Assembly: GCA_028714915.1 (NCBI GenBank)
Contig: JAQTLL010000002.1
Coordinates: 124,001-188,000, forward strand
From: Sulfuricurvum sp.
GTDB lineage: Bacteria > Campylobacterota > Campylobacteria > Campylobacterales > Sulfurimonadaceae
Direction: 5' to 3'
Length of the DNA: 64,000 nucleotides
The notes under the pieces: model-generated
What the model saw: the letters and a program-made list of their open reading frames with translations, nothing else
Told to the model about the DNA's origin: nothing
Database searches by the model: none
Shown here: piece by piece, positions 1 through 64,000 of the stretch
Numbering within the stretch: the stretch's first letter is position 1
Layout of the letters: each line of letters opens with the position of its first letter
Translations under genes and position numbers: made by a program

Positions 1-1
1 T

Positions 2-133
2 ACCGCTAAAATTCCGATGGCACGTTTTGGAAATGCTACGGAAGTAGCAGAAGCTACGGCATTTTTACTCAGTGATCACTCAAGTTATATCACTGGTGAG
101 ACTCTTAAAGTTAATGGTGGAATGTATATGTAA
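2..133 (+). CDS. fabG: 3-oxoacyl-ACP reductase, C-terminal end (partial)
   Basis: Only the last 43 codons are present; the gene begins before the window. The tail carries the pattern typical of FabG short-chain dehydrogenases: a proline-methionine-arginine-phenylalanine-glycine stretch, an A-x-A-x-x-F-L-L-S helix, then Y-I-T-G-E-x-L-K-V-N-G-G ending in M-Y-M. FabG reduces 3-oxoacyl-ACP with NADPH in fatty-acid elongation in the cytoplasm. Its position just before acpP and fabF fits. The catalytic Ser/Tyr/Lys lie outside the window, so the call rests on the tail and on context. Confidence 0.85.
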
Positions 134-138
134 ACCAA

Positions 139-169
139 AACTTAAGGATAAAATTTTCCCTCTTAAGTT
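139..169 (+). terminator. Hairpin between fabG and acpP
   Basis: An 8-base inverted repeat (AACTTAAG / CTTAAGTT) encloses an AT-rich loop. There is no clear U-tract, so it may act as a weak terminator or an mRNA-end stabiliser rather than a strong intrinsic terminator. The acpP promoter follows it directly. Confidence 0.4.
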
Positions 170-177
170 AAATATGC

Positions 178-183
178 TATACT
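178..183 (+). promoter_or_regulatory. Probable -10 box of acpP
   Basis: TATACT preceded by TATGC lies 33 bases before the acpP start. A good -35 box is not evident, as is common in Campylobacterota sigma-70 promoters. An AGGAG ribosome site sits just before the acpP start codon. Confidence 0.5.
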
Positions 184-216
184 TTTACGATTTTATTCAT
201 ATGAACAGGAGCTATT

Positions 217-447
217 ATGGCACTTTTGGAAGACATTAAAGAAGTAGTGGTTGAGCAACTCAGCGTAAACCCAGATGAAGTAAAAGCGGATTCTAAATTC
301 GTAGAAGATCTTGGTGCTGATAGCCTTGATGTTGTTGAATTGGTAATGGCTCTTGAAGAGAAGTTCGATATCGAAATTCCTGATGATGAAGCAGAAAAAA
401 TCCAAACAGTTCAAGATGTAATCAACTACATCGAAGGTAAAAAGTAA
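217..447 (+). CDS. acpP: Acyl carrier protein
   Basis: Carries acyl chains during fatty-acid synthesis as a thioester on 4'-phosphopantetheine. The 76-residue acidic protein has the usual ACP length. Its D-S-L motif places the modified serine at residue 36, followed by the helix V-V-E-L-V-M-A-L-E. It has its own promoter and lies between fabG and fabF, the usual cluster. The ATG start follows a clear AGGAG site. Confidence 0.98.
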
Positions 448-543
448 TCACAAATGCTTCAAGGCCTTTGCCTTGATGATAGTGATTTTAACTGTTGGCT
501 TATACAAGCCATCGCTTAAGACCATTGATACGCAGGAGAAAAT

Positions 544-1767
544 GTGAAACGAGTAGTAGTAACCGGCATGGGGATGATCAACGCATTGGGCCATGATAAA
601 GAGAGTTCTTTCAAGGCTATATGTGAGGGTGAATGCGGTATCGATATGATTACTATTTTCGATGCATCACAACACAGTGTACAAATTGCAGGTGAGGTAA
701 AAGGGTTTGATCCTGAAACCGTAATGCCCCCAAAAGAGGTTAAAAAAGCGGATCGCTTTATTCACTTCGGACTCAAAGCAGCCCAAGAAGCGATGGCAGA
801 TGCAGGATTGAATACAGATATGGATAAAGATCGTTTTGGTATCAGTGCAGCAGCGGGTATCGGTGGATTGGCAGCGATAGAAGCAAGTTCTATTATTTTA
901 GAGACGAAAGGTCCTCGTCGTATTTCTCCATTTTTTATCCCTTCAGCGCTTGTTAATATGCTTGGCGGATTTGTTTCAATTGAGCATGGACTTAAAGGTC
1001 CAAACCTTTCAAGTGTAACGGCATGTGCAGCAGGAACTCATGGAATTAGTGAAGCGGCAAAAACTATAATGGTTGGTGGTGCGGATCAAATGCTTGTTGT
1101 TGCGGCAGAATCAGCAGTTTGTGGTGTCGGTATTGGTGGATTTGCGGCGATGAAAGCTCTCTCAACACGTAATGATGAGCCTAAGAAAGCGTCTCGCCCT
1201 TTTGATGCGGATCGTACAGGATTTGTTATGGGCGAGGGTGCAGCAGCGCTCGTACTTGAAGAGTATGAGAGTGCAGTAGCACGCGGAGCGCGTATTTATG
1301 CAGAGCTTATTGGATTCGGTGAAAGCGGTGATGCTAATCACATTACAACTCCTGCACCCGGTGGTGAGGGTGCAGCGCGTGCGATGAAAGCAGCAATGAA
1401 AATGGCAGGACATCCCAAGGTTGATTACATCAATGCGCATGGAACCAGTACCAAGTACAATGACTGGTATGAGACGATGGCAACCAAAGAGACATTTGGC
1501 GGGATAGAAAATTGCCCTCCGATCAGCTCGACCAAAGGTCAAACAGGACATTGTTTGGGAGCTGCCGGCGGTATTGAAGCGGTTGTAAGTATTATGGCAA
1601 TGCGTGATAGCATTATCCCTCCAACCATCAACTACGAAACACCGGATCCTGATTGTGATTTGGACATTGTCCCTAACGTAGCACGTAAAGCGGAGCTTAA
1701 TGTAGTTATGAGTAATTCATTTGGATTTGGCGGCACCAATGGTGTTGTTATTTTCAAAAAAATCTAA
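544..1767 (+). CDS. fabF: Beta-ketoacyl-ACP synthase II
   Basis: Condenses malonyl-ACP with an acyl chain in fatty-acid elongation. At 407 residues it has the normal FabF length. The Cys-His-His triad is visible: nucleophile Cys161 in T-A-C-A-A-G, His299 in N-A-H-G-T-S-T and His336 in G-Q-T-G-H. The C-terminal F-G-F-G-G-T-N loop is also intact. The start is GTG at 544; the overlapping ATG at 542 is out of frame, and AGGAG lies five bases upstream of the GTG. accA follows after nine bases, so co-transcription is likely. Confidence 0.97.
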   Translation: MKRVVVTGMGMINALGHDKESSFKAICEGECGIDMITIFDASQHSVQIAGEVKGFDPETVMPPKEVKKADRFIHFGLKAAQEAMADAGLNTDMDKDRFGISAAAGIGGLAAIEASSIILETKGPRRISPFFIPSALVNMLGGFVSIEHGLKGPNLSSVTACAAGTHGISEAAKTIMVGGADQMLVVAAESAVCGVGIGGFAAMKALSTRNDEPKKASRPFDADRTGFVMGEGAAALVLEEYESAVARGARIYAELIGFGESGDANHITTPAPGGEGAARAMKAAMKMAGHPKVDYINAHGTSTKYNDWYETMATKETFGGIENCPPISSTKGQTGHCLGAAGGIEAVVSIMAMRDSIIPPTINYETPDPDCDLDIVPNVARKAELNVVMSNSFGFGGTNGVVIFKKI

Positions 1768-1776
1768 GGCACTCTT

Positions 1777-2712
1777 TTGGCTACCTATCTTGATTTTGAA
1801 CAAAAAATTTGCCAAATACAGGAAGAGATTATTGCTGCAGAGGTTCGTTATGACCATCATGCGGTAACAATTCTCAAGCAAGATTTGGATAAAGAAGTTC
1901 AACAAACCTATAGTAACCTTTCCCCATATCAAGAGCTTCAGCTTGCACGCCATCAAGACCGTCCGTATGCATTGGATTACATCAATCTTCTTTTTGATAA
2001 GAAATATGAGCTCCATGGAGATCGTCATTTTCGTGATGATCTCTCTATTATCTGTTATTTGGGGACGATTGGTAATGAGCGGGTTATGATTATCGGTGAA
2101 CAAAAAGGGCGCGGAACAAAAAATAAGCTCAAGCGCAATTTTGGTATGCCAAATCCTGAAGGTTACCGAAAAGCGTTGCGTATGGCGAAGATGGCGGAAA
2201 AGTTTAATATACCTCTTTTGATGCTGATTGACACTCCGGGCGCTTATCCGGGTTTGGGTGCAGAAGAACGCAATCAAAGTGAAGCAATTGCACGTAATTT
2301 ACTCGAACTTTCCAATCTCAATACTATTACTGTCTCTGTTGTTATCGGTGAAGGCGGAAGCGGTGGTGCATTGGCTATTGGTGTTGCCGATCGTCTTGCA
2401 ATGATGCGGTATTCGATTTTTAGTGTTATTTCACCTGAGGGGTGTTCAGCAATTTTGTGGAATGACCCAAGTAAAGTGGAGGCAGCGACCAAAGCACTGA
2501 AAATTACAAGTGAAGATTTAAAATCACTGGATTTGATTGATGATGTCATTGATGAGCCATTAATCGGTGCCCATCGTGATAAAGCGGGAGCGGTCAAAGC
2601 GGTTAAGGACTATTTCCTCTCACAAGTTGAATCGTTACGTAAGCTTAGCGATGCAGAGCGTCTTGAAAAACGATACAACCGTCTTGTCGGTGTTGGTAAA
2701 TACAGCGAATAA
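1777..2712 (+). CDS. accA: Acetyl-CoA carboxylase carboxyltransferase, alpha subunit
   Basis: With AccD this transfers CO2 from carboxybiotin to acetyl-CoA to make malonyl-CoA. The 311-residue protein shows the AccA core: [28 protein letters not shown] and [10 protein letters not shown]. The start is TTG at 1777 with AAGG seven bases upstream; no ATG fits the conserved N-terminus. It lies nine bases after fabF, so the two substrate-supplying steps are probably co-expressed. A structured element follows the stop codon. Confidence 0.96.
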
Positions 2713-2757
2713 GCAAAGAGGGATAGCTAATAAAGTGCGGCTTGCTGCACATGAGCA

Positions 2758-2820
2758 TTTACCGCTGAGGTAAAACACAGCGTTAGCGTGGTCAAAGTGA
2801 CTTTGTTGCTTTGGCGTATT
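2758..2820 (+). repeat. Two-hairpin element, copy A (after accA)
   Basis: Hairpin 1 is TTTACC (2758-2763) pairing with GGTAAA (2769-2774). A linker with CAGCGTTAGCGTG follows. Hairpin 2 is GTCAAAG (2791-2797) pairing with CTTTGGC (2809-2815), and the stem can extend inward by TGA/TTG. GTAT closes the element. A second copy before prs (8821-8884) keeps the linker and both folds with different stem bases. It lies between the convergent accA and the exonuclease gene. Its function is not recognised. Confidence 0.5.
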
Positions 2821-3579
2821 TTAAATGGTTGGTTTCAACCTCTTCATTCTTGCAGCCTCTTTTGAAAATGCAATCAACTCTTCGGTCGTATGAATATTTT
2901 TAGGAACCATGGGAAGTACTTGTGCTAGGAGCTGTGCCGTGGTGATGGCATCGGAGAGGGCGCGATGATAGGTTGCTTCGCTGTGAAGGTCATACATTTC
3001 ATTTAAATATCTCAACCCATAGCGCTCAGATTCAAATGTTCGCTCCGCTAAATCAATCGTACATAGCTGTCGATTGAGCAATACTCCAAGCCTGACTCGC
3101 TCCATCATGGCAGAGACAAATTTATAATCAAACTTTGCATCATGCCCTACAAAAACAGCATCTCCTAAAAAAAGTCGAAAGTCACTCATCACTTTTGAGA
3201 GAGGGGGAGCATCTATGGTCTGTTCGACGTTTATCCCCGTAATTTCTGCAATTGCATCCGAGATACTGTCACAATACACTAGGCTTTCAAAGGTGTCGAT
3301 AATCTCCCCATTTTGAAATTTCACTGCACCGATTTCAATGATTTGGTGGTGAGCTGTTTTTGAACCGTTTGTCTCAACATCCACGATACAAAAAAGCGTT
3401 TCATTAACAGGAGTAAGAGAAGTTCGGAATTTATAGACCTTTGAATGTAAAATGATGTTCATGCCTTGAGCTTTTAACATTTCAAGTGCAAAATCATCAC
3501 CTACTTTTTCTTCAAACTCTTCTTTTGGAATCCCATTTTTAGAGAGGCGATTAATAATTTTTGGATCCAATGGAATCAT
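2821..3579 (-). CDS. DnaQ-like 3'-5' exonuclease (DEDD family)
   Basis: Probable single-strand 3'-5' exonuclease related to the DNA polymerase III epsilon subunit. The exonuclease domain begins near residue 62 with V-D-V-E-T (Asp67, Glu69). It continues with an F-V-G-H-D-A-K-F-D segment (ExoII) and H-R-A-L-S-D-A (ExoIII), so the catalytic acids and the histidine are present. About 60 N-terminal residues do not belong to the nuclease fold and are not recognised. It is the last gene of a minus-strand run and overlaps trpF by four bases. It may be the replicative proofreader or an accessory repair nuclease; the sequence does not decide. Confidence 0.85.
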   Translation of the reverse strand: MIPLDPKIINRLSKNGIPKEEFEEKVGDDFALEMLKAQGMNIILHSKVYKFRTSLTPVNETLFCIVDVETNGSKTAHHQIIEIGAVKFQNGEIIDTFESLVYCDSISDAIAEITGINVEQTIDAPPLSKVMSDFRLFLGDAVFVGHDAKFDYKFVSAMMERVRLGVLLNRQLCTIDLAERTFESERYGLRYLNEMYDLHSEATYHRALSDAITTAQLLAQVLPMVPKNIHTTEELIAFSKEAARMKRLKPTI

Positions 3580-4163
3580 GATTTTGCCCGTGTGATAAAA
3601 TCGAATACTTTTTGGTGATCTTTTTTTCCGTGAGATAATTCAACACCGCTGCTCACATCCACACTATAGAAGCCGTACTCTTTGAGCGAAGTGATATTTT
3701 CAGGATCAAGCCCGCCTGCGAGGATAATCTTAGAACAATCAAGCCCATTGAACCATTCGATATTAAGACGCTTCCCGCTTCCTCCATAGCTTTCACAGTA
3801 GGCATCAATGAGACGATATTCGTCTGCATAGCGCAGAATATCTTCACGGTTTTTGGCTCGGATCACTTTGAGAGAGGGGAAATGCAATGAAGTATAAAAA
3901 TTATCACTGACGTCGAAATGAATTTGAGCCAGCGTGCATCCTGTTTCTAAGCATAAGGATTGAATATGTTCAGATGTTTCATTGACAAAGAGAGCAACTT
4001 TTTCAACAAAAGGGGGAAGTTTAGCAATAATAGTTTGGGCGTCATGAGGTGTAATATATCGGGGAGATTCAGGATAAAAGACAAATCCGAGGGCGTCCGC
4101 TCCTGCATTAATTGCGTTTAGTGCATCCTCAAGATTAGTAATACCGCAGATCTTTACTTTCAT
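3576..4163 (-). CDS. trpF: Phosphoribosylanthranilate isomerase
   Basis: Converts N-(5'-phosphoribosyl)-anthranilate to the ribulose form in tryptophan synthesis. The 195-residue TIM barrel begins with K-V-K-I-C-G-I-T, where Cys6 is the usual catalytic cysteine. Near the end it has L-A-G-G-L-D-P-E-N and D-V-S-S-G-V-E with the catalytic aspartate. It overlaps both neighbours by four bases and is translationally coupled to rpe. The other trp genes are not in the window. Confidence 0.96.
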   Translation of the reverse strand: MKVKICGITNLEDALNAINAGADALGFVFYPESPRYITPHDAQTIIAKLPPFVEKVALFVNETSEHIQSLCLETGCTLAQIHFDVSDNFYTSLHFPSLKVIRAKNREDILRYADEYRLIDAYCESYGGSGKRLNIEWFNGLDCSKIILAGGLDPENITSLKEYGFYSVDVSSGVELSHGKKDHQKVFDFITRAKS

Positions 4164-4801
4164 ACGCGAAGGCTGTCGATAGCCGTTTTATAATCATCAG
4201 CGCCAAAAACATAACTTCCTGCTACACACACATCCACACCTGCTTCTTTGAGCTGTTGGATGTTTGAACTTCCTACCCCACCATCGATTTCAATAAGACA
4301 GTTGGGATTGATGGTATCACGTAAAACTTTAAGCCGTTTAATTTTTTCAACGACGGTGGGAATAAACTTTTGACCGCCGAATCCTGGGTTGACAGACATA
4401 ACCAGAACCATATCCAAATCCTCCAAGAGATACTCGATCGCCTCAGCAGGGGTATGGGGATTGAGAACGATGGCAGGTTTAATACCCAGTGAGCGAATAT
4501 ATTGGATGAGACGATGAGGATTTTTTTCCTCTTCGATATGGAAGGAGATATATTGGGGGTTCAGAGGGGCAAAGAGATCGACAAAAAAGGTATTGTTTTG
4601 AACCATAAGATGAATATCGAGAGGTTTGGTAGCGGCAGCTGCAATAGCACTGACAACGACAGGCCCAAGAGTAATGTTCGGAACAAAATGTCCATCCATC
4701 ACATCGATGTGGACTAAATCGCATCCTGCATCACAGATGGCACGAACATCACGGGCAAGATTGCCAAAATCGGCAGAAAGGATACTAGGTGCAACGAGCA
4801 T
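4160..4801 (-). CDS. rpe: Ribulose-phosphate 3-epimerase
   Basis: Interconverts ribulose 5-phosphate and xylulose 5-phosphate in the pentose phosphate pathway or Calvin cycle. The 213-residue barrel has S-I-L-S-A-D-F near the N-terminus, H-I-D-V-M-D-G-H-F-V-P-N (residues 31-42) and M-S-V-N-P-G-F-G-G-Q. The metal-binding histidines and aspartates lie in these motifs. Coupled to trpF by a four-base overlap. Confidence 0.97.
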   Translation of the reverse strand: MLVAPSILSADFGNLARDVRAICDAGCDLVHIDVMDGHFVPNITLGPVVVSAIAAAATKPLDIHLMVQNNTFFVDLFAPLNPQYISFHIEEEKNPHRLIQYIRSLGIKPAIVLNPHTPAEAIEYLLEDLDMVLVMSVNPGFGGQKFIPTVVEKIKRLKVLRDTINPNCLIEIDGGVGSSNIQQLKEAGVDVCVAGSYVFGADDYKTAIDSLRV

Positions 4802-4843
4802 AGTTTAAACCTTCATTATTTTTTTGACATTCTAGCGAAAAAG

Positions 4844-6238
4844 TCAGCGTGTTAGGAAAAAGATAAAATCTTGCCCTTCAAAACTTAAATCTACTTGAAC
4901 TCCTTTTTTGTCTTGGGCAATTTCAAGAAGAGTTTTGACATCAGCATACGTTCTGGGCAACGTAATGTCAAGACGTTTCTTATTCTCAGAGAGAAGTACT
5001 TTTGCACGTCCGCCGATAATGTTGACAAACTCAGCCAAGGAGTCGAGGATATCTTCATCGGTAATATTAGAATCTCCGATAAGAAGTTCACACGCTTTTT
5101 TGGCAATAGCACGAGGAAAAACAAGGATGATCAATCCATCAATATCTCCATAAAAACCGATAGAACTTGCTACTTGATCGGTAGAATCTGAAACAGTAAG
5201 GGTTTGAATTTTTACGGAGCTTTTGGTTGCTTCAGCATTGGTCATCATAGCAATCGTAGAGACGGTAGCGTCAATAAAATGGGTAAGCTCATTGACAAGA
5301 GCTTTATTTAGGGAGCGATGCTGTTTCGCTGTTGCTCCGCCTCCGCCACCAAGATCGCTTAATAGCTCTTTATTTTTGAGGATGTCTTCCATATTGTCAA
5401 AAAAGAGTATTCCTGCATCTTCGAGATCATTTTTAAAGGCTTCAGGTGTTTTTTCGAAAGTTAGCCCTACAAAGCAGATTGTTGCGTTGTATTCAGCTCC
5501 GGCTGAAGCTAATTTTGTGAAAAAATTGAGAGCATGGATATTCATCGAAACAACTTTGTAGGCATCAAAGATAAATAGCCGAAATCCAACATTCAGCGAA
5601 TTATTGTGATAAGCGATATTAAATGTATTGCTGATTTCAGCATCCAAAAAATTGGAGATGGTATAAATAATCGCGTTACCCGTGACACGAGTGGCTATTT
5701 TTTGTCCAAAATATCCCAAATAGGTATCTTCAATAACAGCATAATAGAGATCGAGATGTTGTTTCTTCTCTTCAAATTCGTGTAAACTTTGAGCAATGAC
5801 GGGATTGTGTCCATAATCAAACAGCTCAATAGCCATAGCGGAGCGTTGAGAATGGTCTGTATTGTAAAGTAAAACTGTCTTGGATTCACTTTTATTGCTG
5901 GAGACAAAGAGTTCGGCTATTTTTTCACTTTTAAATAAAGAGAAGCTTAGCTCATCTCCATAAAAGGTATTGATTGCTTTAAATTTTGTATGATCATAAT
6001 CGCAAAATCCAACAACGATATGTTTTTGAATACGTATATTGGTTAAGAGACGAACAAAAGTATCAAGACCATTTTTATTAAAGAAAATCACTTTTTTGAG
6101 AGATACCAGCAACATGTCTATATTAAGACTTTCGGTTGCTTTGATGTCATCTATGGTTAAAAAAGAGGGGGCATTATTCCCATCCAAAAAACCTTGAAGA
6201 TGAAAAATTCCAATACGTCCTTTCACTACGGCGCGCAT
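4844..6238 (-). CDS. STAS-like/CheX-like regulatory protein
   Basis: Protein of 464 residues. The first 100 residues look like a STAS/anti-sigma-antagonist fold. The middle third is a second alpha/beta domain that is not firmly recognised. The last 130 residues resemble CheX/CheC-type phosphatases of CheY: the key E-F-V-N (Glu403, Asn406) is followed by I-I-G-G-R-A-K and later I-T-L-P-R. This suggests dephosphorylation of a response regulator, perhaps in chemotaxis. It lies two bases after an HDOD gene, so the pair probably works together. The domain order is an inference from visual motifs only. Confidence 0.65.
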   Translation of the reverse strand: MRAVVKGRIGIFHLQGFLDGNNAPSFLTIDDIKATESLNIDMLLVSLKKVIFFNKNGLDTFVRLLTNIRIQKHIVVGFCDYDHTKFKAINTFYGDELSFSLFKSEKIAELFVSSNKSESKTVLLYNTDHSQRSAMAIELFDYGHNPVIAQSLHEFEEKKQHLDLYYAVIEDTYLGYFGQKIATRVTGNAIIYTISNFLDAEISNTFNIAYHNNSLNVGFRLFIFDAYKVVSMNIHALNFFTKLASAGAEYNATICFVGLTFEKTPEAFKNDLEDAGILFFDNMEDILKNKELLSDLGGGGGATAKQHRSLNKALVNELTHFIDATVSTIAMMTNAEATKSSVKIQTLTVSDSTDQVASSIGFYGDIDGLIILVFPRAIAKKACELLIGDSNITDEDILDSLAEFVNIIGGRAKVLLSENKKRLDITLPRTYADVKTLLEIAQDKKGVQVDLSFEGQDFIFFLTR

Positions 6239-6240
6239 GG

Positions 6241-7032
6241 TTATGCCATCACTTGCATAAAGGGTTCGTAAATATCGTGAACGAAATCGATTTGGAAATC
6301 GATAAATTCATTGAGTCCGGCACTCACATAAACACTTTGACTGAGTTCATAAAAAAGAAGTAAATGCATCCATTGAGCCAGTATTTTTTCCTCAGTGCTT
6401 AAAGTGTTTCGCAGTCCGGATGCACCTTGAATAAGAGTAACTGTTTTCTCGCTCATCTCCCACATGTGTGCAATTTCTGCTGCAAGGTCAAAAAGATCAC
6501 GACCGCTGAGCCGCTTTAATATGGTATTAAAATCAAGTGCTTTAACGCTGCGAAGTTGCGTAACTTCAGCTTTTCTGGAGGCAAAAAGAGATTCACAAAC
6601 AATTATAGTAGCGGGGATAAGAGAAATGGCACTTTGAATCTCTTTATCATCGATATTAAGATGAAGCAAAATTTTCTCCCAGTATTTACTCAATGACGCT
6701 TGCAAATAGTAGAACTGGTGATCGGTGAGGGCAAATAATTCCCATTTTTTTGGTGTGAGCAGACTCAATAAATAGTTATAAAGGGTTTGAACCGTTGCAC
6801 TGACACCAAGAATACTAAAAATTTGACTGACATCACTCACTTCATTTTTAAATCCATAGAGAGGACGATTAACTAATATTTTTAGATAATGACGAAGAGC
6901 CGGATCTTCAGAGGCGTATTTCGCTGCTTTGGTTAGATCCCCACTCCGAGCGTAATTCAGTGCCTGACGTACAACAGCAGGGGCGGGCGGGATGCTTTGA
7001 ATATAAAGGGTTACTTCTTCTGATGTTATCAC
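6241..7032 (-). CDS. HDOD-domain signalling protein
   Basis: Protein of 263 residues matching the HDOD pattern: I-P-P-A-P near residue 15, a D-L-x-x-A-A helix, D-P-A-L-R, then I-F-S-I-L-G-V. HDOD domains are non-catalytic relatives of HD phosphohydrolases and occur in bacterial signalling proteins. It heads the minus-strand run and is followed two bases later by the CheX-like gene. Partner and output are unknown. Confidence 0.7.
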   Translation of the reverse strand: MITSEEVTLYIQSIPPAPAVVRQALNYARSGDLTKAAKYASEDPALRHYLKILVNRPLYGFKNEVSDVSQIFSILGVSATVQTLYNYLLSLLTPKKWELFALTDHQFYYLQASLSKYWEKILLHLNIDDKEIQSAISLIPATIIVCESLFASRKAEVTQLRSVKALDFNTILKRLSGRDLFDLAAEIAHMWEMSEKTVTLIQGASGLRNTLSTEEKILAQWMHLLLFYELSQSVYVSAGLNEFIDFQIDFVHDIYEPFMQVMA

Positions 7033-7176
7033 GGCAGCGTATATCCAATGTTTTTCTCAATTGTAGTACTTCTTGGTTAAAGAGAACTTTAGCGGAATAA
7101 AAAGTAGTTGCTTAAGGTAAACTTTGGGTTCATTGAGGTAGAATTCGCAACCTAAATTTACGCAAGGAGCCTCAAG

Positions 7177-7365
7177 ATGGCAAGAAGATGTGCTATTAGT
7201 GGTAAAGGCCCAATGAGCGGGAACAACGTTTCTCACGCGAAAAACAGAACAAAACGCCGTTTTTTACCAAATCTTCGTACTGTACGTGTTACACTTGAAG
7301 ACGGTACAACGAAAAAATTGAAAATTGCTGCTTCTGAGCTTCGTACCCTTAAAAAAGATTCGTAA
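7177..7365 (+). CDS. rpmB: 50S ribosomal protein L28
   Basis: Small basic protein of 62 residues, part of the large ribosomal subunit. It begins [12 protein letters not shown] and continues [13 protein letters not shown], the L28 signature. The ATG is preceded by an AAGGAG site. It is monocistronic, with a possible TAGAAT -10 box at 7139-7144. Confidence 0.97.
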
Positions 7366-7390
7366 CCCCGCACATAGTGCCCTCGACTTT

Positions 7391-7405
7391 CGGGAGTTTC
7401 TCCCG
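7391..7405 (+). terminator. Possible terminator after rpmB
   Basis: CGGGAG and CTCCCG form a six-base stem with a three-base loop. A T-rich tract with interruptions starts about 15 bases further on. The tract is distant, so termination strength is uncertain. Confidence 0.4.
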
Positions 7406-7479
7406 ATTGACTCTCTTTATTCTTTTTTAACTCCCTTTTGAAATTCATCCCTTTTAACCTTCTTCTAGGCTTCAGTGTT

Positions 7480-7485
7480 TATAAT
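7480..7485 (+). promoter_or_regulatory. Probable -10 box of argJ
   Basis: A TATAAT hexamer lies 29 bases before the argJ start. A TTGGAG ribosome site follows at the proper distance from the ATG. Confidence 0.55.
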
Positions 7486-7514
7486 AATGCAGTTTATTTT
7501 TTGGAGATTTTTTA

Positions 7515-8702
7515 ATGTTTACACTTAAAAATATGGATGGCGGAGTGTGTGCTGCAAATGGTTTTTATGCTGATGGAATTTCTATTGGTCTGAAAAAAGA
7601 AGGGGCACGCGATATTGCTTTTATCTATTCAGATGCCCTTTGTGTGAATGCCTCCGTTTTTACGACGAATAAAATGACAGCAGCGCCGATACGCCATTTT
7701 CGTCAAAAAGGAAATTTTGAGGGAAATTTTGTCTTGATTAATTCCAAAAATGCGAATGCTATGACAGGCAGTGCCGGGATTGAGGATATTGATGAAGTTC
7801 TTGCCGCACTTCAAGGAGTGTTTCCTCAAATACAAAATCCTGTGATGAGTTCTACGGGAGTTATCGGTGTGCGTCTTCCGAAGGCAAAAATTATTGAGGG
7901 CGCTTTGAATTTTGATCTCACCCGACGGGATGGTATGGCGGCATCGGAGGCGATTATGACTACGGACACGTTTGCCAAACGTATCGCTTATGAGGTCACT
8001 CTTGAAAACGGCACATCGTTTCGCATCGGTGCAATGGCCAAGGGGGCAGGGATGATTAATCCTGCCATGGCGACGATGCTGTGTTTTATCACGACCGATG
8101 CAGCAGTGGATAAGGCGACGATGCAAACAATGTTGGATGAGTGTACTCGCACAACATTTAATGCGGCAAGTGTGGATGGGGACACCTCGACAAATGATAC
8201 CGTTTTAGTGATGGCAAATGGACAAAGCGGTGTGTTCCATGCAGAGGGATTCAAAGAAGCATTGGGGAAAATCATGCTCTTTTTAGCCAAAGAGATGGTG
8301 CGTGACGGTGAAGGGGCTACAAAGTTGGTGACCTACAAAGTGACAGGGGCAATGGATGAGTATGAGGCAGAAGTTGCAGCCAAAGCACTCTCTAATTCTT
8401 TGCTTGTCAAAACAGCTCTTTTTGGGCAAGACCCCAACTGGGGACGTATCGCCTCAACCGTGGGTGCAAGCGGTGTAATGTGCGATGAGGCAACTTTGAG
8501 TATTTGGTTTGATGAAGTGTGTGTGTACCAAAAAGGGGAACTTCTTTTTGACGAAAAGCTCGAACCCTTTGCAGCGGCAGTGATGCAAAAGCCGACGTTT
8601 ACCATCCATTGCGATATTGGTCAAGGTGAGGGTGAATTTATTGCCTACGGGTGTGATTTGGGACACGAATATGTCAAAATTAATGCCGATTATCGCACCT
8701 AA
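7515..8702 (+). CDS. argJ: Bifunctional ornithine acetyltransferase / N-acetylglutamate synthase
   Basis: Transfers acetyl between N-acetylornithine and glutamate in the cyclic arginine pathway. The precursor of 395 residues has the family's usual length and contains the self-cleavage site K-G-A-G-M-I-N-P-A-M-A-T-M-L, with Thr187 as the expected nucleophile that starts the beta chain. D-G-D-T-S-T-N-D-T and G-Q-D-P-N-W-G-R are also intact. Monocistronic, with its own promoter. An inverted repeat directly follows the stop. Confidence 0.96.
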   Translation: MFTLKNMDGGVCAANGFYADGISIGLKKEGARDIAFIYSDALCVNASVFTTNKMTAAPIRHFRQKGNFEGNFVLINSKNANAMTGSAGIEDIDEVLAALQGVFPQIQNPVMSSTGVIGVRLPKAKIIEGALNFDLTRRDGMAASEAIMTTDTFAKRIAYEVTLENGTSFRIGAMAKGAGMINPAMATMLCFITTDAAVDKATMQTMLDECTRTTFNAASVDGDTSTNDTVLVMANGQSGVFHAEGFKEALGKIMLFLAKEMVRDGEGATKLVTYKVTGAMDEYEAEVAAKALSNSLLVKTALFGQDPNWGRIASTVGASGVMCDEATLSIWFDEVCVYQKGELLFDEKLEPFAAAVMQKPTFTIHCDIGQGEGEFIAYGCDLGHEYVKINADYRT

Positions 8703-8710
8703 AACTTTTT

Positions 8711-8737
8711 GTCATTCCCAACTTGATTGGGAATGAC
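8711..8737 (+). repeat. Intergenic inverted repeat, copy 1
   Basis: A perfect ten-base inverted repeat (GTCATTCCCA / TGGGAATGAC) flanks ACTTGAT. It is one of six related copies in the window, mostly directly after a plus-strand stop codon. It lies nine bases after argJ and could end or protect its transcript. Confidence 0.75.
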
Positions 8738-8774
8738 GACTCTTCGTATTATCTCTCACTAAGTCTCCTATTGC

Positions 8775-8780
8775 TATAAT
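8775..8780 (+). promoter_or_regulatory. Probable -10 box of prs
   Basis: TATAAT followed by CGCGCC; the same TATAATCGCGCC string occurs before the ABC-F gene at 25356. It lies 123 bases before prs, so the transcript would have a leader of about 110-115 bases containing the two-hairpin element. Confidence 0.55.
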
Positions 8781-8820
8781 CGCGCCTATAATAACCAAAA
8801 AATAAATCGCAAGTGATTTT

Positions 8821-8884
8821 GGGCTTCCTGCCGAAGGAAACCCAGTGTTAACGTAGCCAATCGGGACGAGTTCCGATGGCGTAT
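8821..8884 (+). repeat. Two-hairpin element, copy B (prs leader)
   Basis: Hairpin 1 is GGGCTTCC (8821-8828) with GGAAACCC (8836-8843), one mismatch. The linker reads AGTGTTAACGTA. Hairpin 2 is GCC (8856-8858) plus ATCGG (8860-8864), with one bulged A, pairing with CCGATGGC (8873-8880); inner GA/TT pairs close a CGAG loop. It ends in GTAT. Linker and folds match copy A at 2758 while stems differ by compensating changes. It lies between the prs promoter and its start codon, so a regulatory leader role is possible. Confidence 0.5.
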
Positions 8885-8903
8885 AAAAATAATAGGAAAC
8901 CCA

Positions 8904-9833
8904 ATGCGCGGATACAAAATTTTCAGCGGTTCAGCTTGTCAGGCATTTTCTGTAGAAGTGTGCAAAACGCTCGATGTTCCTCTCTCAAAAGCAGAAATCA
9001 AACGTTTTAGTGATGGTGAGATTAATGTCCAAATCTCTGAGAGTGTTCGTGGGCGGGATGTATTTATTATTCAAAGTACAGGAGCACCATCGAATGACAA
9101 CTTGATGGAACTGCTTATCATGACCGATGCTCTGCGTCGTTCATCTGCAAGCTCTATTACGGCGGTTGTTCCGTATTTCGGCTATGCACGCCAAGATCGA
9201 AAAGCAGCCCCTCGTGTCCCTATTACGGCACGGCTTGTTGCGGATATGTTTGAAAAAGCGGGGGTTGATCGTGTCGTTACCATTGATTTGCATGCGGGTC
9301 AAATCCAAGGCTTTTTTGATATTCCGGTAGATAATCTATACGGCTCTATTATCTTCCAAGAGTACATCAGCTCCAAAAATCTTCCTAATCCTGTTATCGC
9401 CTCTCCCGATATTGGGGGTGTTACACGGGCTCGCTATTTTGCCGAAAAATTGGGGCTTGATATGGTTATTGTCGATAAGCGTCGTGAAAAAGCCAATGAG
9501 TCTGAAGTAATGAATATTATCGGTGACGTTGAGGGCAAAGACGTTATTATAATCGATGATATGGTTGATACGGCCGGAACGATGGTAAAAGCGGCAGCTG
9601 CCCTTAAAAAGCGTGGAGCCAATTCGGTTATGGCATGTGCAACTCATGCAGTCCTCAGCGGTAGTGCCTACGATAATATCAACAACGGCGAACTCGATGA
9701 GCTCGTTGTTTCCAATACCTTGGTGCTTCGTGGTCACAGTGACAAAATCAAAGTCATCAGCGTCGCTCCACTGTTCGCAGAAGTCATCCGTCGTGTTTAT
9801 CACAACGAGAGTGTTAATAGTTTGTTCAGCTAA
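8904..9833 (+). CDS. prs: Ribose-phosphate pyrophosphokinase (PRPP synthetase)
   Basis: Makes PRPP from ribose 5-phosphate and ATP for nucleotide, histidine, tryptophan and NAD synthesis. The 309 residues match class I enzymes: F-S-D-G-E-I-N-V near the N-terminus, [20 protein letters not shown], and the PRPP loop [12 protein letters not shown]. The ATG has an AGGAAA site. The stop overlaps the lepA start as TAATG, so the two genes are translationally coupled. The long structured leader is unusual for this window. Confidence 0.97.
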
Positions 9834-11623
9834 TGAATAATATTCGCAACTTTTCAATCATCGCCCACATCGACCACGGTAAAAGTACCTTAGCCGACCG
9901 TATCATCCAAGAGTGCGGTTCTGTCACGGAACGTGAACTTGGCAAGCAGATGATGGACACCATGGACATTGAGCAAGAGCGCGGAATCACGATTAAAGCG
10001 CAAAGCGTCCGTTTGGATTATGTCAAAGACGGACAGCATTACATCCTAAATTTGATCGACACTCCGGGTCACGTCGATTTTAGTTATGAAGTCTCTAAAT
10101 CACTGGCATCAAGCGATGGTGCATTGCTCATTGTCGATGCAGCCCAAGGGGTTGAGGCGCAAACCATTGCCAATGTCTATTTAGCAATGGAAAATAACCT
10201 CAAACTTATCCCTGTTATCAACAAAATTGATCTCCCCTCTGCAGAGCCTGAGCGTGTTGCTGAAGAGATTGAAGCGACGATCGGAATCGATGCAACCGAT
10301 GCATTGCTGATTTCGGCAAAAACGGGTGTGGGAATTCGTGAGCTCATCGATGCGATTGTGGATCGTATCCCTGCACCCAGCGGAGACCCTGCCGCTACGA
10401 CAAAAGCAATTATTTACGATTCGTGGTTTGATTCATATCAGGGTGCTATGGCGCTTGTCCGCGTATTCGATGGCGAGATCAAAATGGGTCAGATGATTAA
10501 GCTTATGCACAACGGTGAAAATCATCAGGTACTTGAGCTGATGTATCCCCATCCAATCCGTCGCCAAAAGACGCAAACTCTCAAGAGTGGTGAAATCGGG
10601 ATTGTCGTACTGGGCGTTAAAGATGTGGGAAGTATTCGTGTAGGGGATACCATTACCGATGCTAAAAATCCGACTTCTCAGCCTGTGACTGAGTATGCGC
10701 CTGCCAAACCGTTTGTTTTCGCAGGGTTGTATCCTATCGATACGGACGAGTTTGAAGCGGTTCGTGATGCGCTCGACAAGCTCAAGCTCAATGATAGCTC
10801 TTTGAGTTACGAACCGGAGACCTCCATGGCTCTTGGGTTTGGATTCCGTGTCGGATTCTTGGGGATGCTTCACATGGAAGTCATCAAAGAGCGGCTGGAG
10901 CGGGAGTTTAATCTTGATCTTATCGCCACGGCTCCATCGGTTGTGTACAAAGTATATAAAACCGATGGAACGATGGTCGAAGTGCAAAACCCAAGCGAGC
11001 TTCCAGAACCACAGTTTATTGAGCGTATCGAAGAGCCATACGTGCGAGCGACCGTTATTACTCCGGTTGATTATTTGGGAAATGTTATCACGTTGGTGAC
11101 CAATAAACGCGGGATGCAAGAGAAGATGGATTATCTCAATGAAACGCGGGTCATGTTGATTTATTCAATGCCGATGAATGAGATCGTTGTGGACTTCTAT
11201 GACAAACTCAAATCGACTTCCAAAGGATATGCAAGTTTTGACTATGATCCTATCGAGTTTCGTGATGGTGATTTGGTTAAGCTTGATGTTCGCGTAGCAG
11301 GCGATGTGGTCGATGCTCTTAGCGTTATCGTTCCTCGTACTTCTGCCGATTTCAGAGGACGTGCGTTGGTCAAAAATATGAAAGAGATTGTTCCACGACA
11401 GCTTTTTGAAGTGGCCATCCAAGCGAGTATCGGTAATCGTGTTATCGCGCGTGAGACGGTCAAGTCTATGGGCAAAAACGTGACGGCAAAATGTTACGGG
11501 GGGGATATTTCCCGTAAACGCAAACTCCTCGACAAACAAAAAGAGGGTAAAAAACGGATGAAAGCAATCGGGAAAGTTCAGCTTCCGCAAGAGGCATTTA
11601 TGTCTGTTCTTAAGATGGACTAA
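9833..11623 (+). CDS. lepA: Elongation factor 4 (LepA)
   Basis: Translational GTPase that acts on ribosomes under stress and in assembly. The 596 residues have the normal length. The G1 motif A-H-I-D-H-G-K-S-T lies at residues 11-19, followed by D-T-P-G-H (G3) and N-K-I-D (G4). The C-terminal domain ends with the conserved [13 protein letters not shown]. It starts inside the prs stop codon. The next gene begins two bases after its stop. Confidence 0.97.
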
Positions 11624-11624
11624 T

Positions 11625-12200
11625 ATGCGCTGTATGGTGTGTGAGAAATTCTCGCTCACTCATATTTGCTCTGCCTGTCAAAAAAATCTTCTCTCTCCAA
11701 CGTTGCACAAACGTAAAATTTTAGGTTCTATCCCTGTATACTCTTTTTATTCTTATGATGCTATCGAAGCCTTGCTTCTCACCAAGCACACCGATGTTGG
11801 ATTTTATATTTACACCCTTTTGGCAAAAAATTCATTCTTAAAATTTGCAAATGAGTGGAATTATGAAAACCGCGTAGCTTCTATCGGTATTGATGACAAT
11901 TCCAAAAGCGGTTATTCTCATACCGCTATTTTGAACCGTGCCCTTAAATCAACCAATATTACTCCCTATTTCGGAAAACTCAGGGCGCAAAATTTCTATA
12001 AATATGCAGGGAAAAGTGTGGAGGAGAGGCTAATAAATCCGCGAAATTTTAACACTTTCCCTTTTAAAGAAGACGAAGTTATTTTGGTGGATGATATTGT
12101 CACGACGGGTTCAACGCTCACGGAAGCCACCGAAGCTCTCAGTGCAAATGGAAAAAAAGTGATACTTTGTCTTACACTCACCGATGCTGAGAATAAGTAA
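11625..12200 (+). CDS. ComF-family phosphoribosyltransferase-like protein
   Basis: Protein of 191 residues. The N-terminal zinc-ribbon pattern has Cys3, Cys6, Cys15 and Cys18. A type-I phosphoribosyltransferase motif, I-L-V-D-D-I-V-T-T-G-S-T, lies near residue 150. ComF proteins take part in DNA uptake for transformation in several bacteria; their chemical activity is not settled. It follows lepA by one base. Its stop abuts the stop of the convergent AsmA-like gene with no base between. Confidence 0.8.
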   Translation: MRCMVCEKFSLTHICSACQKNLLSPTLHKRKILGSIPVYSFYSYDAIEALLLTKHTDVGFYIYTLLAKNSFLKFANEWNYENRVASIGIDDNSKSGYSHTAILNRALKSTNITPYFGKLRAQNFYKYAGKSVEERLINPRNFNTFPFKEDEVILVDDIVTTGSTLTEATEALSANGKKVILCLTLTDAENK

Positions 12201-13472
12201 TTAGTGAAACTTATCCAAAAGCTCTTGAAGCATTTTGTCATGAGAAGGGGATGCTTCGAAGGGAATATTTCTCAAATCTGAGGTAAAAGTTCCAGAATAA
12301 TGGCGTTCTTTGGGTGAAAGTATTAGTTTGATAGAAGAATCAAATGTAATATCAGGCTGAGTGATGCTGTAATCGCGTTTCAGAATGGCGCTTTGAGTTT
12401 GAGCTTTTTGAATCGCTAAAGAGAGTGTTGCATTTGAAAAATCCAAATTGACAGAAGCATTTAGCATTCCGGTTATAGGGGCAGGGAGTGAGAGTAGAGT
12501 AAAAAGTGAGTGGATGTCGGCGTGTTTGATCTGCAGTTGCAGTTTGTTAGGACGTAATTTGTGAAGGGTTAATTGGGTATCAATATCTCCTTTTGCGGCT
12601 TTGGCGTGGGCGTTTAATAGCAGTTGATGTTGTGAGCCTTGAAGTGTAGCATTTAGGGACGCGCTTGTTCGAAGAGGATACGAGACAAATTGCTCCACTA
12701 TTCCTAACTCATCGACTTGGGCTTTGATTTTTGCATTGATGGTAAAGGGCTTGATTTTCCCATTTTTATCTGCAAGCAGTGACCAAAAGTCAAAGCTTTC
12801 ATTATCATCTTCCATGATGGGGGAGGGCTTGAAGGTGTGTGTTGTGGCGATGAGTTTCCCTGAGGCATTAATATCCCGCTGTTGGATTCCACTAATGGTC
12901 AGATTTCCATTGAGAGTGGTATCGCTCTCGTGAGGGTATTGGAGAACATCCATGAGCTCTTGATAGTGAATTCCACGTAATGTAAGGGTGAGAGTACTTG
13001 GAGTCGCAAAAAGAAGGGTCGTATTGTAATCTGCTACTCCATGAAAGACATCCGCAACTCCTTCAAGGGTGAGATGATGGTAGGTTCCTTTGAGTGAGCC
13101 GTTCAAATTTAGAGGAAAACTTGCGCTCTTTATTCCCGCTGGTACAGACAAATTCGTAGTATAACGGGCATTGATTTGAGGGGGGAAGAGAACATAGTTT
13201 CCAACGATGCGGGCATGGTTGGAAACTTTATCCCTCAGCGTGATTTCAAAATGATTGAGTGTGAGGCTAAAAGAGGTGAGAGTGACGGGCTGACCTAATA
13301 CCGATTCTATTTGTTTTTGAATGACAGGGGCAATTTGTCGATTACCCCATGGAGTGAATAGGAGTGTATAGATGCTAATAATGAGTGCTATGACGATGAG
13401 TATTACAAGGGTAATGATACGAATTCTGTCCGAATGGGCAGGTTCTATTAGCGGCTTATCAGCAGTATCCAC
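12201..13472 (-). CDS. AsmA/DUF748-like envelope protein
   Basis: Protein of 423 residues with one N-terminal membrane segment (about residues 18-40) and a long periplasmic part rich in alternating beta strands. This layout resembles AsmA/TamB-like bridge proteins, which help lipid or outer-membrane-protein traffic. No catalytic motif is visible. It overlaps the upstream SLC13 gene by 25 bases, so the two are one transcript. The family call rests on architecture rather than a diagnostic motif. Confidence 0.55.
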   Translation of the reverse strand: MDTADKPLIEPAHSDRIRIITLVILIVIALIISIYTLLFTPWGNRQIAPVIQKQIESVLGQPVTLTSFSLTLNHFEITLRDKVSNHARIVGNYVLFPPQINARYTTNLSVPAGIKSASFPLNLNGSLKGTYHHLTLEGVADVFHGVADYNTTLLFATPSTLTLTLRGIHYQELMDVLQYPHESDTTLNGNLTISGIQQRDINASGKLIATTHTFKPSPIMEDDNESFDFWSLLADKNGKIKPFTINAKIKAQVDELGIVEQFVSYPLRTSASLNATLQGSQHQLLLNAHAKAAKGDIDTQLTLHKLRPNKLQLQIKHADIHSLFTLLSLPAPITGMLNASVNLDFSNATLSLAIQKAQTQSAILKRDYSITQPDITFDSSIKLILSPKERHYSGTFTSDLRNIPFEASPSHDKMLQELLDKFH

Positions 13473-14854
13473 GGTGTTCCGATTCCTAAAAAGATGATGA
13501 GGTTGAGCAGTGTAACGGCTCCTCCGTAGATGTAGATTTCACGCGCGGTAATGTAGCCTGAACTTAGATAAATAGCATTGCTTGATGAACCTTGCGGGGT
13601 GATTGTGGCATTGAAATTGGTCGCGAATAATAACATCATGGTCATCAGCTCTCCGGGAACTCCTGCAGCAAGTCCTACAGAGAGAAAAATTCCAAAAAGA
13701 GCAAGTAAATGGGCACTTTGGGAGACGAAAAGGTAGTGGATCAGAACATAGATGACGATGAGTAAAACATAGACCATCATCCATGAGAGACCCTCCAAAT
13801 AGAGGGTAAAATGGTTCGCTACGGCACTCATAAATCCCTGTTGAGCTAACTGAGTACTCAAAGCGAAAAGAATCGCAAACCAAATCAAAGTGCTGAGTGC
13901 TTCGCCCTGAGATTTAAAATCTTCTATCCCAAACACCCGCGTTGCCATAAGTATCCCAAGTCCGCCGAAGGCAACGGCTGTTTTGTCGATAAGAAAAATC
14001 CCTGAAAGGGACCAAAAAATCAGCATTCCCAAAAAGACAGCTCCTGTAATCCACTCATTACGGCTTATGCGACCCATAGTGATAAGTGCCTCCCCTGCCA
14101 TGCGCGGAGCATTCGGAGTGTCGCGAAGTTCGGGCGGATAGATACGATAGAGAACCCAAGGAATGAGAGCAAAAGCAATGAGGGTTGGAACGAGCGCAAA
14201 GAGAAGCCATGAGATAAAGGTGATATGAATCCCCATCGTTGCGGCGATTCCTACTCCTATGGGATTGACTGCCATGGCGGTGAGCCAAAGTCCAGAGGAG
14301 ATGGTCAGACCTGCCATAGATGTCATCATGAGATAACTTCCGGCTCTTTTTTGAGTTGAGTTCCCTACTTTCGAGCCGCAATCGTGTGCGAGACCATAGA
14401 TGATAGGATACAGTACTCCTGAGCGGGCGGTGTTGCTTGGAAATGCAGGGGCAATGAGAATATCGGTTGCGATGATGCTGTATCCCAGTCCCAAAGTGGA
14501 ATGACCGAAGCGCCGAATAATATGGAGTGAAAGCCGTTTGCCCAAACCTGATTTATGGACGGCATGGGAGACTAAAAATGCGGCAACGATAAGGAGGATA
14601 AAGCTCTCTGAAAATCCGGCGTATGCTTTGGAGGGTTCTATAACGCCTGAGAGAACGCTGATAGAGAGTGCAATGATAGAGGCGGTAATGATAGGAAGAA
14701 GGTTGAAAAGAATAGCTAAGATAGTAGAAATAAAGATAGTAAATAAAATCCATGCTTGGTGTGTGATTCCAAAAGGGGGTGGAGTGAAAACAAGAAATAC
14801 AGCAAAAAGTAAAAGAGCGACACTGCTTAGAAGGCGTTTTAGTGAGATGTCCAT
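13448..14854 (-). CDS. SLC13/DASS-family anion symporter
   Basis: Inner-membrane protein of 468 residues with about 11-12 hydrophobic segments. The pattern is that of divalent-anion:Na+ symporters (CitT/SdcS type): A-F-P-S-N-T-A-R-S-G in the first half and T-P-Q-G-S-S-S-N-A-I-Y in the second, both like the Ser-Asn-Thr substrate/sodium motifs. The substrate may be a dicarboxylate, sulfate or similar anion; it cannot be read from the sequence. The gene is divergent from grpE. Confidence 0.85.
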   Translation of the reverse strand: MDISLKRLLSSVALLLFAVFLVFTPPPFGITHQAWILFTIFISTILAILFNLLPIITASIIALSISVLSGVIEPSKAYAGFSESFILLIVAAFLVSHAVHKSGLGKRLSLHIIRRFGHSTLGLGYSIIATDILIAPAFPSNTARSGVLYPIIYGLAHDCGSKVGNSTQKRAGSYLMMTSMAGLTISSGLWLTAMAVNPIGVGIAATMGIHITFISWLLFALVPTLIAFALIPWVLYRIYPPELRDTPNAPRMAGEALITMGRISRNEWITGAVFLGMLIFWSLSGIFLIDKTAVAFGGLGILMATRVFGIEDFKSQGEALSTLIWFAILFALSTQLAQQGFMSAVANHFTLYLEGLSWMMVYVLLIVIYVLIHYLFVSQSAHLLALFGIFLSVGLAAGVPGELMTMMLLFATNFNATITPQGSSSNAIYLSSGYITAREIYIYGGAVTLLNLIIFLGIGTPWILLISR

Positions 14855-14950
14855 GTGTTGTTCTTTTTCTATTATTATAGCACTAGAAGAGAAGTTTTAG
14901 ACTTGATACGATTAGACTAAACTATTCTTAGTAAAAATTTTCATATACCT

Positions 14951-14971
14951 CTTGACATTAAGTGACTCAAT
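14951..14971 (+). promoter_or_regulatory. Candidate HspR operator (HAIR-like) at grpE
   Basis: CTTGACA, seven bases, ACTCAAT: this fits the published HspR inverted repeat CTTGAGT-N7-ACTCAAG in spacing and at 11 of 14 positions. It covers the -35 box of the grpE promoter, so a bound repressor would block RNA polymerase. hspR itself is not in the window. Confidence 0.6.
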
Positions 14972-14981
14972 GCATTATAAT
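14952..14981 (+). promoter_or_regulatory. grpE-dnaK promoter
   Basis: A perfect -35 box TTGACA (14952-14957) and a perfect -10 box TATAAT (14976-14981) are separated by 18 bases. This is the most consensus-like promoter seen in the window. AGGAG precedes the grpE ATG. Confidence 0.8.
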
Positions 14982-15016
14982 ACTACCGGATTTCAACAAA
15001 GGAGCTTTAAAACATT

Positions 15017-15556
15017 ATGTCAACCCAAACAAATGAAGAAGAAATAAACGAAGAACAAGTTGTCCTTACTGAGGATGATGAGTCCATCGAAGAACCTAAG
15101 AGCGAATTAGAAATTGCACAAGCCGAATTAGCATCTTTCAAAGATAAGTATGCACGTGTACATGCTGATTTCGACAATATCAAAAAGCGTCTTGAACGTG
15201 AGAAATACAGTGCGCTTGAATACGCAAACGAAAAATTTGCCAAAGATTTGATTCCGGTAGTGGATTCGCTCTCTATGGCGATCGGTGCTACGGCGATTGA
15301 AGCGGATGCGACCGTTTTGCTCGAAAAACTCAAAGAGGGTGTTGAGCTTACGATGAAGCAGCTTCTTGGCGTTCTCGAAAAACACGGCGTAACTGCTGTG
15401 GACGAAAACGAGCCGTTTAATCCGGATATTCACAATGCTGTCCAAAAAGTGGACAGTGACGCTCACGAGAGTGGTGAAATTGTCAATACCTTTCAAAAAG
15501 GTTTTCGATACAAAGAACGAACATTGCGCGATGCAATGGTTGTTGTAGCAAACTAA
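15017..15556 (+). CDS. grpE: Nucleotide exchange factor GrpE
   Basis: Releases ADP from DnaK in the heat-shock chaperone cycle. The 179-residue protein has an acidic N-terminus, a long coiled coil (about residues 30-85) and a C-terminal beta domain with K-H-G-V-T-A-V-D, F-N-P-x-x-H-N-A-V and V-x-x-T-F-Q-K-G-F-R-Y-K-E-R-x-L-R-D-A, the GrpE signature. dnaK follows after 19 bases. In Campylobacter and Helicobacter hrcA precedes grpE; here it is absent and an HspR-like site stands at the promoter. Confidence 0.97.
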   Translation: MSTQTNEEEINEEQVVLTEDDESIEEPKSELEIAQAELASFKDKYARVHADFDNIKKRLEREKYSALEYANEKFAKDLIPVVDSLSMAIGATAIEADATVLLEKLKEGVELTMKQLLGVLEKHGVTAVDENEPFNPDIHNAVQKVDSDAHESGEIVNTFQKGFRYKERTLRDAMVVVAN

Positions 15557-15575
15557 ATAAAATTAAGGAAATAAT

Positions 15576-17453
15576 ATGTCAAAAGTAATTGGAATCGATT
15601 TAGGAACAACTAACTCATGTGTTGCTGTCTATGAGGGCGGCGAAGCAAAAATTATCCCGAACAAAGAGGGTAAAAATACCACTCCATCGGTAGTTGCGTT
15701 TACGGATAAAGGGGAAATCCTTGTAGGTGATCCGGCAAAACGTCAAGCAATCACAAACCCTGATAAAACGATTTACTCGGTAAAACGTATCATGGGTCTT
15801 TTGATGAACGAAGAAAAAGCCAAAGAGGCACACGATAAAGTTACTTATAAAATCGTCGATAAAAACGGTATGGCTGCGGTTGACGTAGCGGGTAAAGTGT
15901 ATACGCCTCAAGAGATTTCAGCCAAAATCCTTTCAAAATTGAAGGCAGATGCTGAGTCGTATCTCGGTCAAGCAGTTACGGATGCGGTTATTACTGTCCC
16001 TGCGTATTTCAATGATGCACAGCGTAAAGCGACCAAAGAAGCAGGAACTATCGCAGGATTGAACGTTCTTCGTATCATTAACGAGCCAACAGCTTCTGCT
16101 CTTGCCTACGGTTTGGATTCAAAAGCCGATGAGAAAGTTCTCGTTTACGATTTGGGCGGCGGAACGTTTGACGTTACAGTTCTTGAAATTTCGGAGGGGA
16201 CTTTCGAGGTTCTTTCAACCGACGGTAATGCATTCTTGGGCGGAGATGACTTTGATAACAAAGTTGTTGATTTCCTTGCAAGCGAATTTAAAAGCGACCA
16301 CGGTATCGATTTAAAAGCGGACAAAATGGCGCTTCAACGTCTTAAAGATGCAGCAGAAAATGCAAAAAAAGAGCTCTCTTCAGCAGAAGAGACGGAAATC
16401 AACTTGCCATTTATTACAGCAGATGCGACAGGACCTAAGCACTTGGTGATGAAGCTTACCCGTGCGAAATTCGAGGGGATGATTTCAGAGATGATCAAAG
16501 AGACCATTTCTCACATCAAAACCGCGATGAAAGATGCAGGCCTTAGTAAAAATGAGATCAATGAAATCATCATGGTCGGAGGATCAACGCGTCTTCCATT
16601 GGCACAAAAAATGGTTTCGGAAGAGTTCGGCGGTAAAACACTCAACAAAGGGGTAAATCCTGATGAAGTGGTTGCAGCGGGCGCGGCTATCCAAGGCGGA
16701 GTTCTTCGCGGAGATGTCAAAGACGTTCTTCTTCTTGACGTAACGCCACTTAGCCTTGGGATTGAAACTCTTGGCGGTGTGATGACGAAAATCATCGAAA
16801 AAGGGACGACTATCCCTGTAAAAAAATCACAAGTGTTCTCAACTGCGGAAGACAACCAACCAGCGGTTAGCATCTCAGTTGGTCAAGGTGAACGTGAGTT
16901 TGCCCGTGATAACAAATCATTGGGTCTTTTCGAGCTTACAGGTATCCCATCAGCACGACGCGGTGTACCACAAATCGAAGTAACGTTTGACATTGATGCA
17001 AACGGTATCTTGACGGTATCTGCAAGTGATAAAGGAACTGGCAAAACTCAAGAGATCAAAATCACTGGGTCAAGCGGATTGAGTGAAGAAGAGATCAATA
17101 AAATGGTTCAAGACGCGGAAAACCATAAAGCAGAAGATGCAAAACGCAAAGAGGTCGTAGATCTTCGTAACCAGGCGGATGCATTGGCAAACCAAACTGA
17201 AAAAAGCCTTGAAGAGATGGGAGATAAAATCGACGCAGCTGAAAAGGCAACAATTGAAACTGCCCTCGAAGAGCTCAAAGCAGTGTTGAAAAATACTGAT
17301 TCTTCCAAAGAAGAGATCGAAGCAGCAACGAAAAAATTAGCCGATGCAAGCCACAAAATGGCAGAGCAAATGTACAAACAAAATGAAGGCGGTGAAGCCG
17401 CTGCAAGTCACGCGAAAAAAGATGACGACGTCATCGACGCTGAAATCGAGTAA
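15576..17453 (+). CDS. dnaK: Chaperone DnaK (Hsp70)
   Basis: ATP-driven folding chaperone of 625 residues, normal for the family. It begins with [11 protein letters not shown]. Both other Hsp70 signatures are present ([10 protein letters not shown] and [10 protein letters not shown]), and the substrate domain has the linker D-V-T-P-L-S-L-G. The C-terminus is acidic and ends [10 protein letters not shown]. Transcribed with grpE. An inverted repeat follows the stop. Confidence 0.98.
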
Positions 17454-17464
17454 TTTTCTCCGTT

Positions 17465-17485
17465 ATTCCCGACTTGATCGGGAAT
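17465..17485 (+). repeat. Intergenic inverted repeat, copy 2
   Basis: ATTCCCG / CGGGAAT around ACTTGAT, the same spacer as copy 1. It lies twelve bases after dnaK and is followed by T-rich sequence, so it may terminate the grpE-dnaK transcript. Confidence 0.7.
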
Positions 17486-17533
17486 CCGGTTCTTCTCCCT
17501 TTTTGGGAATTTCTCTTCTTAACTCTCCTTCGT

Positions 17534-17539
17534 TATAAT
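17534..17539 (+). promoter_or_regulatory. Probable -10 box of proA
   Basis: TATAAT, 25 bases before the proA start. A weak -35 cannot be placed with confidence. Confidence 0.5.
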
Positions 17540-17563
17540 ATCTCTTATTAAAAGGGAATCATT

Positions 17564-18796
17564 ATGGAACAATTTTTAGAAAAAGCAAAATCAGCAAGCC
17601 GTACTCTCGCTACCATGAGCGGAAGTGAACGTAATCGAATTTTACGTGAGATGGCGCAAAGTCTGCGTGCCAATACAATGAGCATACTTGAAGCCAATGC
17701 TTTGGATATGCGTCATGCAAAAGAAGAAAACCTTGCTTCCTCACTTAAAGAGCGTCTTATGCTCGATGAAAAGCGTATTGATGCGATGGCCGTTGCGATT
17801 GAAGAGATTGCTGCCCTTAAAGACCCAATCGGACGAGTGCTTGAGGGATGGGTGACTGAAGCAGGACTCAAAATCGAAAAAGTGAGTATCCCTATCGGGG
17901 TGATCGGAATCATCTATGAATCACGCCCAAATGTCACTTCGGACACGGCAGCATTGTGTTTTAAAAGCTCAAACGGATGTGTCCTAAAAGGGGGGAAAGA
18001 GGCAGAGCTTTCCAACATTGCGATTGCAGAGGCCTTGCAAGCGGTTTTAACCCGTAATAATCTCCCAAAAGAGCTGATTGCACTGCTGCCGGATTCGTCG
18101 CGTGAAGGGGTGGCAAAGCTTATCAAGATGGATCGTTATGTCGATTTGATTGTCCCTCGTGGCGGTGAGGGGTTGATTCGTTATGTGAGCCAAAACTCCA
18201 GTGTTCCTGTCGTCAAACATGATAAAGGGCTGTGTCATACCTACATTGATTCAGAGGCGAATATCGAGAATGCTATTGCTATTGCACTCAATGCCAAAGT
18301 TCAGCGCCCGGGAGTGTGCAATTCGATGGAGACATTGCTTATCGACAGTGCTATTGCACCAAGTGTATTGCCTTTGTTTAAAGAGGCGTTTGATCGTGCA
18401 CACACGCAGCTCAAAGGATGCAATTTGACGCGAGAGGTGATTAGTGTAGCCGAAGCTTTCGAAGAGGATTTTGATACGGAGTATTTGGCCAATATTTTGA
18501 ATATTCGGGTTGTGGACGGGGTAGAGGGGGCGATTAGTCATATCGTCCGTTTTGGTTCCGGGCATTCCGAGGCGATTATCACAGAGAGTATTACGACGGC
18601 TGAGCGCTTTATGGATGCGATTGATGCGGCTGCGGTGTATGTGAATGCATCGACGCGCTTTACTGATGGAGGAGCATTTGGATTTGGGGCAGAAGTAGGA
18701 ATTAGTACCAATAAGCTTCACGCACGAGGACCGATGGGGGTCGAGGGACTGACGACGTACAAATACAAAGTGTATGGTAAAGGTCAGATTCGTTGA
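17564..18796 (+). CDS. proA: Gamma-glutamyl phosphate reductase
   Basis: Reduces glutamyl 5-phosphate to the semialdehyde in proline synthesis. The 410 residues match ProA: I-G-V-I-G-I-I-Y-E-S-R-P-N-V-T in the nucleotide fold, L-K-G-G-K-E-A, and the catalytic cysteine in Q-R-P-G-V-C-N-S-M-E-T. D-G-G-A-F-G-F-G-A-E-V-G-I-S-T also fits. It overlaps the next gene by four bases. proB is not nearby. Confidence 0.96.
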   Translation: MEQFLEKAKSASRTLATMSGSERNRILREMAQSLRANTMSILEANALDMRHAKEENLASSLKERLMLDEKRIDAMAVAIEEIAALKDPIGRVLEGWVTEAGLKIEKVSIPIGVIGIIYESRPNVTSDTAALCFKSSNGCVLKGGKEAELSNIAIAEALQAVLTRNNLPKELIALLPDSSREGVAKLIKMDRYVDLIVPRGGEGLIRYVSQNSSVPVVKHDKGLCHTYIDSEANIENAIAIALNAKVQRPGVCNSMETLLIDSAIAPSVLPLFKEAFDRAHTQLKGCNLTREVISVAEAFEEDFDTEYLANILNIRVVDGVEGAISHIVRFGSGHSEAIITESITTAERFMDAIDAAAVYVNASTRFTDGGAFGFGAEVGISTNKLHARGPMGVEGLTTYKYKVYGKGQIR

Positions 18797-19368
18797 GCCA
18801 AACTATTTTGGAAATCGAAAACCTTAGCTTCGGATACTCTCATGAGAAAAAAATTTTCGATAATTTTTCTCTTACCTTGAAGAGAGGAGAGATAAAAGCG
18901 ATTGTGGGACCCAGCGGTGTGGGAAAATCAACATTGTTTGAGCTTATTTTGGGTCGTTTAAAGGCTCAAAAGGGGGAAATAAAAGTGGCAACTCTTTCGC
19001 AAGTATTTCAAGACCCCTACAGCTCATTTCATCCCACTTATACGATTCGTGAACAAATAGCAGATGTAACTTCGATGGAGGGGTACGAGAGTTTGTTATC
19101 TCAAATGGGATTAGAGGAGTTGCATTTGGATACCCTCCCTCATAAACTTTCCGGCGGTCAGTTACAACGGTGTTCGATTTTACGAGCACTGCTCATGAAG
19201 CCACAGCTTTTACTTCTTGATGAGCCGACGTCGGCATTGGATAATCTTAATCAGCTCGATATTATGAAATTGATTGTGAAACATTTGGAGGGGACGGGGG
19301 TGTTACTCATCACCCATGACCAATATCTCGCACAATGGTGTGCTAATGAGGTTATTTCGTTAACGTAA
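18793..19368 (+). CDS. ABC transporter ATP-binding protein, orphan
   Basis: Single ABC domain of 191 residues, shorter than most. Walker A is G-P-S-G-V-G-K-S-T, the Q loop is Q-V-F-Q-D-P-Y-S-S-F-H-P, the signature is L-S-G-G-Q-L-Q-R and Walker B is L-L-L-L-D-E-P-T. The Q-loop wording resembles oligopeptide/nickel importers (DppF/NikE type). No permease or binding protein is adjacent, so its partner is elsewhere or unknown. TTG start with AAGG eight bases upstream, overlapping the proA stop. Its end overlaps the convergent crcB by 17 bases. Confidence 0.85.
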   Translation: MSQTILEIENLSFGYSHEKKIFDNFSLTLKRGEIKAIVGPSGVGKSTLFELILGRLKAQKGEIKVATLSQVFQDPYSSFHPTYTIREQIADVTSMEGYESLLSQMGLEELHLDTLPHKLSGGQLQRCSILRALLMKPQLLLLDEPTSALDNLNQLDIMKLIVKHLEGTGVLLITHDQYLAQWCANEVISLT

Positions 19369-19741
19369 CCAGATAATATCCTGATGCTGCCATGGCAACT
19401 GTTCCGAAGGTATTAAGCGCCATATTCGCCGCCGCCATCAATAGATTTCCACCACTGAGTAAAAATACGGTTTCCATCGCAAAGGTTGAATAGGTGGTAA
19501 ATCCCCCTAAAAATCCGGTAGTCAGAAATGATTTTGCCTGCACGCTAAAAAAAGTAGTGTAGCTGAAATAGGCAAAAAGAACCCCTATGATAAAACTGCC
19601 GATGAGATTGACCGAGAGAGTACCAAAGGGGAGGGTGTGAGGCAAATGGTGGTTTACGACACCGTTAAGATAAGCTCGAAAAATGGCACCGATAAAGGCT
19701 CCGCTACCGATTGCGAGGATGGTTTGTAAACTCATCATCAT
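19352..19741 (-). CDS. crcB: Fluoride efflux channel CrcB
   Basis: Small membrane protein with four hydrophobic segments that exports fluoride as a dimer. It shows G-A-F-I-G-A-I-F-R near the N-terminus, G-T-L-S-V-N-L-I-G-S-F and T-G-F-L-G-G-F-T-T-Y-S-T-F, the CrcB core. The open frame extends 20 codons upstream, but the fold begins at the triple Met at 19741, giving 129 residues, close to the family norm; that start is used here. It overlaps the plsC gene by 38 bases. No fluoride riboswitch is evident. Confidence 0.92.
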   Translation of the reverse strand: MMMSLQTILAIGSGAFIGAIFRAYLNGVVNHHLPHTLPFGTLSVNLIGSFIIGVLFAYFSYTTFFSVQAKSFLTTGFLGGFTTYSTFAMETVFLLSGGNLLMAAANMALNTFGTVAMAASGYYLVTLTK

Positions 19742-20405
19742 ATACCTTTTGCATTTGGTTTTGGGTGTTTTTGAGCCAATCTGGATTACTTTTATCGGCA
19801 ATAAACGGTTCCATAAAAACAGCTGTTGCTATACCTGGACGAAAATCTTTGCGTTTATTGCTAAAGTAGGATGAAGTAGCAATGAGAACAACGGGCTGAA
19901 CTTTAAGCGCATATTTATCTGCTACCATTTTAGCCCCTGCTTTAAAAGGTTTCATAACTCCGCTCTCGCTGCGAGTTCCTTCGGGGAAGATAGTGATGGC
20001 ACGCCCCTCATCTAGCCGCTCTTTGGCATCTTTAATCATCTTAACCAAAGATGTTTTACTTTCACGTTCTACAGCAATATCGTTGGGAAGTTTAAGGACT
20101 AGCCCGAAAAAAGGGACATCAAAAAGTTCTCTTTTGGCAACCCATGCGAGATCATGGGATGTGATAGTCTCCATGATGCCAATATCAATATCACTTTGAT
20201 GATTGATGAGAAACATCTGTGTATCAGGATCACATTTTCCTTTTACCCTTACAGGAGAGAAAATAAATAAGCGGATGAACCACGAGGATAATTTTACAGA
20301 GTAAGGTTTTGGAAGAAGATAAAACATTACAATCATAAGCGTCATCCCCGTAAAGATGACAATTACGGCATAAAGCCATCTAATTCGAGCAAAGATCGCG
20401 TGCAT
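19704..20405 (-). CDS. plsC: 1-acylglycerol-3-phosphate acyltransferase
   Basis: Adds the second acyl chain to make phosphatidic acid at the inner membrane. The 233-residue protein has N-terminal hydrophobic segments, N-H-Q-S-D-I-D (the N-H-x4-D acyltransferase motif) and F-P-E-G-T-R-S. It overlaps the upstream gene by 26 bases and belongs to the minus-strand run ctpA-pur-plsC-crcB. Confidence 0.92.
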   Translation of the reverse strand: MHAIFARIRWLYAVIVIFTGMTLMIVMFYLLPKPYSVKLSSWFIRLFIFSPVRVKGKCDPDTQMFLINHQSDIDIGIMETITSHDLAWVAKRELFDVPFFGLVLKLPNDIAVERESKTSLVKMIKDAKERLDEGRAITIFPEGTRSESGVMKPFKAGAKMVADKYALKVQPVVLIATSSYFSNKRKDFRPGIATAVFMEPFIADKSNPDWLKNTQNQMQKVYDDEFTNHPRNR

Positions 20406-21540
20406 GCACCCAGCCTACTTTATTATTTCCAAGATGGATTTTTGTAAAATCTCCTACCGTATTTTCGACTTCCAGCTTCTCTTCTTCTGTAGTCGTTTCA
20501 AAAATCGTTCCATGTTTAATCGGTAAAAGATAGACAGATGCACCTTTTTTAACACACACATTTGAGTTGGGAAGAAGTGCAAAAATTACATAAAAAAGAG
20601 GGAGAACCGAGGCGTACAAATACCACTTTGAGCGTCTCCAATAGAACAATGAGATACAAATCACCCCAAAAATTGCAGCAGCTCCCACTTTTAATTCGGT
20701 ATGGCGTGCATCCGTTGGAGAAAGATCGCTTTGTGTCGATACAGCGTCATCGTCAACAATAATAGGGATACTGATAGATTCATAACGATTTTTTTTGAGA
20801 TTAAAGATGGTAAAATCGAGGGTTTGTTCGCTGTTGGGAATAATGGCATAATAGGTCATCGTTGATTCGGCTACATTAGGAAGCTTAGATTCAAAGCCTT
20901 GCTTAATAGCGTTGACAAGTGAAAATGTTGCAATATTACAGCGTGTTGCTTTGACTGTAAAGACAACAATATTGCTCTCTTGATTGTATGCAGTTGTTTT
21001 ATAGTCGATGACTTTAAACGAATCGGCTAAGACATTGGCATACGTTGAAGGGGGATTCAAAGGAGAAGCATTAAAAGAAATTCCTGCTAATACATTGGAA
21101 AGCGCTCCTGTGGAAGTTGCTGTTGCCGTGATGTCTGGAAGACGTATCGTATTAGATTGAACGAGAAAATAAAAAGTATCGTAAACCGCATCACCCTTAA
21201 CACTGCGAACCGGAGTTTGGCTGAAAATACGGATTCCCTCTTCCCCTTGCAGGGTATATTCAATATTTCCAGAAGCAACATCGGTCGGCGTGAGCTTTAG
21301 AGTCAGAGGAAAAATTTCACCGATATAGAGATGGGAAGGTGTATTGGAGTGTTCTAAAACGACTGCACCATTATTTTTGGTAGCATTGGAAAACAACGTG
21401 TCAATACCGTTTTGCTCTGTAGTGTCAGAGCTTTGAGGTGCTTGTGTCTCTTGGGGTGCGGCAGTATCGGTTAAGACCGAAGGCTCAGCCCAAAGCAGCC
21501 CGACTAGTAGTGATGATAAAATAAGGATTAATTTTTTCAA
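20380..21540 (-). CDS. Membrane protein with C-terminal SH3 domain, BatD/BatE-like
   Basis: Protein of 386 residues. It has a signal peptide (about 1-18), a periplasmic beta-rich region resembling BatD (about 65-270), two membrane segments (about 283-300 and 305-325) and a bacterial SH3 domain (about 330-386) ending G-W-V-H-A-R-D-L. The order of beta region, membrane hairpin and SH3 recalls a BatD-BatE combination. It lies between purQ and plsC, overlapping purQ by four bases, although it has no obvious purine role. Function unknown. Confidence 0.55.
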   Translation of the reverse strand: MKKLILILSSLLVGLLWAEPSVLTDTAAPQETQAPQSSDTTEQNGIDTLFSNATKNNGAVVLEHSNTPSHLYIGEIFPLTLKLTPTDVASGNIEYTLQGEEGIRIFSQTPVRSVKGDAVYDTFYFLVQSNTIRLPDITATATSTGALSNVLAGISFNASPLNPPSTYANVLADSFKVIDYKTTAYNQESNIVVFTVKATRCNIATFSLVNAIKQGFESKLPNVAESTMTYYAIIPNSEQTLDFTIFNLKKNRYESISIPIIVDDDAVSTQSDLSPTDARHTELKVGAAAIFGVICISLFYWRRSKWYLYASVLPLFYVIFALLPNSNVCVKKGASVYLLPIKHGTIFETTTEEEKLEVENTVGDFTKIHLGNNKVGWVHARDLCSN

Positions 21541-22223
21541 GCGGATAAAAAGCCCTCAAGCATACGACGACCATCACTGCTTCCAAGTAATGATTCCATC
21601 GCCCGTTCAGGGTGAGGCATCAATCCAAACACATTTTTGGCAACATTACAAATTCCAGCGATACTATCAATCGAACCGTTTGGGTTATCAATATTTCCAT
21701 TTTCATCGGTATATTGCAATAATACTTGATGATTGGTATAAAGCTCTTTTAGACCTTGGGCATCAATATAATAGTTTCCGTCATGGTGAGCGATAGGAAT
21801 ATTAACCACTTCATTCGCCTCGCAAAGACGTAAAAATGTATTATCATATGAAATAACTTTTAAGTGATGATGACGTGAAATGAAATGAAGCCCTTCATTG
21901 CGTTTGAGCGCACCCGGAAGAAGACCTATTTCTGTCAAGACTTGAAAACCGTTACAAATCCCCAGTACTTTTCCTCCATCATTAGCATAGTGTTTCAGTG
22001 CTTTCATAATGGGTGACATTTTGGCAATAGCTCCGCTGCGAAGATAGTCTCCATAGCTAAAACCACCTGCAACCACTACCAAATCGGTTCCATCAGGAAT
22101 AGTGTTTTCTTTGTGCCACAAGATGACTGTTTCACACCCAAGTGAATCAAATGCGTGCTGTGTATCGTATTCACAGTTGGTTCCCGGGAACTGTACGATA
22201 CCTACTTTTATCTTTGCACTCAT
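21537..22223 (-). CDS. purQ: FGAM synthase subunit PurQ
   Basis: Glutaminase subunit supplying ammonia to PurL in purine synthesis. The 228 residues show the class I amidotransferase triad: Cys in G-I-C-N-G-F-Q, and H-P-E near the C-terminus (L-M-P-H-P-E-R-A). The N-terminus reads V-G-I-V-Q-F-P-G-T-N-C. It overlaps purS by four bases. purL is not in the window. Confidence 0.96.
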   Translation of the reverse strand: MSAKIKVGIVQFPGTNCEYDTQHAFDSLGCETVILWHKENTIPDGTDLVVVAGGFSYGDYLRSGAIAKMSPIMKALKHYANDGGKVLGICNGFQVLTEIGLLPGALKRNEGLHFISRHHHLKVISYDNTFLRLCEANEVVNIPIAHHDGNYYIDAQGLKELYTNHQVLLQYTDENGNIDNPNGSIDSIAGICNVAKNVFGLMPHPERAMESLLGSSDGRRMLEGFLSA

Positions 22224-22462
22224 GAAATAATCTCAATATTATAATCTTCAATAACAGTATTGGCTAATAGCTCTTCACACATGTGAGCTACTTTTTCTTT
22301 TGCCGCAGCACTATCACTCTCGTCCATTTCAATAATAATTTGCTTACCGACACGAACGTCACGAACACTCTCGAATCCATGACCGCTAAGTGCGTGCAAG
22401 ACTGCTTTCCCCTGAGAGTCAAGAACTCCGTTTTTTAAAAATACATTGACAATTGCTTTCAT
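22220..22462 (-). CDS. purS: FGAM synthase subunit PurS
   Basis: Small subunit (80 residues) that bridges PurQ and PurL. It shows the PurS pattern: D-x-Q-G-K-A-V near residue 16, a G-F-x-S-V-R-D-V-R-V-G-K strand, and a C-terminal helix-strand with L-L-A-N-T-V-I-E-D-Y. It lies between purC and purQ. Confidence 0.94.
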   Translation of the reverse strand: MKAIVNVFLKNGVLDSQGKAVLHALSGHGFESVRDVRVGKQIIIEMDESDSAAAKEKVAHMCEELLANTVIEDYNIEIIS

Positions 22463-22476
22463 GTTCTTCCTTAAAA

Positions 22477-23187
22477 TTAGTTCAAAATTCTATTTAATAC
22501 TTCTTCGTAGGCGACTTTGAGTCCACCCATCCCTTGACGAAAACGGTCTTTGTCCATTTTTTCACCTGTCTCTAAATCCCAAAAACGGCAGTTGTCAGGA
22601 CTGATCTCATCTGCAAGAATAATTTTACCATTTTCATCACGACCGAACTCAAGTTTGAAATCGACAAGATTTAACCCACGTGCATGAAAATAAGGGCGTA
22701 AAATATCGTTCACTTGACGTGCCATGGCGCGAAGTTGATCAAGTTCCGCCTCATTTTTAACAAGTCCTAAGATAAGGCAGTGCTGATCATTGAGTTTTGG
22801 ATCACCCAGAGCATCATTTTTGTAATCAAATTCGACCAACGTAAATGGAAGTACCGTACCATCGGCAATTCCAAGATTTTTGCTCAGACTTCCAGTGGCA
22901 ATATTGCGTACAATGACTTCGATAAGGATAATATCAACTTTTTTACACAGCATATTCGTATCATCGAGCATCTTAACAAAATGGGATTCAACCCCTTCGC
23001 GTGCGAGCATTTTGAAAAGTTCAGTTGAAATTTTGTTATTCAGAGCACCTTTACCCGCTTCACTGTCTTTTTTAGCGCCATTAAATGCGGTCAAATCGTC
23101 TTTGAATTCTGCGATAACCAAATTTGCATCGTCGGTATTAAAAAGGCGTTTTGCCTTTCCTTCATAAATGAGTTCGCGTTTTTCCAT
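22477..23187 (-). CDS. purC: SAICAR synthetase
   Basis: Joins aspartate to CAIR in purine synthesis. The 236-residue enzyme begins with Y-E-G-K-A-K-R-L-F and has [21 protein letters not shown] and [14 protein letters not shown]. It starts two bases after ctpA ends and is followed by purS after 14 bases. Confidence 0.97.
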
Positions 23188-23189
23188 GA

Positions 23190-24515
23190 CTATTTTCCTT
23201 TTACTATGATAAGAGCTTTGAGGATGCCGACACCCTCTTTGAGTTGTATGTCTTTTGTAAGCTGCTCTTTGGTGATAATGGTTTTGTTGGTAGCATTGAT
23301 TTCGGTAACGTCTACCATCCCATTTGTTTTTTCGAGCTCATTTTCGAGGTGTTTTTTTAAATCTGCTTCTTTAATATCAAAATTGTTTTCACGTTTTTTG
23401 ATCTCTCCGGCATCGACTTCAACATCAGGAATGACACCAACGGCTTGGATAGTACGTCCGCTAGGGAGGTAGTATCGGGCAATGGTAAGCTTGATGGCTT
23501 CCGTATCGGTGATGGGCATAACGATTTGAACAGACCCTTTTCCGAAGGTTTTGGTTCCTACAATCACGCCGCGTTTCAAATCTTGTATCGCACCGCTGAC
23601 GATTTCAGAAGCGCTGGCTGAACCTTCGTTTACGAGTACTACAAGAGGAAGATGCGTAACGGTCCCTTTTTTGGTGGCACTGTAGCTGATGTCATCACTC
23701 TTAATGCGCCCTTTTTGAGAAACGATTACCCCCTCATCCACAAACAAATCAGTGAGTTCAACCGCCTGATCGAGCAACCCGCCCGGATTATTACGAAGAT
23801 CGAGGATAATACCTTGGCTTTTTGCTGCATATTTTTTGAGTACGGCTTTAACATCGTTAGCAACTTTTTTATCAAAACTGGTGACACGTATATAAAGGAT
23901 ATTGTCATCAATAGTACGAGCATAGACGGATTCAACGGTGATGATGTCACGAATAATATGAAATTTGAGCGGCTCACCTGCCCCTTTGCGAACAACAGTC
24001 AAGTCAATGGGTGTTTTTGGAGTACCTCGCATAACCCCTACCGCATCATCGATGGTCATACTAAGGGTGGATTTATCATTAATTTTGAGGATAATATCTC
24101 CCGCTTTGATTCCCGCTTTATCAGCAGGTGTCCCTTCGATAGGGGCGATGACGGTGAGGGCATTGTCCCGCATTCCGACCGTAATTCCTAATCCGCCAAA
24201 TTCGCCATCAGTTTGACTTTTGAGAGACTCAAAGCTTTTTTTATCCAAAAAGGTAGAATGGGCATCGAGATTGGAAAGAAGACCTTGAAGAGATTTGTCA
24301 ATGAGCTGATCAACCCCAAGACCATCAACATTGTATTGCTCCACGATACTGAGGACTTTGGTAAATTTTGCCAGCGATTGGAGCCGTGAGGCTTCTGCAG
24401 AAGCCTCTGAGGGGAGGGGCTGTACGTCACTTTTGGCAACCAGGGAAGTGGAGAGTGCAAAGCTGAGTGCGATTGCACTGATAAAGCCTACTACCATCAT
24501 TTTTTTATTTTTCAT
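23190..24515 (-). CDS. ctpA: C-terminal processing peptidase (S41)
   Basis: Periplasmic serine protease of 441 residues that trims or degrades envelope proteins. It has an N-terminal signal sequence, a PDZ domain (about 100-185) and the S41 core. The nucleophile lies in [10 protein letters not shown] and the catalytic lysine in F-G-K-G-S-V-Q. The tail of about 75 residues is charged. It heads the minus-strand purine run and has its own promoter. Confidence 0.94.
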
Positions 24516-24560
24516 GAGTTACTAAACCTTTTTGGTCTACATGCGTATTTAAGATGGGCA

Positions 24561-24566
24561 ATTATA
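24561..24566 (-). promoter_or_regulatory. Probable -10 box of ctpA
   Basis: ATTATA on the plus strand gives TATAAT on the minus strand, 46 bases before the ctpA start. It probably drives the ctpA-purC-purS-purQ run. Confidence 0.5.
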
Positions 24567-24585
24567 GTTAAAACTCCATTAATAA

Positions 24586-24789
24586 TCAATTGACATTGAT
24601 AATGACATCTCCAATTTGGATTTGTTCCCCTCGGAGGATTTTGGCACGTTTGCGTGTTTCAACTTCGCCATTTCGCTTAACGTGTCCTTCTTCTACAAGC
24701 AGCTTGGCCTGTCCGCCTGAATCTACGAGGTCTAAAACTTTTAATAATTTGGTAAGTTCGATGTATTCATCGGTTAAAGTAAAGGTCAT
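24586..24789 (-). CDS. S4-domain RNA-binding protein (YbcJ-like)
   Basis: Protein of 67 residues consisting of a single S4 domain. V-D-S-G-G-Q-A-K-L-L-V-E-E-G-H-V-K-R-N-G is the core RNA-binding loop, followed by E-T-R-K-R-A-K-I and G-D-V-I. Free-standing S4 proteins bind ribosomal or stalled-complex RNA in other bacteria; the target here is unknown. Confidence 0.85.
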   Translation of the reverse strand: MTFTLTDEYIELTKLLKVLDLVDSGGQAKLLVEEGHVKRNGEVETRKRAKILRGEQIQIGDVIINVN

Positions 24790-24881
24790 TGTATGTCCAT
24801 AATTTAAAAATAGGCGTAAATAAGAGTTTAAGAAAGAGAAAGAGAACCGAAGTGAAGCTCAGAAATGAGCTTCAGTATCTT

Positions 24882-25163
24882 TTACCAGTTGTTGCTACGC
24901 TCACGTGGAGGGCGTGGAGCACGTGGGCGTGCTTCGTTTACACGAAGTGTACGTCCGCCGAAGTCGCTATTTTCAAGCGCAGTGATTGCCTTGTTGGCTT
25001 CATCTTGGTTTACCATTTCAACAAAACCGAAACCACGAAAACGTCCTGTCTCTTTGTCGTTAACGAATTTAACCGAACTAACTTCACCGTATTGTCCAAA
25101 AAGATCTTTTAGATCGTTTTCATCTTTGCCGTAGGGAATATTCCCGACATAAATTTGTATCAC
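24882..25163 (-). CDS. RRM-type RNA-binding protein
   Basis: Protein of 93 residues with one RNA-recognition motif. RNP2 is I-Y-V-G-N-I-P (residues 3-9) and RNP1 is G-R-F-R-G-F-G-F-V-E-M (about 40-50). The aromatic positions needed for RNA stacking are present. The tail is rich in Arg and Pro. Related proteins in cyanobacteria and other bacteria act in RNA metabolism and cold response; the role here is unknown. A possible -10 TATAGT lies at 25188-25193. Confidence 0.9.
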   Translation of the reverse strand: MIQIYVGNIPYGKDENDLKDLFGQYGEVSSVKFVNDKETGRFRGFGFVEMVNQDEANKAITALENSDFGGRTLRVNEARPRAPRPPRERSNNW

Positions 25164-25355
25164 ATTGTGCTCCGTGAGAAAAATCGAACTATAACCAGCA
25201 TAATCCTTAGGACTTATTTTATCCGCTCCAATCTTAGGCTAATGTTAAAAAAGGTGAAGAGAGCGTAAAATCACAAAGAATAATAGTTGATGATGATTTA
25301 AATGGAAAATTTATATCAATAATCTTACAAAAGCCTCCTCTTATTTGCTCTTAGA

Positions 25356-25361
25356 TATAAT
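25356..25361 (+). promoter_or_regulatory. Probable -10 box of the ABC-F gene
   Basis: TATAAT followed by CGCGCC, the same string as at the prs promoter, 41 bases before the start codon. Confidence 0.55.
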
Positions 25362-25401
25362 CGCGCCATTTAATATACCTCGATAAAGAGAGCACACATT
25401 T

Positions 25402-27006
25402 ATGGTACAAGTTACAAAATTAACAATGCGTTTTGGAAGTCGGATTTTGTTTGAGGGGATTAACCTCAAGCTTGATCGGCATAAACGTTACGGTCTCATC
25501 GGTGCGAACGGTGCCGGAAAAACAACCTTCTTAAATATTCTTAGTGGTCAGATTAAAGACTATGAGGGTGACGTCTCTATTGAGCCTGGCCTTAAGGTCG
25601 GTATTTTAGGGCAAAATCAATTTGCTTATGAAGATTTTACCATTGCTGATACCGTTTTATTTGGAAACAAGCGTCTTTATGATGCCATCAAAGAGAAAGA
25701 ACATTTGTATGCTAATGGTGATTTTGAGGATGATAAAGTCAACGATCGTCTTGCAGAACTTGAAATGATCAGTGTTGAGGAAGACCCAACGTATGAGTAC
25801 GATGTCCAAATCGCAAAAATTTTAGAAACGGTCGGGATCAGTGCAGAACATCATCAAGATTTGATGTCTACCCTCCCTTCATCGGAAAAATTCAAAGTTT
25901 TGTTGGCACAAGTGTTGTATCCAAAACCTGATGTTTTGTTCCTTGATGAGCCTACAAATAACCTCGATATTGAAACTATCGGATGGTTGGAGCGTGAGCT
26001 TCAGCGCCATGAGGGGACGTTGGTTATTATCTCGCATGACCGTCACTTTATCAATGCCGTTGTGACCAATATTCTCGATGTTGACTTCCAAAAAATCCGC
26101 GAGTTTACGGGGACGTACGATGATTGGTATTTGGCGTCTACCGTTATGGCAAACCAAATGCAGATGGATCGGGATAAAAAAGTAAAAGAAAAAGAGCAGC
26201 TCGAAGCATTTGTCCGCCGCTTCTCTGCCAATGCATCCAAAGCAAAACAAGCAACATCACGTCAAAAACAGCTTGATAAGATGAACATTGAAGACATCAA
26301 GCCCTCAAGCCGTCGTGATCCAAGTATTGTTTTTAAAGCCAAGCGTCAGATGGGGGATGAGGCATTACGCGTAGCGAATGTTTCCCATAGTTATGGTGAT
26401 CTAAATGTTTTGCATAATTTCGACATTCTTGTTGCTCCGGGGGAAAAGATCGCTATTATCGGTGCCAACGGTGCCGGTAAATCGACGTTATGTAAAATTC
26501 TTATGGAAGAGATTAAGCCTACCAGCGGAACCGTTACGTGGGGAGCAACCATTGAACCTAGTTATTTCCCGCAAGATACGACGGATAAAATTAAAGGCGA
26601 TGGAACGCTGTATGACTGGCTTCGCGGGTTTGATCCTAAGCGTGAAATTTCAGAGATTCGTAACTGTCTGGGACGAATGCTTTTCAACGGCGAACAGCAA
26701 GAGAAGAGTGTTGAGAAAATCAGCGGGGGAGAAAAGCACCGTATGATGCTTTCCAAGATGATGCTTGAGGGGGGCAATTTCCTCGTACTCGATGAGCCTA
26801 CCAATCACCTTGACCTTGAAGCGATTGTTGCTTTGGGTGAGGCATTGCTGGACTTTGAAGGCAATGTCATCTGTGTGAGCCATGACCGTGAGCTTCTTGA
26901 TGCATTTGCAGGGCGTGTTATTGAATTGCACCTCGATGGAACCTATACCGATTTCAAAGGTTCGTACGAAGAGTTTGCTGAAGCAAAAGCAAGCGGATCA
27001 CTGTAG
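25402..27006 (+). CDS. ABC-F family ATPase
   Basis: Soluble protein of 534 residues with two ABC domains and no membrane segments. Walker A sites are G-A-N-G-A-G-K-T-T (first half) and G-A-N-G-A-G-K-S-T (second half). Each half has D-E-P-T-N. The linker between them (about 240-310) is long and charged, the P-site tRNA interaction motif of ABC-F translation factors. Length and the Y-x-G arrangement are closest to YbiT-like members. Probably acts on the ribosome; it could also give antibiotic protection, which the sequence does not decide. An inverted repeat follows. Confidence 0.92.
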   Translation: MVQVTKLTMRFGSRILFEGINLKLDRHKRYGLIGANGAGKTTFLNILSGQIKDYEGDVSIEPGLKVGILGQNQFAYEDFTIADTVLFGNKRLYDAIKEKEHLYANGDFEDDKVNDRLAELEMISVEEDPTYEYDVQIAKILETVGISAEHHQDLMSTLPSSEKFKVLLAQVLYPKPDVLFLDEPTNNLDIETIGWLERELQRHEGTLVIISHDRHFINAVVTNILDVDFQKIREFTGTYDDWYLASTVMANQMQMDRDKKVKEKEQLEAFVRRFSANASKAKQATSRQKQLDKMNIEDIKPSSRRDPSIVFKAKRQMGDEALRVANVSHSYGDLNVLHNFDILVAPGEKIAIIGANGAGKSTLCKILMEEIKPTSGTVTWGATIEPSYFPQDTTDKIKGDGTLYDWLRGFDPKREISEIRNCLGRMLFNGEQQEKSVEKISGGEKHRMMLSKMMLEGGNFLVLDEPTNHLDLEAIVALGEALLDFEGNVICVSHDRELLDAFAGRVIELHLDGTYTDFKGSYEEFAEAKASGSL

Positions 27007-27013
27007 ATTTTTT

Positions 27014-27068
27014 GTCATTCCCGCGAAAGCGGGAATCTAGCTGGATTCCCGATCAGGTCGGGAATGAC
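27014..27068 (+). repeat. Intergenic inverted repeat, copy 3 (double)
   Basis: Two hairpins in a row: GTCATTCCCGC / GCGGGAAT around GAAA, then ATTCCCGA / TCGGGAATGAC around TCAGG. The outer ends are also inverted (GTCATTCCCG ... CGGGAATGAC), so the whole unit is symmetric. It lies eight bases after the ABC-F stop. Confidence 0.8.
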
Positions 27069-27085
27069 GGGAAGGGGATAGAATT

Positions 27086-27919
27086 ATGAACGATTATAAA
27101 AGTTTTATTGGATTAGGTGTTGCCGGAAATTTTGCCCTTCACCTAGAACAAGCAGGAGAGAGTGCTGATTTCAAAGATGTACTCACCGATGATCCAAACG
27201 GCCCCAAAGGGATGTTTCCTTTTTACATCCCCAACCGTCCTGATTTTTTAGGAACGTATCCTCTAAGCTGCGATACCCTCATCCTTCCTGAGAATCACTG
27301 CAATGTCCAAATCGAGCCAGAAGTGGCACTGATTTGTGATTTGACCTACGATATGCTCGGCAATGTTACACAGATAATTCCTAAGTTTTTTGGTGCTTAT
27401 AATGACTGTTCTTTACGCATTGAAGGTGCTCCTAAAATTAGCCACAAAAAAAATTGGGGAAAGTGTTCCAAGGGATTATCCGATACCCTTATTCCTATTG
27501 ACAATTTTGCACGTGGCGGAGTGATGGACAGTTATCGTATCGCTTCGTTTTTACGGCGTGATGGGATGTTGATGCGTTACGGCGAAGATGTTGAACTCAC
27601 AGGATACAGCTATTTTTACGAGAAGCTTATCGAGTGGATGACCAATCAAATCAATACACAAATATCGGTGGGACCATTGGAGCCAATCAGTGACTATTTA
27701 AAAGAAGCATCTTTCCCAAAACAAGCTATTATCAGTATTGGTGCAACGCGCTATACTCATTTTGGCGAAACAAATTTCCTTCAAGAGAACGATGAGATCA
27801 TGGTCGTAGTGTATGATAACAATCTTTATTGTATGAATCCGATACTGATGATGGCAAACAGTGGCAAGCTGAATGTTGAAGGTGTCAGTGTTCTGGTGCA
27901 AAAGGTAATTTGTGCTTAA
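27086..27919 (+). CDS. DUF5718-like protein
   Basis: Soluble protein of 277 residues that I recall as the DUF5718 family found in Campylobacterota and relatives. It starts F-I-G-L-G-V-A-G-N-F-A-L-H-L-E-Q-A-G-E and has E-P-E-V-A-L near residue 75, a layout reminiscent of the fumarylacetoacetate hydrolase-like fold; that link is an inference. No reaction is known. It overlaps the DUF1653 gene by eight bases. Confidence 0.6.
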   Translation: MNDYKSFIGLGVAGNFALHLEQAGESADFKDVLTDDPNGPKGMFPFYIPNRPDFLGTYPLSCDTLILPENHCNVQIEPEVALICDLTYDMLGNVTQIIPKFFGAYNDCSLRIEGAPKISHKKNWGKCSKGLSDTLIPIDNFARGGVMDSYRIASFLRRDGMLMRYGEDVELTGYSYFYEKLIEWMTNQINTQISVGPLEPISDYLKEASFPKQAIISIGATRYTHFGETNFLQENDEIMVVVYDNNLYCMNPILMMANSGKLNVEGVSVLVQKVICA

Positions 27920-28127
27920 AGAGGGGAAATATCTCCACTATAAAGGAAATGAGTATGACGTAATGGGTGTTGCAAAGCACTCTGAAACCGAGGAATTGCT
28001 TGTTGTCTATCGTGCACTGTATGGTGAGCGAGGGCTTTGGATTCGACCGCTTGAGATGTTCGATGGAGTACTTGATGATGGGACAAAGCGTTTTGTCTAT
28101 GTAGGAGATTCGCATGGCGAAGGGTGA
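27912..28127 (+). CDS. DUF1653 domain protein
   Basis: Protein of 71 residues that matches DUF1653: G-x-Y-x-H-Y-K-G-N-x-Y-x-V near the start, H-S-E-T-x-E-x-L-V-V-Y-x-A-L-Y and W-I-R-P-x-E-M-F. The start is GTG at 27912, overlapping the previous gene. Function unknown. The next gene begins 14 bases before its stop, so all three are coupled. Confidence 0.8.
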   Translation: MLKEGKYLHYKGNEYDVMGVAKHSETEELLVVYRALYGERGLWIRPLEMFDGVLDDGTKRFVYVGDSHGEG

Positions 28128-28455
28128 AAAATTTTCATTGGAACTTGGGGCATCTTGGGGTGAGGGATGGAAGCTAGAAGAGGAAAAAACGTCTTGTATA
28201 ATCACTTTGTTAGAGCCATCAGCACACCGTTTAGTATTTCAAAAAGAGAAGCGCAAGGGGAAGGTTGTGACGCTCGTTGGGGTGTTTAATCTCAACGATG
28301 CGGATGCTCAAAAAATACTCTCAACCTTGAAAAAATCTCTTGCCTGTGGCGGTGCTTACAAAGAGGGCTGGATGGAGTTTCAAGGAGAAATCACTCCAAA
28401 AGTGCGTGAACAGCTAGAGATGTTAGGGTTTAGATTTAAAAATCCGAAATTATAA
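28114..28455 (+). CDS. SUI1/YciH-type translation factor-like protein
   Basis: Protein of 113 residues whose second half fits the SUI1 (eIF1-like) fold: R-K-G-K-V-V-T-L-V at about residue 47, L-K-K-S-L-A-C-G-G-A about 70-79, W-M-E-F-Q-G-E-I, then L-x-x-L-G-F-R-F-K. Bacterial YciH binds the small ribosomal subunit and affects initiation. It is coupled to the DUF1653 gene and overlaps the convergent cyclase gene by six bases. Confidence 0.8.
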   Translation: MAKGEKFSLELGASWGEGWKLEEEKTSCIITLLEPSAHRLVFQKEKRKGKVVTLVGVFNLNDADAQKILSTLKKSLACGGAYKEGWMEFQGEITPKVREQLEMLGFRFKNPKL

Positions 28456-29703
28456 TGTACTGGAAAATACAACCCTATTGCGTCCGTGTTCTTTGGCGGC
28501 ATAGAGGTTGGTATCAGCTGTATGCAGAAGAGATTCGTTGTTCATTAACTCGGTAGGTATGACACAGACAGCACCCAGTGAAATGGTGAGCAAACCCGTT
28601 TTTTTATTCCCTTTGTGTTCCATATTGAGGGATTCAATGTTAAATCGAAGCCGTTCTGCCATTTTGCGTGTATGAATGCAGTCAGCCTCGGTAAGAATGA
28701 CTCCAAACTCTTCCCCTCCCAGACGAAAGACAAAATCTCCCGGACGTAGTAAGGATGTTTTCAATACTCGAGCCACATTCTGCAAGGCAACATCCCCTTG
28801 TAAATGACCGTAGGTATCGTTGTATTGCTTAAAAAAATCGATGTCAACCATAATAAAGGTAATCGATTTGCTGGCACGTAAGGCACGTTTGAATTCACGC
28901 TCGTATACCAGATTGAAATAGCGTCGGTTAAAAATTCCTGTGAGAGTGTCGGTATAGGAGGCTTGCTCGAGCTTGATGTTGAGATGTTTGAGTGCTTGGG
29001 TAGATTGGAGAAGCTGTTGCTGTTGTTGTTCGATTTGCATAAAAATTCGCCACGCAAAGGTCATGACCCCCAGTAAAATAACCCCTAACATCACTGCGAG
29101 TTGTATCAGGGAATTTTGATGATGCGAAAGGAGAACAGAGTGCTCGTATGTAGCGGTGGCAGTTTCGTAGGCAATGAGCCCAGAGACGGTGTTGTGAATA
29201 GAAGAGGTGTTATCTGAGAGGGTAACCACCGAAATGGCAGATCGGGAGGTGTGGTTAAATACAAGGGAGCGTATCTCCTCAAAATAGCGCTTCATAATCT
29301 CCATCTGTTCTTCGGTATAGTGAATATAGGGGAGCTCTTCGGGGCGTTTGTGATGGGAGAGATAGCTCGCCCACATCTGATCGACGTGTTCTAGCCCTAA
29401 AGTAATATTTTGAGCTAAATCATCATCACTTATCAGCCCCTCTTTCCATCGGTAGATACTGGCTTCGAAATCATGATGGTAAGCAGAGTTGATGGAGTTC
29501 AGTTCACTTAAGGGAATAAGAGAACCAAAATAGAGAGTATCGACATTTTTTTTCATCGTAAGAAGATTGATATATCCAATAAAGCCCACTACGACCAATC
29601 CTAGCGCTACACTCAGAAGCAGATATAACAGTTTGGTTTTAAGCTGCAAGGATTCCATAAACAGTTGTGCACCTTTTGGGGCATAGATATTTATTCTAAG
29701 CAA
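28450..29703 (-). CDS. Diguanylate cyclase with periplasmic four-helix sensor
   Basis: Makes cyclic di-GMP at the inner membrane. The 417-residue protein has a membrane segment (about 24-48), a periplasmic helical domain like the four-helix-bundle receptor type (about 50-195), a second membrane segment (about 197-218), a short coiled coil and a GGDEF domain. The active site is G-G-E-E-F (329-333), with an R-P-G-D inhibitory site upstream, so catalysis and product feedback both look intact. The true start could be Met16. Ligand unknown. Confidence 0.92.
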   Translation of the reverse strand: MLRINIYAPKGAQLFMESLQLKTKLLYLLLSVALGLVVVGFIGYINLLTMKKNVDTLYFGSLIPLSELNSINSAYHHDFEASIYRWKEGLISDDDLAQNITLGLEHVDQMWASYLSHHKRPEELPYIHYTEEQMEIMKRYFEEIRSLVFNHTSRSAISVVTLSDNTSSIHNTVSGLIAYETATATYEHSVLLSHHQNSLIQLAVMLGVILLGVMTFAWRIFMQIEQQQQQLLQSTQALKHLNIKLEQASYTDTLTGIFNRRYFNLVYEREFKRALRASKSITFIMVDIDFFKQYNDTYGHLQGDVALQNVARVLKTSLLRPGDFVFRLGGEEFGVILTEADCIHTRKMAERLRFNIESLNMEHKGNKKTGLLTISLGAVCVIPTELMNNESLLHTADTNLYAAKEHGRNRVVFSSTL

Positions 29704-29754
29704 CTCCTATACCAAAAAAGACTAGAATAAAAGAATAAAAATACAGGAAAAAAG

Positions 29755-30069
29755 ATGTCCAAAAGGATCGTTAAGGGTGAGCGAATTAAAGCAATCATTC
29801 ACAATATTGCTGAAGATTTTCGTTTCTCAGGTGAAATGGGAGATTTCCCTCTATTGTTTTACAAAGCGGACACAGAGGGACTTCTTCGAGGAGCAGAGAC
29901 TGATCAAATGGTTGAATATTTAACCACAGGACTCAAAGAGCTGCAAGATAATATTCAGTGGCGACGGGAGTTTTTAAGTGAAAATCCTGCTATTGATGAA
30001 ATTCGAATGTTGGATAGTCTCGGTGTAATCGAAAAAGAGTACATCGAGCTATTGGAATTTTTGCGTTAA
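29755..30069 (+). CDS. Conserved hypothetical protein, 104 residues
   Basis: Not recognised. The protein is mainly helical and soluble, with a mixed charge pattern and no cysteine or known motif. A good ribosome site precedes the ATG and a likely -10 TAGAAT lies about 30 bases upstream, so it is probably real. Its stop overlaps the convergent rhodanese gene by four bases. Confidence 0.6.
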   Translation: MSKRIVKGERIKAIIHNIAEDFRFSGEMGDFPLLFYKADTEGLLRGAETDQMVEYLTTGLKELQDNIQWRREFLSENPAIDEIRMLDSLGVIEKEYIELLEFLR

Positions 30070-30467
30070 GATTTTTGTTTGTAGGGCTCTAGGGAGATTT
30101 TTTTCGCAATTGCGTATTGAATTCCCCCTTGAAGATCAATGACGCTGTAGCCCATTTTTTGTCCCAAATAGGTTCCTAATATTTTTGATCGGTTTCCACT
30201 GTTACAGATGAGGGCAAAATGCTCTTCTTTTTTGACTTTTTTATTTAATTCATCCAAAAAAGCATTTATATTATAGTTCCCTTTTTCATCAAAAAACATG
30301 ATGGGGATAGAGCCTTTTACCAGCCCTGTCGTTTTCCATTCAGAGGGTGTCCGAATGTCAATAATTTTGATTTTAGAATCGAGAAGCTTCTGATCGATAG
30401 GTTGTGCGGTATAATCCGCCATCAAGGCAGTGGTTGTCAAAAGTAGAGTAAGTAGCCATTTGTTCAT
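30066..30467 (-). CDS. Periplasmic rhodanese-domain protein
   Basis: Exported single rhodanese domain. The active cysteine lies in A-L-I-C-N-S-G-N-R-S; I-D-I-R-T-P-S-E-W and D-L-Q-G-G-I are the other conserved parts. The open frame extends 14 codons upstream, but the Met at 30467 starts a clear signal peptide (K-W-L-L-T-L-L-L-T-T-T-A-L-M-A), so that start is used (133 residues). Probably handles sulfane sulfur in the periplasm, in keeping with a sulfur-using organism; substrate unknown. Confidence 0.88.
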   Translation of the reverse strand: MNKWLLTLLLTTTALMADYTAQPIDQKLLDSKIKIIDIRTPSEWKTTGLVKGSIPIMFFDEKGNYNINAFLDELNKKVKKEEHFALICNSGNRSKILGTYLGQKMGYSVIDLQGGIQYAIAKKISLEPYKQKS

Positions 30468-30494
30468 CGATAACCTTTTACTAAAAATAATAGA

Positions 30495-30500
30495 TATAAT
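30495..30500 (+). promoter_or_regulatory. Probable -10 box
   Basis: TATAAT, 31 bases before the 120-residue gene at 30531, in the divergent gap with the rhodanese gene. Confidence 0.5.
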
Positions 30501-30530
30501 TGTAACCAATAACAGTTAACTGAAGGTACT

Positions 30531-30893
30531 ATGGGCGCACCAAAAGAAGAAAATGCAAAACGGCTTCGTTACGTTCGACTGCTGGGTCGTTTTGTGAATG
30601 GGATATTGTCGTATTTGGCAAAAAGTGATAATCCGACGAAAGAGCAGTACAATCAAAAAGTGGACATAAATTTCCGTTTTTTAGAGAAAAACGAAGCGGT
30701 TAAGCTCTACAAAGATGAGTACATGGAACTCGAAGGCCTAGGGCAAAAGATTTTAAATTTTCGAACCAGTGATGAAGACATCAAAACAATCAAAGAAGAA
30801 CTTTTTTACGCTCAAAATCAGCTTGAAAAAAGAGTTAATGCGTGTCGCTATAAAAAATCAAAGCACGATAATCATGCGCAGGATGGATGGTAG
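30531..30893 (+). CDS. Conserved hypothetical protein, 120 residues
   Basis: Not recognised. The protein is helical, basic and soluble; it starts M-G-A-P-K-E-E-N-A-K-R-L-R and has no visible catalytic motif. It has its own promoter and an AAGGT site. Followed by a small minus-strand gene with its stop 50 bases away. Confidence 0.55.
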   Translation: MGAPKEENAKRLRYVRLLGRFVNGILSYLAKSDNPTKEQYNQKVDINFRFLEKNEAVKLYKDEYMELEGLGQKILNFRTSDEDIKTIKEELFYAQNQLEKRVNACRYKKSKHDNHAQDGW

Positions 30894-30943
30894 CAGCCTC
30901 TATCCCCTCTCTAAATCTTTAAGCAAACGAGGAAAAATTCATG

Positions 30944-31102
30944 TTACAGGGCATCTATCTTGGACGGGTCGCACAAGTATTTTTTCTCATTAGCGACGCG
31001 CGCGCACTTCATGCAGATGTATTTTGGATTTTGAATAATTTTGATGATTTTTTTGAGATGAGTGGTTAGCTCACCTTTTTTAAGTTTGCATAGCTCTTTC
31101 AT
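30944..31102 (-). CDS. Small cysteine-rich protein, 52 residues
   Basis: A short gene of 52 codons with an AGGAG ribosome site correctly spaced from its ATG. The protein starts [12 protein letters not shown] and carries C-x2-C in Y-I-C-M-K-C, with further cysteines at 5 and 44, so four cysteines could bind a metal. It is lysine-rich. From memory, similar short proteins occur in other Campylobacterota; this is not verified. Role unknown. Confidence 0.65.
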
Positions 31103-31122
31103 GACAATCTCCTCTGTTTTTC

Positions 31123-31214
31123 GTCATTCCGTGCCACGACACGGAATCCAGTATTATTCAATACAAAAGATAGAGTCCGTATCTACTCTAAAGGCACGTG
31201 GAGTACGGGATGAC
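31123..31214. repeat. Intergenic inverted repeat, copy 4 (split)
   Basis: GTCATTCCGTG / CACGGAAT makes the first hairpin, around CCACGA. After about 60 bases the outer end is matched by GGGATGAC. It lies between the 52-residue gene and the end of the rubrerythrin gene. Confidence 0.65.
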
Positions 31215-31233
31215 GAAGTAAAAACTAACGCAA

Positions 31234-31881
31234 TTAGTGTAAACATTCTCGCTTGAAATATTCACGTCCTACTTTGCACAATGGGCACGCAGCGGGTGCT
31301 TTTTTACCTCTGTGTACATGACCGCACACTTCGCATATCCAAATTTCATCTTCAGCGCCGGCAAAAAAACCATCAGCAATCAATGCCTCTTTAAGTGCTG
31401 AATATTCACGCTCATGTTCCACTTCGACTTTACCGATTGCGGTGAAGAGTCGGGCTAAATCATTGTGCCCTTCGGCTTTGGCAATTTCGGAAAATCCGGG
31501 ATACATTGTCTCGTGTTCGTAGTGTTCTCCCTCCATTGCCGTATCGAGGTTTGCGAGCGTTGCATCAAATTCAGTGCCATATATTAATGTGTGATACGCT
31601 TTATATTGCGCACGGGCATGGAACATTTCATTATTAGCAGCTTCACGGAAATGGCGCTCTACGGCATGCCATCCTTCATCACGGGAAATATCGGCAAAGA
31701 GCTCATATTTATTCCGCGCCATACTCTCACCACTAAATGCTTTCATTAGATTAACCGCTGTGAGGCTTTTGGTGATCATCTCCATTTCAGCTTGGCAACA
31801 GACTAATGTTCCCCCTCCGACATTTTGGACTTCAACTTCATTTCCGCACGTATTGCAACGGTAGGTTTCGTATTGGCGCAT
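31234..31881 (-). CDS. Desulforubrerythrin (desulforedoxin-rubrerythrin-rubredoxin)
   Basis: Non-haem iron peroxidase that reduces hydrogen peroxide. The 215 residues form three parts. An N-terminal desulforedoxin-like iron site has Cys9, Cys12, Cys28 and Cys29. The central four-helix di-iron domain has E-x6-Y and E-H-E-R motifs. A C-terminal rubredoxin-like site has I-C-E-V-C-G and C-P-L-C. This architecture is described for Campylobacter jejuni. It fits a microaerobic or anaerobic host. Confidence 0.92.
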   Translation of the reverse strand: MRQYETYRCNTCGNEVEVQNVGGGTLVCCQAEMEMITKSLTAVNLMKAFSGESMARNKYELFADISRDEGWHAVERHFREAANNEMFHARAQYKAYHTLIYGTEFDATLANLDTAMEGEHYEHETMYPGFSEIAKAEGHNDLARLFTAIGKVEVEHEREYSALKEALIADGFFAGAEDEIWICEVCGHVHRGKKAPAACPLCKVGREYFKRECLH

Positions 31882-31936
31882 GAAAACTCCTAACTCAGAT
31901 TTTATTTATTGTAGCAGAAGGGGTACTCTCTTATTC

Positions 31937-32890
31937 TTAATTTTTAGGCACAGTGCAATCGGCAGCTTTTTCAAAATTACACTTGACACCTCTTGGCATA
32001 TTGCTTTTTAGTATTTGTCCATCATTGTAGATTAAAATATATCCAATTCCCAAAGAGTCCAAAAGTTGACGTGCTTTTTTCTCTTCCATCACGGCAACGG
32101 CAGTTGCAAGTGCATCAATTCGCGTATTGTCTTTTGCATCAATGAGGGTAATGGAGGCATATCGTTGCTCGGAGAGTCCAGATTTCGGATCAATCAAGTG
32201 GTTATTGGCTTTGGTTTTAATGTACCGCTCATAATTACCGCTGGTGCTGATGGCAATGCGTTGCAATGAAGAATGGATAAGGGCAATAGAGCCATCTGGA
32301 TGGAACGGATCTCGAATCTGAATATCACATGAGCCTAAACAGCCAATATCACCGGATGCTGCCACAACTGCTTTTGTAAGCCCTGTGTTCTGCAACATAT
32401 CGATTGTTAAATCAACTGCATATCCTTTGCCTATTCCCCCCAGATCAATAATTGTTCCGGGGAGAAGTTTTACATGATTTCCCTCTAAAATGATCCGTTC
32501 TGACCCCACAAATTTTCTTAATTTTTGAAGCTCTGAGTGACTTGGAAGGTGCTCATTTTCATATCCGAAACGGTACGCTCCATGGGTCAGTGAACCAATC
32601 GTTATATCAAATGCTCCAGCACTAAGACGAAACATTTCAAGGGAACGTTCCAATACTTTTTGAGTGACGGGCGATACAAAGCCCTCCAACTTTTGGTTAA
32701 GCTGTGAAATTTCAGAGTCACTTTTGTAGGTTGAAAGGCGATTGTCCAAATCTTTAAAGAGCATAAAAACAGCATCACTGAGATTTTCATCGCCAATAGT
32801 GACATTTATGAGAGTTCCCATATGTGCTTGAGTACGTGATGAAGCATCTAGTGAGCTAAGTAGCAAAAATAAGAAGAGAAGCGTTTTCAT
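31937..32890 (-). CDS. apbE: FAD:protein FMN transferase
   Basis: Attaches FMN covalently to Thr/Ser of exported proteins. The mature part shows A-H-M-G-T at the start, G-A-F-D-I-T-I-G-S-L, I-D-L-G-G-I-G-K-G-Y-A-V-D and A-A-S-G-D-I, matching ApbE. The frame extends to 33004, but the Met at 32890 begins a signal peptide (K-T-L-L-F-L-F-L-L-L-S-S), so 317 residues are taken. It is divergent from the porin/FMN-binding operon, and the FMN-binding protein there carries a T-G-A-T acceptor motif. Confidence 0.93.
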   Translation of the reverse strand: MKTLLFLFLLLSSLDASSRTQAHMGTLINVTIGDENLSDAVFMLFKDLDNRLSTYKSDSEISQLNQKLEGFVSPVTQKVLERSLEMFRLSAGAFDITIGSLTHGAYRFGYENEHLPSHSELQKLRKFVGSERIILEGNHVKLLPGTIIDLGGIGKGYAVDLTIDMLQNTGLTKAVVAASGDIGCLGSCDIQIRDPFHPDGSIALIHSSLQRIAISTSGNYERYIKTKANNHLIDPKSGLSEQRYASITLIDAKDNTRIDALATAVAVMEEKKARQLLDSLGIGYILIYNDGQILKSNMPRGVKCNFEKAADCTVPKN

Positions 32891-32942
32891 AAGACGAAGT
32901 GTACCATAGCTAGAAAAAGCTTTTTGTAAATGATAATTAGTT

Positions 32943-32958
32943 GCAATATTAATATTGC
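32943..32958. promoter_or_regulatory. Perfect 16-base palindrome between apbE and the porin
   Basis: GCAATATTAATATTGC is exactly self-complementary. It stands between divergent genes, 53 bases before apbE and 16 bases before a TATACT -10 box of the porin, where the -35 region would be. A dimeric regulator binding here could control both directions. Confidence 0.55.
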
Positions 32959-32974
32959 TTTCAGGTTGTTGGCC

Positions 32975-32980
32975 TATACT
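32975..32980 (+). promoter_or_regulatory. Probable -10 box of the porin operon
   Basis: TATACT, 39 bases before the porin start; an AAGGA ribosome site lies just before the ATG. Confidence 0.5.
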
Positions 32981-33019
32981 TTCGTAATCAATAATCACTA
33001 TCATAAAAAAGGATAACCA

Positions 33020-34342
33020 ATGAAAAACCTCCTCCTAAGTACTGTCGCCGCGATGGCAATTACTACCGCTTTGAGCGCTGATGAACTAAGTGATCTTAAA
33101 TCTCAGCTCAAAATTCTCAGTGAACGGCTCTCAACACTAGAAGCTAATGATAAAAAACAAGGTGAACAAACACAGACGCTTACCAATGAGCTGATTAATG
33201 TTCAAAACACGACCTCTTTTGGTACCGTTGACATGAGTAAAACTGAACCAGGCCTGGGAGCCGCCGCATCTAAAGTATACTATTCCAAAAATCCGCTCTC
33301 TATCGGAGGGTATGGTGAAATGTATTATTCGCATCAAAAACATGCGGGTACGGATGAGACGGAAGTTGCCCGCTTTGTCCCTTATATCGGTTATAAATTT
33401 AGTGATAACATAATCTTGAATTCTGAAATTGAATTTGAGCACGGCGGTGCAGAAGTATCTATTGAACAGCTGTATCTTGATTTTTTAATTAATCCGGCAT
33501 TTAATGTCCGTTTGGGACAACAAGTCGTTCCTATGGGTCTTATTAACCTTAATCATGAGCCAGTACTTTACAATACCGTAAAACGTCCGGATGTAGAAAC
33601 GTATCTCATCCCCTCAACGTGGCATGAGAACGGTCTAACTGTGCATGGGAAAACGGACACTTTCAATTACGCTGCAGGAGCGGTTGTTGCCCTTGATATG
33701 GGTCTTGCCAATCATGATGGAACTCCTGAAGCCAATACGTTCGGTCAAAGCTGGATTCGTGATGGTCGCCGAGGTGGAAATGAAAGAAATAATGCTACCT
33801 CCAACATGGGGGGTGTGGCTCGTCTTGATTACACCGGTATTAACGGTCTATTGGTTGGAGCGAGTCTTTATACGGGGAAAGCAGGTTCTTCCACGAATGG
33901 TCAGGGCGAGGGTAGAATGAGTATGGCGGATGTACATGCACAGTACCAATATGAGGGATTTAAAGTCAAAGGGCTGTATACCCAATCACATCTTAGCCAT
34001 GCTGATTCGTATTTAGGTGACCATAGTGGCGTTATTGCCAATACCCATGCACAATCAGCACGTGGCGGTTATCTGAATATGGAGTATAATATTCTTCCAT
34101 ATTTTACGCAAGCGGGTACACGATTACCGATTTTTTTCCAGTATGAAAACTACAATCTGGCAACCTCCATTACCGATGGAACCTCATTTGGAAACACGGA
34201 GAGCTTCACATACGGTTTGAATTACTTTCCGCATGAGCAAGTGGTCTTAAAAGGGGAGTATAAGTTGCGCCATAATAAAAATGGGGTTGACATGGCTGAA
34301 AATGAGGGAATCTACTCGCTTGGATTAGGATTTATCTTTTGA
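33020..34342 (+). CDS. Outer-membrane porin with N-terminal coiled coil
   Basis: Exported protein of 440 residues. A signal peptide (1-20) ends A-L-S-A-D; it is followed by a coiled coil (about 22-60) and a beta-barrel of amphipathic strands from about residue 95. The strand pattern I-G-G-Y-G-E-M-Y and R-L-G-Q-Q-V-V-P-M-G resembles phosphate-selective-porin-like families. The C-terminal residue is Phe, as usual for outer-membrane proteins. Substrate unknown. First gene of an operon with an FMN-binding protein. Confidence 0.85.
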   Translation: MKNLLLSTVAAMAITTALSADELSDLKSQLKILSERLSTLEANDKKQGEQTQTLTNELINVQNTTSFGTVDMSKTEPGLGAAASKVYYSKNPLSIGGYGEMYYSHQKHAGTDETEVARFVPYIGYKFSDNIILNSEIEFEHGGAEVSIEQLYLDFLINPAFNVRLGQQVVPMGLINLNHEPVLYNTVKRPDVETYLIPSTWHENGLTVHGKTDTFNYAAGAVVALDMGLANHDGTPEANTFGQSWIRDGRRGGNERNNATSNMGGVARLDYTGINGLLVGASLYTGKAGSSTNGQGEGRMSMADVHAQYQYEGFKVKGLYTQSHLSHADSYLGDHSGVIANTHAQSARGGYLNMEYNILPYFTQAGTRLPIFFQYENYNLATSITDGTSFGNTESFTYGLNYFPHEQVVLKGEYKLRHNKNGVDMAENEGIYSLGLGFIF

Positions 34343-34854
34343 TTAAAATTGCTTTTTTGACTTCTCTTTTTTCTGTTCTCCTTTTCGCCCAAGTTTTGGG
34401 CGATCCGGTTGCTTTGACACAACGTGCCTTTGGCTCTAAAAGTGTTGATACTCAAAATATCATTCTGAGTGAAGCACAGCTGCAAGAACTTATTAAAACA
34501 TCCCAGCAGAGCATCGACTCCAAACTCTATCGGCTTTATATTGCTAAAAATGAAGGTAAAGTGGCAGGTTATGGGGTATTGATGAATAAAAAAGTGCGCA
34601 CCAAAACGGCCATTGCTCTCTATCTTATCGGTACCGATAGTAAAATAAAATCAATTGAAATTGTCGCTTTTAACGAACCGATGGAATATCTCCCTACCAA
34701 GACGTGGTTGGACGGTTTTGATAACAAAAGTTCCGCCAATACCCTTAAGCTCAATCAAGACATCCCAACAACAACGGGAGCCACACTCTCAGCTCGTGCT
34801 ATCACCGATGGTGCCCGCGCTGCTTTGGCTCTTTTGGAAATTGTAAAGCCGTAA
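34339..34854 (+). CDS. Exported FMN-binding domain protein
   Basis: Protein of 171 residues with an N-terminal signal segment and an FMN-binding domain like those of RnfG/NqrC. The flavinylation motif D-I-P-T-T-T-G-A-T lies near the C-terminus; its last Thr is the predicted acceptor of FMN from ApbE. The TTG start overlaps the porin stop and has AGGA eight bases upstream. Probable periplasmic electron carrier. Confidence 0.87.
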   Translation: MIKIAFLTSLFSVLLFAQVLGDPVALTQRAFGSKSVDTQNIILSEAQLQELIKTSQQSIDSKLYRLYIAKNEGKVAGYGVLMNKKVRTKTAIALYLIGTDSKIKSIEIVAFNEPMEYLPTKTWLDGFDNKSSANTLKLNQDIPTTTGATLSARAITDGARAALALLEIVKP

Positions 34855-34857
34855 ATC

Positions 34858-35337
34858 ATGAAATTTATCGCTTCCAAAAAGCTCTCCGATAATTCTGTGC
34901 TGAGAGTAGTAATTCTGTGGATGCTTATCGCACTCATTCTTGCTATGGGTCTTAGTATCACAGCAAAAGCTATCGATTATGGTATCAGTCCTGTCCAATG
35001 GAGCCGTACGATACTTGGAAATCCCAATGAGTTTATTGAACCATTGGTGTTTAATGATTTGCTTTTAAGCATACATACTGATTTGTTCGGTTTTATTATA
35101 ACGTTTATTCTCATTGCCTCAATTTATGCACGAACCTCACGCTCCACTAGGATAAAAATAGGCTTTTTTACCCTTTCGCTCGTGAGTTTATTGCTTTATC
35201 CGCTTGCCTTGCTCTCATCACCATTGAGCGGAAGTATTGGTGTTACTATTGCTTTTGGATTGTTTCTTTTCTTTCATAATTTGATAATTTTAGGCTCGGT
35301 TGATCTAATCATTTTACTGATAAGAAAAAAGTTATAA
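34858..35337 (+). CDS. Four-helix membrane protein, 159 residues
   Basis: Not recognised by name. Four membrane segments lie at about 17-38, 68-90, 100-120 and 125-150. A loop G-I-S-P-x-x-W-x-x-x-x-x-G-N precedes helix 2, which begins S-I-H-T-D-L-F-G; another histidine lies in F-F-H-N. Helical histidines could bind haem or a metal. The next gene has the same layout and a matching G-I-S-P loop, so the two may be divergent duplicates. It starts three bases after the FMN-binding gene. Confidence 0.65.
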   Translation: MKFIASKKLSDNSVLRVVILWMLIALILAMGLSITAKAIDYGISPVQWSRTILGNPNEFIEPLVFNDLLLSIHTDLFGFIITFILIASIYARTSRSTRIKIGFFTLSLVSLLLYPLALLSSPLSGSIGVTIAFGLFLFFHNLIILGSVDLIILLIRKKL

Positions 35338-35777
35338 TGAATCAACGTCTTCTCACTTTTTTGGCGCTTATTTTTGTTGCGTTAGTGATTATGCAAGCCG
35401 TTATAGGGGCTGTGCTGTTTGCACAATTGGTTGGAATATCTCCCGATGAGGTGATAAAATATTATGGAAATAAATCATTGCATGGAATGTTGGAGGTAAT
35501 GCTCCCCCATGTGCTGTTTATCTCTATCGCACTGATGGCATCACTCCATTTTTTAGCATTTATCGATACCCTTTCTAAAAAAGAAAAAACACTCTTTACC
35601 CAGCTTTTATTCACCTTGTTTTTTATGGATCAAGTGAGCCCCATTTTTATAAGTTATGGAATTGTCTTTTTTGCTTATGTCAAAATAGTTGCATTTTTTG
35701 GATTTGAGGGTGTCCTTGGGTGGGTATGGATCGTGATATTCAGGGAATCTTTACTAAACGATACTTCACGTCACTGA
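35337..35777 (+). CDS. Four-helix membrane protein, 146 residues
   Basis: Not recognised. It has four membrane segments and a loop G-I-S-P-D-E-V-I-K-Y-Y-G-N, then histidines in S-L-H-G, L-P-H-V and S-L-H-F around helix 2, possible haem or metal ligands. It resembles the preceding protein in topology and loop. The start overlaps the previous stop by one base. Its end overlaps the convergent deacetylase by 38 bases. Confidence 0.65.
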   Translation: MNQRLLTFLALIFVALVIMQAVIGAVLFAQLVGISPDEVIKYYGNKSLHGMLEVMLPHVLFISIALMASLHFLAFIDTLSKKEKTLFTQLLFTLFFMDQVSPIFISYGIVFFAYVKIVAFFGFEGVLGWVWIVIFRESLLNDTSRH

Positions 35778-36480
35778 GACGGACAAAGCTGAATCCTTCT
35801 TTAAGCAAAATGTTAATTCCTTCGATTACCCCTTCTCGTGTTCCTCCCTCAGGATGATTCATGTGAAAGATAACAATATCACCGCTGTGTGCGCCAGTGA
35901 GCTGTTGAGTAACTTTGGATGCGCTGAAGGTAGCACCTGCATCACCTAGAACTGAAAAGCCGCCGATTTCCATCCCCAGAGTATGAGCAATAGCTACAGC
36001 ATTTTCGTCATAAAAGGCAGTGCCGGCACGAAAAAATTGAGGGCGAATACCTGTGAGTTTTTCTATTTTTTGATTGTTCCCTTCGATTTCGGCGATTACT
36101 TCATCTTCAGAGGCAGTACCATGGATTCCATAAATACTTTTTCCCTCAACAGAGAGAGGTTTATGCGCCGTTCCGTGGTTGGCTATTTCAAATAATGGAT
36201 TAGAGGCAAGGCGGATAAATATTTCTGGATTGCTATCGATCCAGCGGGTATTGATAAAGAGGGTAGCCGGTATGTGGTTAATACTCAAAAATTCGATTAA
36301 TCCGGCATCATATTGAGAGCTTTTTGCACTTCCGCCGCAGGCATCAAAGGTTAAAGCAATTTCTTTTTTATCGCTGTGAAAACGGGTCACAACTCCCGTT
36401 ACATTTTCACCCCATTGGGATGATGGTGTCTGAGCCATGAGGGTCATAATATTAAGCAATAGAGCAAGTAAAATAGGCAT
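35740..36480 (-). CDS. Exported polysaccharide deacetylase (NodB family)
   Basis: Protein of 246 residues with a signal peptide and the NodB fold. T-F-D-A-C-G-G holds the first metal aspartate, N-H-G-T-A-H the two metal histidines; F-R-A-G-T and I-V-I-F-H-M-N also fit. Probably removes N-acetyl groups from peptidoglycan or a surface polysaccharide. It is monocistronic and convergent with the membrane-protein operon. Confidence 0.88.
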   Translation of the reverse strand: MPILLALLLNIMTLMAQTPSSQWGENVTGVVTRFHSDKKEIALTFDACGGSAKSSQYDAGLIEFLSINHIPATLFINTRWIDSNPEIFIRLASNPLFEIANHGTAHKPLSVEGKSIYGIHGTASEDEVIAEIEGNNQKIEKLTGIRPQFFRAGTAFYDENAVAIAHTLGMEIGGFSVLGDAGATFSASKVTQQLTGAHSGDIVIFHMNHPEGGTREGVIEGINILLKEGFSFVRLSDVKYRLVKIP

Positions 36481-36542
36481 AATCTGTCCCTTTAAAGTTG
36501 AGATTGTAGCATGGATAGTTGCTTTTTAGTGCAAGATGGGCG

Positions 36543-36548
36543 TATACT
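36543..36548 (+). promoter_or_regulatory. Probable -10 box
   Basis: TATACT, 36 bases before the gene at 36585, followed by AT-rich sequence and an AGAGGG ribosome site. Confidence 0.45.
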
Positions 36549-36584
36549 GTCAAAATTTAATTTTATAAAGTTAGAGGGTATGAA

Positions 36585-36974
36585 ATGAAAAAGATTGCTT
36601 TCGTTATTGCTAGTATGTTGATGATAACGCAGTTGCAAGCGAATAATAGTGCGAGTAGTGAAATGAGTCATGTTGTCGGCGGATCTGTACTGGCAGGAGG
36701 GATTACGGCTGTCGTAAATAGCTATTATCCGGAATATAAAGAGAACAGAGGGATGATTGGTTTTGAAATCAGCAGTGCGGCTATTATTGTAGAACAAAGT
36801 ATAGAATTTGCCCTTCATGGCAATGCAAAAGGACAGATTTTAGATGCTATTTCTCATATAGCAGGTTCGGCATTTGGAGCATTTGTGACGGATAAATATA
36901 TCTTAGCGCCTGTCATAAACACTTCCCCTCTTGAGGGAAAGTCTGTTGGCTTGACGCTGCAGCATTCTTTTTAA
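36585..36974 (+). CDS. Exported hypothetical protein, 129 residues
   Basis: Not recognised. It has a signal peptide (1-19, ending Q-L-Q-A-N) and a Gly/Ala-rich mature part with two hydrophobic stretches (V-G-G-S-V-L-A-G-G and I-A-G-S-A-F-G-A-F). The C-terminal residue is Phe. It may be a small outer-membrane or periplasmic protein. No partner is evident. Confidence 0.6.
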   Translation: MKKIAFVIASMLMITQLQANNSASSEMSHVVGGSVLAGGITAVVNSYYPEYKENRGMIGFEISSAAIIVEQSIEFALHGNAKGQILDAISHIAGSAFGAFVTDKYILAPVINTSPLEGKSVGLTLQHSF

Positions 36975-36983
36975 AAAAGCTGA

Positions 36984-37139
36984 TTATTCAGTTTTTTCTT
37001 TGACATAACTGGCACTGTCATTAACCTTTTTTTTAGTCCAATCGGTTGCGGAAGTGGTATCTTCTTTGACACCGTGCCATGTTGCTGAACAGCCTGAAAT
37101 GGCAAGCAGTACAAGAGGGAGAAGAAACAGATTTTTCAT
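36984..37139 (-). CDS. Small lipoprotein, entericidin-like
   Basis: Protein of 51 residues. The signal peptide ends in a lipobox, A-I-S-G-C, with Cys17 as the lipid-bearing residue. The mature part is a charged helix of about 34 residues. The size and layout resemble entericidin-type lipoproteins. The Met at 37139 is the sensible start; the open frame extends further upstream without a signal. Its transcription may follow trkA. Confidence 0.65.
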   Translation of the reverse strand: MKNLFLLPLVLLAISGCSATWHGVKEDTTSATDWTKKKVNDSASYVKEKTE

Positions 37140-37209
37140 GATGAAATCCTTTACAATAACAAATATTTTACTATCTGTTATTGTAGCAAAAGAAGAGAAA
37201 CAAAAATGA

Positions 37210-37857
37210 TTAAACTTTTTTACTGAGGGCTTCGACATTGTTGCTGTTTCCCAGAACAACGAGAATATCACCCTTTTCGAGAATATCATCTTTTTCAAAC
37301 GAGGTATGCCATTCACCTTGATGTTTGTAGGCGATCGGTTTAACGTCGAACTCTTCTTCAAATATAGGAGAGAGGATGGATGTCCCTACCCAAAATGGGG
37401 GAAGTGTCATTTTAGCAAGTTTCATTGTGATGGAGAGATCGATTGTCTCATAGTGCATGTTGGTAACAATCTTTTTGACCAGTTTTTTAGCTGATTCCAT
37501 TTCAGGATAGATCACCTTTGCCGCACCTAATTTTGAAAGAATCTGACCGTGTACTTGAGTTATCGCTTTGGCAACGACCGTTTCGATACCAATCTCTTTA
37601 AGCGCCATAACGGTGAGGATACTTGCTTCGAGGTGTTCACCGATACTGACGATGGCAACTTCAGCATCAGCGATTCCTGCTTCGCGCAACGCACGGGGAT
37701 CGGAGGAGTCAAGCATAATGGCATCTTGAACGTATTCGCTAATATCGCGAATTTTGTCCTCATCATTGTCGATGGCGATAACCGTTTCTCCTTGTTGAGC
37801 CAACCCTTTGGCAACATGAAATCCAAATTTTCCTAATCCAATAACTACATACGTCAT
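37210..37857 (-). CDS. trkA: Potassium uptake regulator TrkA/KtrA
   Basis: Cytoplasmic gating subunit of 215 residues. The Rossmann fold (RCK-N) starts V-I-G-L-G-K-F-G and has the acidic V-I-A-I-D-N-D-E; a C-terminal RCK-C domain follows near residue 135. It binds nucleotide and controls TrkH/KtrB. Its start overlaps the trkH stop by four bases. The single RCK unit suits the KtrA type. Confidence 0.93.
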   Translation of the reverse strand: MTYVVIGLGKFGFHVAKGLAQQGETVIAIDNDEDKIRDISEYVQDAIMLDSSDPRALREAGIADAEVAIVSIGEHLEASILTVMALKEIGIETVVAKAITQVHGQILSKLGAAKVIYPEMESAKKLVKKIVTNMHYETIDLSITMKLAKMTLPPFWVGTSILSPIFEEEFDVKPIAYKHQGEWHTSFEKDDILEKGDILVVLGNSNNVEALSKKV

Positions 37858-39152
37858 ATAATAACCTTTCCTTCTGCATATTTAATACGGCTTTGCATCG
37901 CTTTACCCACGAGAACGATGGTAAAGGCAAAAACACCGATCCGTCCCATCAGCATCAAGAGGATGATGTTGGCTTTGCCCAGATCACTAAAGAGGGCACT
38001 GTAACTCAGCACTCCGCCATTTCCCGTTGATACTCCAACGGTAGCAAATGCTGAACATGTTTCAAACAATAATCGGATAAAAGGGAAGCCTTCGCTTTCG
38101 CTCAAAATAACCGTCGAGATCAAAATATAAAACGATGCGATGAAAATAATCGCATACGCTTTGTTGATCTGATAGGCGGAGAGACTGCGTCTAAAAATAT
38201 GAGGATTGTTCTCACCTCGCAGCGTGAACCAAACTCCGATAATGGAGAGTGCGAAGGCAGTGGTTTTGATACCTCCTGCGGTTCCTCCCGGGCTCCCCCC
38301 GATAACCATGAAGATTGTTCCGAAAAAGAGGTCAGAGTCGGTAAATGTCGAAAAATCAACCGTATTGAATCCGGCTGTACGGTAGTTGACGGATGCGAAC
38401 CATGCTGAGAGAATTTTCTCATAAGCATCCATAGATCCCAGTGATTTGGGATTATGCCACTCGAGTGAGAGGATGATTGCCATACTGCCCAGTATCAAAA
38501 ATCCTGTTGTCCATAAAACAAGTTTCGTATGCGTTGAGAGGCGAAGCAGTGATTGTTTGCGGTAGTTGTAAAGCTCTAAGAGGACCAAATATCCCAAACC
38601 GCCGAGGATAATGAGAAAAGGAATGGTGAGATTGATAATAATATCCCTTCGATAGTCCATAAGATTGGTACTAAAAAGAGAAAAACCGGCGTTGTTAAAC
38701 GCAGAGATAGCGTGAAAAAAGCCAAACCAAACAGCATTTCCAATAGGCATATCATTCAAAAAGCGGAGAGTGAGGATGATGCCTCCTGTTGCTTCGATGA
38801 GGATGATGCTGGCAAAAACAATTTTTAAAAATCTGAATATTCCGCTCATACCGGGATGGTTCAACGACTCTTTGAGAATCAAGCGGTCGCGATACCCCAG
38901 TTTTTTACGGCGCATGAGGGCGAAAAAAGTGACTGCCGTCATGTAGCCTAATCCACCGATTTGAATCAATATGAGGATAATAGCCTGACCAAAAGGGGTA
39001 AAGTCGAGAGCCGTATCTTTTACAATAAGTCCTGTTACACATGTGGCAGAAGTAGTGGTAAAAATGGCATCGATGAACGAAAGGTCACCGCGGTGAGAAA
39101 AAGGGAGCATCAAGAGCATCGCACCGACGAAAATGATGGAGACGAAGCTCAT
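37854..39152 (-). CDS. trkH: Potassium transporter TrkH/KtrB
   Basis: Inner-membrane cation channel of the Trk/Ktr family, 432 residues from the ATG at 39152. Selectivity-filter loops include T-C-V-T-G-L and G-G-S-P-G-G-T-A-G-G. The ATG has no ribosome site and cuts into the first helix. An in-frame CTG at 39182 has AAGGA seven bases upstream and restores residues Q-N-Q-D-V-K-I-I-F before the helix, giving 442 residues; it is the more likely start. trkA follows directly, and a diguanylate cyclase gene lies upstream on the same strand. Confidence 0.92.
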   Translation of the reverse strand: MSFVSIIFVGAMLLMLPFSHRGDLSFIDAIFTTTSATCVTGLIVKDTALDFTPFGQAIILILIQIGGLGYMTAVTFFALMRRKKLGYRDRLILKESLNHPGMSGIFRFLKIVFASIILIEATGGIILTLRFLNDMPIGNAVWFGFFHAISAFNNAGFSLFSTNLMDYRRDIIINLTIPFLIILGGLGYLVLLELYNYRKQSLLRLSTHTKLVLWTTGFLILGSMAIILSLEWHNPKSLGSMDAYEKILSAWFASVNYRTAGFNTVDFSTFTDSDLFFGTIFMVIGGSPGGTAGGIKTTAFALSIIGVWFTLRGENNPHIFRRSLSAYQINKAYAIIFIASFYILISTVILSESEGFPFIRLLFETCSAFATVGVSTGNGGVLSYSALFSDLGKANIILLMLMGRIGVFAFTIVLVGKAMQSRIKYAEGKVII

Positions 39153-39264
39153 AAAGATAATTTTAACGTCTTGGTTTTGCAGTGGAGAATCCTTGTGAAT
39201 AATAGTGAACGAAATAATAGAGCGGTTTGGATAAAAAAGATATTAAAAAAGATAATATCCTTTT

Positions 39265-40788
39265 TTACAAATCACACGTAAATTTAAAATTATTTTTGCC
39301 AGATTTTTTTGCTTCATACATAGCATTATCTGCTTGCCGTAACATTTCATCAGCATTGGCGGCACTTTTAGGGAAGATACTTATACCTATACTTGCTCCA
39401 ATAGTAGCAATAGAACCGTTTAAGGAAAATTCTTCATTAAGTGTTTGAATAATATTATTTGCTATCTTAGTTATATTGCTGATGTCTTGAGCACCACATA
39501 GTAATATAATAAACTCATCACCGCCAAGTCTTGCTACCGTATCGCTTTGTCTAATGCAATTCGTAAGTCTTAATGCTGTATTTTTTAACAACAGATCTCC
39601 CATTTCATGTCCATGGTTATCATTAATACTTTTGAAACCATCAAGGTCTAAAAACATAACAGCAACGATTTTATCATTTAGTTTTGCTTTATTAAGAGCT
39701 TGTTCCAATATTTCCATAAGTTGTTTTCTATTTGGTAATCCCGTTAGTGCGTCTATATGAGCTTCTGTTTCCAAATTATCTACAGGACGGATAATATTAT
39801 GGGTTATTCTTAGTGAAGCAATAACTCCAAAAGTAATCAGCATTAATGCTGTAAGAGCGATACTGTTTCTTATGGATTCTAACGGTTTTAGGGCTTCGTC
39901 TTTGTCAATTTTAGCCACCATTCCCCAGTTAGATATTGGAACATATCTCCAAGCCGCAAGGACGTCTACTCCTCTGTAGTCAATAGAAGAACCACTCCCA
40001 TTGTGTTTAGTCGCTCCCATAATAAAAGGTCTGGCTATTGGTCCATCTATTAGAACGCTTTTTTTCATTCCGGCATCCAAGTCGTGCCTAAGCGGATTAA
40101 TAAAAATAACTTTATCGCCCATTTTTTTACCCAGAAGGGTCTCTCCACTGCTCCCAAGCCCTGAATAATCTTGTATCAGATCAAAAAAATTATCAGCACT
40201 AAACTCAGCAACAACGACACCAATTGGCTTATTGTTGTAATCTAAAATGGGGGCAGAAGCAGTAAAAAAATAGCTTTTATTTTTGTCAATGGAGGAACGC
40301 AAGGTGTCTTTTCTGTAAATATTTGAAAAGAATATTTTTGTCTTACCTTCTTCAAATGCCAACTTATGAAACAAAGTAAATTTATTTTCTTTTACTTTTT
40401 TGGCGCTAGCAAGAACACTGCCGTCCAATCTGATTATGTATACTTCATTGATTTCGTGATTAAAAATATATTCATTCAGCTGTTGTTCATATAAACTTTT
40501 TGTTTCCTTGTAGTGAGACGATTGACTGCTTGAGCCAGTAGATATTATATTTACAGTATAGGGTGAGTTTTTAATTGTTTGTATATCATTTTCACTTTCA
40601 TTGTAAAAGTTTTCAATCTGTAATGATTTTAGCTTTGCGATTGCTTCCAAATGAGATAGGTCTGAAGAGATTATTTGATTTTTAATATTGTAGTAGCTGT
40701 ACAAAGCGATAAGAAGCATAGGAACTAAAGCAAAAAGCAAAAAAAGCCACAATAATTTCATTCTTAACAATTTGGCATGTATATTCAT
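39265..40788 (-). CDS. Diguanylate cyclase with dCache-type sensor
   Basis: Membrane-bound cyclic di-GMP synthase of 507 residues. Membrane segments lie at about 12-33 and 305-325 and flank a large periplasmic double-Cache-like domain. The GGDEF domain has G-G-D-E-F at 422-426 and an R-Q-S-D inhibitory site just upstream, so it looks active and feedback-controlled. No HAMP domain is obvious. Its stop is 82 bases from the likely CTG start of trkH, so co-transcription is possible. Confidence 0.92.
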   Translation of the reverse strand: MNIHAKLLRMKLLWLFLLFALVPMLLIALYSYYNIKNQIISSDLSHLEAIAKLKSLQIENFYNESENDIQTIKNSPYTVNIISTGSSSQSSHYKETKSLYEQQLNEYIFNHEINEVYIIRLDGSVLASAKKVKENKFTLFHKLAFEEGKTKIFFSNIYRKDTLRSSIDKNKSYFFTASAPILDYNNKPIGVVVAEFSADNFFDLIQDYSGLGSSGETLLGKKMGDKVIFINPLRHDLDAGMKKSVLIDGPIARPFIMGATKHNGSGSSIDYRGVDVLAAWRYVPISNWGMVAKIDKDEALKPLESIRNSIALTALMLITFGVIASLRITHNIIRPVDNLETEAHIDALTGLPNRKQLMEILEQALNKAKLNDKIVAVMFLDLDGFKSINDNHGHEMGDLLLKNTALRLTNCIRQSDTVARLGGDEFIILLCGAQDISNITKIANNIIQTLNEEFSLNGSIATIGASIGISIFPKSAANADEMLRQADNAMYEAKKSGKNNFKFTCDL

Positions 40789-40887
40789 AACTTTCCCCTT
40801 GGCAAAGTTGAATATTATACAATAGCAATTTGAGAATGCTTCTTTTTTATAAAATCTTTAAGTATTGAAATCCCTATTTTAATCAGG

Positions 40888-40893
40888 TATAAT
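40888..40893 (+). promoter_or_regulatory. Probable -10 box of the AAA ATPase gene
   Basis: TATAAT, 27 bases before the start, followed by an AAAGGA ribosome site. Confidence 0.5.
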
Positions 40894-40920
40894 GGGAGTT
40901 AATTACCATAAAGGACGAAA

Positions 40921-42132
40921 ATGTTCTCAAAATTATTGGTTGAATCAAAAAAATTTATTCTTCGTAACGATCTAGCCTATCAACGATATTTTATAAAAGA
41001 GAAGAAAATTAAGCATCGCCTCACCATTATAGTGGGTCAAAGAGGTGTAGGAAAAACTACCACCATCGCGCAGTATATGAAACAGCACGATGTACTAAAA
41101 TCACTTTATGTCAGTATGGACAGCTTTTTGGTAGGTGAGCTGTCGATGTATGAAATAGCCGAACGCTTTGAGATGGAAGGGGGAAAACTGCTGTGTTTTG
41201 ATGAAATACACAAATACCAAAATTGGTCACAAGAGTTAAAATCTATTTATGATACCTTTCCCGCTTTGCAAATCATAGCCTCCGGAAGCTCGGCTTTGGA
41301 AATCAACAAGGGGAGTCATGACCTAAGCCGTAGAGCCAATGTGCTGAAAATGGTGGGGATGAGTTTAAGGGAGTATATGGAGTTAACGCTAGCGATAAAA
41401 CTCCCAAAATACACCCTCCAAGAGATACTGCAAAACCACGAAGCTATTGCTTTTGATATCGTTAGCAAGTTAGAGAAAATCGATAAAAAGATACTTCCAC
41501 TGTTTCAACGATATTGTAAAGTCGGGTATTATCCCTACAGTTTGAGCATTCAAGACGATGAAATATTCTACGATATGCTTCAACAAAACATCAATGTTTC
41601 CATCTCTGGTGATTTGCTTTTTGTCTATCCCAGTCTCGATGGCAACAGCATCAAAAAACTCAAACTTCTACTGAACATCATCATGGAAAGTGTGCCGTTC
41701 GTCCCCGTGATCGAAAAGTTAAAAAATTCACTGGATATTGGTGATGGAAGAACCTTAAAAGATTATTTTATCAAACTCGAAGATGCAGGTATTTTGCACT
41801 TACTCATGAAGGCCTCGGGCAAGGGGCTTCGAAAACTGGAAAAACCCGAAAAAATATATCTCAGCAATACCAATTTACTCTCAATCACTACTCCGGAAAT
41901 AGGGACAGTGCGTGAAACATTTTTTCTAAATGTCCTAAGTATCTTTTACGCAGTCACCTATCCGCCTAAAGGTGATTTTTTGGTGGACAATGTCTATTTA
42001 TTTGAAATTGGTGGTAAAAATAAAGGATTTACCCAAATAAAAGATATAGAAAACAGTTTTGTGGCGAGTGACGACATTGAAGTGGGGTATAAAAATAAGA
42101 TTCCACTTTGGATTTTTGGATTTTTGTATTAA
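40921..42132 (+). CDS. AAA_14/DUF4143-type ATPase
   Basis: Protein of 403 residues. The N-terminal AAA domain has Walker A G-Q-R-G-V-G-K-T-T (about 39-47) and Walker B L-L-C-F-D-E-I-H-K-Y. A sensor-like S-G-S-S-A-L-E and an R-R-A-N-V loop follow. The C-terminal half resembles DUF4143, common in mobile or host-adapted ATPases of unknown role. It is monocistronic and followed by two tRNA genes on the other strand. No integrase is nearby, so transfer is not shown. Confidence 0.8.
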   Translation: MFSKLLVESKKFILRNDLAYQRYFIKEKKIKHRLTIIVGQRGVGKTTTIAQYMKQHDVLKSLYVSMDSFLVGELSMYEIAERFEMEGGKLLCFDEIHKYQNWSQELKSIYDTFPALQIIASGSSALEINKGSHDLSRRANVLKMVGMSLREYMELTLAIKLPKYTLQEILQNHEAIAFDIVSKLEKIDKKILPLFQRYCKVGYYPYSLSIQDDEIFYDMLQQNINVSISGDLLFVYPSLDGNSIKKLKLLLNIIMESVPFVPVIEKLKNSLDIGDGRTLKDYFIKLEDAGILHLLMKASGKGLRKLEKPEKIYLSNTNLLSITTPEIGTVRETFFLNVLSIFYAVTYPPKGDFLVDNVYLFEIGGKNKGFTQIKDIENSFVASDDIEVGYKNKIPLWIFGFLY

Positions 42133-42219
42133 AGGGACAGTTTTTGTTATCTCATAAAAAAAGTGGAGACCTAATAAAGCTTAAAGTGGTTGAAAGTACG
42201 CTGTGCAGGGAAAGTGTTA

Positions 42220-42294
42220 TGGTGACTCCAAGGGGATTTGAACCCCTATGACCAGAATGAAAATCTGAAATCCTAACCATTAGATGATGGAGCC
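42220..42294 (-). tRNA. tRNA-Glu (TTC)
   Basis: A 75-base cloverleaf. The acceptor stem GGCTCCA pairs with TGGAGTC (one G-T pair), the anticodon is TTC in the loop after CAGAT, and the T-arm is AGGGG TTCAAAT CCCCT. The CCA end is encoded. It lies 19 bases from tRNA-Lys on the same strand. The bases between 42132 and 42220 hold nothing recognisable. Confidence 0.95.
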
Positions 42295-42313
42295 ACTGAA
42301 CAATGGTAAAAAA

Positions 42314-42389
42314 TGGTGTCCCGTGATGGATTCGAACCATCGACCCCTTCATTAAAAGTGAAATGCTCTACCAGCTGAGCTAACGGGAC
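42314..42389 (-). tRNA. tRNA-Lys (TTT)
   Basis: A 76-base cloverleaf. The acceptor stem GTCCCGT pairs perfectly with ACGGGAC, the D-arm contains AGCTCAGCTGGTAGAGC, the anticodon is TTT in CACTTTTAATG, and the T-arm is GATGG TTCGAAT CCATC. CCA is encoded. It is probably transcribed ahead of tRNA-Glu. Confidence 0.96.
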
Positions 42390-42488
42390 AAGAACGCACA
42401 TTATTGCTTGCACAATTTGTGGACGGGAATTATAGCGGTTATAGCCTTTGATGTCAATGGTTTAAGCCATGAAGTATGATTTAATATA

Positions 42489-42749
42489 TTAAAGAGCTTT
42501 TTTAGGAAAAAAATCACAAATATTAACATCTAAAACGTATGCAATTTTGACAAGATGTTCAATATTAAAGTGCTGTTTATTGTGGTAAATTTCTGCAAGA
42601 GAGATTATGGAAAGAGATTTATGTCCAATCGCTTGTGCTAATTTAAGTTGACTGACCCCTTTTTCCATGCGGATTTTTTTGACATTCTGCCCAATTTCTA
42701 TATATGTATTTTCAATGCAATCATCAGGTAAATCAATAATATCTTTCAT
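42489..42749 (-). CDS. XRE-family helix-turn-helix regulator
   Basis: Protein of 86 residues, almost entirely a Cro/C1-type HTH domain. G-Q-N-V-K-K-I-R-M-E-K-G-V-S-Q-L is followed by the recognition helix region S-L-S-I-I-S-L-A-E. There is no sensor domain. Two similar palindromes lie upstream of its start, so it probably regulates itself and perhaps the divergent cyclase. Such small regulators are common in accessory regions, but its base use does not stand out. Confidence 0.85.
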   Translation of the reverse strand: MKDIIDLPDDCIENTYIEIGQNVKKIRMEKGVSQLKLAQAIGHKSLSIISLAEIYHNKQHFNIEHLVKIAYVLDVNICDFFPKKAL

Positions 42750-42757
42750 TCATCCAA

Positions 42758-42773
42758 CTTGCTATAAGAAGTT
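42758..42773. promoter_or_regulatory. Candidate XRE operator, site 1
   Basis: ACTTGCTATAAGAAGT is an imperfect palindrome, nine bases before the XRE start codon. It matches site 2 at 13 of 16 positions. Confidence 0.55.
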
Positions 42774-42805
42774 GTGAAGTTTATTAGGATAGAATTTTTT
42801 CAGCA

Positions 42806-42821
42806 ACTTGTTATAACAAGT
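42806..42821. promoter_or_regulatory. Candidate XRE operator, site 2
   Basis: ACTTGTTATAACAAGT is a perfect 16-base palindrome, centred 48 bases from site 1. The spacing is close to 4.6 helical turns. It lies between the divergent XRE and cyclase genes. Confidence 0.6.
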
Positions 42822-42886
42822 CGTAGATACTTATATTAATTTTTGGTTGTATTGATCATAGAACAATTTAGCATAGCGGAGTTAGA

Positions 42887-43657
42887 GTGAGAAATTTAGT
42901 CGAAGAACATTCCCGTATTACCAATGAAGTTAAAAAAATAATTGAACCTCTAAAAATCGTCTTCCCCGTACAATACAGTAAAATATATTCAGAGATAGCC
43001 CATTCACATGAAATTGATCTTCAGCCTGATCAGCTTCTGACCCGTGAAATGCTCGATGAAAAAATGATACGTCATATCACTACACTATCAGAGTGTACCT
43101 CTGATGCAATTCACGCTATGAAGAATGAAGATCAAGTTTTATTGAATGCAATATTACTAAAAACACAACAGCTCCAAGAAGAGATTCAAGAACTTCGAAA
43201 AATTATCTATGAAGATTCTCTTACACAAAGCTATAATCGAAAATGGTTCGAAGACGAACTTCTTGATATATCTAAATTACGTCTTCGAGATAGTGGAATA
43301 CTCGTGATGATTGATCTGAATAAGTTTAAAGAAATCAATGATACTTATGGTCATATTGTTGGAGATAAAGTACTTTCACTTGTAGCAAATAAACTGCGTG
43401 ATACCGGGGGACGGGTTGTTCGTTATGGAGGAGATGAATTTATTGTTGTGTTTGATCAGACTCTTTCACATGGGCATATAAAAACTAAAATCGAATCGAT
43501 TCTAAGCTACTTTCAAAAAGTCCATTTTAAAGTGGGAGAATACTCGTTTAAAATAGATTTTGCATTTGGAATGTCCTTTTTTACGCATGATGCTGAAGTA
43601 TTGGCGGTCATTGAATCAGCGGATAAAGCAATGTATCGTCATAAACATGGAGTTTAA
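42887..43657 (+). CDS. Soluble diguanylate cyclase (GGDEF)
   Basis: Cytoplasmic protein of 256 residues. A helical N-terminal part of about 100 residues is not recognised; it is followed by a GGDEF domain with G-G-D-E-F at 181-185. The inhibitory R-x-x-D site is replaced by R-D-T-G, so product feedback is probably lost. The start is GTG at 42887. It is divergent from the XRE gene. Confidence 0.85.
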   Translation: MRNLVEEHSRITNEVKKIIEPLKIVFPVQYSKIYSEIAHSHEIDLQPDQLLTREMLDEKMIRHITTLSECTSDAIHAMKNEDQVLLNAILLKTQQLQEEIQELRKIIYEDSLTQSYNRKWFEDELLDISKLRLRDSGILVMIDLNKFKEINDTYGHIVGDKVLSLVANKLRDTGGRVVRYGGDEFIVVFDQTLSHGHIKTKIESILSYFQKVHFKVGEYSFKIDFAFGMSFFTHDAEVLAVIESADKAMYRHKHGV

Positions 43658-43743
43658 CTCAAGATAAATATTTATAACATCGTCCGGCAGTTTGGAATTG
43701 AGTTATGGTAAACTACTCTTATCAATTGAATTTCGAGAGTACG

Positions 43744-44184
43744 ATGAAAACAAAATTTTTTGGTGCAGTATGTTTTATGGTTCTCACTTTTAGCCCATTA
43801 ATATGGGCGATGGATATGGGGAAGATGCAAGAGGATGATAATAGACAATCATTAGGTATCAAGGGAACCATGCAAGGTGCACACCAATTATCCAATATGC
43901 GAGAGCATTTGACAGCGTTGTCCGAAATTGTCAAATATATGAATAGTGACCAATATGATGAAGCATCTAAAATAGCAACAGAGAAACTTGGGTTAACGCT
44001 TGAAAAAAATACAATGTGTGGAAGTTTTAAAAATCAATCGTTTGAGCAAATGGGAGTTCGATTCCACAAATCAGCAGATAATCTTGCCCAAACATTAAAA
44101 ACAAAAGATTCCAAAAAATCTATGCTGGCTTTGGAAAAAGTGATGAACGGATGTGTCCTTTGTCATAGTACCTTTAAACAGTAA
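43744..44184 (+). CDS. Cytochrome c'-like exported protein
   Basis: Periplasmic c-type cytochrome with a single C-terminal haem site C-V-L-C-H (residues 137-141 of 146), the arrangement of class II cytochromes such as cytochrome c'. The helical mature part fits. The frame opens at 43705, but the Met at 43744 begins a clear signal peptide, so it is used. These proteins bind NO or move electrons; which applies here is unknown. First of a run of three small exported proteins before the Bat genes. Confidence 0.8.
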   Translation: MKTKFFGAVCFMVLTFSPLIWAMDMGKMQEDDNRQSLGIKGTMQGAHQLSNMREHLTALSEIVKYMNSDQYDEASKIATEKLGLTLEKNTMCGSFKNQSFEQMGVRFHKSADNLAQTLKTKDSKKSMLALEKVMNGCVLCHSTFKQ

Positions 44185-44197
44185 AAGCAAGAAGAGA

Positions 44198-44593
44198 ATG
44201 ATGATAAAATATTTACTATTTGGCTGGATGATGGCTGTGAGTCTCTTGGGTGGGACGATTCAGAATGATGAGCAGTTTAAAACTGCCGTTTCGTCGATGG
44301 GTACGGACAATAAATTGGTTTTGATGATCTATACGACTGATGATTGCCCTGAGTGTGCCTACATGAAACAAAAAGTATTTCATGATAAAGTGGTCGAACC
44401 ATATATGAGTCAAAATTTCGTCGTGATTGAGAAAAACGTCCATAAAGGTAAGCTTCCTGACGGATACGATTTTTTCGGGATTCCGACGATGTTTTTTATT
44501 GATAAAGCGGGAAATAAAAAAGAGACGATGGTCGGAAGTAAACGGGCACAGCCGTTTATGGCGGAACTTCGCCGTATTCGAGGGATGAAATGA
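44198..44593 (+). CDS. Exported thioredoxin-fold protein (C-P-E-C)
   Basis: Protein of 131 residues with a signal peptide and a thioredoxin fold. The active pair is in D-D-C-P-E-C-A-Y-M-K, the cis-proline in F-G-I-P-T-M-F-F. Likely a periplasmic disulfide reductase. The start at 44198 is chosen because it gives the signal peptide; the frame opens at 44153. Its stop overlaps the next start (ATGA). Confidence 0.85.
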   Translation: MMIKYLLFGWMMAVSLLGGTIQNDEQFKTAVSSMGTDNKLVLMIYTTDDCPECAYMKQKVFHDKVVEPYMSQNFVVIEKNVHKGKLPDGYDFFGIPTMFFIDKAGNKKETMVGSKRAQPFMAELRRIRGMK

Positions 44594-45186
44594 GAGCCCT
44601 CTTTTTAGCGGTTATTTTAGGGGTGACTTTAAGTGCTTACGATGTGGCGCATCTGAAAAAAGCGTTGAAAGAGAAAGAGTGCATCGGATGTGACCTGCGA
44701 GGAGCCAATCTCAGCAAAAGCGACTTTAGCGGCGGCGATTTTCACGGAAGTGATTTGAGCGGAGCCGATTTACGTGAAAGCGTGTTTGAGATGGGCGATT
44801 TTAACGACTGTAACTTGAGTAGAGTGAATGCAGAGGGGGCACTCTTTTGGAAAGGGACGATGATGCGTTCAGACCTCACCCATATTCATGCGCGAGGAGC
44901 CAATTTTAAAGGGACGCATCTTGAGAAGAGTAATTTGCGTTTTGCCGATTTTCGAGGAACTAAGAGCTGGAAAGCCAATTTTTCGGATGCGCTCTTGGAG
45001 AAAACGGATTTTACGAATTCGGAGCTTGGTGATTCAAAATTTATCCATAACGATTTGCGTACAGCGAAGCTTTCAGGAAGCCTTTTGTGGCAAACTTTTT
45101 TTAATAATGTAAAAATGACAAAAGGTCAATGTGTTCATGCCAAAAAAGAAGAGGCGATTTTGGATACTAATGTGACGTGTCACTAA
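44590..45186 (+). CDS. Exported pentapeptide-repeat protein
   Basis: Protein of 198 residues with a signal peptide and about 20 A-(D/N)-L-x-x-type repeats from residue 35 to 180, for example L-R-G-A-N-L-S-K-S-D-F. Such repeats form a right-handed beta helix. Four cysteines are spread along the chain. Function unknown. It is coupled to the thioredoxin-like gene and followed 19 bases later by batA. Confidence 0.9.
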   Translation: MRALFLAVILGVTLSAYDVAHLKKALKEKECIGCDLRGANLSKSDFSGGDFHGSDLSGADLRESVFEMGDFNDCNLSRVNAEGALFWKGTMMRSDLTHIHARGANFKGTHLEKSNLRFADFRGTKSWKANFSDALLEKTDFTNSELGDSKFIHNDLRTAKLSGSLLWQTFFNNVKMTKGQCVHAKKEEAILDTNVTCH

Positions 45187-45205
45187 GAGACGATATAATA
45201 TTTGT

Positions 45206-46117
45206 ATGAATATATGGCTATTTAATTATTCGTGGGTGTGGTTAATTGCCCTACCGATTTTGGTATGTCTCTATCGATGCAAAAAAGTTGGGGTGGTGCG
45301 CATTTTCCCGCATCTCTACTTTTTTGGTACTGTAGGAAAGTGGCGTAATCTCGAATGGCTGCTCAAAGCGCTTGTCGTATTGCTGATGGTCGCGGCGTTG
45401 GCAGCTCCTGTGGTGGTTGATTATTCTGACCCCCGCAATCGTAACGGAATTGATATTGTCCTCTCTATCGATGGCAGCGGGTCAATGAATGCCTCAGGGT
45501 TTGGTGCAGAAGATAAACGAGCCAGTCGGTTTGAGATTGTCCAACGTATCGCGAGTGATTTTGTGATGAAGCGGCTCGAAGACAACGTCGGGGTAGTGTT
45601 GTTCGGCGATTTTGCGTTTATTGCTTCTCCTGTAACGTATGAAAAAGAGATCGTCTCTGAGATGATAGGGTATCTCTCGCACGGTATGGCAGGACAAAAT
45701 ACCGCAATCGGTGAGGGAATTGCGATGAGTGTACGGGCATTGCGTGACTCAAAAGCTAAAAGTAAAGTGATTATCCTCCTCACCGACGGAGAGCACAACA
45801 GCGGTGCGATTTCTCCCAAAGAAGCCATTGCCCTGGTACAAAAAAATAAGATTAAGCTCTATACTATTGGAATCGGACAAAAAGGGGAGTTTGATAATGC
45901 CCTTTTAGCGCAATTGGCGCGTGATGGAGGAGGGAAGTTTTTTACCGCTTCGGATGAGAAAGAGCTTCAAGGGGTGTATGATGAGATTGATACAATGGAG
46001 CGTTCCTCTATCAAAAGTGAAAAGCATACGTTTAAGGAACATTATTACTGGATGCCGCTTTTGGGGGCATTGGGAATCATGATGCTGCTGTTATGGCGAC
46101 GCAGGAAGGTGATGTAA
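45206..46117 (+). CDS. batA: VWA-domain membrane protein, BatA-like
   Basis: Inner-membrane protein of 303 residues with two N-terminal helices, a von Willebrand A domain (about 85-265) and a C-terminal helix. The MIDAS metal site is intact: D-G-S-G-S followed later by T-D-G-E-H. Bat proteins form a membrane complex linked to aerotolerance and envelope integrity with a MoxR ATPase. A TATAAT box ends only six bases before the ATG, so a leaderless mRNA is possible. Confidence 0.9.
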   Translation: MNIWLFNYSWVWLIALPILVCLYRCKKVGVVRIFPHLYFFGTVGKWRNLEWLLKALVVLLMVAALAAPVVVDYSDPRNRNGIDIVLSIDGSGSMNASGFGAEDKRASRFEIVQRIASDFVMKRLEDNVGVVLFGDFAFIASPVTYEKEIVSEMIGYLSHGMAGQNTAIGEGIAMSVRALRDSKAKSKVIILLTDGEHNSGAISPKEAIALVQKNKIKLYTIGIGQKGEFDNALLAQLARDGGGKFFTASDEKELQGVYDEIDTMERSSIKSEKHTFKEHYYWMPLLGALGIMMLLLWRRRKVM

Positions 46118-47649
46118 TGATGTTGCTAAATCCATTGTGGCTGATGGCATTATTGGCAATACCTCTTTATGGTGTCGCAGCTAGGCGCAAGCGATGGGGA
46201 ATGGATGCTTCTCAAAAGTGGCTGTTGCTTTCTATTGCATTGGTCATTCTCTCCCTTGCTCGTCCGATAATTCCTCAGAAACCGCTTGAGATAGAGCAAG
46301 CAGGGCGGGATGTGATACTGGCAATCGATTTGTCTTACTCGATGCGGGGGACGGATGTAGTTCCCAGTCGCTTGAGTGAGGCTAAAAAAATCTTGATAGA
46401 GACGGTACGCACCCATCCCAAAGATCGTTTTGGGGTGATTGGATTTACGACTCAAGCTATCGTCCTCTCACCTCTGACCAGAGATACCGAATTGCTTGAG
46501 CATCTTTTTGGTGCATTGGATGAAACGCAGATTATCACCAAAGGGACAGAGGTGATGAGTGCGTTGGAACTCTCACGTAAAATGTCCCATGCCAAAACTC
46601 CTTTGGTCATTCTCCTCACCGATGGGGGTGATGAGGCTAATTATGATAAAGAAGCCCAGTTTTCACAGGACAATAATCTCCGCGTAAATGTTGTGATGCT
46701 GGCATCACAAAACGGCAGTACATTACCTACTGATGAGGGGAGTGCGCTTAAAGATGAGAAGGGGCACATCGTTGTGAGTGCTCGAAATGATGCCATCAAT
46801 GAGATAGCCAGTATGAGTGATGGAAAAGTTGTTTCCAGTGCTGAGGAGCTGCACGTACTGATCGATGATTCAGGAATAGAAGATTTTACCGGAAGTTCCA
46901 GTATAAGTGACAACCAAGAGCTTTTTACTTTTCCTCTTGGGTTGGCATTAGCGGCATTTGTGTTGGCGATGACCTCGTTAGGGGATAAGATCTCTAAGAT
47001 GTTTATCATTGCTTTGGCATTTATCGGAATCTCTGCCAATGCTGGGGTATTGGATTTTGCGTATTTCCACTGGGCTTCCAAAGAGTACAGCCGTAAAAAC
47101 TATGAAGTTTCTGCACAATTATTTGAAAAAATAGATTCTGTGGAAGCTGGCTATAACCGTGCCAACGCTCTCTATAAAGCGGGAAAATATCAAGAGGCAT
47201 TGACACAGTATCGTCAACTTCGCTCTAATGAGCCATTGTTCAAATCAAAACTTTATTATAATATGGGCAATTGTCATATCCGCCTTGGCGAGTTTGAGAA
47301 CGGGCGGAATGCTTTTTTGAAATCATTGACCCTTCATTACACCAAAGAAGCGGATGAAAATCTCCATTTTATTGCACAGGCAGAGGAAAAAAAGACATTG
47401 AATGTTCGAAAAGAGAAAAAAGATCAGTTCTCGCAAGAAGAAAATGTTCCTACCGGGGAGAAAAAAGAGTCCAAGCAAGGGGGCGGAAGCAATATGCAAA
47501 GTGATATGAAATCCGGAGGCGGCGGCGATGAGGGGAAAAAGACTCAGGGTGACCCCCGTTTTTCTGCATCACAAGGCAAAGCAAAGCTCTCCTCCCGTCA
47601 ATATGAGCTTATCAATGCGAGGAGTGTCCATGAAACCAAACCTTGGTAG
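46117..47649 (+). CDS. batB: VWA and TPR protein, BatB-BatC fusion
   Basis: Protein of 510 residues from the Met at 46117, which overlaps the batA stop. It has two N-terminal helices, a VWA domain (about 75-245) with MIDAS D-L-S-Y-S and T-D-G-G-D, a third helix near 275, a TPR region (about 305-425) with Y-N-R-A-N-A-L-Y-K-A-G-K-Y, and a low-complexity Gly/Lys/Gln tail. In Bacteroidetes BatB and BatC are separate; here they are joined. Confidence 0.88.
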   Translation: MMLLNPLWLMALLAIPLYGVAARRKRWGMDASQKWLLLSIALVILSLARPIIPQKPLEIEQAGRDVILAIDLSYSMRGTDVVPSRLSEAKKILIETVRTHPKDRFGVIGFTTQAIVLSPLTRDTELLEHLFGALDETQIITKGTEVMSALELSRKMSHAKTPLVILLTDGGDEANYDKEAQFSQDNNLRVNVVMLASQNGSTLPTDEGSALKDEKGHIVVSARNDAINEIASMSDGKVVSSAEELHVLIDDSGIEDFTGSSSISDNQELFTFPLGLALAAFVLAMTSLGDKISKMFIIALAFIGISANAGVLDFAYFHWASKEYSRKNYEVSAQLFEKIDSVEAGYNRANALYKAGKYQEALTQYRQLRSNEPLFKSKLYYNMGNCHIRLGEFENGRNAFLKSLTLHYTKEADENLHFIAQAEEKKTLNVRKEKKDQFSQEENVPTGEKKESKQGGGSNMQSDMKSGGGGDEGKKTQGDPRFSASQGKAKLSSRQYELINARSVHETKPW

Positions 47650-48730
47650 AATTCTTTTTCTTTGGATTATCGCTGTTGGACAGCTGTGGGGAGCGTACCA
47701 GTGGAGCGTACTTGAAGCACCTAAGATATTGGCGGTAGGTCAAAGCGGGATTGTCCGTTATGAATGTCGGTTTGATAGCAGTGCAGCAGAATACTCCATC
47801 AAATTAAAACTTAACGATACTCCTCTCTATAAAACTTCCATCCTGACGGAACAGGATAAGGTGGTTGGAGGCAAACGAATTGAAACATTTGATGTTCTTA
47901 TCACTCCAAAAACATCTGGTACTATTAAAATCAATACGGAAGCTGTAGTTCGTTTTACGGGACTGGGTGCGGTCGAAAACACCGTATTAGGGCGTGATAA
48001 TCTCAGTAAAGATGATATTGTCGAAGAAAAAGCAAACCTTCCCTCTATCACCTTGGTTGCGAATAAAAATATGATGACACTTACCGGAAAGTTGACACTT
48101 GAAGTACGCAGTGACACGCGGATGGTTCGCGCCCATGAGCCGTTGCATCTAAGCGTAATTGTAAGAGGGGCGGGGAGTCTGGATAAAATGACCCCGTATA
48201 AACTCAATATTAGTGGAGTAAAAGTATTTGCTGAACTACCTCAGCAATCATTGACCCCTTCACCGCAAGGATTTGAGGGGGAAGTTTCCCAAGAGTTTGC
48301 CTTAGTAGCTGATAAATCGTATACGATTGAGCCTTTGAGTTTGAGCTATTTTGATACGGCAAAAAATCAAATCGTGACCCTTAAAAGCAAACCTATTTAT
48401 GTCGAAGTGGGGGAGGGGTATGCTCTCTCCTCGTTGCTTGATGTTCCCGAAATAAACGACTATGGGACGCTTAAGCGGTATGCTTTGTATCTGTTTTTTA
48501 TTGGGTTGGGAGCAGGGTTCAATGAAGCAGCAAGGTGGTTGTGGAAATATCGACCTGTGAGAAAAAAACGTACCTTTTGGGAGTCGGCATCTACCCTCAG
48601 CGAATTGGTGCGAATACTATCCTTGAGCGGAGAGAAACGTTTTGATGAGGTCATTCGAGCATTGGAAGAGGGGAAGATGGATTTACGTGAAGCGAAAAAG
48701 AGATTAAGATCACAAGAGGAAAAACAATGA
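47630..48730 (+). CDS. batD: Oxygen-tolerance protein BatD
   Basis: Exported membrane-anchored protein of 366 residues. A signal peptide (1-22) is followed by two or three beta-sandwich domains and one membrane segment near residue 275, then a cytoplasmic helical tail. G-Q-S-G-I-V-R-Y and the L-x-V-I-V-R-G-A-G-S-L-D strand fit BatD. The start at 47630 has GGAG eight bases upstream and overlaps batB by 20 bases. Confidence 0.85.
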   Translation: MKPNLGRILFLWIIAVGQLWGAYQWSVLEAPKILAVGQSGIVRYECRFDSSAAEYSIKLKLNDTPLYKTSILTEQDKVVGGKRIETFDVLITPKTSGTIKINTEAVVRFTGLGAVENTVLGRDNLSKDDIVEEKANLPSITLVANKNMMTLTGKLTLEVRSDTRMVRAHEPLHLSVIVRGAGSLDKMTPYKLNISGVKVFAELPQQSLTPSPQGFEGEVSQEFALVADKSYTIEPLSLSYFDTAKNQIVTLKSKPIYVEVGEGYALSSLLDVPEINDYGTLKRYALYLFFIGLGAGFNEAARWLWKYRPVRKKRTFWESASTLSELVRILSLSGEKRFDEVIRALEEGKMDLREAKKRLRSQEEKQ

Positions 48731-49674
48731 TAACAACAATAAATGCCATACGCGCCGAAGTTGCCAAAGTCGTCGTCGGGCACGAAAAGATGATTGATGG
48801 TTTGCTCATCGGACTGTTGTGTGAGGGGCATATTCTTATTGAGGGAATTCCTGGATTGGCGAAAACAACTACGGTAAAAGCGCTCTCAAAAACATTGGGT
48901 CTGGGGTTTAAGCGCGTACAGTTTACTCCCGATTTGCTACCGAGCGATATTTTGGGAGCAGAAGTGTATGACCCTCAAAACAACGGGTTTAAAATCAAAA
49001 AAGGGCCGATCTTCACAAACCTTCTCCTCGCCGATGAGATCAACCGCGCCCCTGCCAAAGTGCAATCGGCATTACTGGAAGTGATGCAAGAACATCAAGT
49101 GACATTGGGGGATGAGAGTTTTAAACTTTCTCCGCCGTTTCTCGTTATGGCGACCCAAAATCCGATAGAGAATGAGGGGGTTTATCCTCTCCCTGAAGCA
49201 CAGCTGGATCGTTTTATGTTGAAGTTGCGTGTGGGATACAATACGACCGAAGAAGAACTTGCTATTGCACGCCGTGTTGCTTCTTCTACGTATGAAGAGA
49301 TAGAAGCGGTCATCGATCACGCAACACTGGAAAAACTCAAAGAAAAAGTTCGAAGCATCCATATCGACGAAGAGGTAGAGCGGTATATGATTACACTTGT
49401 GCAAGCAACCCGCAACCCGCAAGAGTTTGGATTGAGTGAAATCAAAAGATACATTCAGTTTGGGGCAAGTCCTCGTGTGAGTATCGATTTGTTTAAAGCA
49501 TCCCGTGCAGTGGCATTTTTACGCGGGAAAGAGTTTGTGACCCCTAGTGATATACTGAGTATTCTCAAAGATATTATGCGTCACCGTATCGTCCTCTCGT
49601 ATGAAGCGGAAGCTGAAAATATTGATGTCGATACCCTTATCGAACAAATCGCCAAAGCCGTACCGATACCGTAA
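48727..49674 (+). CDS. MoxR-family AAA ATPase
   Basis: Cytoplasmic chaperone-like ATPase of 315 residues that works with VWA proteins. Walker A is G-I-P-G-L-A-K-T-T (about 39-47), Walker B is L-L-L-A-D-E-I-N-R-A-P-A-K, and sensor 1 is A-T-Q-N-P-I-E. The length is normal. Overlaps batD by four bases. Confidence 0.95.
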   Translation: MITTINAIRAEVAKVVVGHEKMIDGLLIGLLCEGHILIEGIPGLAKTTTVKALSKTLGLGFKRVQFTPDLLPSDILGAEVYDPQNNGFKIKKGPIFTNLLLADEINRAPAKVQSALLEVMQEHQVTLGDESFKLSPPFLVMATQNPIENEGVYPLPEAQLDRFMLKLRVGYNTTEEELAIARRVASSTYEEIEAVIDHATLEKLKEKVRSIHIDEEVERYMITLVQATRNPQEFGLSEIKRYIQFGASPRVSIDLFKASRAVAFLRGKEFVTPSDILSILKDIMRHRIVLSYEAEAENIDVDTLIEQIAKAVPIP

Positions 49675-49677
49675 CCG

Positions 49678-50511
49678 ATGAAAAATACACAACAGATTCT
49701 CATCCGTGCCCGTCGTCAAATCGTGGGAGACCGTATTGGTAACAATCCCTCTATGTTTCGCGGTGAGGGGTATGATTTTATCGAGCTTCGCGAATACATG
49801 AGCGGTGATGATACGCGTCATATTGATTGGAACGTGACGGCAAAACTGCAACGCCCCTATGTCAAAGTATTTCGTGAGGAGCGGGAACTGAGTATCGTTA
49901 CTGTGGCGATGCTGGGAGGAGCGCTTCATTTTGGAACGGATAAATTTAAGATAGAGAGTGTTGCTGAGGCAGTAGCCCTAATCGGATACTCGGCATTAGG
50001 AAATGGTGATTTGTTTACCCACTATAATTTTAGTGAAGGGTTAGCGGATGAGGTGCGAGGAAGCAAAAAACGCTTTGCCGTAGCTGTGAGCGTGGAAAAA
50101 ATAATGAACGCTGACCTTATAGGACATCGTGCTGATTATAATACGATGGCTGTGACGCTGTACAAACGACTGCGACGTAAATCGCTGATTGTGATTATCG
50201 GTGATTTTTTTGATATTCCAGAATTACGGTTATTGGCAAAAAAACATGAAGTGGTTGCTGTAGTCGTCCGTGACAGATTAGAAGAAAAGCCGCCAGTCTT
50301 AGGATTCGGAAGTTTGAGTGATCCTGAGAGCGGTACAGTGTTAGAGGGGGATTTCAATGCCCGAAGTGTCCAAAAATATACGCAGAGAGTACGAGCGCAC
50401 GATGTGGAGCTGTTTGAACGTTTTCGTTCATGCTCGATACGCGCGGTGAAACTTTATACTGATGACAATGCCTCTGTCGTATTGCGCCGTTTATTTGAGG
50501 GGCGATCATGA
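49678..50511 (+). CDS. DUF58 protein
   Basis: Protein of 277 residues. The DUF58 signature G-Y-D-F-I-E-L-R-E-Y and D-T-R-H-I-D-W-N lies at residues 30-60, followed by a VWA-like fold. No membrane segment is visible. DUF58 proteins nearly always accompany MoxR and VWA genes. Starts three bases after the MoxR gene and overlaps the next by four. Confidence 0.92.
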   Translation: MKNTQQILIRARRQIVGDRIGNNPSMFRGEGYDFIELREYMSGDDTRHIDWNVTAKLQRPYVKVFREERELSIVTVAMLGGALHFGTDKFKIESVAEAVALIGYSALGNGDLFTHYNFSEGLADEVRGSKKRFAVAVSVEKIMNADLIGHRADYNTMAVTLYKRLRRKSLIVIIGDFFDIPELRLLAKKHEVVAVVVRDRLEEKPPVLGFGSLSDPESGTVLEGDFNARSVQKYTQRVRAHDVELFERFRSCSIRAVKLYTDDNASVVLRRLFEGRS

Positions 50512-50906
50512 AGCAGTCGATTGATATTCCTCTTCACGATATTATGCCGTTGGTCGAAGTTCCGGATACGTCAATCTATTGGATTGGTTTCCTGATGATT
50601 GTTGTGTTGGTTATTTTTGCAAGCGGTGTATTTTGGTTTTTAACATGGAAACGAAGTAAAAAAATGAGTGTGCGACAGCTCCATTACGAAGCCTTACTAA
50701 AAATTGATCTGAAAAATCCCAAACAAAGTGCCTACACTATCAGCAAAGAGGGGTATTTTTTTGCGCATGATAATGAACGAACCCTTGGGGTATATCAAAA
50801 CCTTTTTGGCCGCTTAGAACCGTATAAATATGCCCCTGCCGTAGAAAAAATCGATGAGGAGACGTTGGGATATTATCATCTGTATCTCGGAATAATCGAT
50901 GTTTGA
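50508..50906 (+). CDS. DUF4381-like membrane protein
   Basis: Protein of 132 residues with a single N-terminal membrane helix (about 22-45) preceded by L-H-D-I-M-P-L, and a helical cytoplasmic part. Layout and neighbourhood match DUF4381 of MoxR/VWA operons. Overlaps the following gene by eight bases. Confidence 0.8.
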   Translation: MKQSIDIPLHDIMPLVEVPDTSIYWIGFLMIVVLVIFASGVFWFLTWKRSKKMSVRQLHYEALLKIDLKNPKQSAYTISKEGYFFAHDNERTLGVYQNLFGRLEPYKYAPAVEKIDEETLGYYHLYLGIIDV

Positions 50907-51624
50907 GGGATTCTATTTTGAATTTCCAAAGCTTAGTTTTTTGCTATTTGTTTTTTTGGCGTGTGAAAATCTTTGCCCCCTTCGTTCCCAAATGCTCTAT
51001 TTCCCCCATATCTCACATTTTGGCGATTCGGGGGTAAAATCTCCGGCATGGATGTGGATTTCCAAGTGGCTGATGATTGTTTTTTTGATTGTTGCATTGA
51101 TGTCCCCCGTTAAAGAAATCCAAGAACCTCCCCGTTTTGAGGGGTACAGTACGTTGATTGTTGCCGATTCACCGGATGAGGAAATGAGGGAAAAGATAGC
51201 GACATTTATTGCACTTCGTCCCTTTGATGCCATCGCTTTGTATGTTCCCGACAGGGTTAAAGTCCCTTTGACAAAGGATTATGAGGCGTTGTTGTCGATT
51301 TTGCATCAATTGCCAAAAACACCTCATGTGCAGATTGATTACACAATAAAAGAGTTTTTATCCACACAGGAACGCCGATGGATTGTCATCTTTTCAAACC
51401 ATCCAAAAACATTTGTTCACTCGATTCCCACACAGATAGAGAGCTCTGTTGTCCCCGAAAAACAGTGGAGGGAATGGATGAAAAAAAGCAATCATGAACA
51501 CGACCTTATCCCCATTGTCACAGAAGCGACACGACTGAAATATCTTTATTTTTATCCCCTCTTTTTTGGATTTATAGCAATGTTTGTCTATTTGTTCGGA
51601 CGTAATCAAAGAGGGTTTCTATGA
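50899..51624 (+). CDS. BatA-like protein without metal site
   Basis: Membrane protein of 241 residues with two N-terminal helices, a VWA-like middle region (about 75-195) and a C-terminal helix, the plan of BatA. The MIDAS position reads I-V-A-D-S-P-D-E: the two serines needed for metal binding are missing, and no T-D-G motif follows. It is shorter than batA by about 60 residues. It probably keeps a structural role. Overlaps both neighbours. Confidence 0.65.
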   Translation: MFEGFYFEFPKLSFLLFVFLACENLCPLRSQMLYFPHISHFGDSGVKSPAWMWISKWLMIVFLIVALMSPVKEIQEPPRFEGYSTLIVADSPDEEMREKIATFIALRPFDAIALYVPDRVKVPLTKDYEALLSILHQLPKTPHVQIDYTIKEFLSTQERRWIVIFSNHPKTFVHSIPTQIESSVVPEKQWREWMKKSNHEHDLIPIVTEATRLKYLYFYPLFFGFIAMFVYLFGRNQRGFL

Positions 51625-52715
51625 GTTTCTTGCATCCTGAGTTTCTTATTTGGATGACCCCTTTTGTGGGAGTGCTTTTTTATTTTTGGTTTACCCAAAA
51701 ACGTCACAATGAGTACCCTTTTAGCCCAGCGGCATTGGAAAAACTGCGGGTAAGTGAGTCAACCTTGGGAAGTAATGAACGTAATGCTCTTTTTTTGAGC
51801 GCATCATTGCTCATCATCATAGCCCTCGCGCAACCGGTGGCACAGCAAGAGAAAATTATAGATGCTCCTGCAAGCATAACGATTGCCTTGGATATATCAA
51901 ATCAGCCGTTAGCTGAATTTGAGGTAATGAAAAAACAGGCGACGAGTCTTGTAGATGAGTTTGAGGGGGCAATTGAGCTAGTTGCCTTTGATTCAAAAGT
52001 CTACCGTATTGCTCCAAGCAGTAAGGATAAAAGAATACTCAAAGAGTTAATCCAAAATCTCTCGCCACGTGTTATGAATACCGAAATTTCGGATGAAAAT
52101 AATTTGAATAATATCTGTAAAATATTTACTATTGTTATTATTTCTGGAAATAAAAATCTGGATAAACGAGAGATTGAATCTTTGCGCAAACCAAAAGAGC
52201 ATTGGATCTATTTTCCCCTCTTTTATTTTCCATTAGGACTTGCGATGATACTTATAGCCATTGCCTTATCGTCCATGAGCAAGCGTCAAAGTGTTTCGAT
52301 GGTGATTGCTCTTATGCTTTTTGCAGGCGAGAGCGATGTGCGTGCCGGGGTGATAGATTTTAAGATATTGGAAGATGCAATGAGTGCCTATTCACACAAA
52401 GAGTATGAGCAAAGCGCACGATTGTTTGGTAAGTATCAACAGCTTCATGATAGCCCTCAAGTACGCTACAACTATGCGAATGCTCTTTTTAAGGCGGGTC
52501 ATTATGAGAGGGCGCGGTATTGGTACGAGCATGTGGGAACTAGCGATCCAAAATTGAGAGAATGGGTAAAAATCAATCTGGCAAAGTTACCCATTGAAAA
52601 CAGTGAGAAACTTCAAAAAGTGGTAAAAAAATTAGAAAAAATGGTTAAAAAAGAGACTCAAAAAGTTCAAGAAGTGATTCAGATTCAAAACGCAACACCG
52701 TTGTTTGTGTATTAA
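51621..52715 (+). CDS. BatB/C-like protein with reduced VWA and TPR
   Basis: Protein of 364 residues with two N-terminal helices, a shortened VWA-like region starting I-A-L-D-I-S-N-Q (last MIDAS serine replaced), one helix near residue 205 and a TPR unit (about 250-320) with V-R-Y-N-Y-A-N-A-L-F-K-A-G-H-Y. The TPR closely mirrors that of batB. The C-terminus is a Lys-rich coil. It looks like a degraded duplicate of batB, kept in frame. Last gene of the run. Confidence 0.65.
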   Translation: MSFLHPEFLIWMTPFVGVLFYFWFTQKRHNEYPFSPAALEKLRVSESTLGSNERNALFLSASLLIIIALAQPVAQQEKIIDAPASITIALDISNQPLAEFEVMKKQATSLVDEFEGAIELVAFDSKVYRIAPSSKDKRILKELIQNLSPRVMNTEISDENNLNNICKIFTIVIISGNKNLDKREIESLRKPKEHWIYFPLFYFPLGLAMILIAIALSSMSKRQSVSMVIALMLFAGESDVRAGVIDFKILEDAMSAYSHKEYEQSARLFGKYQQLHDSPQVRYNYANALFKAGHYERARYWYEHVGTSDPKLREWVKINLAKLPIENSEKLQKVVKKLEKMVKKETQKVQEVIQIQNATPLFVY

Positions 52716-52721
52716 ATTCCC

Positions 52722-52793
52722 GTCATTCCCGCGAAGGCGGGAATCCAGCTTTGCTTTATGGGGATGGATCCCCGGGTCAAGCCCGAGGATGAC
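52722..52793. repeat. Intergenic inverted repeat, copy 5 (mosaic)
   Basis: The first half is GTCATTCCCGC / GCGGGAAT around GAAG. The second half has GGGGATGGATCCCC followed by GGGTCAAGCCCGAGGATGAC. That second type recurs in reverse orientation in copy 6. It lies between convergent genes (the VWA/TPR gene and tyrA). Confidence 0.75.
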
Positions 52794-52821
52794 GGAGCTG
52801 TGTCTTTCTACGTAATATCAG

Positions 52822-53664
52822 TTAACTAAAAATCTCATACAATTTATTGGCGTGTTTCATCTCTTTGTGCAAGGTTGTATAATCTTTCTCTTGCAACGCC
52901 TCTTTGAGAGTGGCAAGTTCACGCTGAAAAAGTTCTACCGCATCGAGAACATTGGCTCGATTTTGGCGAAAAATATCTTCCCACATTGTTGGGGAACTCT
53001 TGGCTAAACGGCTCATAGAGCGAAATCCTCCTGCTGCAAGGGCTAAAATATTCTCTTTTTCCTCTTGAGCTAAAACAGTATTGGCCAGTGCATACGAAAT
53101 AATGTGGGGCATATGGCTGATAATAGCGGCATGACGGTCGTGTTGTGCAGCCCCCATAGTGTGAATCTGCATCCCGATAGAACGGAAAAGTTTGAGTGCA
53201 ATATCTCGCTGTATTGCGCCGCTGTGTTCGAGGTCACATAAAACGACGACTTTATCGGTATAGAGCCCTTCAAATGCAGCTTTTGGACCAAACTGCTCAG
53301 TTCCTGTCATAGGATGAGCTGCGACGACATTGGTACGAATCTCCGCAGGGATTGCGGCTACGATAAGGGCTTTTGTACTTCCCAAATCGATAAGAGTTTT
53401 ATCACTTCCTGCCAAATCAACAGATTGGTTCAAAAGGGCAATAACCCCATCCACAGGAACCGCAAGAAAGAGTACGTCACAGCGTTTTTTTAATTCTTCA
53501 AACGGAAGGATGGCCTGAACAAGACCAAGTTCTAAGGCCACTTTCTGATGCTCAAGATTGTGATCGCTTCCAATGACAGAGGTGACGAAAGGGAGCTTGC
53601 GCAGTGAAAGGGCGAGAGATCCTCCCATTAGTCCCAATCCGACGATTCCAATCTCCATACTCAA
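52822..53664 (-). CDS. tyrA: Prephenate dehydrogenase
   Basis: NAD-dependent oxidative decarboxylation of prephenate to 4-hydroxyphenylpyruvate in tyrosine synthesis. The 280-residue enzyme starts with the Rossmann motif G-L-G-L-M-G-G-S-L. D-L-G-S-T-K, A-A-H-P-M-T-G-T-E and the S-H-M-P-H segment hold substrate-binding residues. No chorismate mutase domain is fused. Divergent from bamA. Confidence 0.93.
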   Translation of the reverse strand: MSMEIGIVGLGLMGGSLALSLRKLPFVTSVIGSDHNLEHQKVALELGLVQAILPFEELKKRCDVLFLAVPVDGVIALLNQSVDLAGSDKTLIDLGSTKALIVAAIPAEIRTNVVAAHPMTGTEQFGPKAAFEGLYTDKVVVLCDLEHSGAIQRDIALKLFRSIGMQIHTMGAAQHDRHAAIISHMPHIISYALANTVLAQEEKENILALAAGGFRSMSRLAKSSPTMWEDIFRQNRANVLDAVELFQRELATLKEALQEKDYTTLHKEMKHANKLYEIFS

Positions 53665-53755
53665 CCCTTGCTCAATTTACTTCGTTTTGCGTATTCTAGC
53701 AGATTTACAGAAATATTAACCATTAGGGTGGTAAAATAAGAGATAATTTAACGCA

Positions 53756-56029
53756 ATGGATTTTAACTTGAAAAAAATCACCCTCTCTTTGTTGCTCTGC
53801 ACAGCTCTATTAAATGCATCTTCTCAAAATGTTGAAGCTATTCATTACGATGGGATGGTTCATATTTCAGAAGCCGTTGCCAAGCGACTTAATGCAGTGA
53901 AGATTGGTGAACCGCTGAATCCTGTTGAGGTCGATAAAACAATTAAAACTTTTTTTGATCAAGGCTACTTTGAAGATATATGGGCAGATGAAGAAAACGG
54001 TACCGTCACATTCCACTTCAAAGAGAAACCGACTATTTCCAAGATTGAGCTAAAAGGGTACAAAGAAAATGATGAAGAAGCAAAAAAAACTCTTCTTCAA
54101 ATTGAAAAAGGATCACTGTATGATGCGCGGCGTATCGAGAGTACACGCAAGCGTATTGTTGAAGCACTAAATCAAGAGGGTAAGATTGACTCAGTTGTAG
54201 AGGTAGAGAGTAAAAAGCTCGAAAATGGCAGTATGCACGTGAAGTTTATTGCCAATGAGGGACAAGAAATTATTATCAAAGAGTTGAAATATTACGGAGT
54301 GTCCGGAGTTGATTCCGATGAGTTTGAAAAAACCACAGCCAATAAAGAGCAAGATTTCATGGGATGGTTGTGGGGACGCAATAACGGCAAGATGAAGATT
54401 GCTGAACTGCAGTACGATCCGATGCGTATTCGTGATTATTATATGCAAAATGGATATTTGGATGCCAAAGTGGATCAGCCTTTTGTCTCGGTTGATTTTA
54501 ACCATTATGAAGCCTCAATGGCATACAGCGTTTTTGAAGGGGATATTTTTCGTATATCGGACATTCTTATTTTTCAAGATACTAACGTTATCGACGATCA
54601 GGCCTTGTTAAACGTAATAGCACTCGAAAAAAACAAGCCGTTTAATATTAAAACATTCCGGGATGATGCGGAGCGGATCAAAACCAAGATCGCCGATTTG
54701 GGATATGCGTATGTGCAGGTTCAACCCGATTTACGCAAAGACAAAGAGACCAAAACCGTAGAGGTTATTTATCGGATTGTCCCCGGTAAAAAAGTGCGTA
54801 TTCACAACGTTATTATTGCGGGGAACAACCGTACTCTTGATCGTATTACTCGCCGAGAGCTCTTTTTGGCACCGGGAGATTTATACAGTCTTAGTAATCT
54901 AAAAGATTCACGCAATGCATTGGGACGAACCGGCTACTTTGAAAGTACGACGATTGAAGAGAAGCGTCTTGATGATGAGTCAATGGATTTGATTGTCCAA
55001 ACCAAAGAAGCACCTACTGGGAATATTCAGCTAGGCGGGGGATACGGAAGTTTTGGCGGTATTATGCTCAGTGTCGCAGTAAGTGACCGCAATATCTTTG
55101 GCTCAGGGCTCAACGTAGGGGTTCATCTTGAGAAGTCAGTACGAACCAAAAATTATTCATTTAATATTTCTAACCCGCGCCTCAATGACAGTGACTTTAG
55201 CGGTAATTTCTCAATCTACAATACCATGACTAAATATTATACCTATACGACCGATTCGGCCGGTATTAGTTTTGGTACGGGACATAAATTTAATCGCTCT
55301 CTGAGCGGATATGTAGGGTATAACTACGCTAAAAATCATTATAGTGATTTTGATCCAACAATACTAACAGCAAGTCAGATACGCTATTATGAGAGCTATT
55401 CCAAAAGTTCGGTGACTACTTCGGTGACCTTTGATAATACGGATGATTACTATGTGCCGCGAGAGGGGATGAGCTTATCTCAGAGTTTTGAAAAAGCAGG
55501 GCTTGGCGGTGATGCTGACTTCTTAAAAAGCCGTACGAATTTGGGGATTTACCGCGGATTACAAAAGCTTATTGATGCAGATTTGATTGTACGCTATAAA
55601 GCTCGCTTTAGCTATGTTGCTGATACTGGGTATTTACCGCTTAATGAGCGATTTTATATGGGGGGAATCGGATCGGTTCGTGGCTATAGAAGTTATTCCA
55701 TCTCTCCTTATTTGCTAGATTCAGCGGGAGCCATTGTGTATAATTCATTAGGAAATGCTCAACTTGCCGGCGGAACAAAAATGTTTTCAAATAGCTTTGA
55801 ATTAAGTGTTCCTCTTGTCCCTGCGGCAAAAATGCGGGCGACAGCATTTGTGGATTATGGGATGATAGGTGCAAACAGCTTAAGTGAAATAACACGAGGC
55901 GGTTATGGAGTATCATTGGAATGGTTCAGTCCTGTTGGACCGCTTCAGCTTGTTTTTTGTGAGCCCTTGAATCAGCAACCCGGAGATCATGTAGAACATT
56001 TTGAATTTACAATCGGACAAAGATTTTAA
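53756..56029 (+). CDS. bamA: Outer-membrane assembly factor BamA
   Basis: Folds and inserts outer-membrane beta-barrels. The 757 residues include a signal peptide (1-22), five POTRA domains (about 25-395) and a C-terminal Omp85 barrel. The conserved V-R-G-Y-R loop-6 motif is present, and the protein ends with Phe. Monocistronic between tyrA and the ppx gene. Confidence 0.96.
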   Translation: MDFNLKKITLSLLLCTALLNASSQNVEAIHYDGMVHISEAVAKRLNAVKIGEPLNPVEVDKTIKTFFDQGYFEDIWADEENGTVTFHFKEKPTISKIELKGYKENDEEAKKTLLQIEKGSLYDARRIESTRKRIVEALNQEGKIDSVVEVESKKLENGSMHVKFIANEGQEIIIKELKYYGVSGVDSDEFEKTTANKEQDFMGWLWGRNNGKMKIAELQYDPMRIRDYYMQNGYLDAKVDQPFVSVDFNHYEASMAYSVFEGDIFRISDILIFQDTNVIDDQALLNVIALEKNKPFNIKTFRDDAERIKTKIADLGYAYVQVQPDLRKDKETKTVEVIYRIVPGKKVRIHNVIIAGNNRTLDRITRRELFLAPGDLYSLSNLKDSRNALGRTGYFESTTIEEKRLDDESMDLIVQTKEAPTGNIQLGGGYGSFGGIMLSVAVSDRNIFGSGLNVGVHLEKSVRTKNYSFNISNPRLNDSDFSGNFSIYNTMTKYYTYTTDSAGISFGTGHKFNRSLSGYVGYNYAKNHYSDFDPTILTASQIRYYESYSKSSVTTSVTFDNTDDYYVPREGMSLSQSFEKAGLGGDADFLKSRTNLGIYRGLQKLIDADLIVRYKARFSYVADTGYLPLNERFYMGGIGSVRGYRSYSISPYLLDSAGAIVYNSLGNAQLAGGTKMFSNSFELSVPLVPAAKMRATAFVDYGMIGANSLSEITRGGYGVSLEWFSPVGPLQLVFCEPLNQQPGDHVEHFEFTIGQRF

Positions 56030-56036
56030 TCACTTC

Positions 56037-56104
56037 GTCATTCCCAACTTGATGCTCTTGTCATCCTCATCATCCTCGGGCGTGACCCGGGGATCCATCC
56101 CCCA
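56037..56104. repeat. Intergenic inverted repeat, copy 6 (truncated mosaic)
   Basis: Begins GTCATTCCCAACTTGAT as in copy 1 but lacks the returning arm. It runs into GTCATCC and a stretch that matches the reverse complement of the second half of copy 5 (CCTCGGGC, GACCCGGGGATCC). It lies between convergent bamA and ppx. Confidence 0.65.
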
Positions 56105-56123
56105 AACTGTACAGTTATAAGAA

Positions 56124-57584
56124 CTAGAGAATGGTAATGGTCAAGTTTTTTGGAATGACAAGATTTTTGAGTTGTTCACGTGCGAGATAAAGATGAGGAG
56201 CTTGGATACGCAGCTCGCCGTCACTAAATGATACGATAATGTGATGAGCCAAAATACGCCCTGCTAAGAGGATATGAGAAAGCCATAGTAAACAATGAAG
56301 AGTATCAAGGATTTTATTCTCTGGAAGCAGTGAACCATAACTGTTTTTTGGGAGTAAATCGGAAGAGCTAAACCCTTTTTTGAACAGCAGCAGATGAGAG
56401 ATAAGAGCGATTTGTGAATGGGTCAATCCATAGTCAAGAGCACTTAATGCTAGATAATGGCTGTGTTTTTGATAGGCATAATAGCGAACACCCAAACCAA
56501 TAGGAAGCAGTTTTGCTGCAATACTAAGTTCATGACGCCAGGAAGAAGCAAGTTTTAAATGCTCATGTGTTGCATCAAAAAGTGTTTTGAATAATGCTGC
56601 ACATTCAACACCATGATTGCTGTGTGTAGCATGAGTATCCAATAAGTACCGAACCGATGGGTTATAATTATTGGGAAACTTATGGGCAGAGTTGCGCAGC
56701 AAATCACTTAAGAATACCCCCTCACGAACCCCAACACCACTGCATATTAGCTCTTCAGAGCGTAAATGATTGAGAATACGTAAAAAGATAAGGGCTCCTG
56801 CTTTTATGGTATCAAAGCGCTCAGGTTTTATGTTGAGAGATCTGAGTTTTTTGGATGACGCATCGAGAATAGCATCACAAAAAGATTTGAATGCTGTATC
56901 CGATGTTGAAAAGCCATGAAGCTTTTTGAGGGGATATGCCTCTTTTTTCATAATTCCATGGGTAATGGCACGAAACGTCCCCCCGATACCTATGAGGGTT
57001 GGGATGGAGTGGAAAGGGAGTGATTGTAAAGCGGTATCGATGTAAGCGTTCGCTCCTTCAATATCGCCGTTATCCATAAAAAGTTCTTTGAGGCGAACGG
57101 TACCAATGTTAAGCGAGATGGTTTGGGTAACATTTCCATTCTCCAACAGTGAAAACTCACTGGAACCGCCGCCTACATCAATGGCAATAGCATTAACTTT
57201 AGGAAGAAGATTTGCACAGGCGATTCCCCCTAAATAGGCCTCTTTATTGCCGTCAATGACTTTGATAGAGAGAGAGTGCTCTTTCTGTATGCGGCGGATA
57301 AAATCGGATTTATTAGGAGCCTCACGCAGTGCAGAGGTAGCAATACAGAGAATCTTACGTGCTTTGAATGATTGGGCAACACGTAAAAATTCTCCTATCG
57401 CCTGTGAACCTCGATCCATTGCTTCGGGTTGAAGATTTCCGCCGTTGCTGTAGGCATGCTGTGCAAGGCGAACAGAACTTTTGACTTCATGAATGATATG
57501 AAATGCAAAACGGCTGGTTTTTTGAAATACCGCCATTCGCATCGAGTTTGACCCAATGTCGATAACGGCGGTACATTGCGCCAT
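56124..57584 (-). CDS. ppx: Exopolyphosphatase / guanosine pentaphosphatase family
   Basis: Protein of 486 residues with the ASKHA fold: D-I-G-S-N-S-M-R-M at the start and D-V-G-G-G-S-S-E-F near 145. The C-terminal half resembles the HD-like domain of Ppx. It hydrolyses polyphosphate or pppGpp; sequence alone does not separate the two. The start follows the ferredoxin stop directly (TAAATG). Confidence 0.9.
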   Translation of the reverse strand: MAQCTAVIDIGSNSMRMAVFQKTSRFAFHIIHEVKSSVRLAQHAYSNGGNLQPEAMDRGSQAIGEFLRVAQSFKARKILCIATSALREAPNKSDFIRRIQKEHSLSIKVIDGNKEAYLGGIACANLLPKVNAIAIDVGGGSSEFSLLENGNVTQTISLNIGTVRLKELFMDNGDIEGANAYIDTALQSLPFHSIPTLIGIGGTFRAITHGIMKKEAYPLKKLHGFSTSDTAFKSFCDAILDASSKKLRSLNIKPERFDTIKAGALIFLRILNHLRSEELICSGVGVREGVFLSDLLRNSAHKFPNNYNPSVRYLLDTHATHSNHGVECAALFKTLFDATHEHLKLASSWRHELSIAAKLLPIGLGVRYYAYQKHSHYLALSALDYGLTHSQIALISHLLLFKKGFSSSDLLPKNSYGSLLPENKILDTLHCLLWLSHILLAGRILAHHIIVSFSDGELRIQAPHLYLAREQLKNLVIPKNLTITIL

Positions 57585-57839
57585 TTATTCTTCTTCTTCT
57601 GCAAGCTGCTTGTGTTTGTATAAAAGTTCTTGCATCGTCTCAACGTTATCTTTATCAGGAATGATACAATCAACGGGACATACCGCGATACACGCAGGTT
57701 CATCATACGTTCCTACACACTCAGTACAACGATCCGGATCAATGATATAAATCGGATCACCCTCTTCAATAGCATCCATTGGACACTCTTCACGACATGC
57801 ATCGCATGCAATACACTCATCGATAATAATTAATGGCAT
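57585..57839 (-). CDS. fdx: 2[4Fe-4S] ferredoxin
   Basis: Electron carrier of 84 residues. The first site is C-I-A-C-D-A-C-R-E-E-C-P, the second C-T-E-C-V-G-T-Y-D-E-P-A-C-I-A-V-C-P, with the longer gap between cysteines that marks the YfhL/Allochromatium type. The acidic tail is about 25 residues. Coupled to ppx. Confidence 0.95.
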   Translation of the reverse strand: MPLIIIDECIACDACREECPMDAIEEGDPIYIIDPDRCTECVGTYDEPACIAVCPVDCIIPDKDNVETMQELLYKHKQLAEEEE

Positions 57840-57913
57840 TTTATGACCTTGATGTTAAATGTTTTGGTTAATGCGCGATTTATAGCAAAAGGTAGCTTAA
57901 GGGGAGTTGTGCC

Positions 57914-59215
57914 TTAGTGCAAAGGCAGTAAGCAATAGAGTTTTGAGGGAAGAATAAGTCGCGCAACGGTCCCCTCCAGAGCATCTGTACGATTGGTAAT
58001 ACTAATGTGTGCCCCAATAGCTTCAGCAGCACTCTTGGCTAAAAATAGCCCCAATCCTACCCCCGATTTATTCCCTTGGCGTTTGAATGGGGCAAAAAGG
58101 TCGACACTCTCATCGATTCCACATCCCTCATCGATCACTTCAATAACAATATCTGTTTGGTCAAGATAACTTTGAAAGATAATTGTTTTCCCCTCAGGAG
58201 TAAATTTGAGTGCATTTTGCAAGAAGTTTTGCAAGATTTGATTGAGCAAAGTGACTTGAAGTACGGCATCAAAAGATTCAGGTTCGAAATGGGTTTGGAG
58301 TGTTTTATTTTCACTGTGCGCTAAAAGGGAAAAATCACCCTCCCATTTTTTGAGAATTTTAATGATATCCGCTTCAGAGGGCATCTCTAACTGTGCTCCC
58401 TCTTGACGACCAATATTGAGAATATTGGCAACAATCTTATTCATCTCATCCACACTTTGGTTGGTGATACGTATAGCTTCAATATACTCTTCACTAGAGC
58501 GTTTTTTGATGAGGGTTACTTGATTTTTGAGTTTAATAACGGCTAGAGGAGTTTTAAGCTCATGCGCTGCACCGATAAAAAGCTCTTTTTGATATTTGAC
58601 AAAATTTTGGATTCGTCCCATAAGACGGTTGAGCGTTTCCCCTAAAGGCTCGAATTCTTCGGGGAGGTGTTCAACTTTAATAGGACGCAGGAGATGTTCG
58701 TTCATATTGGCAAGTCGGCGTGTTAACGCACTGATAGGAGCGACGAGCATTTTGGAAAAGGCGATGGCATAGAAGATAATAACGACAAAGCCAAAAGCAT
58801 TGATGAGAAAAATGGAGCGGAGAATTTTTTTGAGCAAATGTTTAGTGGGAGTAATATCACGGCTTACTTTGAGATAGGTAGAGTGTTCAAAATCAAAGGG
58901 GTAGATCAAGGTAAGTGCGGTTGTCTTATCTTTGTGTTTGGTCTCATAAAATTCAAGTAAATTTTCTTCTTTTTTTAGGGTGATAAGTTCGACATTGAGT
59001 CCAAGCAATAGCTCGGGATTGTTTTGTTTAGCGGTTATCAGTGACTTGGAGGTACAAATATTTTGGGCAGTACTAATAAGTTCAGCTTGCTTTTCATCAT
59101 AAATAGATTGTTGTATAAAAAGGTATAAAAAGGAGGAAAAGAGAAGAACGAGTGCCGCCGAAGCGACAATCAGTTGCAGTAAAAATCGACGTCTTATACT
59201 TCTTTTAGAAAACAA
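57914..59215 (-). CDS. Sensor histidine kinase
   Basis: Membrane kinase of 433 residues. Membrane segments lie at about 12-34 and 135-157 around a periplasmic sensor of about 100 residues, followed by a HAMP-like linker. The phospho-acceptor is His218 in A-A-H-E-L-K-T-P. N box N-A-L-K-F, G1 D-E-G-C-G-I and G2 G-V-G-L-G-L-F are intact. It starts 21 bases after the response-regulator gene and is surely its partner. Confidence 0.93.
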   Translation of the reverse strand: MFSKRSIRRRFLLQLIVASAALVLLFSSFLYLFIQQSIYDEKQAELISTAQNICTSKSLITAKQNNPELLLGLNVELITLKKEENLLEFYETKHKDKTTALTLIYPFDFEHSTYLKVSRDITPTKHLLKKILRSIFLINAFGFVVIIFYAIAFSKMLVAPISALTRRLANMNEHLLRPIKVEHLPEEFEPLGETLNRLMGRIQNFVKYQKELFIGAAHELKTPLAVIKLKNQVTLIKKRSSEEYIEAIRITNQSVDEMNKIVANILNIGRQEGAQLEMPSEADIIKILKKWEGDFSLLAHSENKTLQTHFEPESFDAVLQVTLLNQILQNFLQNALKFTPEGKTIIFQSYLDQTDIVIEVIDEGCGIDESVDLFAPFKRQGNKSGVGLGLFLAKSAAEAIGAHISITNRTDALEGTVARLILPSKLYCLLPLH

Positions 59216-59236
59216 AACGACTCTCTTTCTTGAGAA

Positions 59237-59911
59237 TTAGTTGACTTCTTTTGGAAAACAAAAGCGGTATCCTCGACGACGTACGGTTTCAATCGTGGTA
59301 ATTCCGAGAGGTTTGTCCATTTTTTGACGAATTTGGTTGATAGCAACCTCAATAACGTTCGGAGTAACAAGCTCAGGCTCTTCCCAGATAGCATCAAGAA
59401 GCTGTTCTTTAGAGACGATCTGGTCACGGTGACGCGCCAAATGAGTAAGAACTTCAAACGGTTTACCTTTGAGTTCAATCTCTTTTTCTTTGTAGATAAT
59501 TTTCTCTTCTTCAGGGTTGATGATAAGATCATCAATCTCGATAATGTTGCTTCCGCCAAAACGCAAACGTGCTTCGATACGGGCAATGAGAACATCAAAA
59601 TCAAACGGTTTACGGATATAATCATCCGCACCTGAACGGAGTGCTTCGATTTCACTCTCGTTATCATCACGAGCTGATAAAACAACAACTACCGTTTTTG
59701 GTGTGTTGCGTTTAATATCAGGGATAATATCGACACTGTTTCCGTCTGGAAGCATCCAATCCATAAGAATCAGGTCATAGTTGCGGATGTCGAGATAATA
59801 CTCGCCGTCTTTTAGTGTTTCTACAACATCGCTTTGGTAGCCAAACTCTTTGAGCCCTTCTGCTAGGGTTTTATTGAGAGTTACTTCATCTTCGATAATT
59901 AAAATGCGCAT
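59237..59911 (-). CDS. OmpR-family response regulator, HsrA/CosR-like
   Basis: Protein of 224 residues with receiver and winged-helix domains. The C-terminal half is very close to what I recall of Helicobacter HsrA (HP1043) and Campylobacter CosR: K-P-F-E-V-L-T-H-L-A-R-H-R-D-Q-I-V, then T-P-N-V-I-E-V-A-I-N-Q-I-R-Q-K. Those are orphan regulators with altered receivers. Here the phosphorylation set is complete: Glu7, Asp8, Asp51, Ser79 and Lys101. A histidine kinase gene follows. Confidence 0.93.
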   Translation of the reverse strand: MRILIIEDEVTLNKTLAEGLKEFGYQSDVVETLKDGEYYLDIRNYDLILMDWMLPDGNSVDIIPDIKRNTPKTVVVVLSARDDNESEIEALRSGADDYIRKPFDFDVLIARIEARLRFGGSNIIEIDDLIINPEEEKIIYKEKEIELKGKPFEVLTHLARHRDQIVSKEQLLDAIWEEPELVTPNVIEVAINQIRQKMDKPLGITTIETVRRRGYRFCFPKEVN

Positions 59912-59989
59912 TAGCGTTCCTCGAAAGTGGATATTTTGCCGAAATTATAGCATAGTTTTAGAAAATTTTAAACTCTTTTTAAACTCTTT

Positions 59990-60316
59990 TTAAAAAATAA
60001 AATTGTTTTGAACACCAACAGTGCAATTTTGGAGGATAGTCGGTTTGCGTATGGTCAAGTGAAGTTCATTTATAAGAGGAAAACTGTTTTTGAGAGTTGT
60101 GCCAAGGTGTTCGAGGGCTTCTTCTATAAGATAGAATTTCTCATCTTGCAGAGTTTTTTCGATGCTAGTTGAAACCTCTGCATAATTTATAAAATTATTT
60201 TTACAATAGGTGTAATCAATAATGCAATCGACGATAACCTGCTGAGGGGTGATTCTCTCATTCTCTAAAATCCCGATAATGGTGAAAAATGTGAGATTTT
60301 CGATGAGAATTTTCAT
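59990..60316 (-). CDS. folB: Dihydroneopterin aldolase
   Basis: Short folate-pathway enzyme of 108 residues. F-F-T-I-I-G-I-L-E-N-E-R at the start and a Y-C-K-N-N / N-Y-A-E-V-S region match FolB, though the sequence is divergent. It overlaps plsY by four bases, an arrangement known in related genomes. Confidence 0.8.
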   Translation of the reverse strand: MKILIENLTFFTIIGILENERITPQQVIVDCIIDYTYCKNNFINYAEVSTSIEKTLQDEKFYLIEEALEHLGTTLKNSFPLINELHLTIRKPTILQNCTVGVQNNFIF

Positions 60317-60927
60317 GCGACTTGTTTTTCTTCACCTTGAAATAGTCGGATAAAGTTTGGGATATGTTTGTAAAACAAAATAAAGGCGATAAATACGACG
60401 GGTGCATGAAACATAGTTGGGTACATAACAAACGAAGCAACCACCAATGCGGTGAGTCCCAACATAGAGGAGAGGGATGAGATACGGATTGTTTTTGCCG
60501 CGACTCCCCACACTGCAAGGGCAATGGCGGTAGGAATAGGGAGCATGACTGCCATAACACCCATACCAGTAGCAACTCCTTTGCCCCCTTCGAACCACAA
60601 ATAAGGACTAAAGCAGTGACCGACAACGGCGAGGACGGCAACCATCCATTGAACGCTTTCATCGAATCCCATGTATTTAGCAGCAAGGACGACGGCAATC
60701 CCTTTAATCGCATCCAAAGCAAGCGTTGCAGCACCCAGTTTTTTGGCAAGCGAGGGATTAGTCTCTTTAACAACCCGTAAAACATTAGTAGCACCAATAC
60801 TTCCTGAACCCGATTCTTTGATGTTTACCCCTGCAAAAAATTTGGCGAGCAGAAGACCAAAAGGAATACCGCCCAAGAGATAAGCGACAAGATAAAATTG
60901 TACGTTTTGATTAAATAACAGTTCCAT
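60313..60927 (-). CDS. plsY: Glycerol-3-phosphate acyltransferase PlsY
   Basis: Membrane enzyme that acylates glycerol-3-phosphate from acyl-phosphate. The 204 residues have about five membrane helices, G-S-G-S-I-G-A-T-N-V-L-R (glycerol-phosphate loop) and G-G-K-G-V-A-T-G-M-G. The frame opens at 60969, but the Met at 60927 begins the first helix region and is used. Confidence 0.93.
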   Translation of the reverse strand: MELLFNQNVQFYLVAYLLGGIPFGLLLAKFFAGVNIKESGSGSIGATNVLRVVKETNPSLAKKLGAATLALDAIKGIAVVLAAKYMGFDESVQWMVAVLAVVGHCFSPYLWFEGGKGVATGMGVMAVMLPIPTAIALAVWGVAAKTIRISSLSSMLGLTALVVASFVMYPTMFHAPVVFIAFILFYKHIPNFIRLFQGEEKQVA

Positions 60928-60957
60928 ATTCGTTTCCTTTTTGATTTTCGTTTGAGA

Positions 60958-60963
60958 ATTATA
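60958..60963 (-). promoter_or_regulatory. Probable -10 box of plsY-folB
   Basis: TATAAT on the minus strand, 30 bases before the plsY start, in the divergent gap with nadA. Confidence 0.55.
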
Positions 60964-60995
60964 ATCCACCCATCGTTACAGAGAACTAAAAAAGA

Positions 60996-61001
60996 TATAA
61001 T
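60996..61001 (+). promoter_or_regulatory. Probable -10 box of nadA
   Basis: TATAAT, 34 bases before the nadA start; an AAGGAA ribosome site follows. Confidence 0.55.
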
Positions 61002-61035
61002 AACGACTTAATGATAGATAAGGAACGTTTTAATT

Positions 61036-62028
61036 ATGAAGAGCGAAGAACTGAAACAAAAAATTATTGATTTAAAAAGCCGCCTGAATGTTACGGTTGT
61101 GGCGCACTTTTATCAGCGTGATGAAGTGTTTGAGATGGGGGATATCACGGGTGATTCGTTGGAGTTGGCAAAGCGAACGATGGCGGATGATAAAGAGTTT
61201 GTCGTATTTTGCGGTGTCGGATTTATGGGGCAAAGTGTCAAAATTCTCAGCCCTCACAAACGGGTAGTGATGCCAAAGCTCGCATGCTGTGCGATGGCAC
61301 GGATGATTGACGGACTTTATTTTGATCAGTCAATCGAAAAATTACAGCAAAGCGGAATCAAGGCAGAGGATATTTTGCCGATAACCTACATCAACTCCGA
61401 TGCCGCTGTGAAAGCGCGTGTGGGGAAAATGGGGGGAATGGTCTGTACCAGTTCCAATGCCAAAGTGATTATTGAAAAAGCATTGAACGAAGGGAAAAAG
61501 ATACTTTTCGTCCCAGACCGTTGTTTGGGACAAAATATTGCCAATATGATGGGATTGAAATCGTGTATTATCGGAGATGGGAAAGACCCAAAAGAAGCGG
61601 ATATTATTTGTTATAACGGGTTTTGCTCGGTCCATCAGCTCTTTAGTGTCGATGACATCGAGTTTTACCGCAACAAATATCCAGGAATCTTGATTGCTGT
61701 CCATCCCGAATGCGACCCCTCAATCTGTGAACGTGCCGATTTTGTCGGATCCACTTCACAGCTTATAAAATATATTAAAGAGCTTCCCGAAGATCAGAAA
61801 GTGGCGGTAGGGACAGAATTTAATATGGTCAATCGCCTTCGAGACAAAAATACGTATATCCTCTCCTCAACAAAACCCGAATGTCCGACAATGAATGAGA
61901 CAACGTTGGAGGATTTGTACAATACCCTCAAAGCGATTGAGGATGGTACACCAATTAACGAGATTGAAATAGACGAAGAGACGAGCTATTGGGCAAGAAT
62001 TGCGCTTGAGAGGATGATGGCGTTATGA
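61036..62028 (+). CDS. nadA: Quinolinate synthase
   Basis: Iron-sulfur enzyme that condenses iminoaspartate with dihydroxyacetone phosphate for NAD. The 330 residues show A-H-F-Y-Q-R-D-E-V, G-D-S-L-E-L-A, the cluster cysteines in L-A-C-C-A-M-A, in the S-C-I-I/C-S-V-H region and in K-P-E-C-P-T-M. Coupled to nadC by ATGA. Confidence 0.96.
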   Translation: MKSEELKQKIIDLKSRLNVTVVAHFYQRDEVFEMGDITGDSLELAKRTMADDKEFVVFCGVGFMGQSVKILSPHKRVVMPKLACCAMARMIDGLYFDQSIEKLQQSGIKAEDILPITYINSDAAVKARVGKMGGMVCTSSNAKVIIEKALNEGKKILFVPDRCLGQNIANMMGLKSCIIGDGKDPKEADIICYNGFCSVHQLFSVDDIEFYRNKYPGILIAVHPECDPSICERADFVGSTSQLIKYIKELPEDQKVAVGTEFNMVNRLRDKNTYILSSTKPECPTMNETTLEDLYNTLKAIEDGTPINEIEIDEETSYWARIALERMMAL

Positions 62029-62840
62029 TCGAACAATTTATCCGTGAAGTATTAGCTGAAGATGTGGGGCGTGGAGATTTGTATGCTCGTGTATCTGTAC
62101 CTGTGGATGCCAGTGCGAAGATTATTGCCAAAAGTGATGGTGTATTTGCGGGGGAAGAGTATCTGCGTGTACTGGCTGGACTGGAAAAGTTTGAGATTTA
62201 TTGGCATAAACGTGACGGGGAACGATTTGTGAGAGGGGAAGTGCTGTTAGGTCTTAGCGGGAATTCCCATACCCTCCTTCGTATCGAGCGGACATTGCTC
62301 AATATGCTGTTGCATGCAAGTTCTATTGCAACTTTGACGCGACAATATGTCGATCTTGTAGCTCCCTACGGGACGAAACTGCTTGATACCCGAAAAACTC
62401 GTCCGATGTTGCGCAATTTTGAGAAATATGCCACCCGTATCGGCGGAGCGACCAATCATCGGATGGGGCTGGATGATGCGCTGATGCTCAAAGATACCCA
62501 TCTCAAAACGATTGAAAATTTAGAGCAGTTTATGGAAGAAGCGCGTGCCAAAATCCCTTTTACAGCGAAGATAGAGATTGAAGCCGAGACGATAGAGATG
62601 GCAAAGAAGGCGATGGAAGTGGGGGCGGATATTGTGATGTGTGACAATATGACTCCTGAAGCATTGCGTGAAGTGGTGGAGTATAAATGGATCCATCATT
62701 CAAGTGTTCTGCTTGAAGCCAGCGGAAATATTTCACTCAGCACCATTGAAAGCTATGCCAAAACGGGTGTGGATGCCATCAGTACAGGCTCCCTCATTCA
62801 TCAGGCCAACTGGATTGATATGTCGATGAAAATGGACTAA
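62025..62840 (+). CDS. nadC: Quinolinate phosphoribosyltransferase
   Basis: Converts quinolinate and PRPP to nicotinate mononucleotide. The 271-residue enzyme has E-R-T-L-L-N-M-L, the T-R-K-T-R-P loop, N-H-R-M-G-L-D-D and I-E-I-E-A-E-T, the usual active-site segments. It is the second gene of nadA-nadC-flhB and overlaps nadA by four bases. Confidence 0.96.
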   Translation: MIEQFIREVLAEDVGRGDLYARVSVPVDASAKIIAKSDGVFAGEEYLRVLAGLEKFEIYWHKRDGERFVRGEVLLGLSGNSHTLLRIERTLLNMLLHASSIATLTRQYVDLVAPYGTKLLDTRKTRPMLRNFEKYATRIGGATNHRMGLDDALMLKDTHLKTIENLEQFMEEARAKIPFTAKIEIEAETIEMAKKAMEVGADIVMCDNMTPEALREVVEYKWIHHSSVLLEASGNISLSTIESYAKTGVDAISTGSLIHQANWIDMSMKMD

Positions 62841-62843
62841 GCA

Positions 62844-63905
62844 GTGGCAGACGACCAAGAAAAGACAGAAGAACCCACCGCCAAGAAGCTCGAAGATGCC
62901 AGAGAAGAGGGGAATGTCCCCCGAAGTCAGGATACGGCGGGTGTCATTGTTTTATTTGTCGCTATTTTGGCACTTGTAATGCTGCTGCCCTTTATTGCAG
63001 AACATCTTTTGGGATTGGTCCGGTATTATTTTTCACTTATGAATCATCCCTTGGAAGAGACAAATCTCATTGACATGGCATTTGTAACAATGAAAGAGTT
63101 TTTGATTATGGCGTTGCCCTTTAGTCTTATTATTGCGATTGCCGGGGTAGCGGGTACGGTTTCACAGATAGGGTTTAATTTTACGACGAAGCCATTAACC
63201 CCTAATTTTTCGAAACTAGACCCCATTGCGGGACTCAAAAATATGCTTAGTATGCAAAAAGTACTCGAAGCGCTCAAAATTACCTTTAAATCCTTTGTTG
63301 CTATGGGAATTGGATTCCTCTTTTTTTGGTCATACATAAAAGAACTTCCGACGGTTGCCTTATTTGGTCTGTGGGAGCAGATGGGATGGTTTGAAGAGAA
63401 GGCGATTGTTTTGGCTTCGGTGATGCTGATTATTCTCTTTTTCTTTGCCATGATTGATTTGTTTCTTACTCGAAAACACTATTTTGATAAGCTCAAGATG
63501 TCATTGCAAGAGGTCAAGGATGAGATGAAAAATATGGAAGGGGATCCCCATATTAAAGCAAAAATCCGCCAAATCCAAATGCAGGCAGCACGTAAGAGGA
63601 TGATGTCAGCCGTACCTAATGCCGATGTCGTCATCACCAATCCGACCCATTATGCAGTGGCAATCAAATACGATGAGACGAAACATAACGCTCCTGTAGT
63701 GGTAGCAAAAGGGGTGGATAATATCGCCATTCAAATCAAAAAAATTGCTCGTGAAAATGGAGTCCATTTAGTTCAAAATCCCCCTTTGGCACGATCACTG
63801 TATGCTGAAGTAGAGATAGACCACCCTATCCCTGAGTTACTGTTCGCCGCAGTCGCGGAAGTATTGGCGTATGTCTATAAAATGGGTAAAAAGAGTAAGG
63901 GCTAA
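62844..63905 (+). CDS. flhB: Flagellar export switch protein FlhB
   Basis: Inner-membrane component of the flagellar type III export gate. The 353 residues have four membrane helices (about 28-55, 85-110, 140-165, 185-210) and the cytoplasmic N-P-T-H-Y-A-V-A-I self-cleavage site near residue 263. It starts with E-K-T-E-E-P-T-A-K-K-L. GTG start three bases after nadC. No other flagellar gene is in the window. Confidence 0.95.
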   Translation: MADDQEKTEEPTAKKLEDAREEGNVPRSQDTAGVIVLFVAILALVMLLPFIAEHLLGLVRYYFSLMNHPLEETNLIDMAFVTMKEFLIMALPFSLIIAIAGVAGTVSQIGFNFTTKPLTPNFSKLDPIAGLKNMLSMQKVLEALKITFKSFVAMGIGFLFFWSYIKELPTVALFGLWEQMGWFEEKAIVLASVMLIILFFFAMIDLFLTRKHYFDKLKMSLQEVKDEMKNMEGDPHIKAKIRQIQMQAARKRMMSAVPNADVVITNPTHYAVAIKYDETKHNAPVVVAKGVDNIAIQIKKIARENGVHLVQNPPLARSLYAEVEIDHPIPELLFAAVAEVLAYVYKMGKKSKG

Positions 63906-63914
63906 AGAAGAGAT

Positions 63915-64000
63915 TTATGAACCTAGAGTTAGGTAGAGATACTCAAAAATTTCACCGCTTTTAGCAAGAATGTCACTATCATCTAATCCATTAGCACGAA
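63915..64000 (-). CDS. C-terminal end of an unidentified gene (partial)
   Basis: An open frame on the minus strand runs from the window edge to a TAA at 63915-63917, coding for the last 27 residues, ending E-Y-L-Y-L-T-L-G-S. It is convergent with flhB. Too short to identify. Confidence 0.4.
   Translation of the reverse strand, partial: RANGLDDSDILAKSGEIFEYLYLTLGS

Follow-up and report, generated by a model that had tools for sequence, protein, structure and literature searches.

Five neighbouring genes in a 64,000-nucleotide stretch of DNA (the whole of which is called the window) from Sulfuricurvum sp., a sulphur oxidiser related to Campylobacter, probably encode a Fur-repressed, envelope-located ferric reductase for iron assimilation, a module that most likely reduces iron for uptake. 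The genes are apbE, a porin gene, a gene for an exported FMN-binding protein and two genes for four-helix membrane proteins, MP1 and MP2 (Table 1). The original prediction, made for this DNA from its letters and open reading frames, had described apbE as divergent from the other four, and all five genes are present as described. It had also stated that the four plus-strand genes touch or nearly touch, and their junctions are indeed overlaps or a 3-bp gap. The FMN gene starts with a TTG codon that overlaps the stop codon of the porin gene (34339/34342), MP1 starts 3 bp past the end of the FMN gene, and the MP1 and MP2 genes have one base in common (35337). The start of apbE had to be moved: the open reading frame beginning at 33004 is over-extended, and the likely start is at 32890, where the signal peptide MKTLLFLFLLLSSLDASS begins. 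A 129-bp gap, masked by the coordinate 33004, thereby separates apbE from the porin gene, which starts at 33020. Adjoining apbE is a minus-strand gene (31234-31881) encoding a fusion of a desulfoferrodoxin N-terminal domain, a rubrerythrin and a C-terminal rubredoxin-like domain, of the peroxide-defence type. At the other end, a polysaccharide deacetylase gene (35740-36480, minus strand) is convergent with MP2, the two genes sharing 38 bp at the 3' end of MP2.

Table 1. Genes and Fur-box-like sites of the module, in coordinates of the window.
Feature	Coordinates	Strand	Evidence
apbE, FAD:protein FMN transferase, N-terminal signal peptide	31937..32890	-	PF02424 E 1.5e-61 (Pfam)
Fur-box-like site 1, TGATAATTAGTTGCA	32931..32945	+	3 mismatches to TGATAATNATTATCA; PWM rank 3 in 64-kb window
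Fur-box-like site 2, CAATAATCACTATCA	32989..33003	+	3 mismatches to TGATAATNATTATCA; PWM rank 1 in 64-kb window, score 13.5
Porin, Porin_O_P-like, outer-membrane; N-terminal signal peptide and coiled coil	33020..34342	+	PF07396 in homologues
Exported FMN_bind protein, RnfG-like	34339..34854	+	PF04205 E 2.2e-6; acceptor Thr149 in T146-G147-A148-T149
MP1, four-helix membrane protein; candidate haem ligands H73 and H140	34858..35337	+	AlphaFold mean pLDDT 92.8
MP2, four-helix membrane protein, MP1 homologue; H58 and H71 in one helix	35337..35777	+	AlphaFold mean pLDDT 92.8

We searched 200 Campylobacterales genomes with an MP1 profile and an FMN-protein profile, and the two proteins were found in an identical set of 23 genomes (hypergeometric P about 1e-30, with relatedness between genomes ignored). 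apbE was detected in 40 of the 200, that is, in 23/23 genomes with the module and in 17/177 of the others. The co-occurrence of the membrane proteins with apbE and the FMN gene, proposed earlier as a check, was thus observed. In a sample of 397 genomes covering the phylum, the module was found only in families of Campylobacterales.

Using the FMN protein alone, we gathered 80 named loci, 72 of which have enough downstream sequence, and in 71 of these 72 MP1 and MP2 lie directly 3' of the FMN gene. The sole exception, L110, holds an additional copy of the FMN-protein gene, the genome having a full module elsewhere (L118); in this Sulfurimonas MAG, OB5, the extra solitary FMN_bind gene (L110:7989-8516) is divergent from an imelysin/di-haem oxidoreductase cluster. 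The porin gene is directly upstream of the FMN gene in 56/69 testable loci, and apbE is present in 45/49 loci having both flanks. The order porin-FMN-MP1-MP2 was found again in loci of Sulfuricurvum, Sulfurimonas, Sulfurovum and Hydrogenimonas, the loci nearest to the window's module being from Sulfuricurvum and a Campylobacterales MAG. In the Sulfuricurvum loci apbE lies upstream of the other module genes and diverges from them, and in most other loci it lies downstream and converges on them, indicating that the gene grouping survives rearrangement. This layout is far beyond chance, and the five genes are a real inherited module across Campylobacterales; the grouping originally proposed holds for apbE, the FMN gene, MP1 and MP2, whereas the porin is a usual neighbour, not always adjacent.

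Further genes were seen between MP2 and apbE. A multihaem cytochrome c (PF13435-like, Cytochrome_C554-like) is encoded there in Sulfurimonas-type loci (L085:9469-10572, L080, L087 and L101), and MntP, a putative manganese efflux pump, in L078, L079, L086, L088, L090, L091, L098 and L104. These MntP genes close to the module raise the possibility of a link to manganese.

The T-G-A-T acceptor motif reported earlier in the exported FMN-binding protein was upheld by the PF04205 match and by the alignment of the family, in which G147, A148 and T149 are invariant in 81/81 sequences. The best sequence match of the family profile in the PDB was the RnfG chain 9eri_G (E 3.9e-8). The window's genome yielded one ApbE match and one FMN_bind match, both at this locus, so ApbE has one evident client. 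A respiratory NQR or RNF complex as the client of ApbE was dropped, since no second FMN_bind match was found in this genome. ribBA adjoins or is near apbE in 31/80 loci. As for the porin, PF07396 is matched by 9/13 members of the family, with a best E of 8.6e-8; the copy in the window falls below threshold.

The AlphaFold models of MP1 and MP2 each consist of four long helices, with a short helix following the first. An hhalign comparison shows the two proteins to be homologous (probability 96.8%, E 2.4e-10), and the MP1 profile also detects MP2 genes directly. The helical histidines pointed out in the original prediction proved to be conserved: H73 is present in 77/77 and H140 in 74/77 MP1 sequences, and H58 and H71 are both present in 74/74 MP2 sequences. 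These four are among very few near-invariant residues and are sited in the predicted long helices. In MP2, H58 and H71 lie in one helix at a distance of 13 residues, a spacing that suits two haems at different depths and is typical of bis-haem helices. By the positive-inside rule, H73 of MP1 and H58 of MP2 are nearer the periplasm, suggesting two haems shared between the subunits as the likeliest arrangement.

Comparison with profile databases, proposed as a route to a haem-binding family for the membrane proteins, matched no cytochrome profile. Neither protein has a family match in Pfam or NCBIfam, a PDB sequence search with MP1 returned nothing, and no MP1 or MP2 sequence match to any cytochrome appeared in the profile and PDB searches. 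A search for related loci with MP2 alone gave no relatives, and the loci were retrieved with the FMN-protein alignment instead. Focal-adhesion domains, rhodopsins and MAPEG enzymes came up when the two models were used in fold searches (best Z 9.9 and 9.2); these matches are at the level of any four-helix bundle and hence uninformative, so the low ranking of cytochromes among them is not evidence against a cytochrome. A PepSY-like or MsrQ-like cytochrome identity was rejected, since no MP1 or MP2 member was among the matches of the PepSY and PF01794 profiles up to E 10. Membership of DUF4405 (PF14358) was likewise rejected: no MP1 or MP2 member has a Pfam match to it, there is none in the window's genome, and hhalign comparison with 12 Campylobacterales DUF4405 proteins gave probabilities of 0.2% (MP1) and 8.5% (MP2). 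Judged by sequence, MP1 and MP2 seem to be a new putative b-type cytochrome made of two subunits, outside the known families tested. We put at slightly under an even chance the more specific proposal that they form an undescribed, obligately paired family of two-subunit b-type cytochromes in Campylobacterales, that both of their haems have one ligand from either four-helix chain, and that the pair is dedicated to feeding one flavinylated, Fur-controlled ferric reductase.

The original prediction had left open the substrate reached through the porin and had missed the putative Fur boxes, which point to iron. A Fur box, counted as a site with <=2 mismatches to the core palindrome TGATAATNATTATCA, precedes the first module gene in 60/72 loci, compared with 40/671 (6%) other genes of the same loci; among those 40, many of the strongest belong to the divergent neighbour of the same gap or to imelysin operons. 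The PWM was built from loci L068-L132, outside the window's closest relatives, and the gap between apbE and the porin gene holds two of its three top-ranking positions in the entire window (Table 1). Both sites are weaker than the Sulfurimonas sites. A Fur-type motif is also found before feoAB in the window's genome (PWM 11.1, versus 13.5 for site 2), and the genome encodes two Fur-family regulators. At the level of sequence, the module thus has a Fur box in its promoter, the feature by which a Fur regulon is recognized, and these putative boxes give iron as its link. A genome-wide pattern search allowing <=2 mismatches detected 24 sites compared with 18 in the reversed control, per strand; this is barely above the control, hence we used only individually checked sites, above all the one at feoAB. 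Strong Fur-box-like sites were also noted before a predicted membrane permease (L188:1795; G000 C3:224800) and before an ABC-transporter-like operon (L187:1813; C3:186818).

Clusters encoding imelysin, di-haem oxidoreductase, fatty-acid hydroxylase and CCP/MauG peroxidase adjoin several module loci, and the imelysin genes in them carry Fur boxes of their own. The module itself includes no gene for an iron transporter. FeoB is encoded in 23/23 module genomes and in 181/200 overall (P 0.09), a distribution in which its presence does not discriminate.

In the mechanism that we propose, low iron would switch the module on via the putative Fur boxes between apbE and the porin gene. ApbE, as known for its family, would link FMN to the exported RnfG-like protein at Thr149, and MP1 and MP2 would be the two subunits of an inner-membrane b-type cytochrome, with one haem held between H73 of MP1 and H58 of MP2 on the periplasmic side and another between H140 of MP1 and H71 of MP2. 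Electrons would pass from quinol through MP1/MP2 to the periplasmic FMN protein, the reduced flavin would convert Fe(III) to Fe(II), and the product would be imported by the Feo system, feoB being present. The porin may admit ferric chelates or let ferrous iron diffuse. The earlier suggestion that the histidine-bearing proteins pass electrons to the flavoprotein is partly supported: conservation and co-occurrence support well a flavinylated electron-transfer module to which these proteins belong; haem binding and the direction of electron flow are what we infer, since no profile or fold match marks MP1 or MP2 as a cytochrome.

Fur control tells when the module is made, not its substrate, and the module may be made in iron starvation to reduce something other than iron, such as peroxide, a sulphur compound or an organic acceptor, with flavin replacing periplasmic carriers that are rich in iron. 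Iron-poor settings may favour flavinylation, as Meheust et al. suggest (PMC8238504), and di-haem peroxidase genes adjoin some loci. We consider a non-iron acceptor unlikely, as the putative membrane carrier would need haem iron itself, the adjoining imelysin clusters and ribBA point to iron uptake, and the module has no conserved subunit that would be a dedicated reductase.

That no profile ties MP1 and MP2 to cytochromes would also agree with histidines that bind metal directly, the pair then being a permease for ferrous iron (or manganese) that the flavin reductase would supply. The module is without another transporter, MntP is encoded near some loci, and other flavinylation clusters in some cases include an iron transporter, for instance VIT1 (PMC8238504). 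With such a permease, the module would lack any component for moving electrons across the membrane; moreover, the histidines are not accompanied by conserved acidic, Cys or Met residues as metal ligands, and the one-helix spacing of H58 and H71 is rather that of haem ligands, which makes a permease quite unlikely. A respiratory (dissimilatory) electron route to outside acceptors, for which the porin could belong to an outer-membrane conduit, is suggested by the multihaem cytochrome c gene of the four Sulfurimonas-type loci. This gene is absent from most loci, the module is patchy (23/200 genomes), and Fur control is expected of assimilation and not of respiration, so we regard a respiratory role as highly improbable. 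Assimilatory reduction of ferric iron is the reading that we retain.

By gene content, the module resembles known ApbE-flavinylated envelope systems and falls within their gene-level definition, ApbE being encoded with an FMN_bind protein that bears [S/T]GA[S/T]. It shares with RnfG/NqrC-type proteins the FMN_bind domain with the T-G-A-T motif for covalent FMN; in contrast to these, the window's FMN protein is stand-alone and exported, in a genome where the FMN_bind search revealed no RnfG or NqrC. PepSY flavinylation clusters are likewise Gram-negative, Fur-linked (Fur-repressed in Shewanella and Caulobacter) and proposed to be iron reductases (PMC8238504), but they carry a PepSY membrane protein with DUF2271/DUF4198, whereas MP1 and MP2 have no PepSY match in Pfam. 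The DUF4405/FezC cytochromes, which are associated with flavinylation and ferrosomes, are also small membrane proteins with conserved histidines, DUF4405 is often encoded beside apbE, and FezC has been modelled as building haem sites by dimerisation (PMC10979944). DUF4405 is a single six-helix chain with four histidines (PMC10979944), while MP1 and MP2 are two four-helix homologues with two conserved histidines each and no significant profile similarity to it. Text-term searches of the flavinylation surveys, in their main text as distinct from reference titles and supplementary tables, placed no such arrangement in Campylobacterota. We rate as new here a Fur-linked flavinylation module with what appears to be a new paired putative cytochrome, which, if true, would extend the list of known flavinylation-linked electron-transfer systems by a distinct membrane carrier. 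Within the same bacterial group, flavin supply through ribBA has been connected with the reduction of Fe(III) and with control by iron: a putative Fur box is present at ribBA of H. pylori, and in both H. pylori and C. jejuni ferric reduction increases with riboflavin synthesis, without a known mechanism (PMC6041382). The flavin of the window's module would, by contrast, be protein-bound, making the module a concrete candidate for enzyme-based ferric reduction in Campylobacterales.
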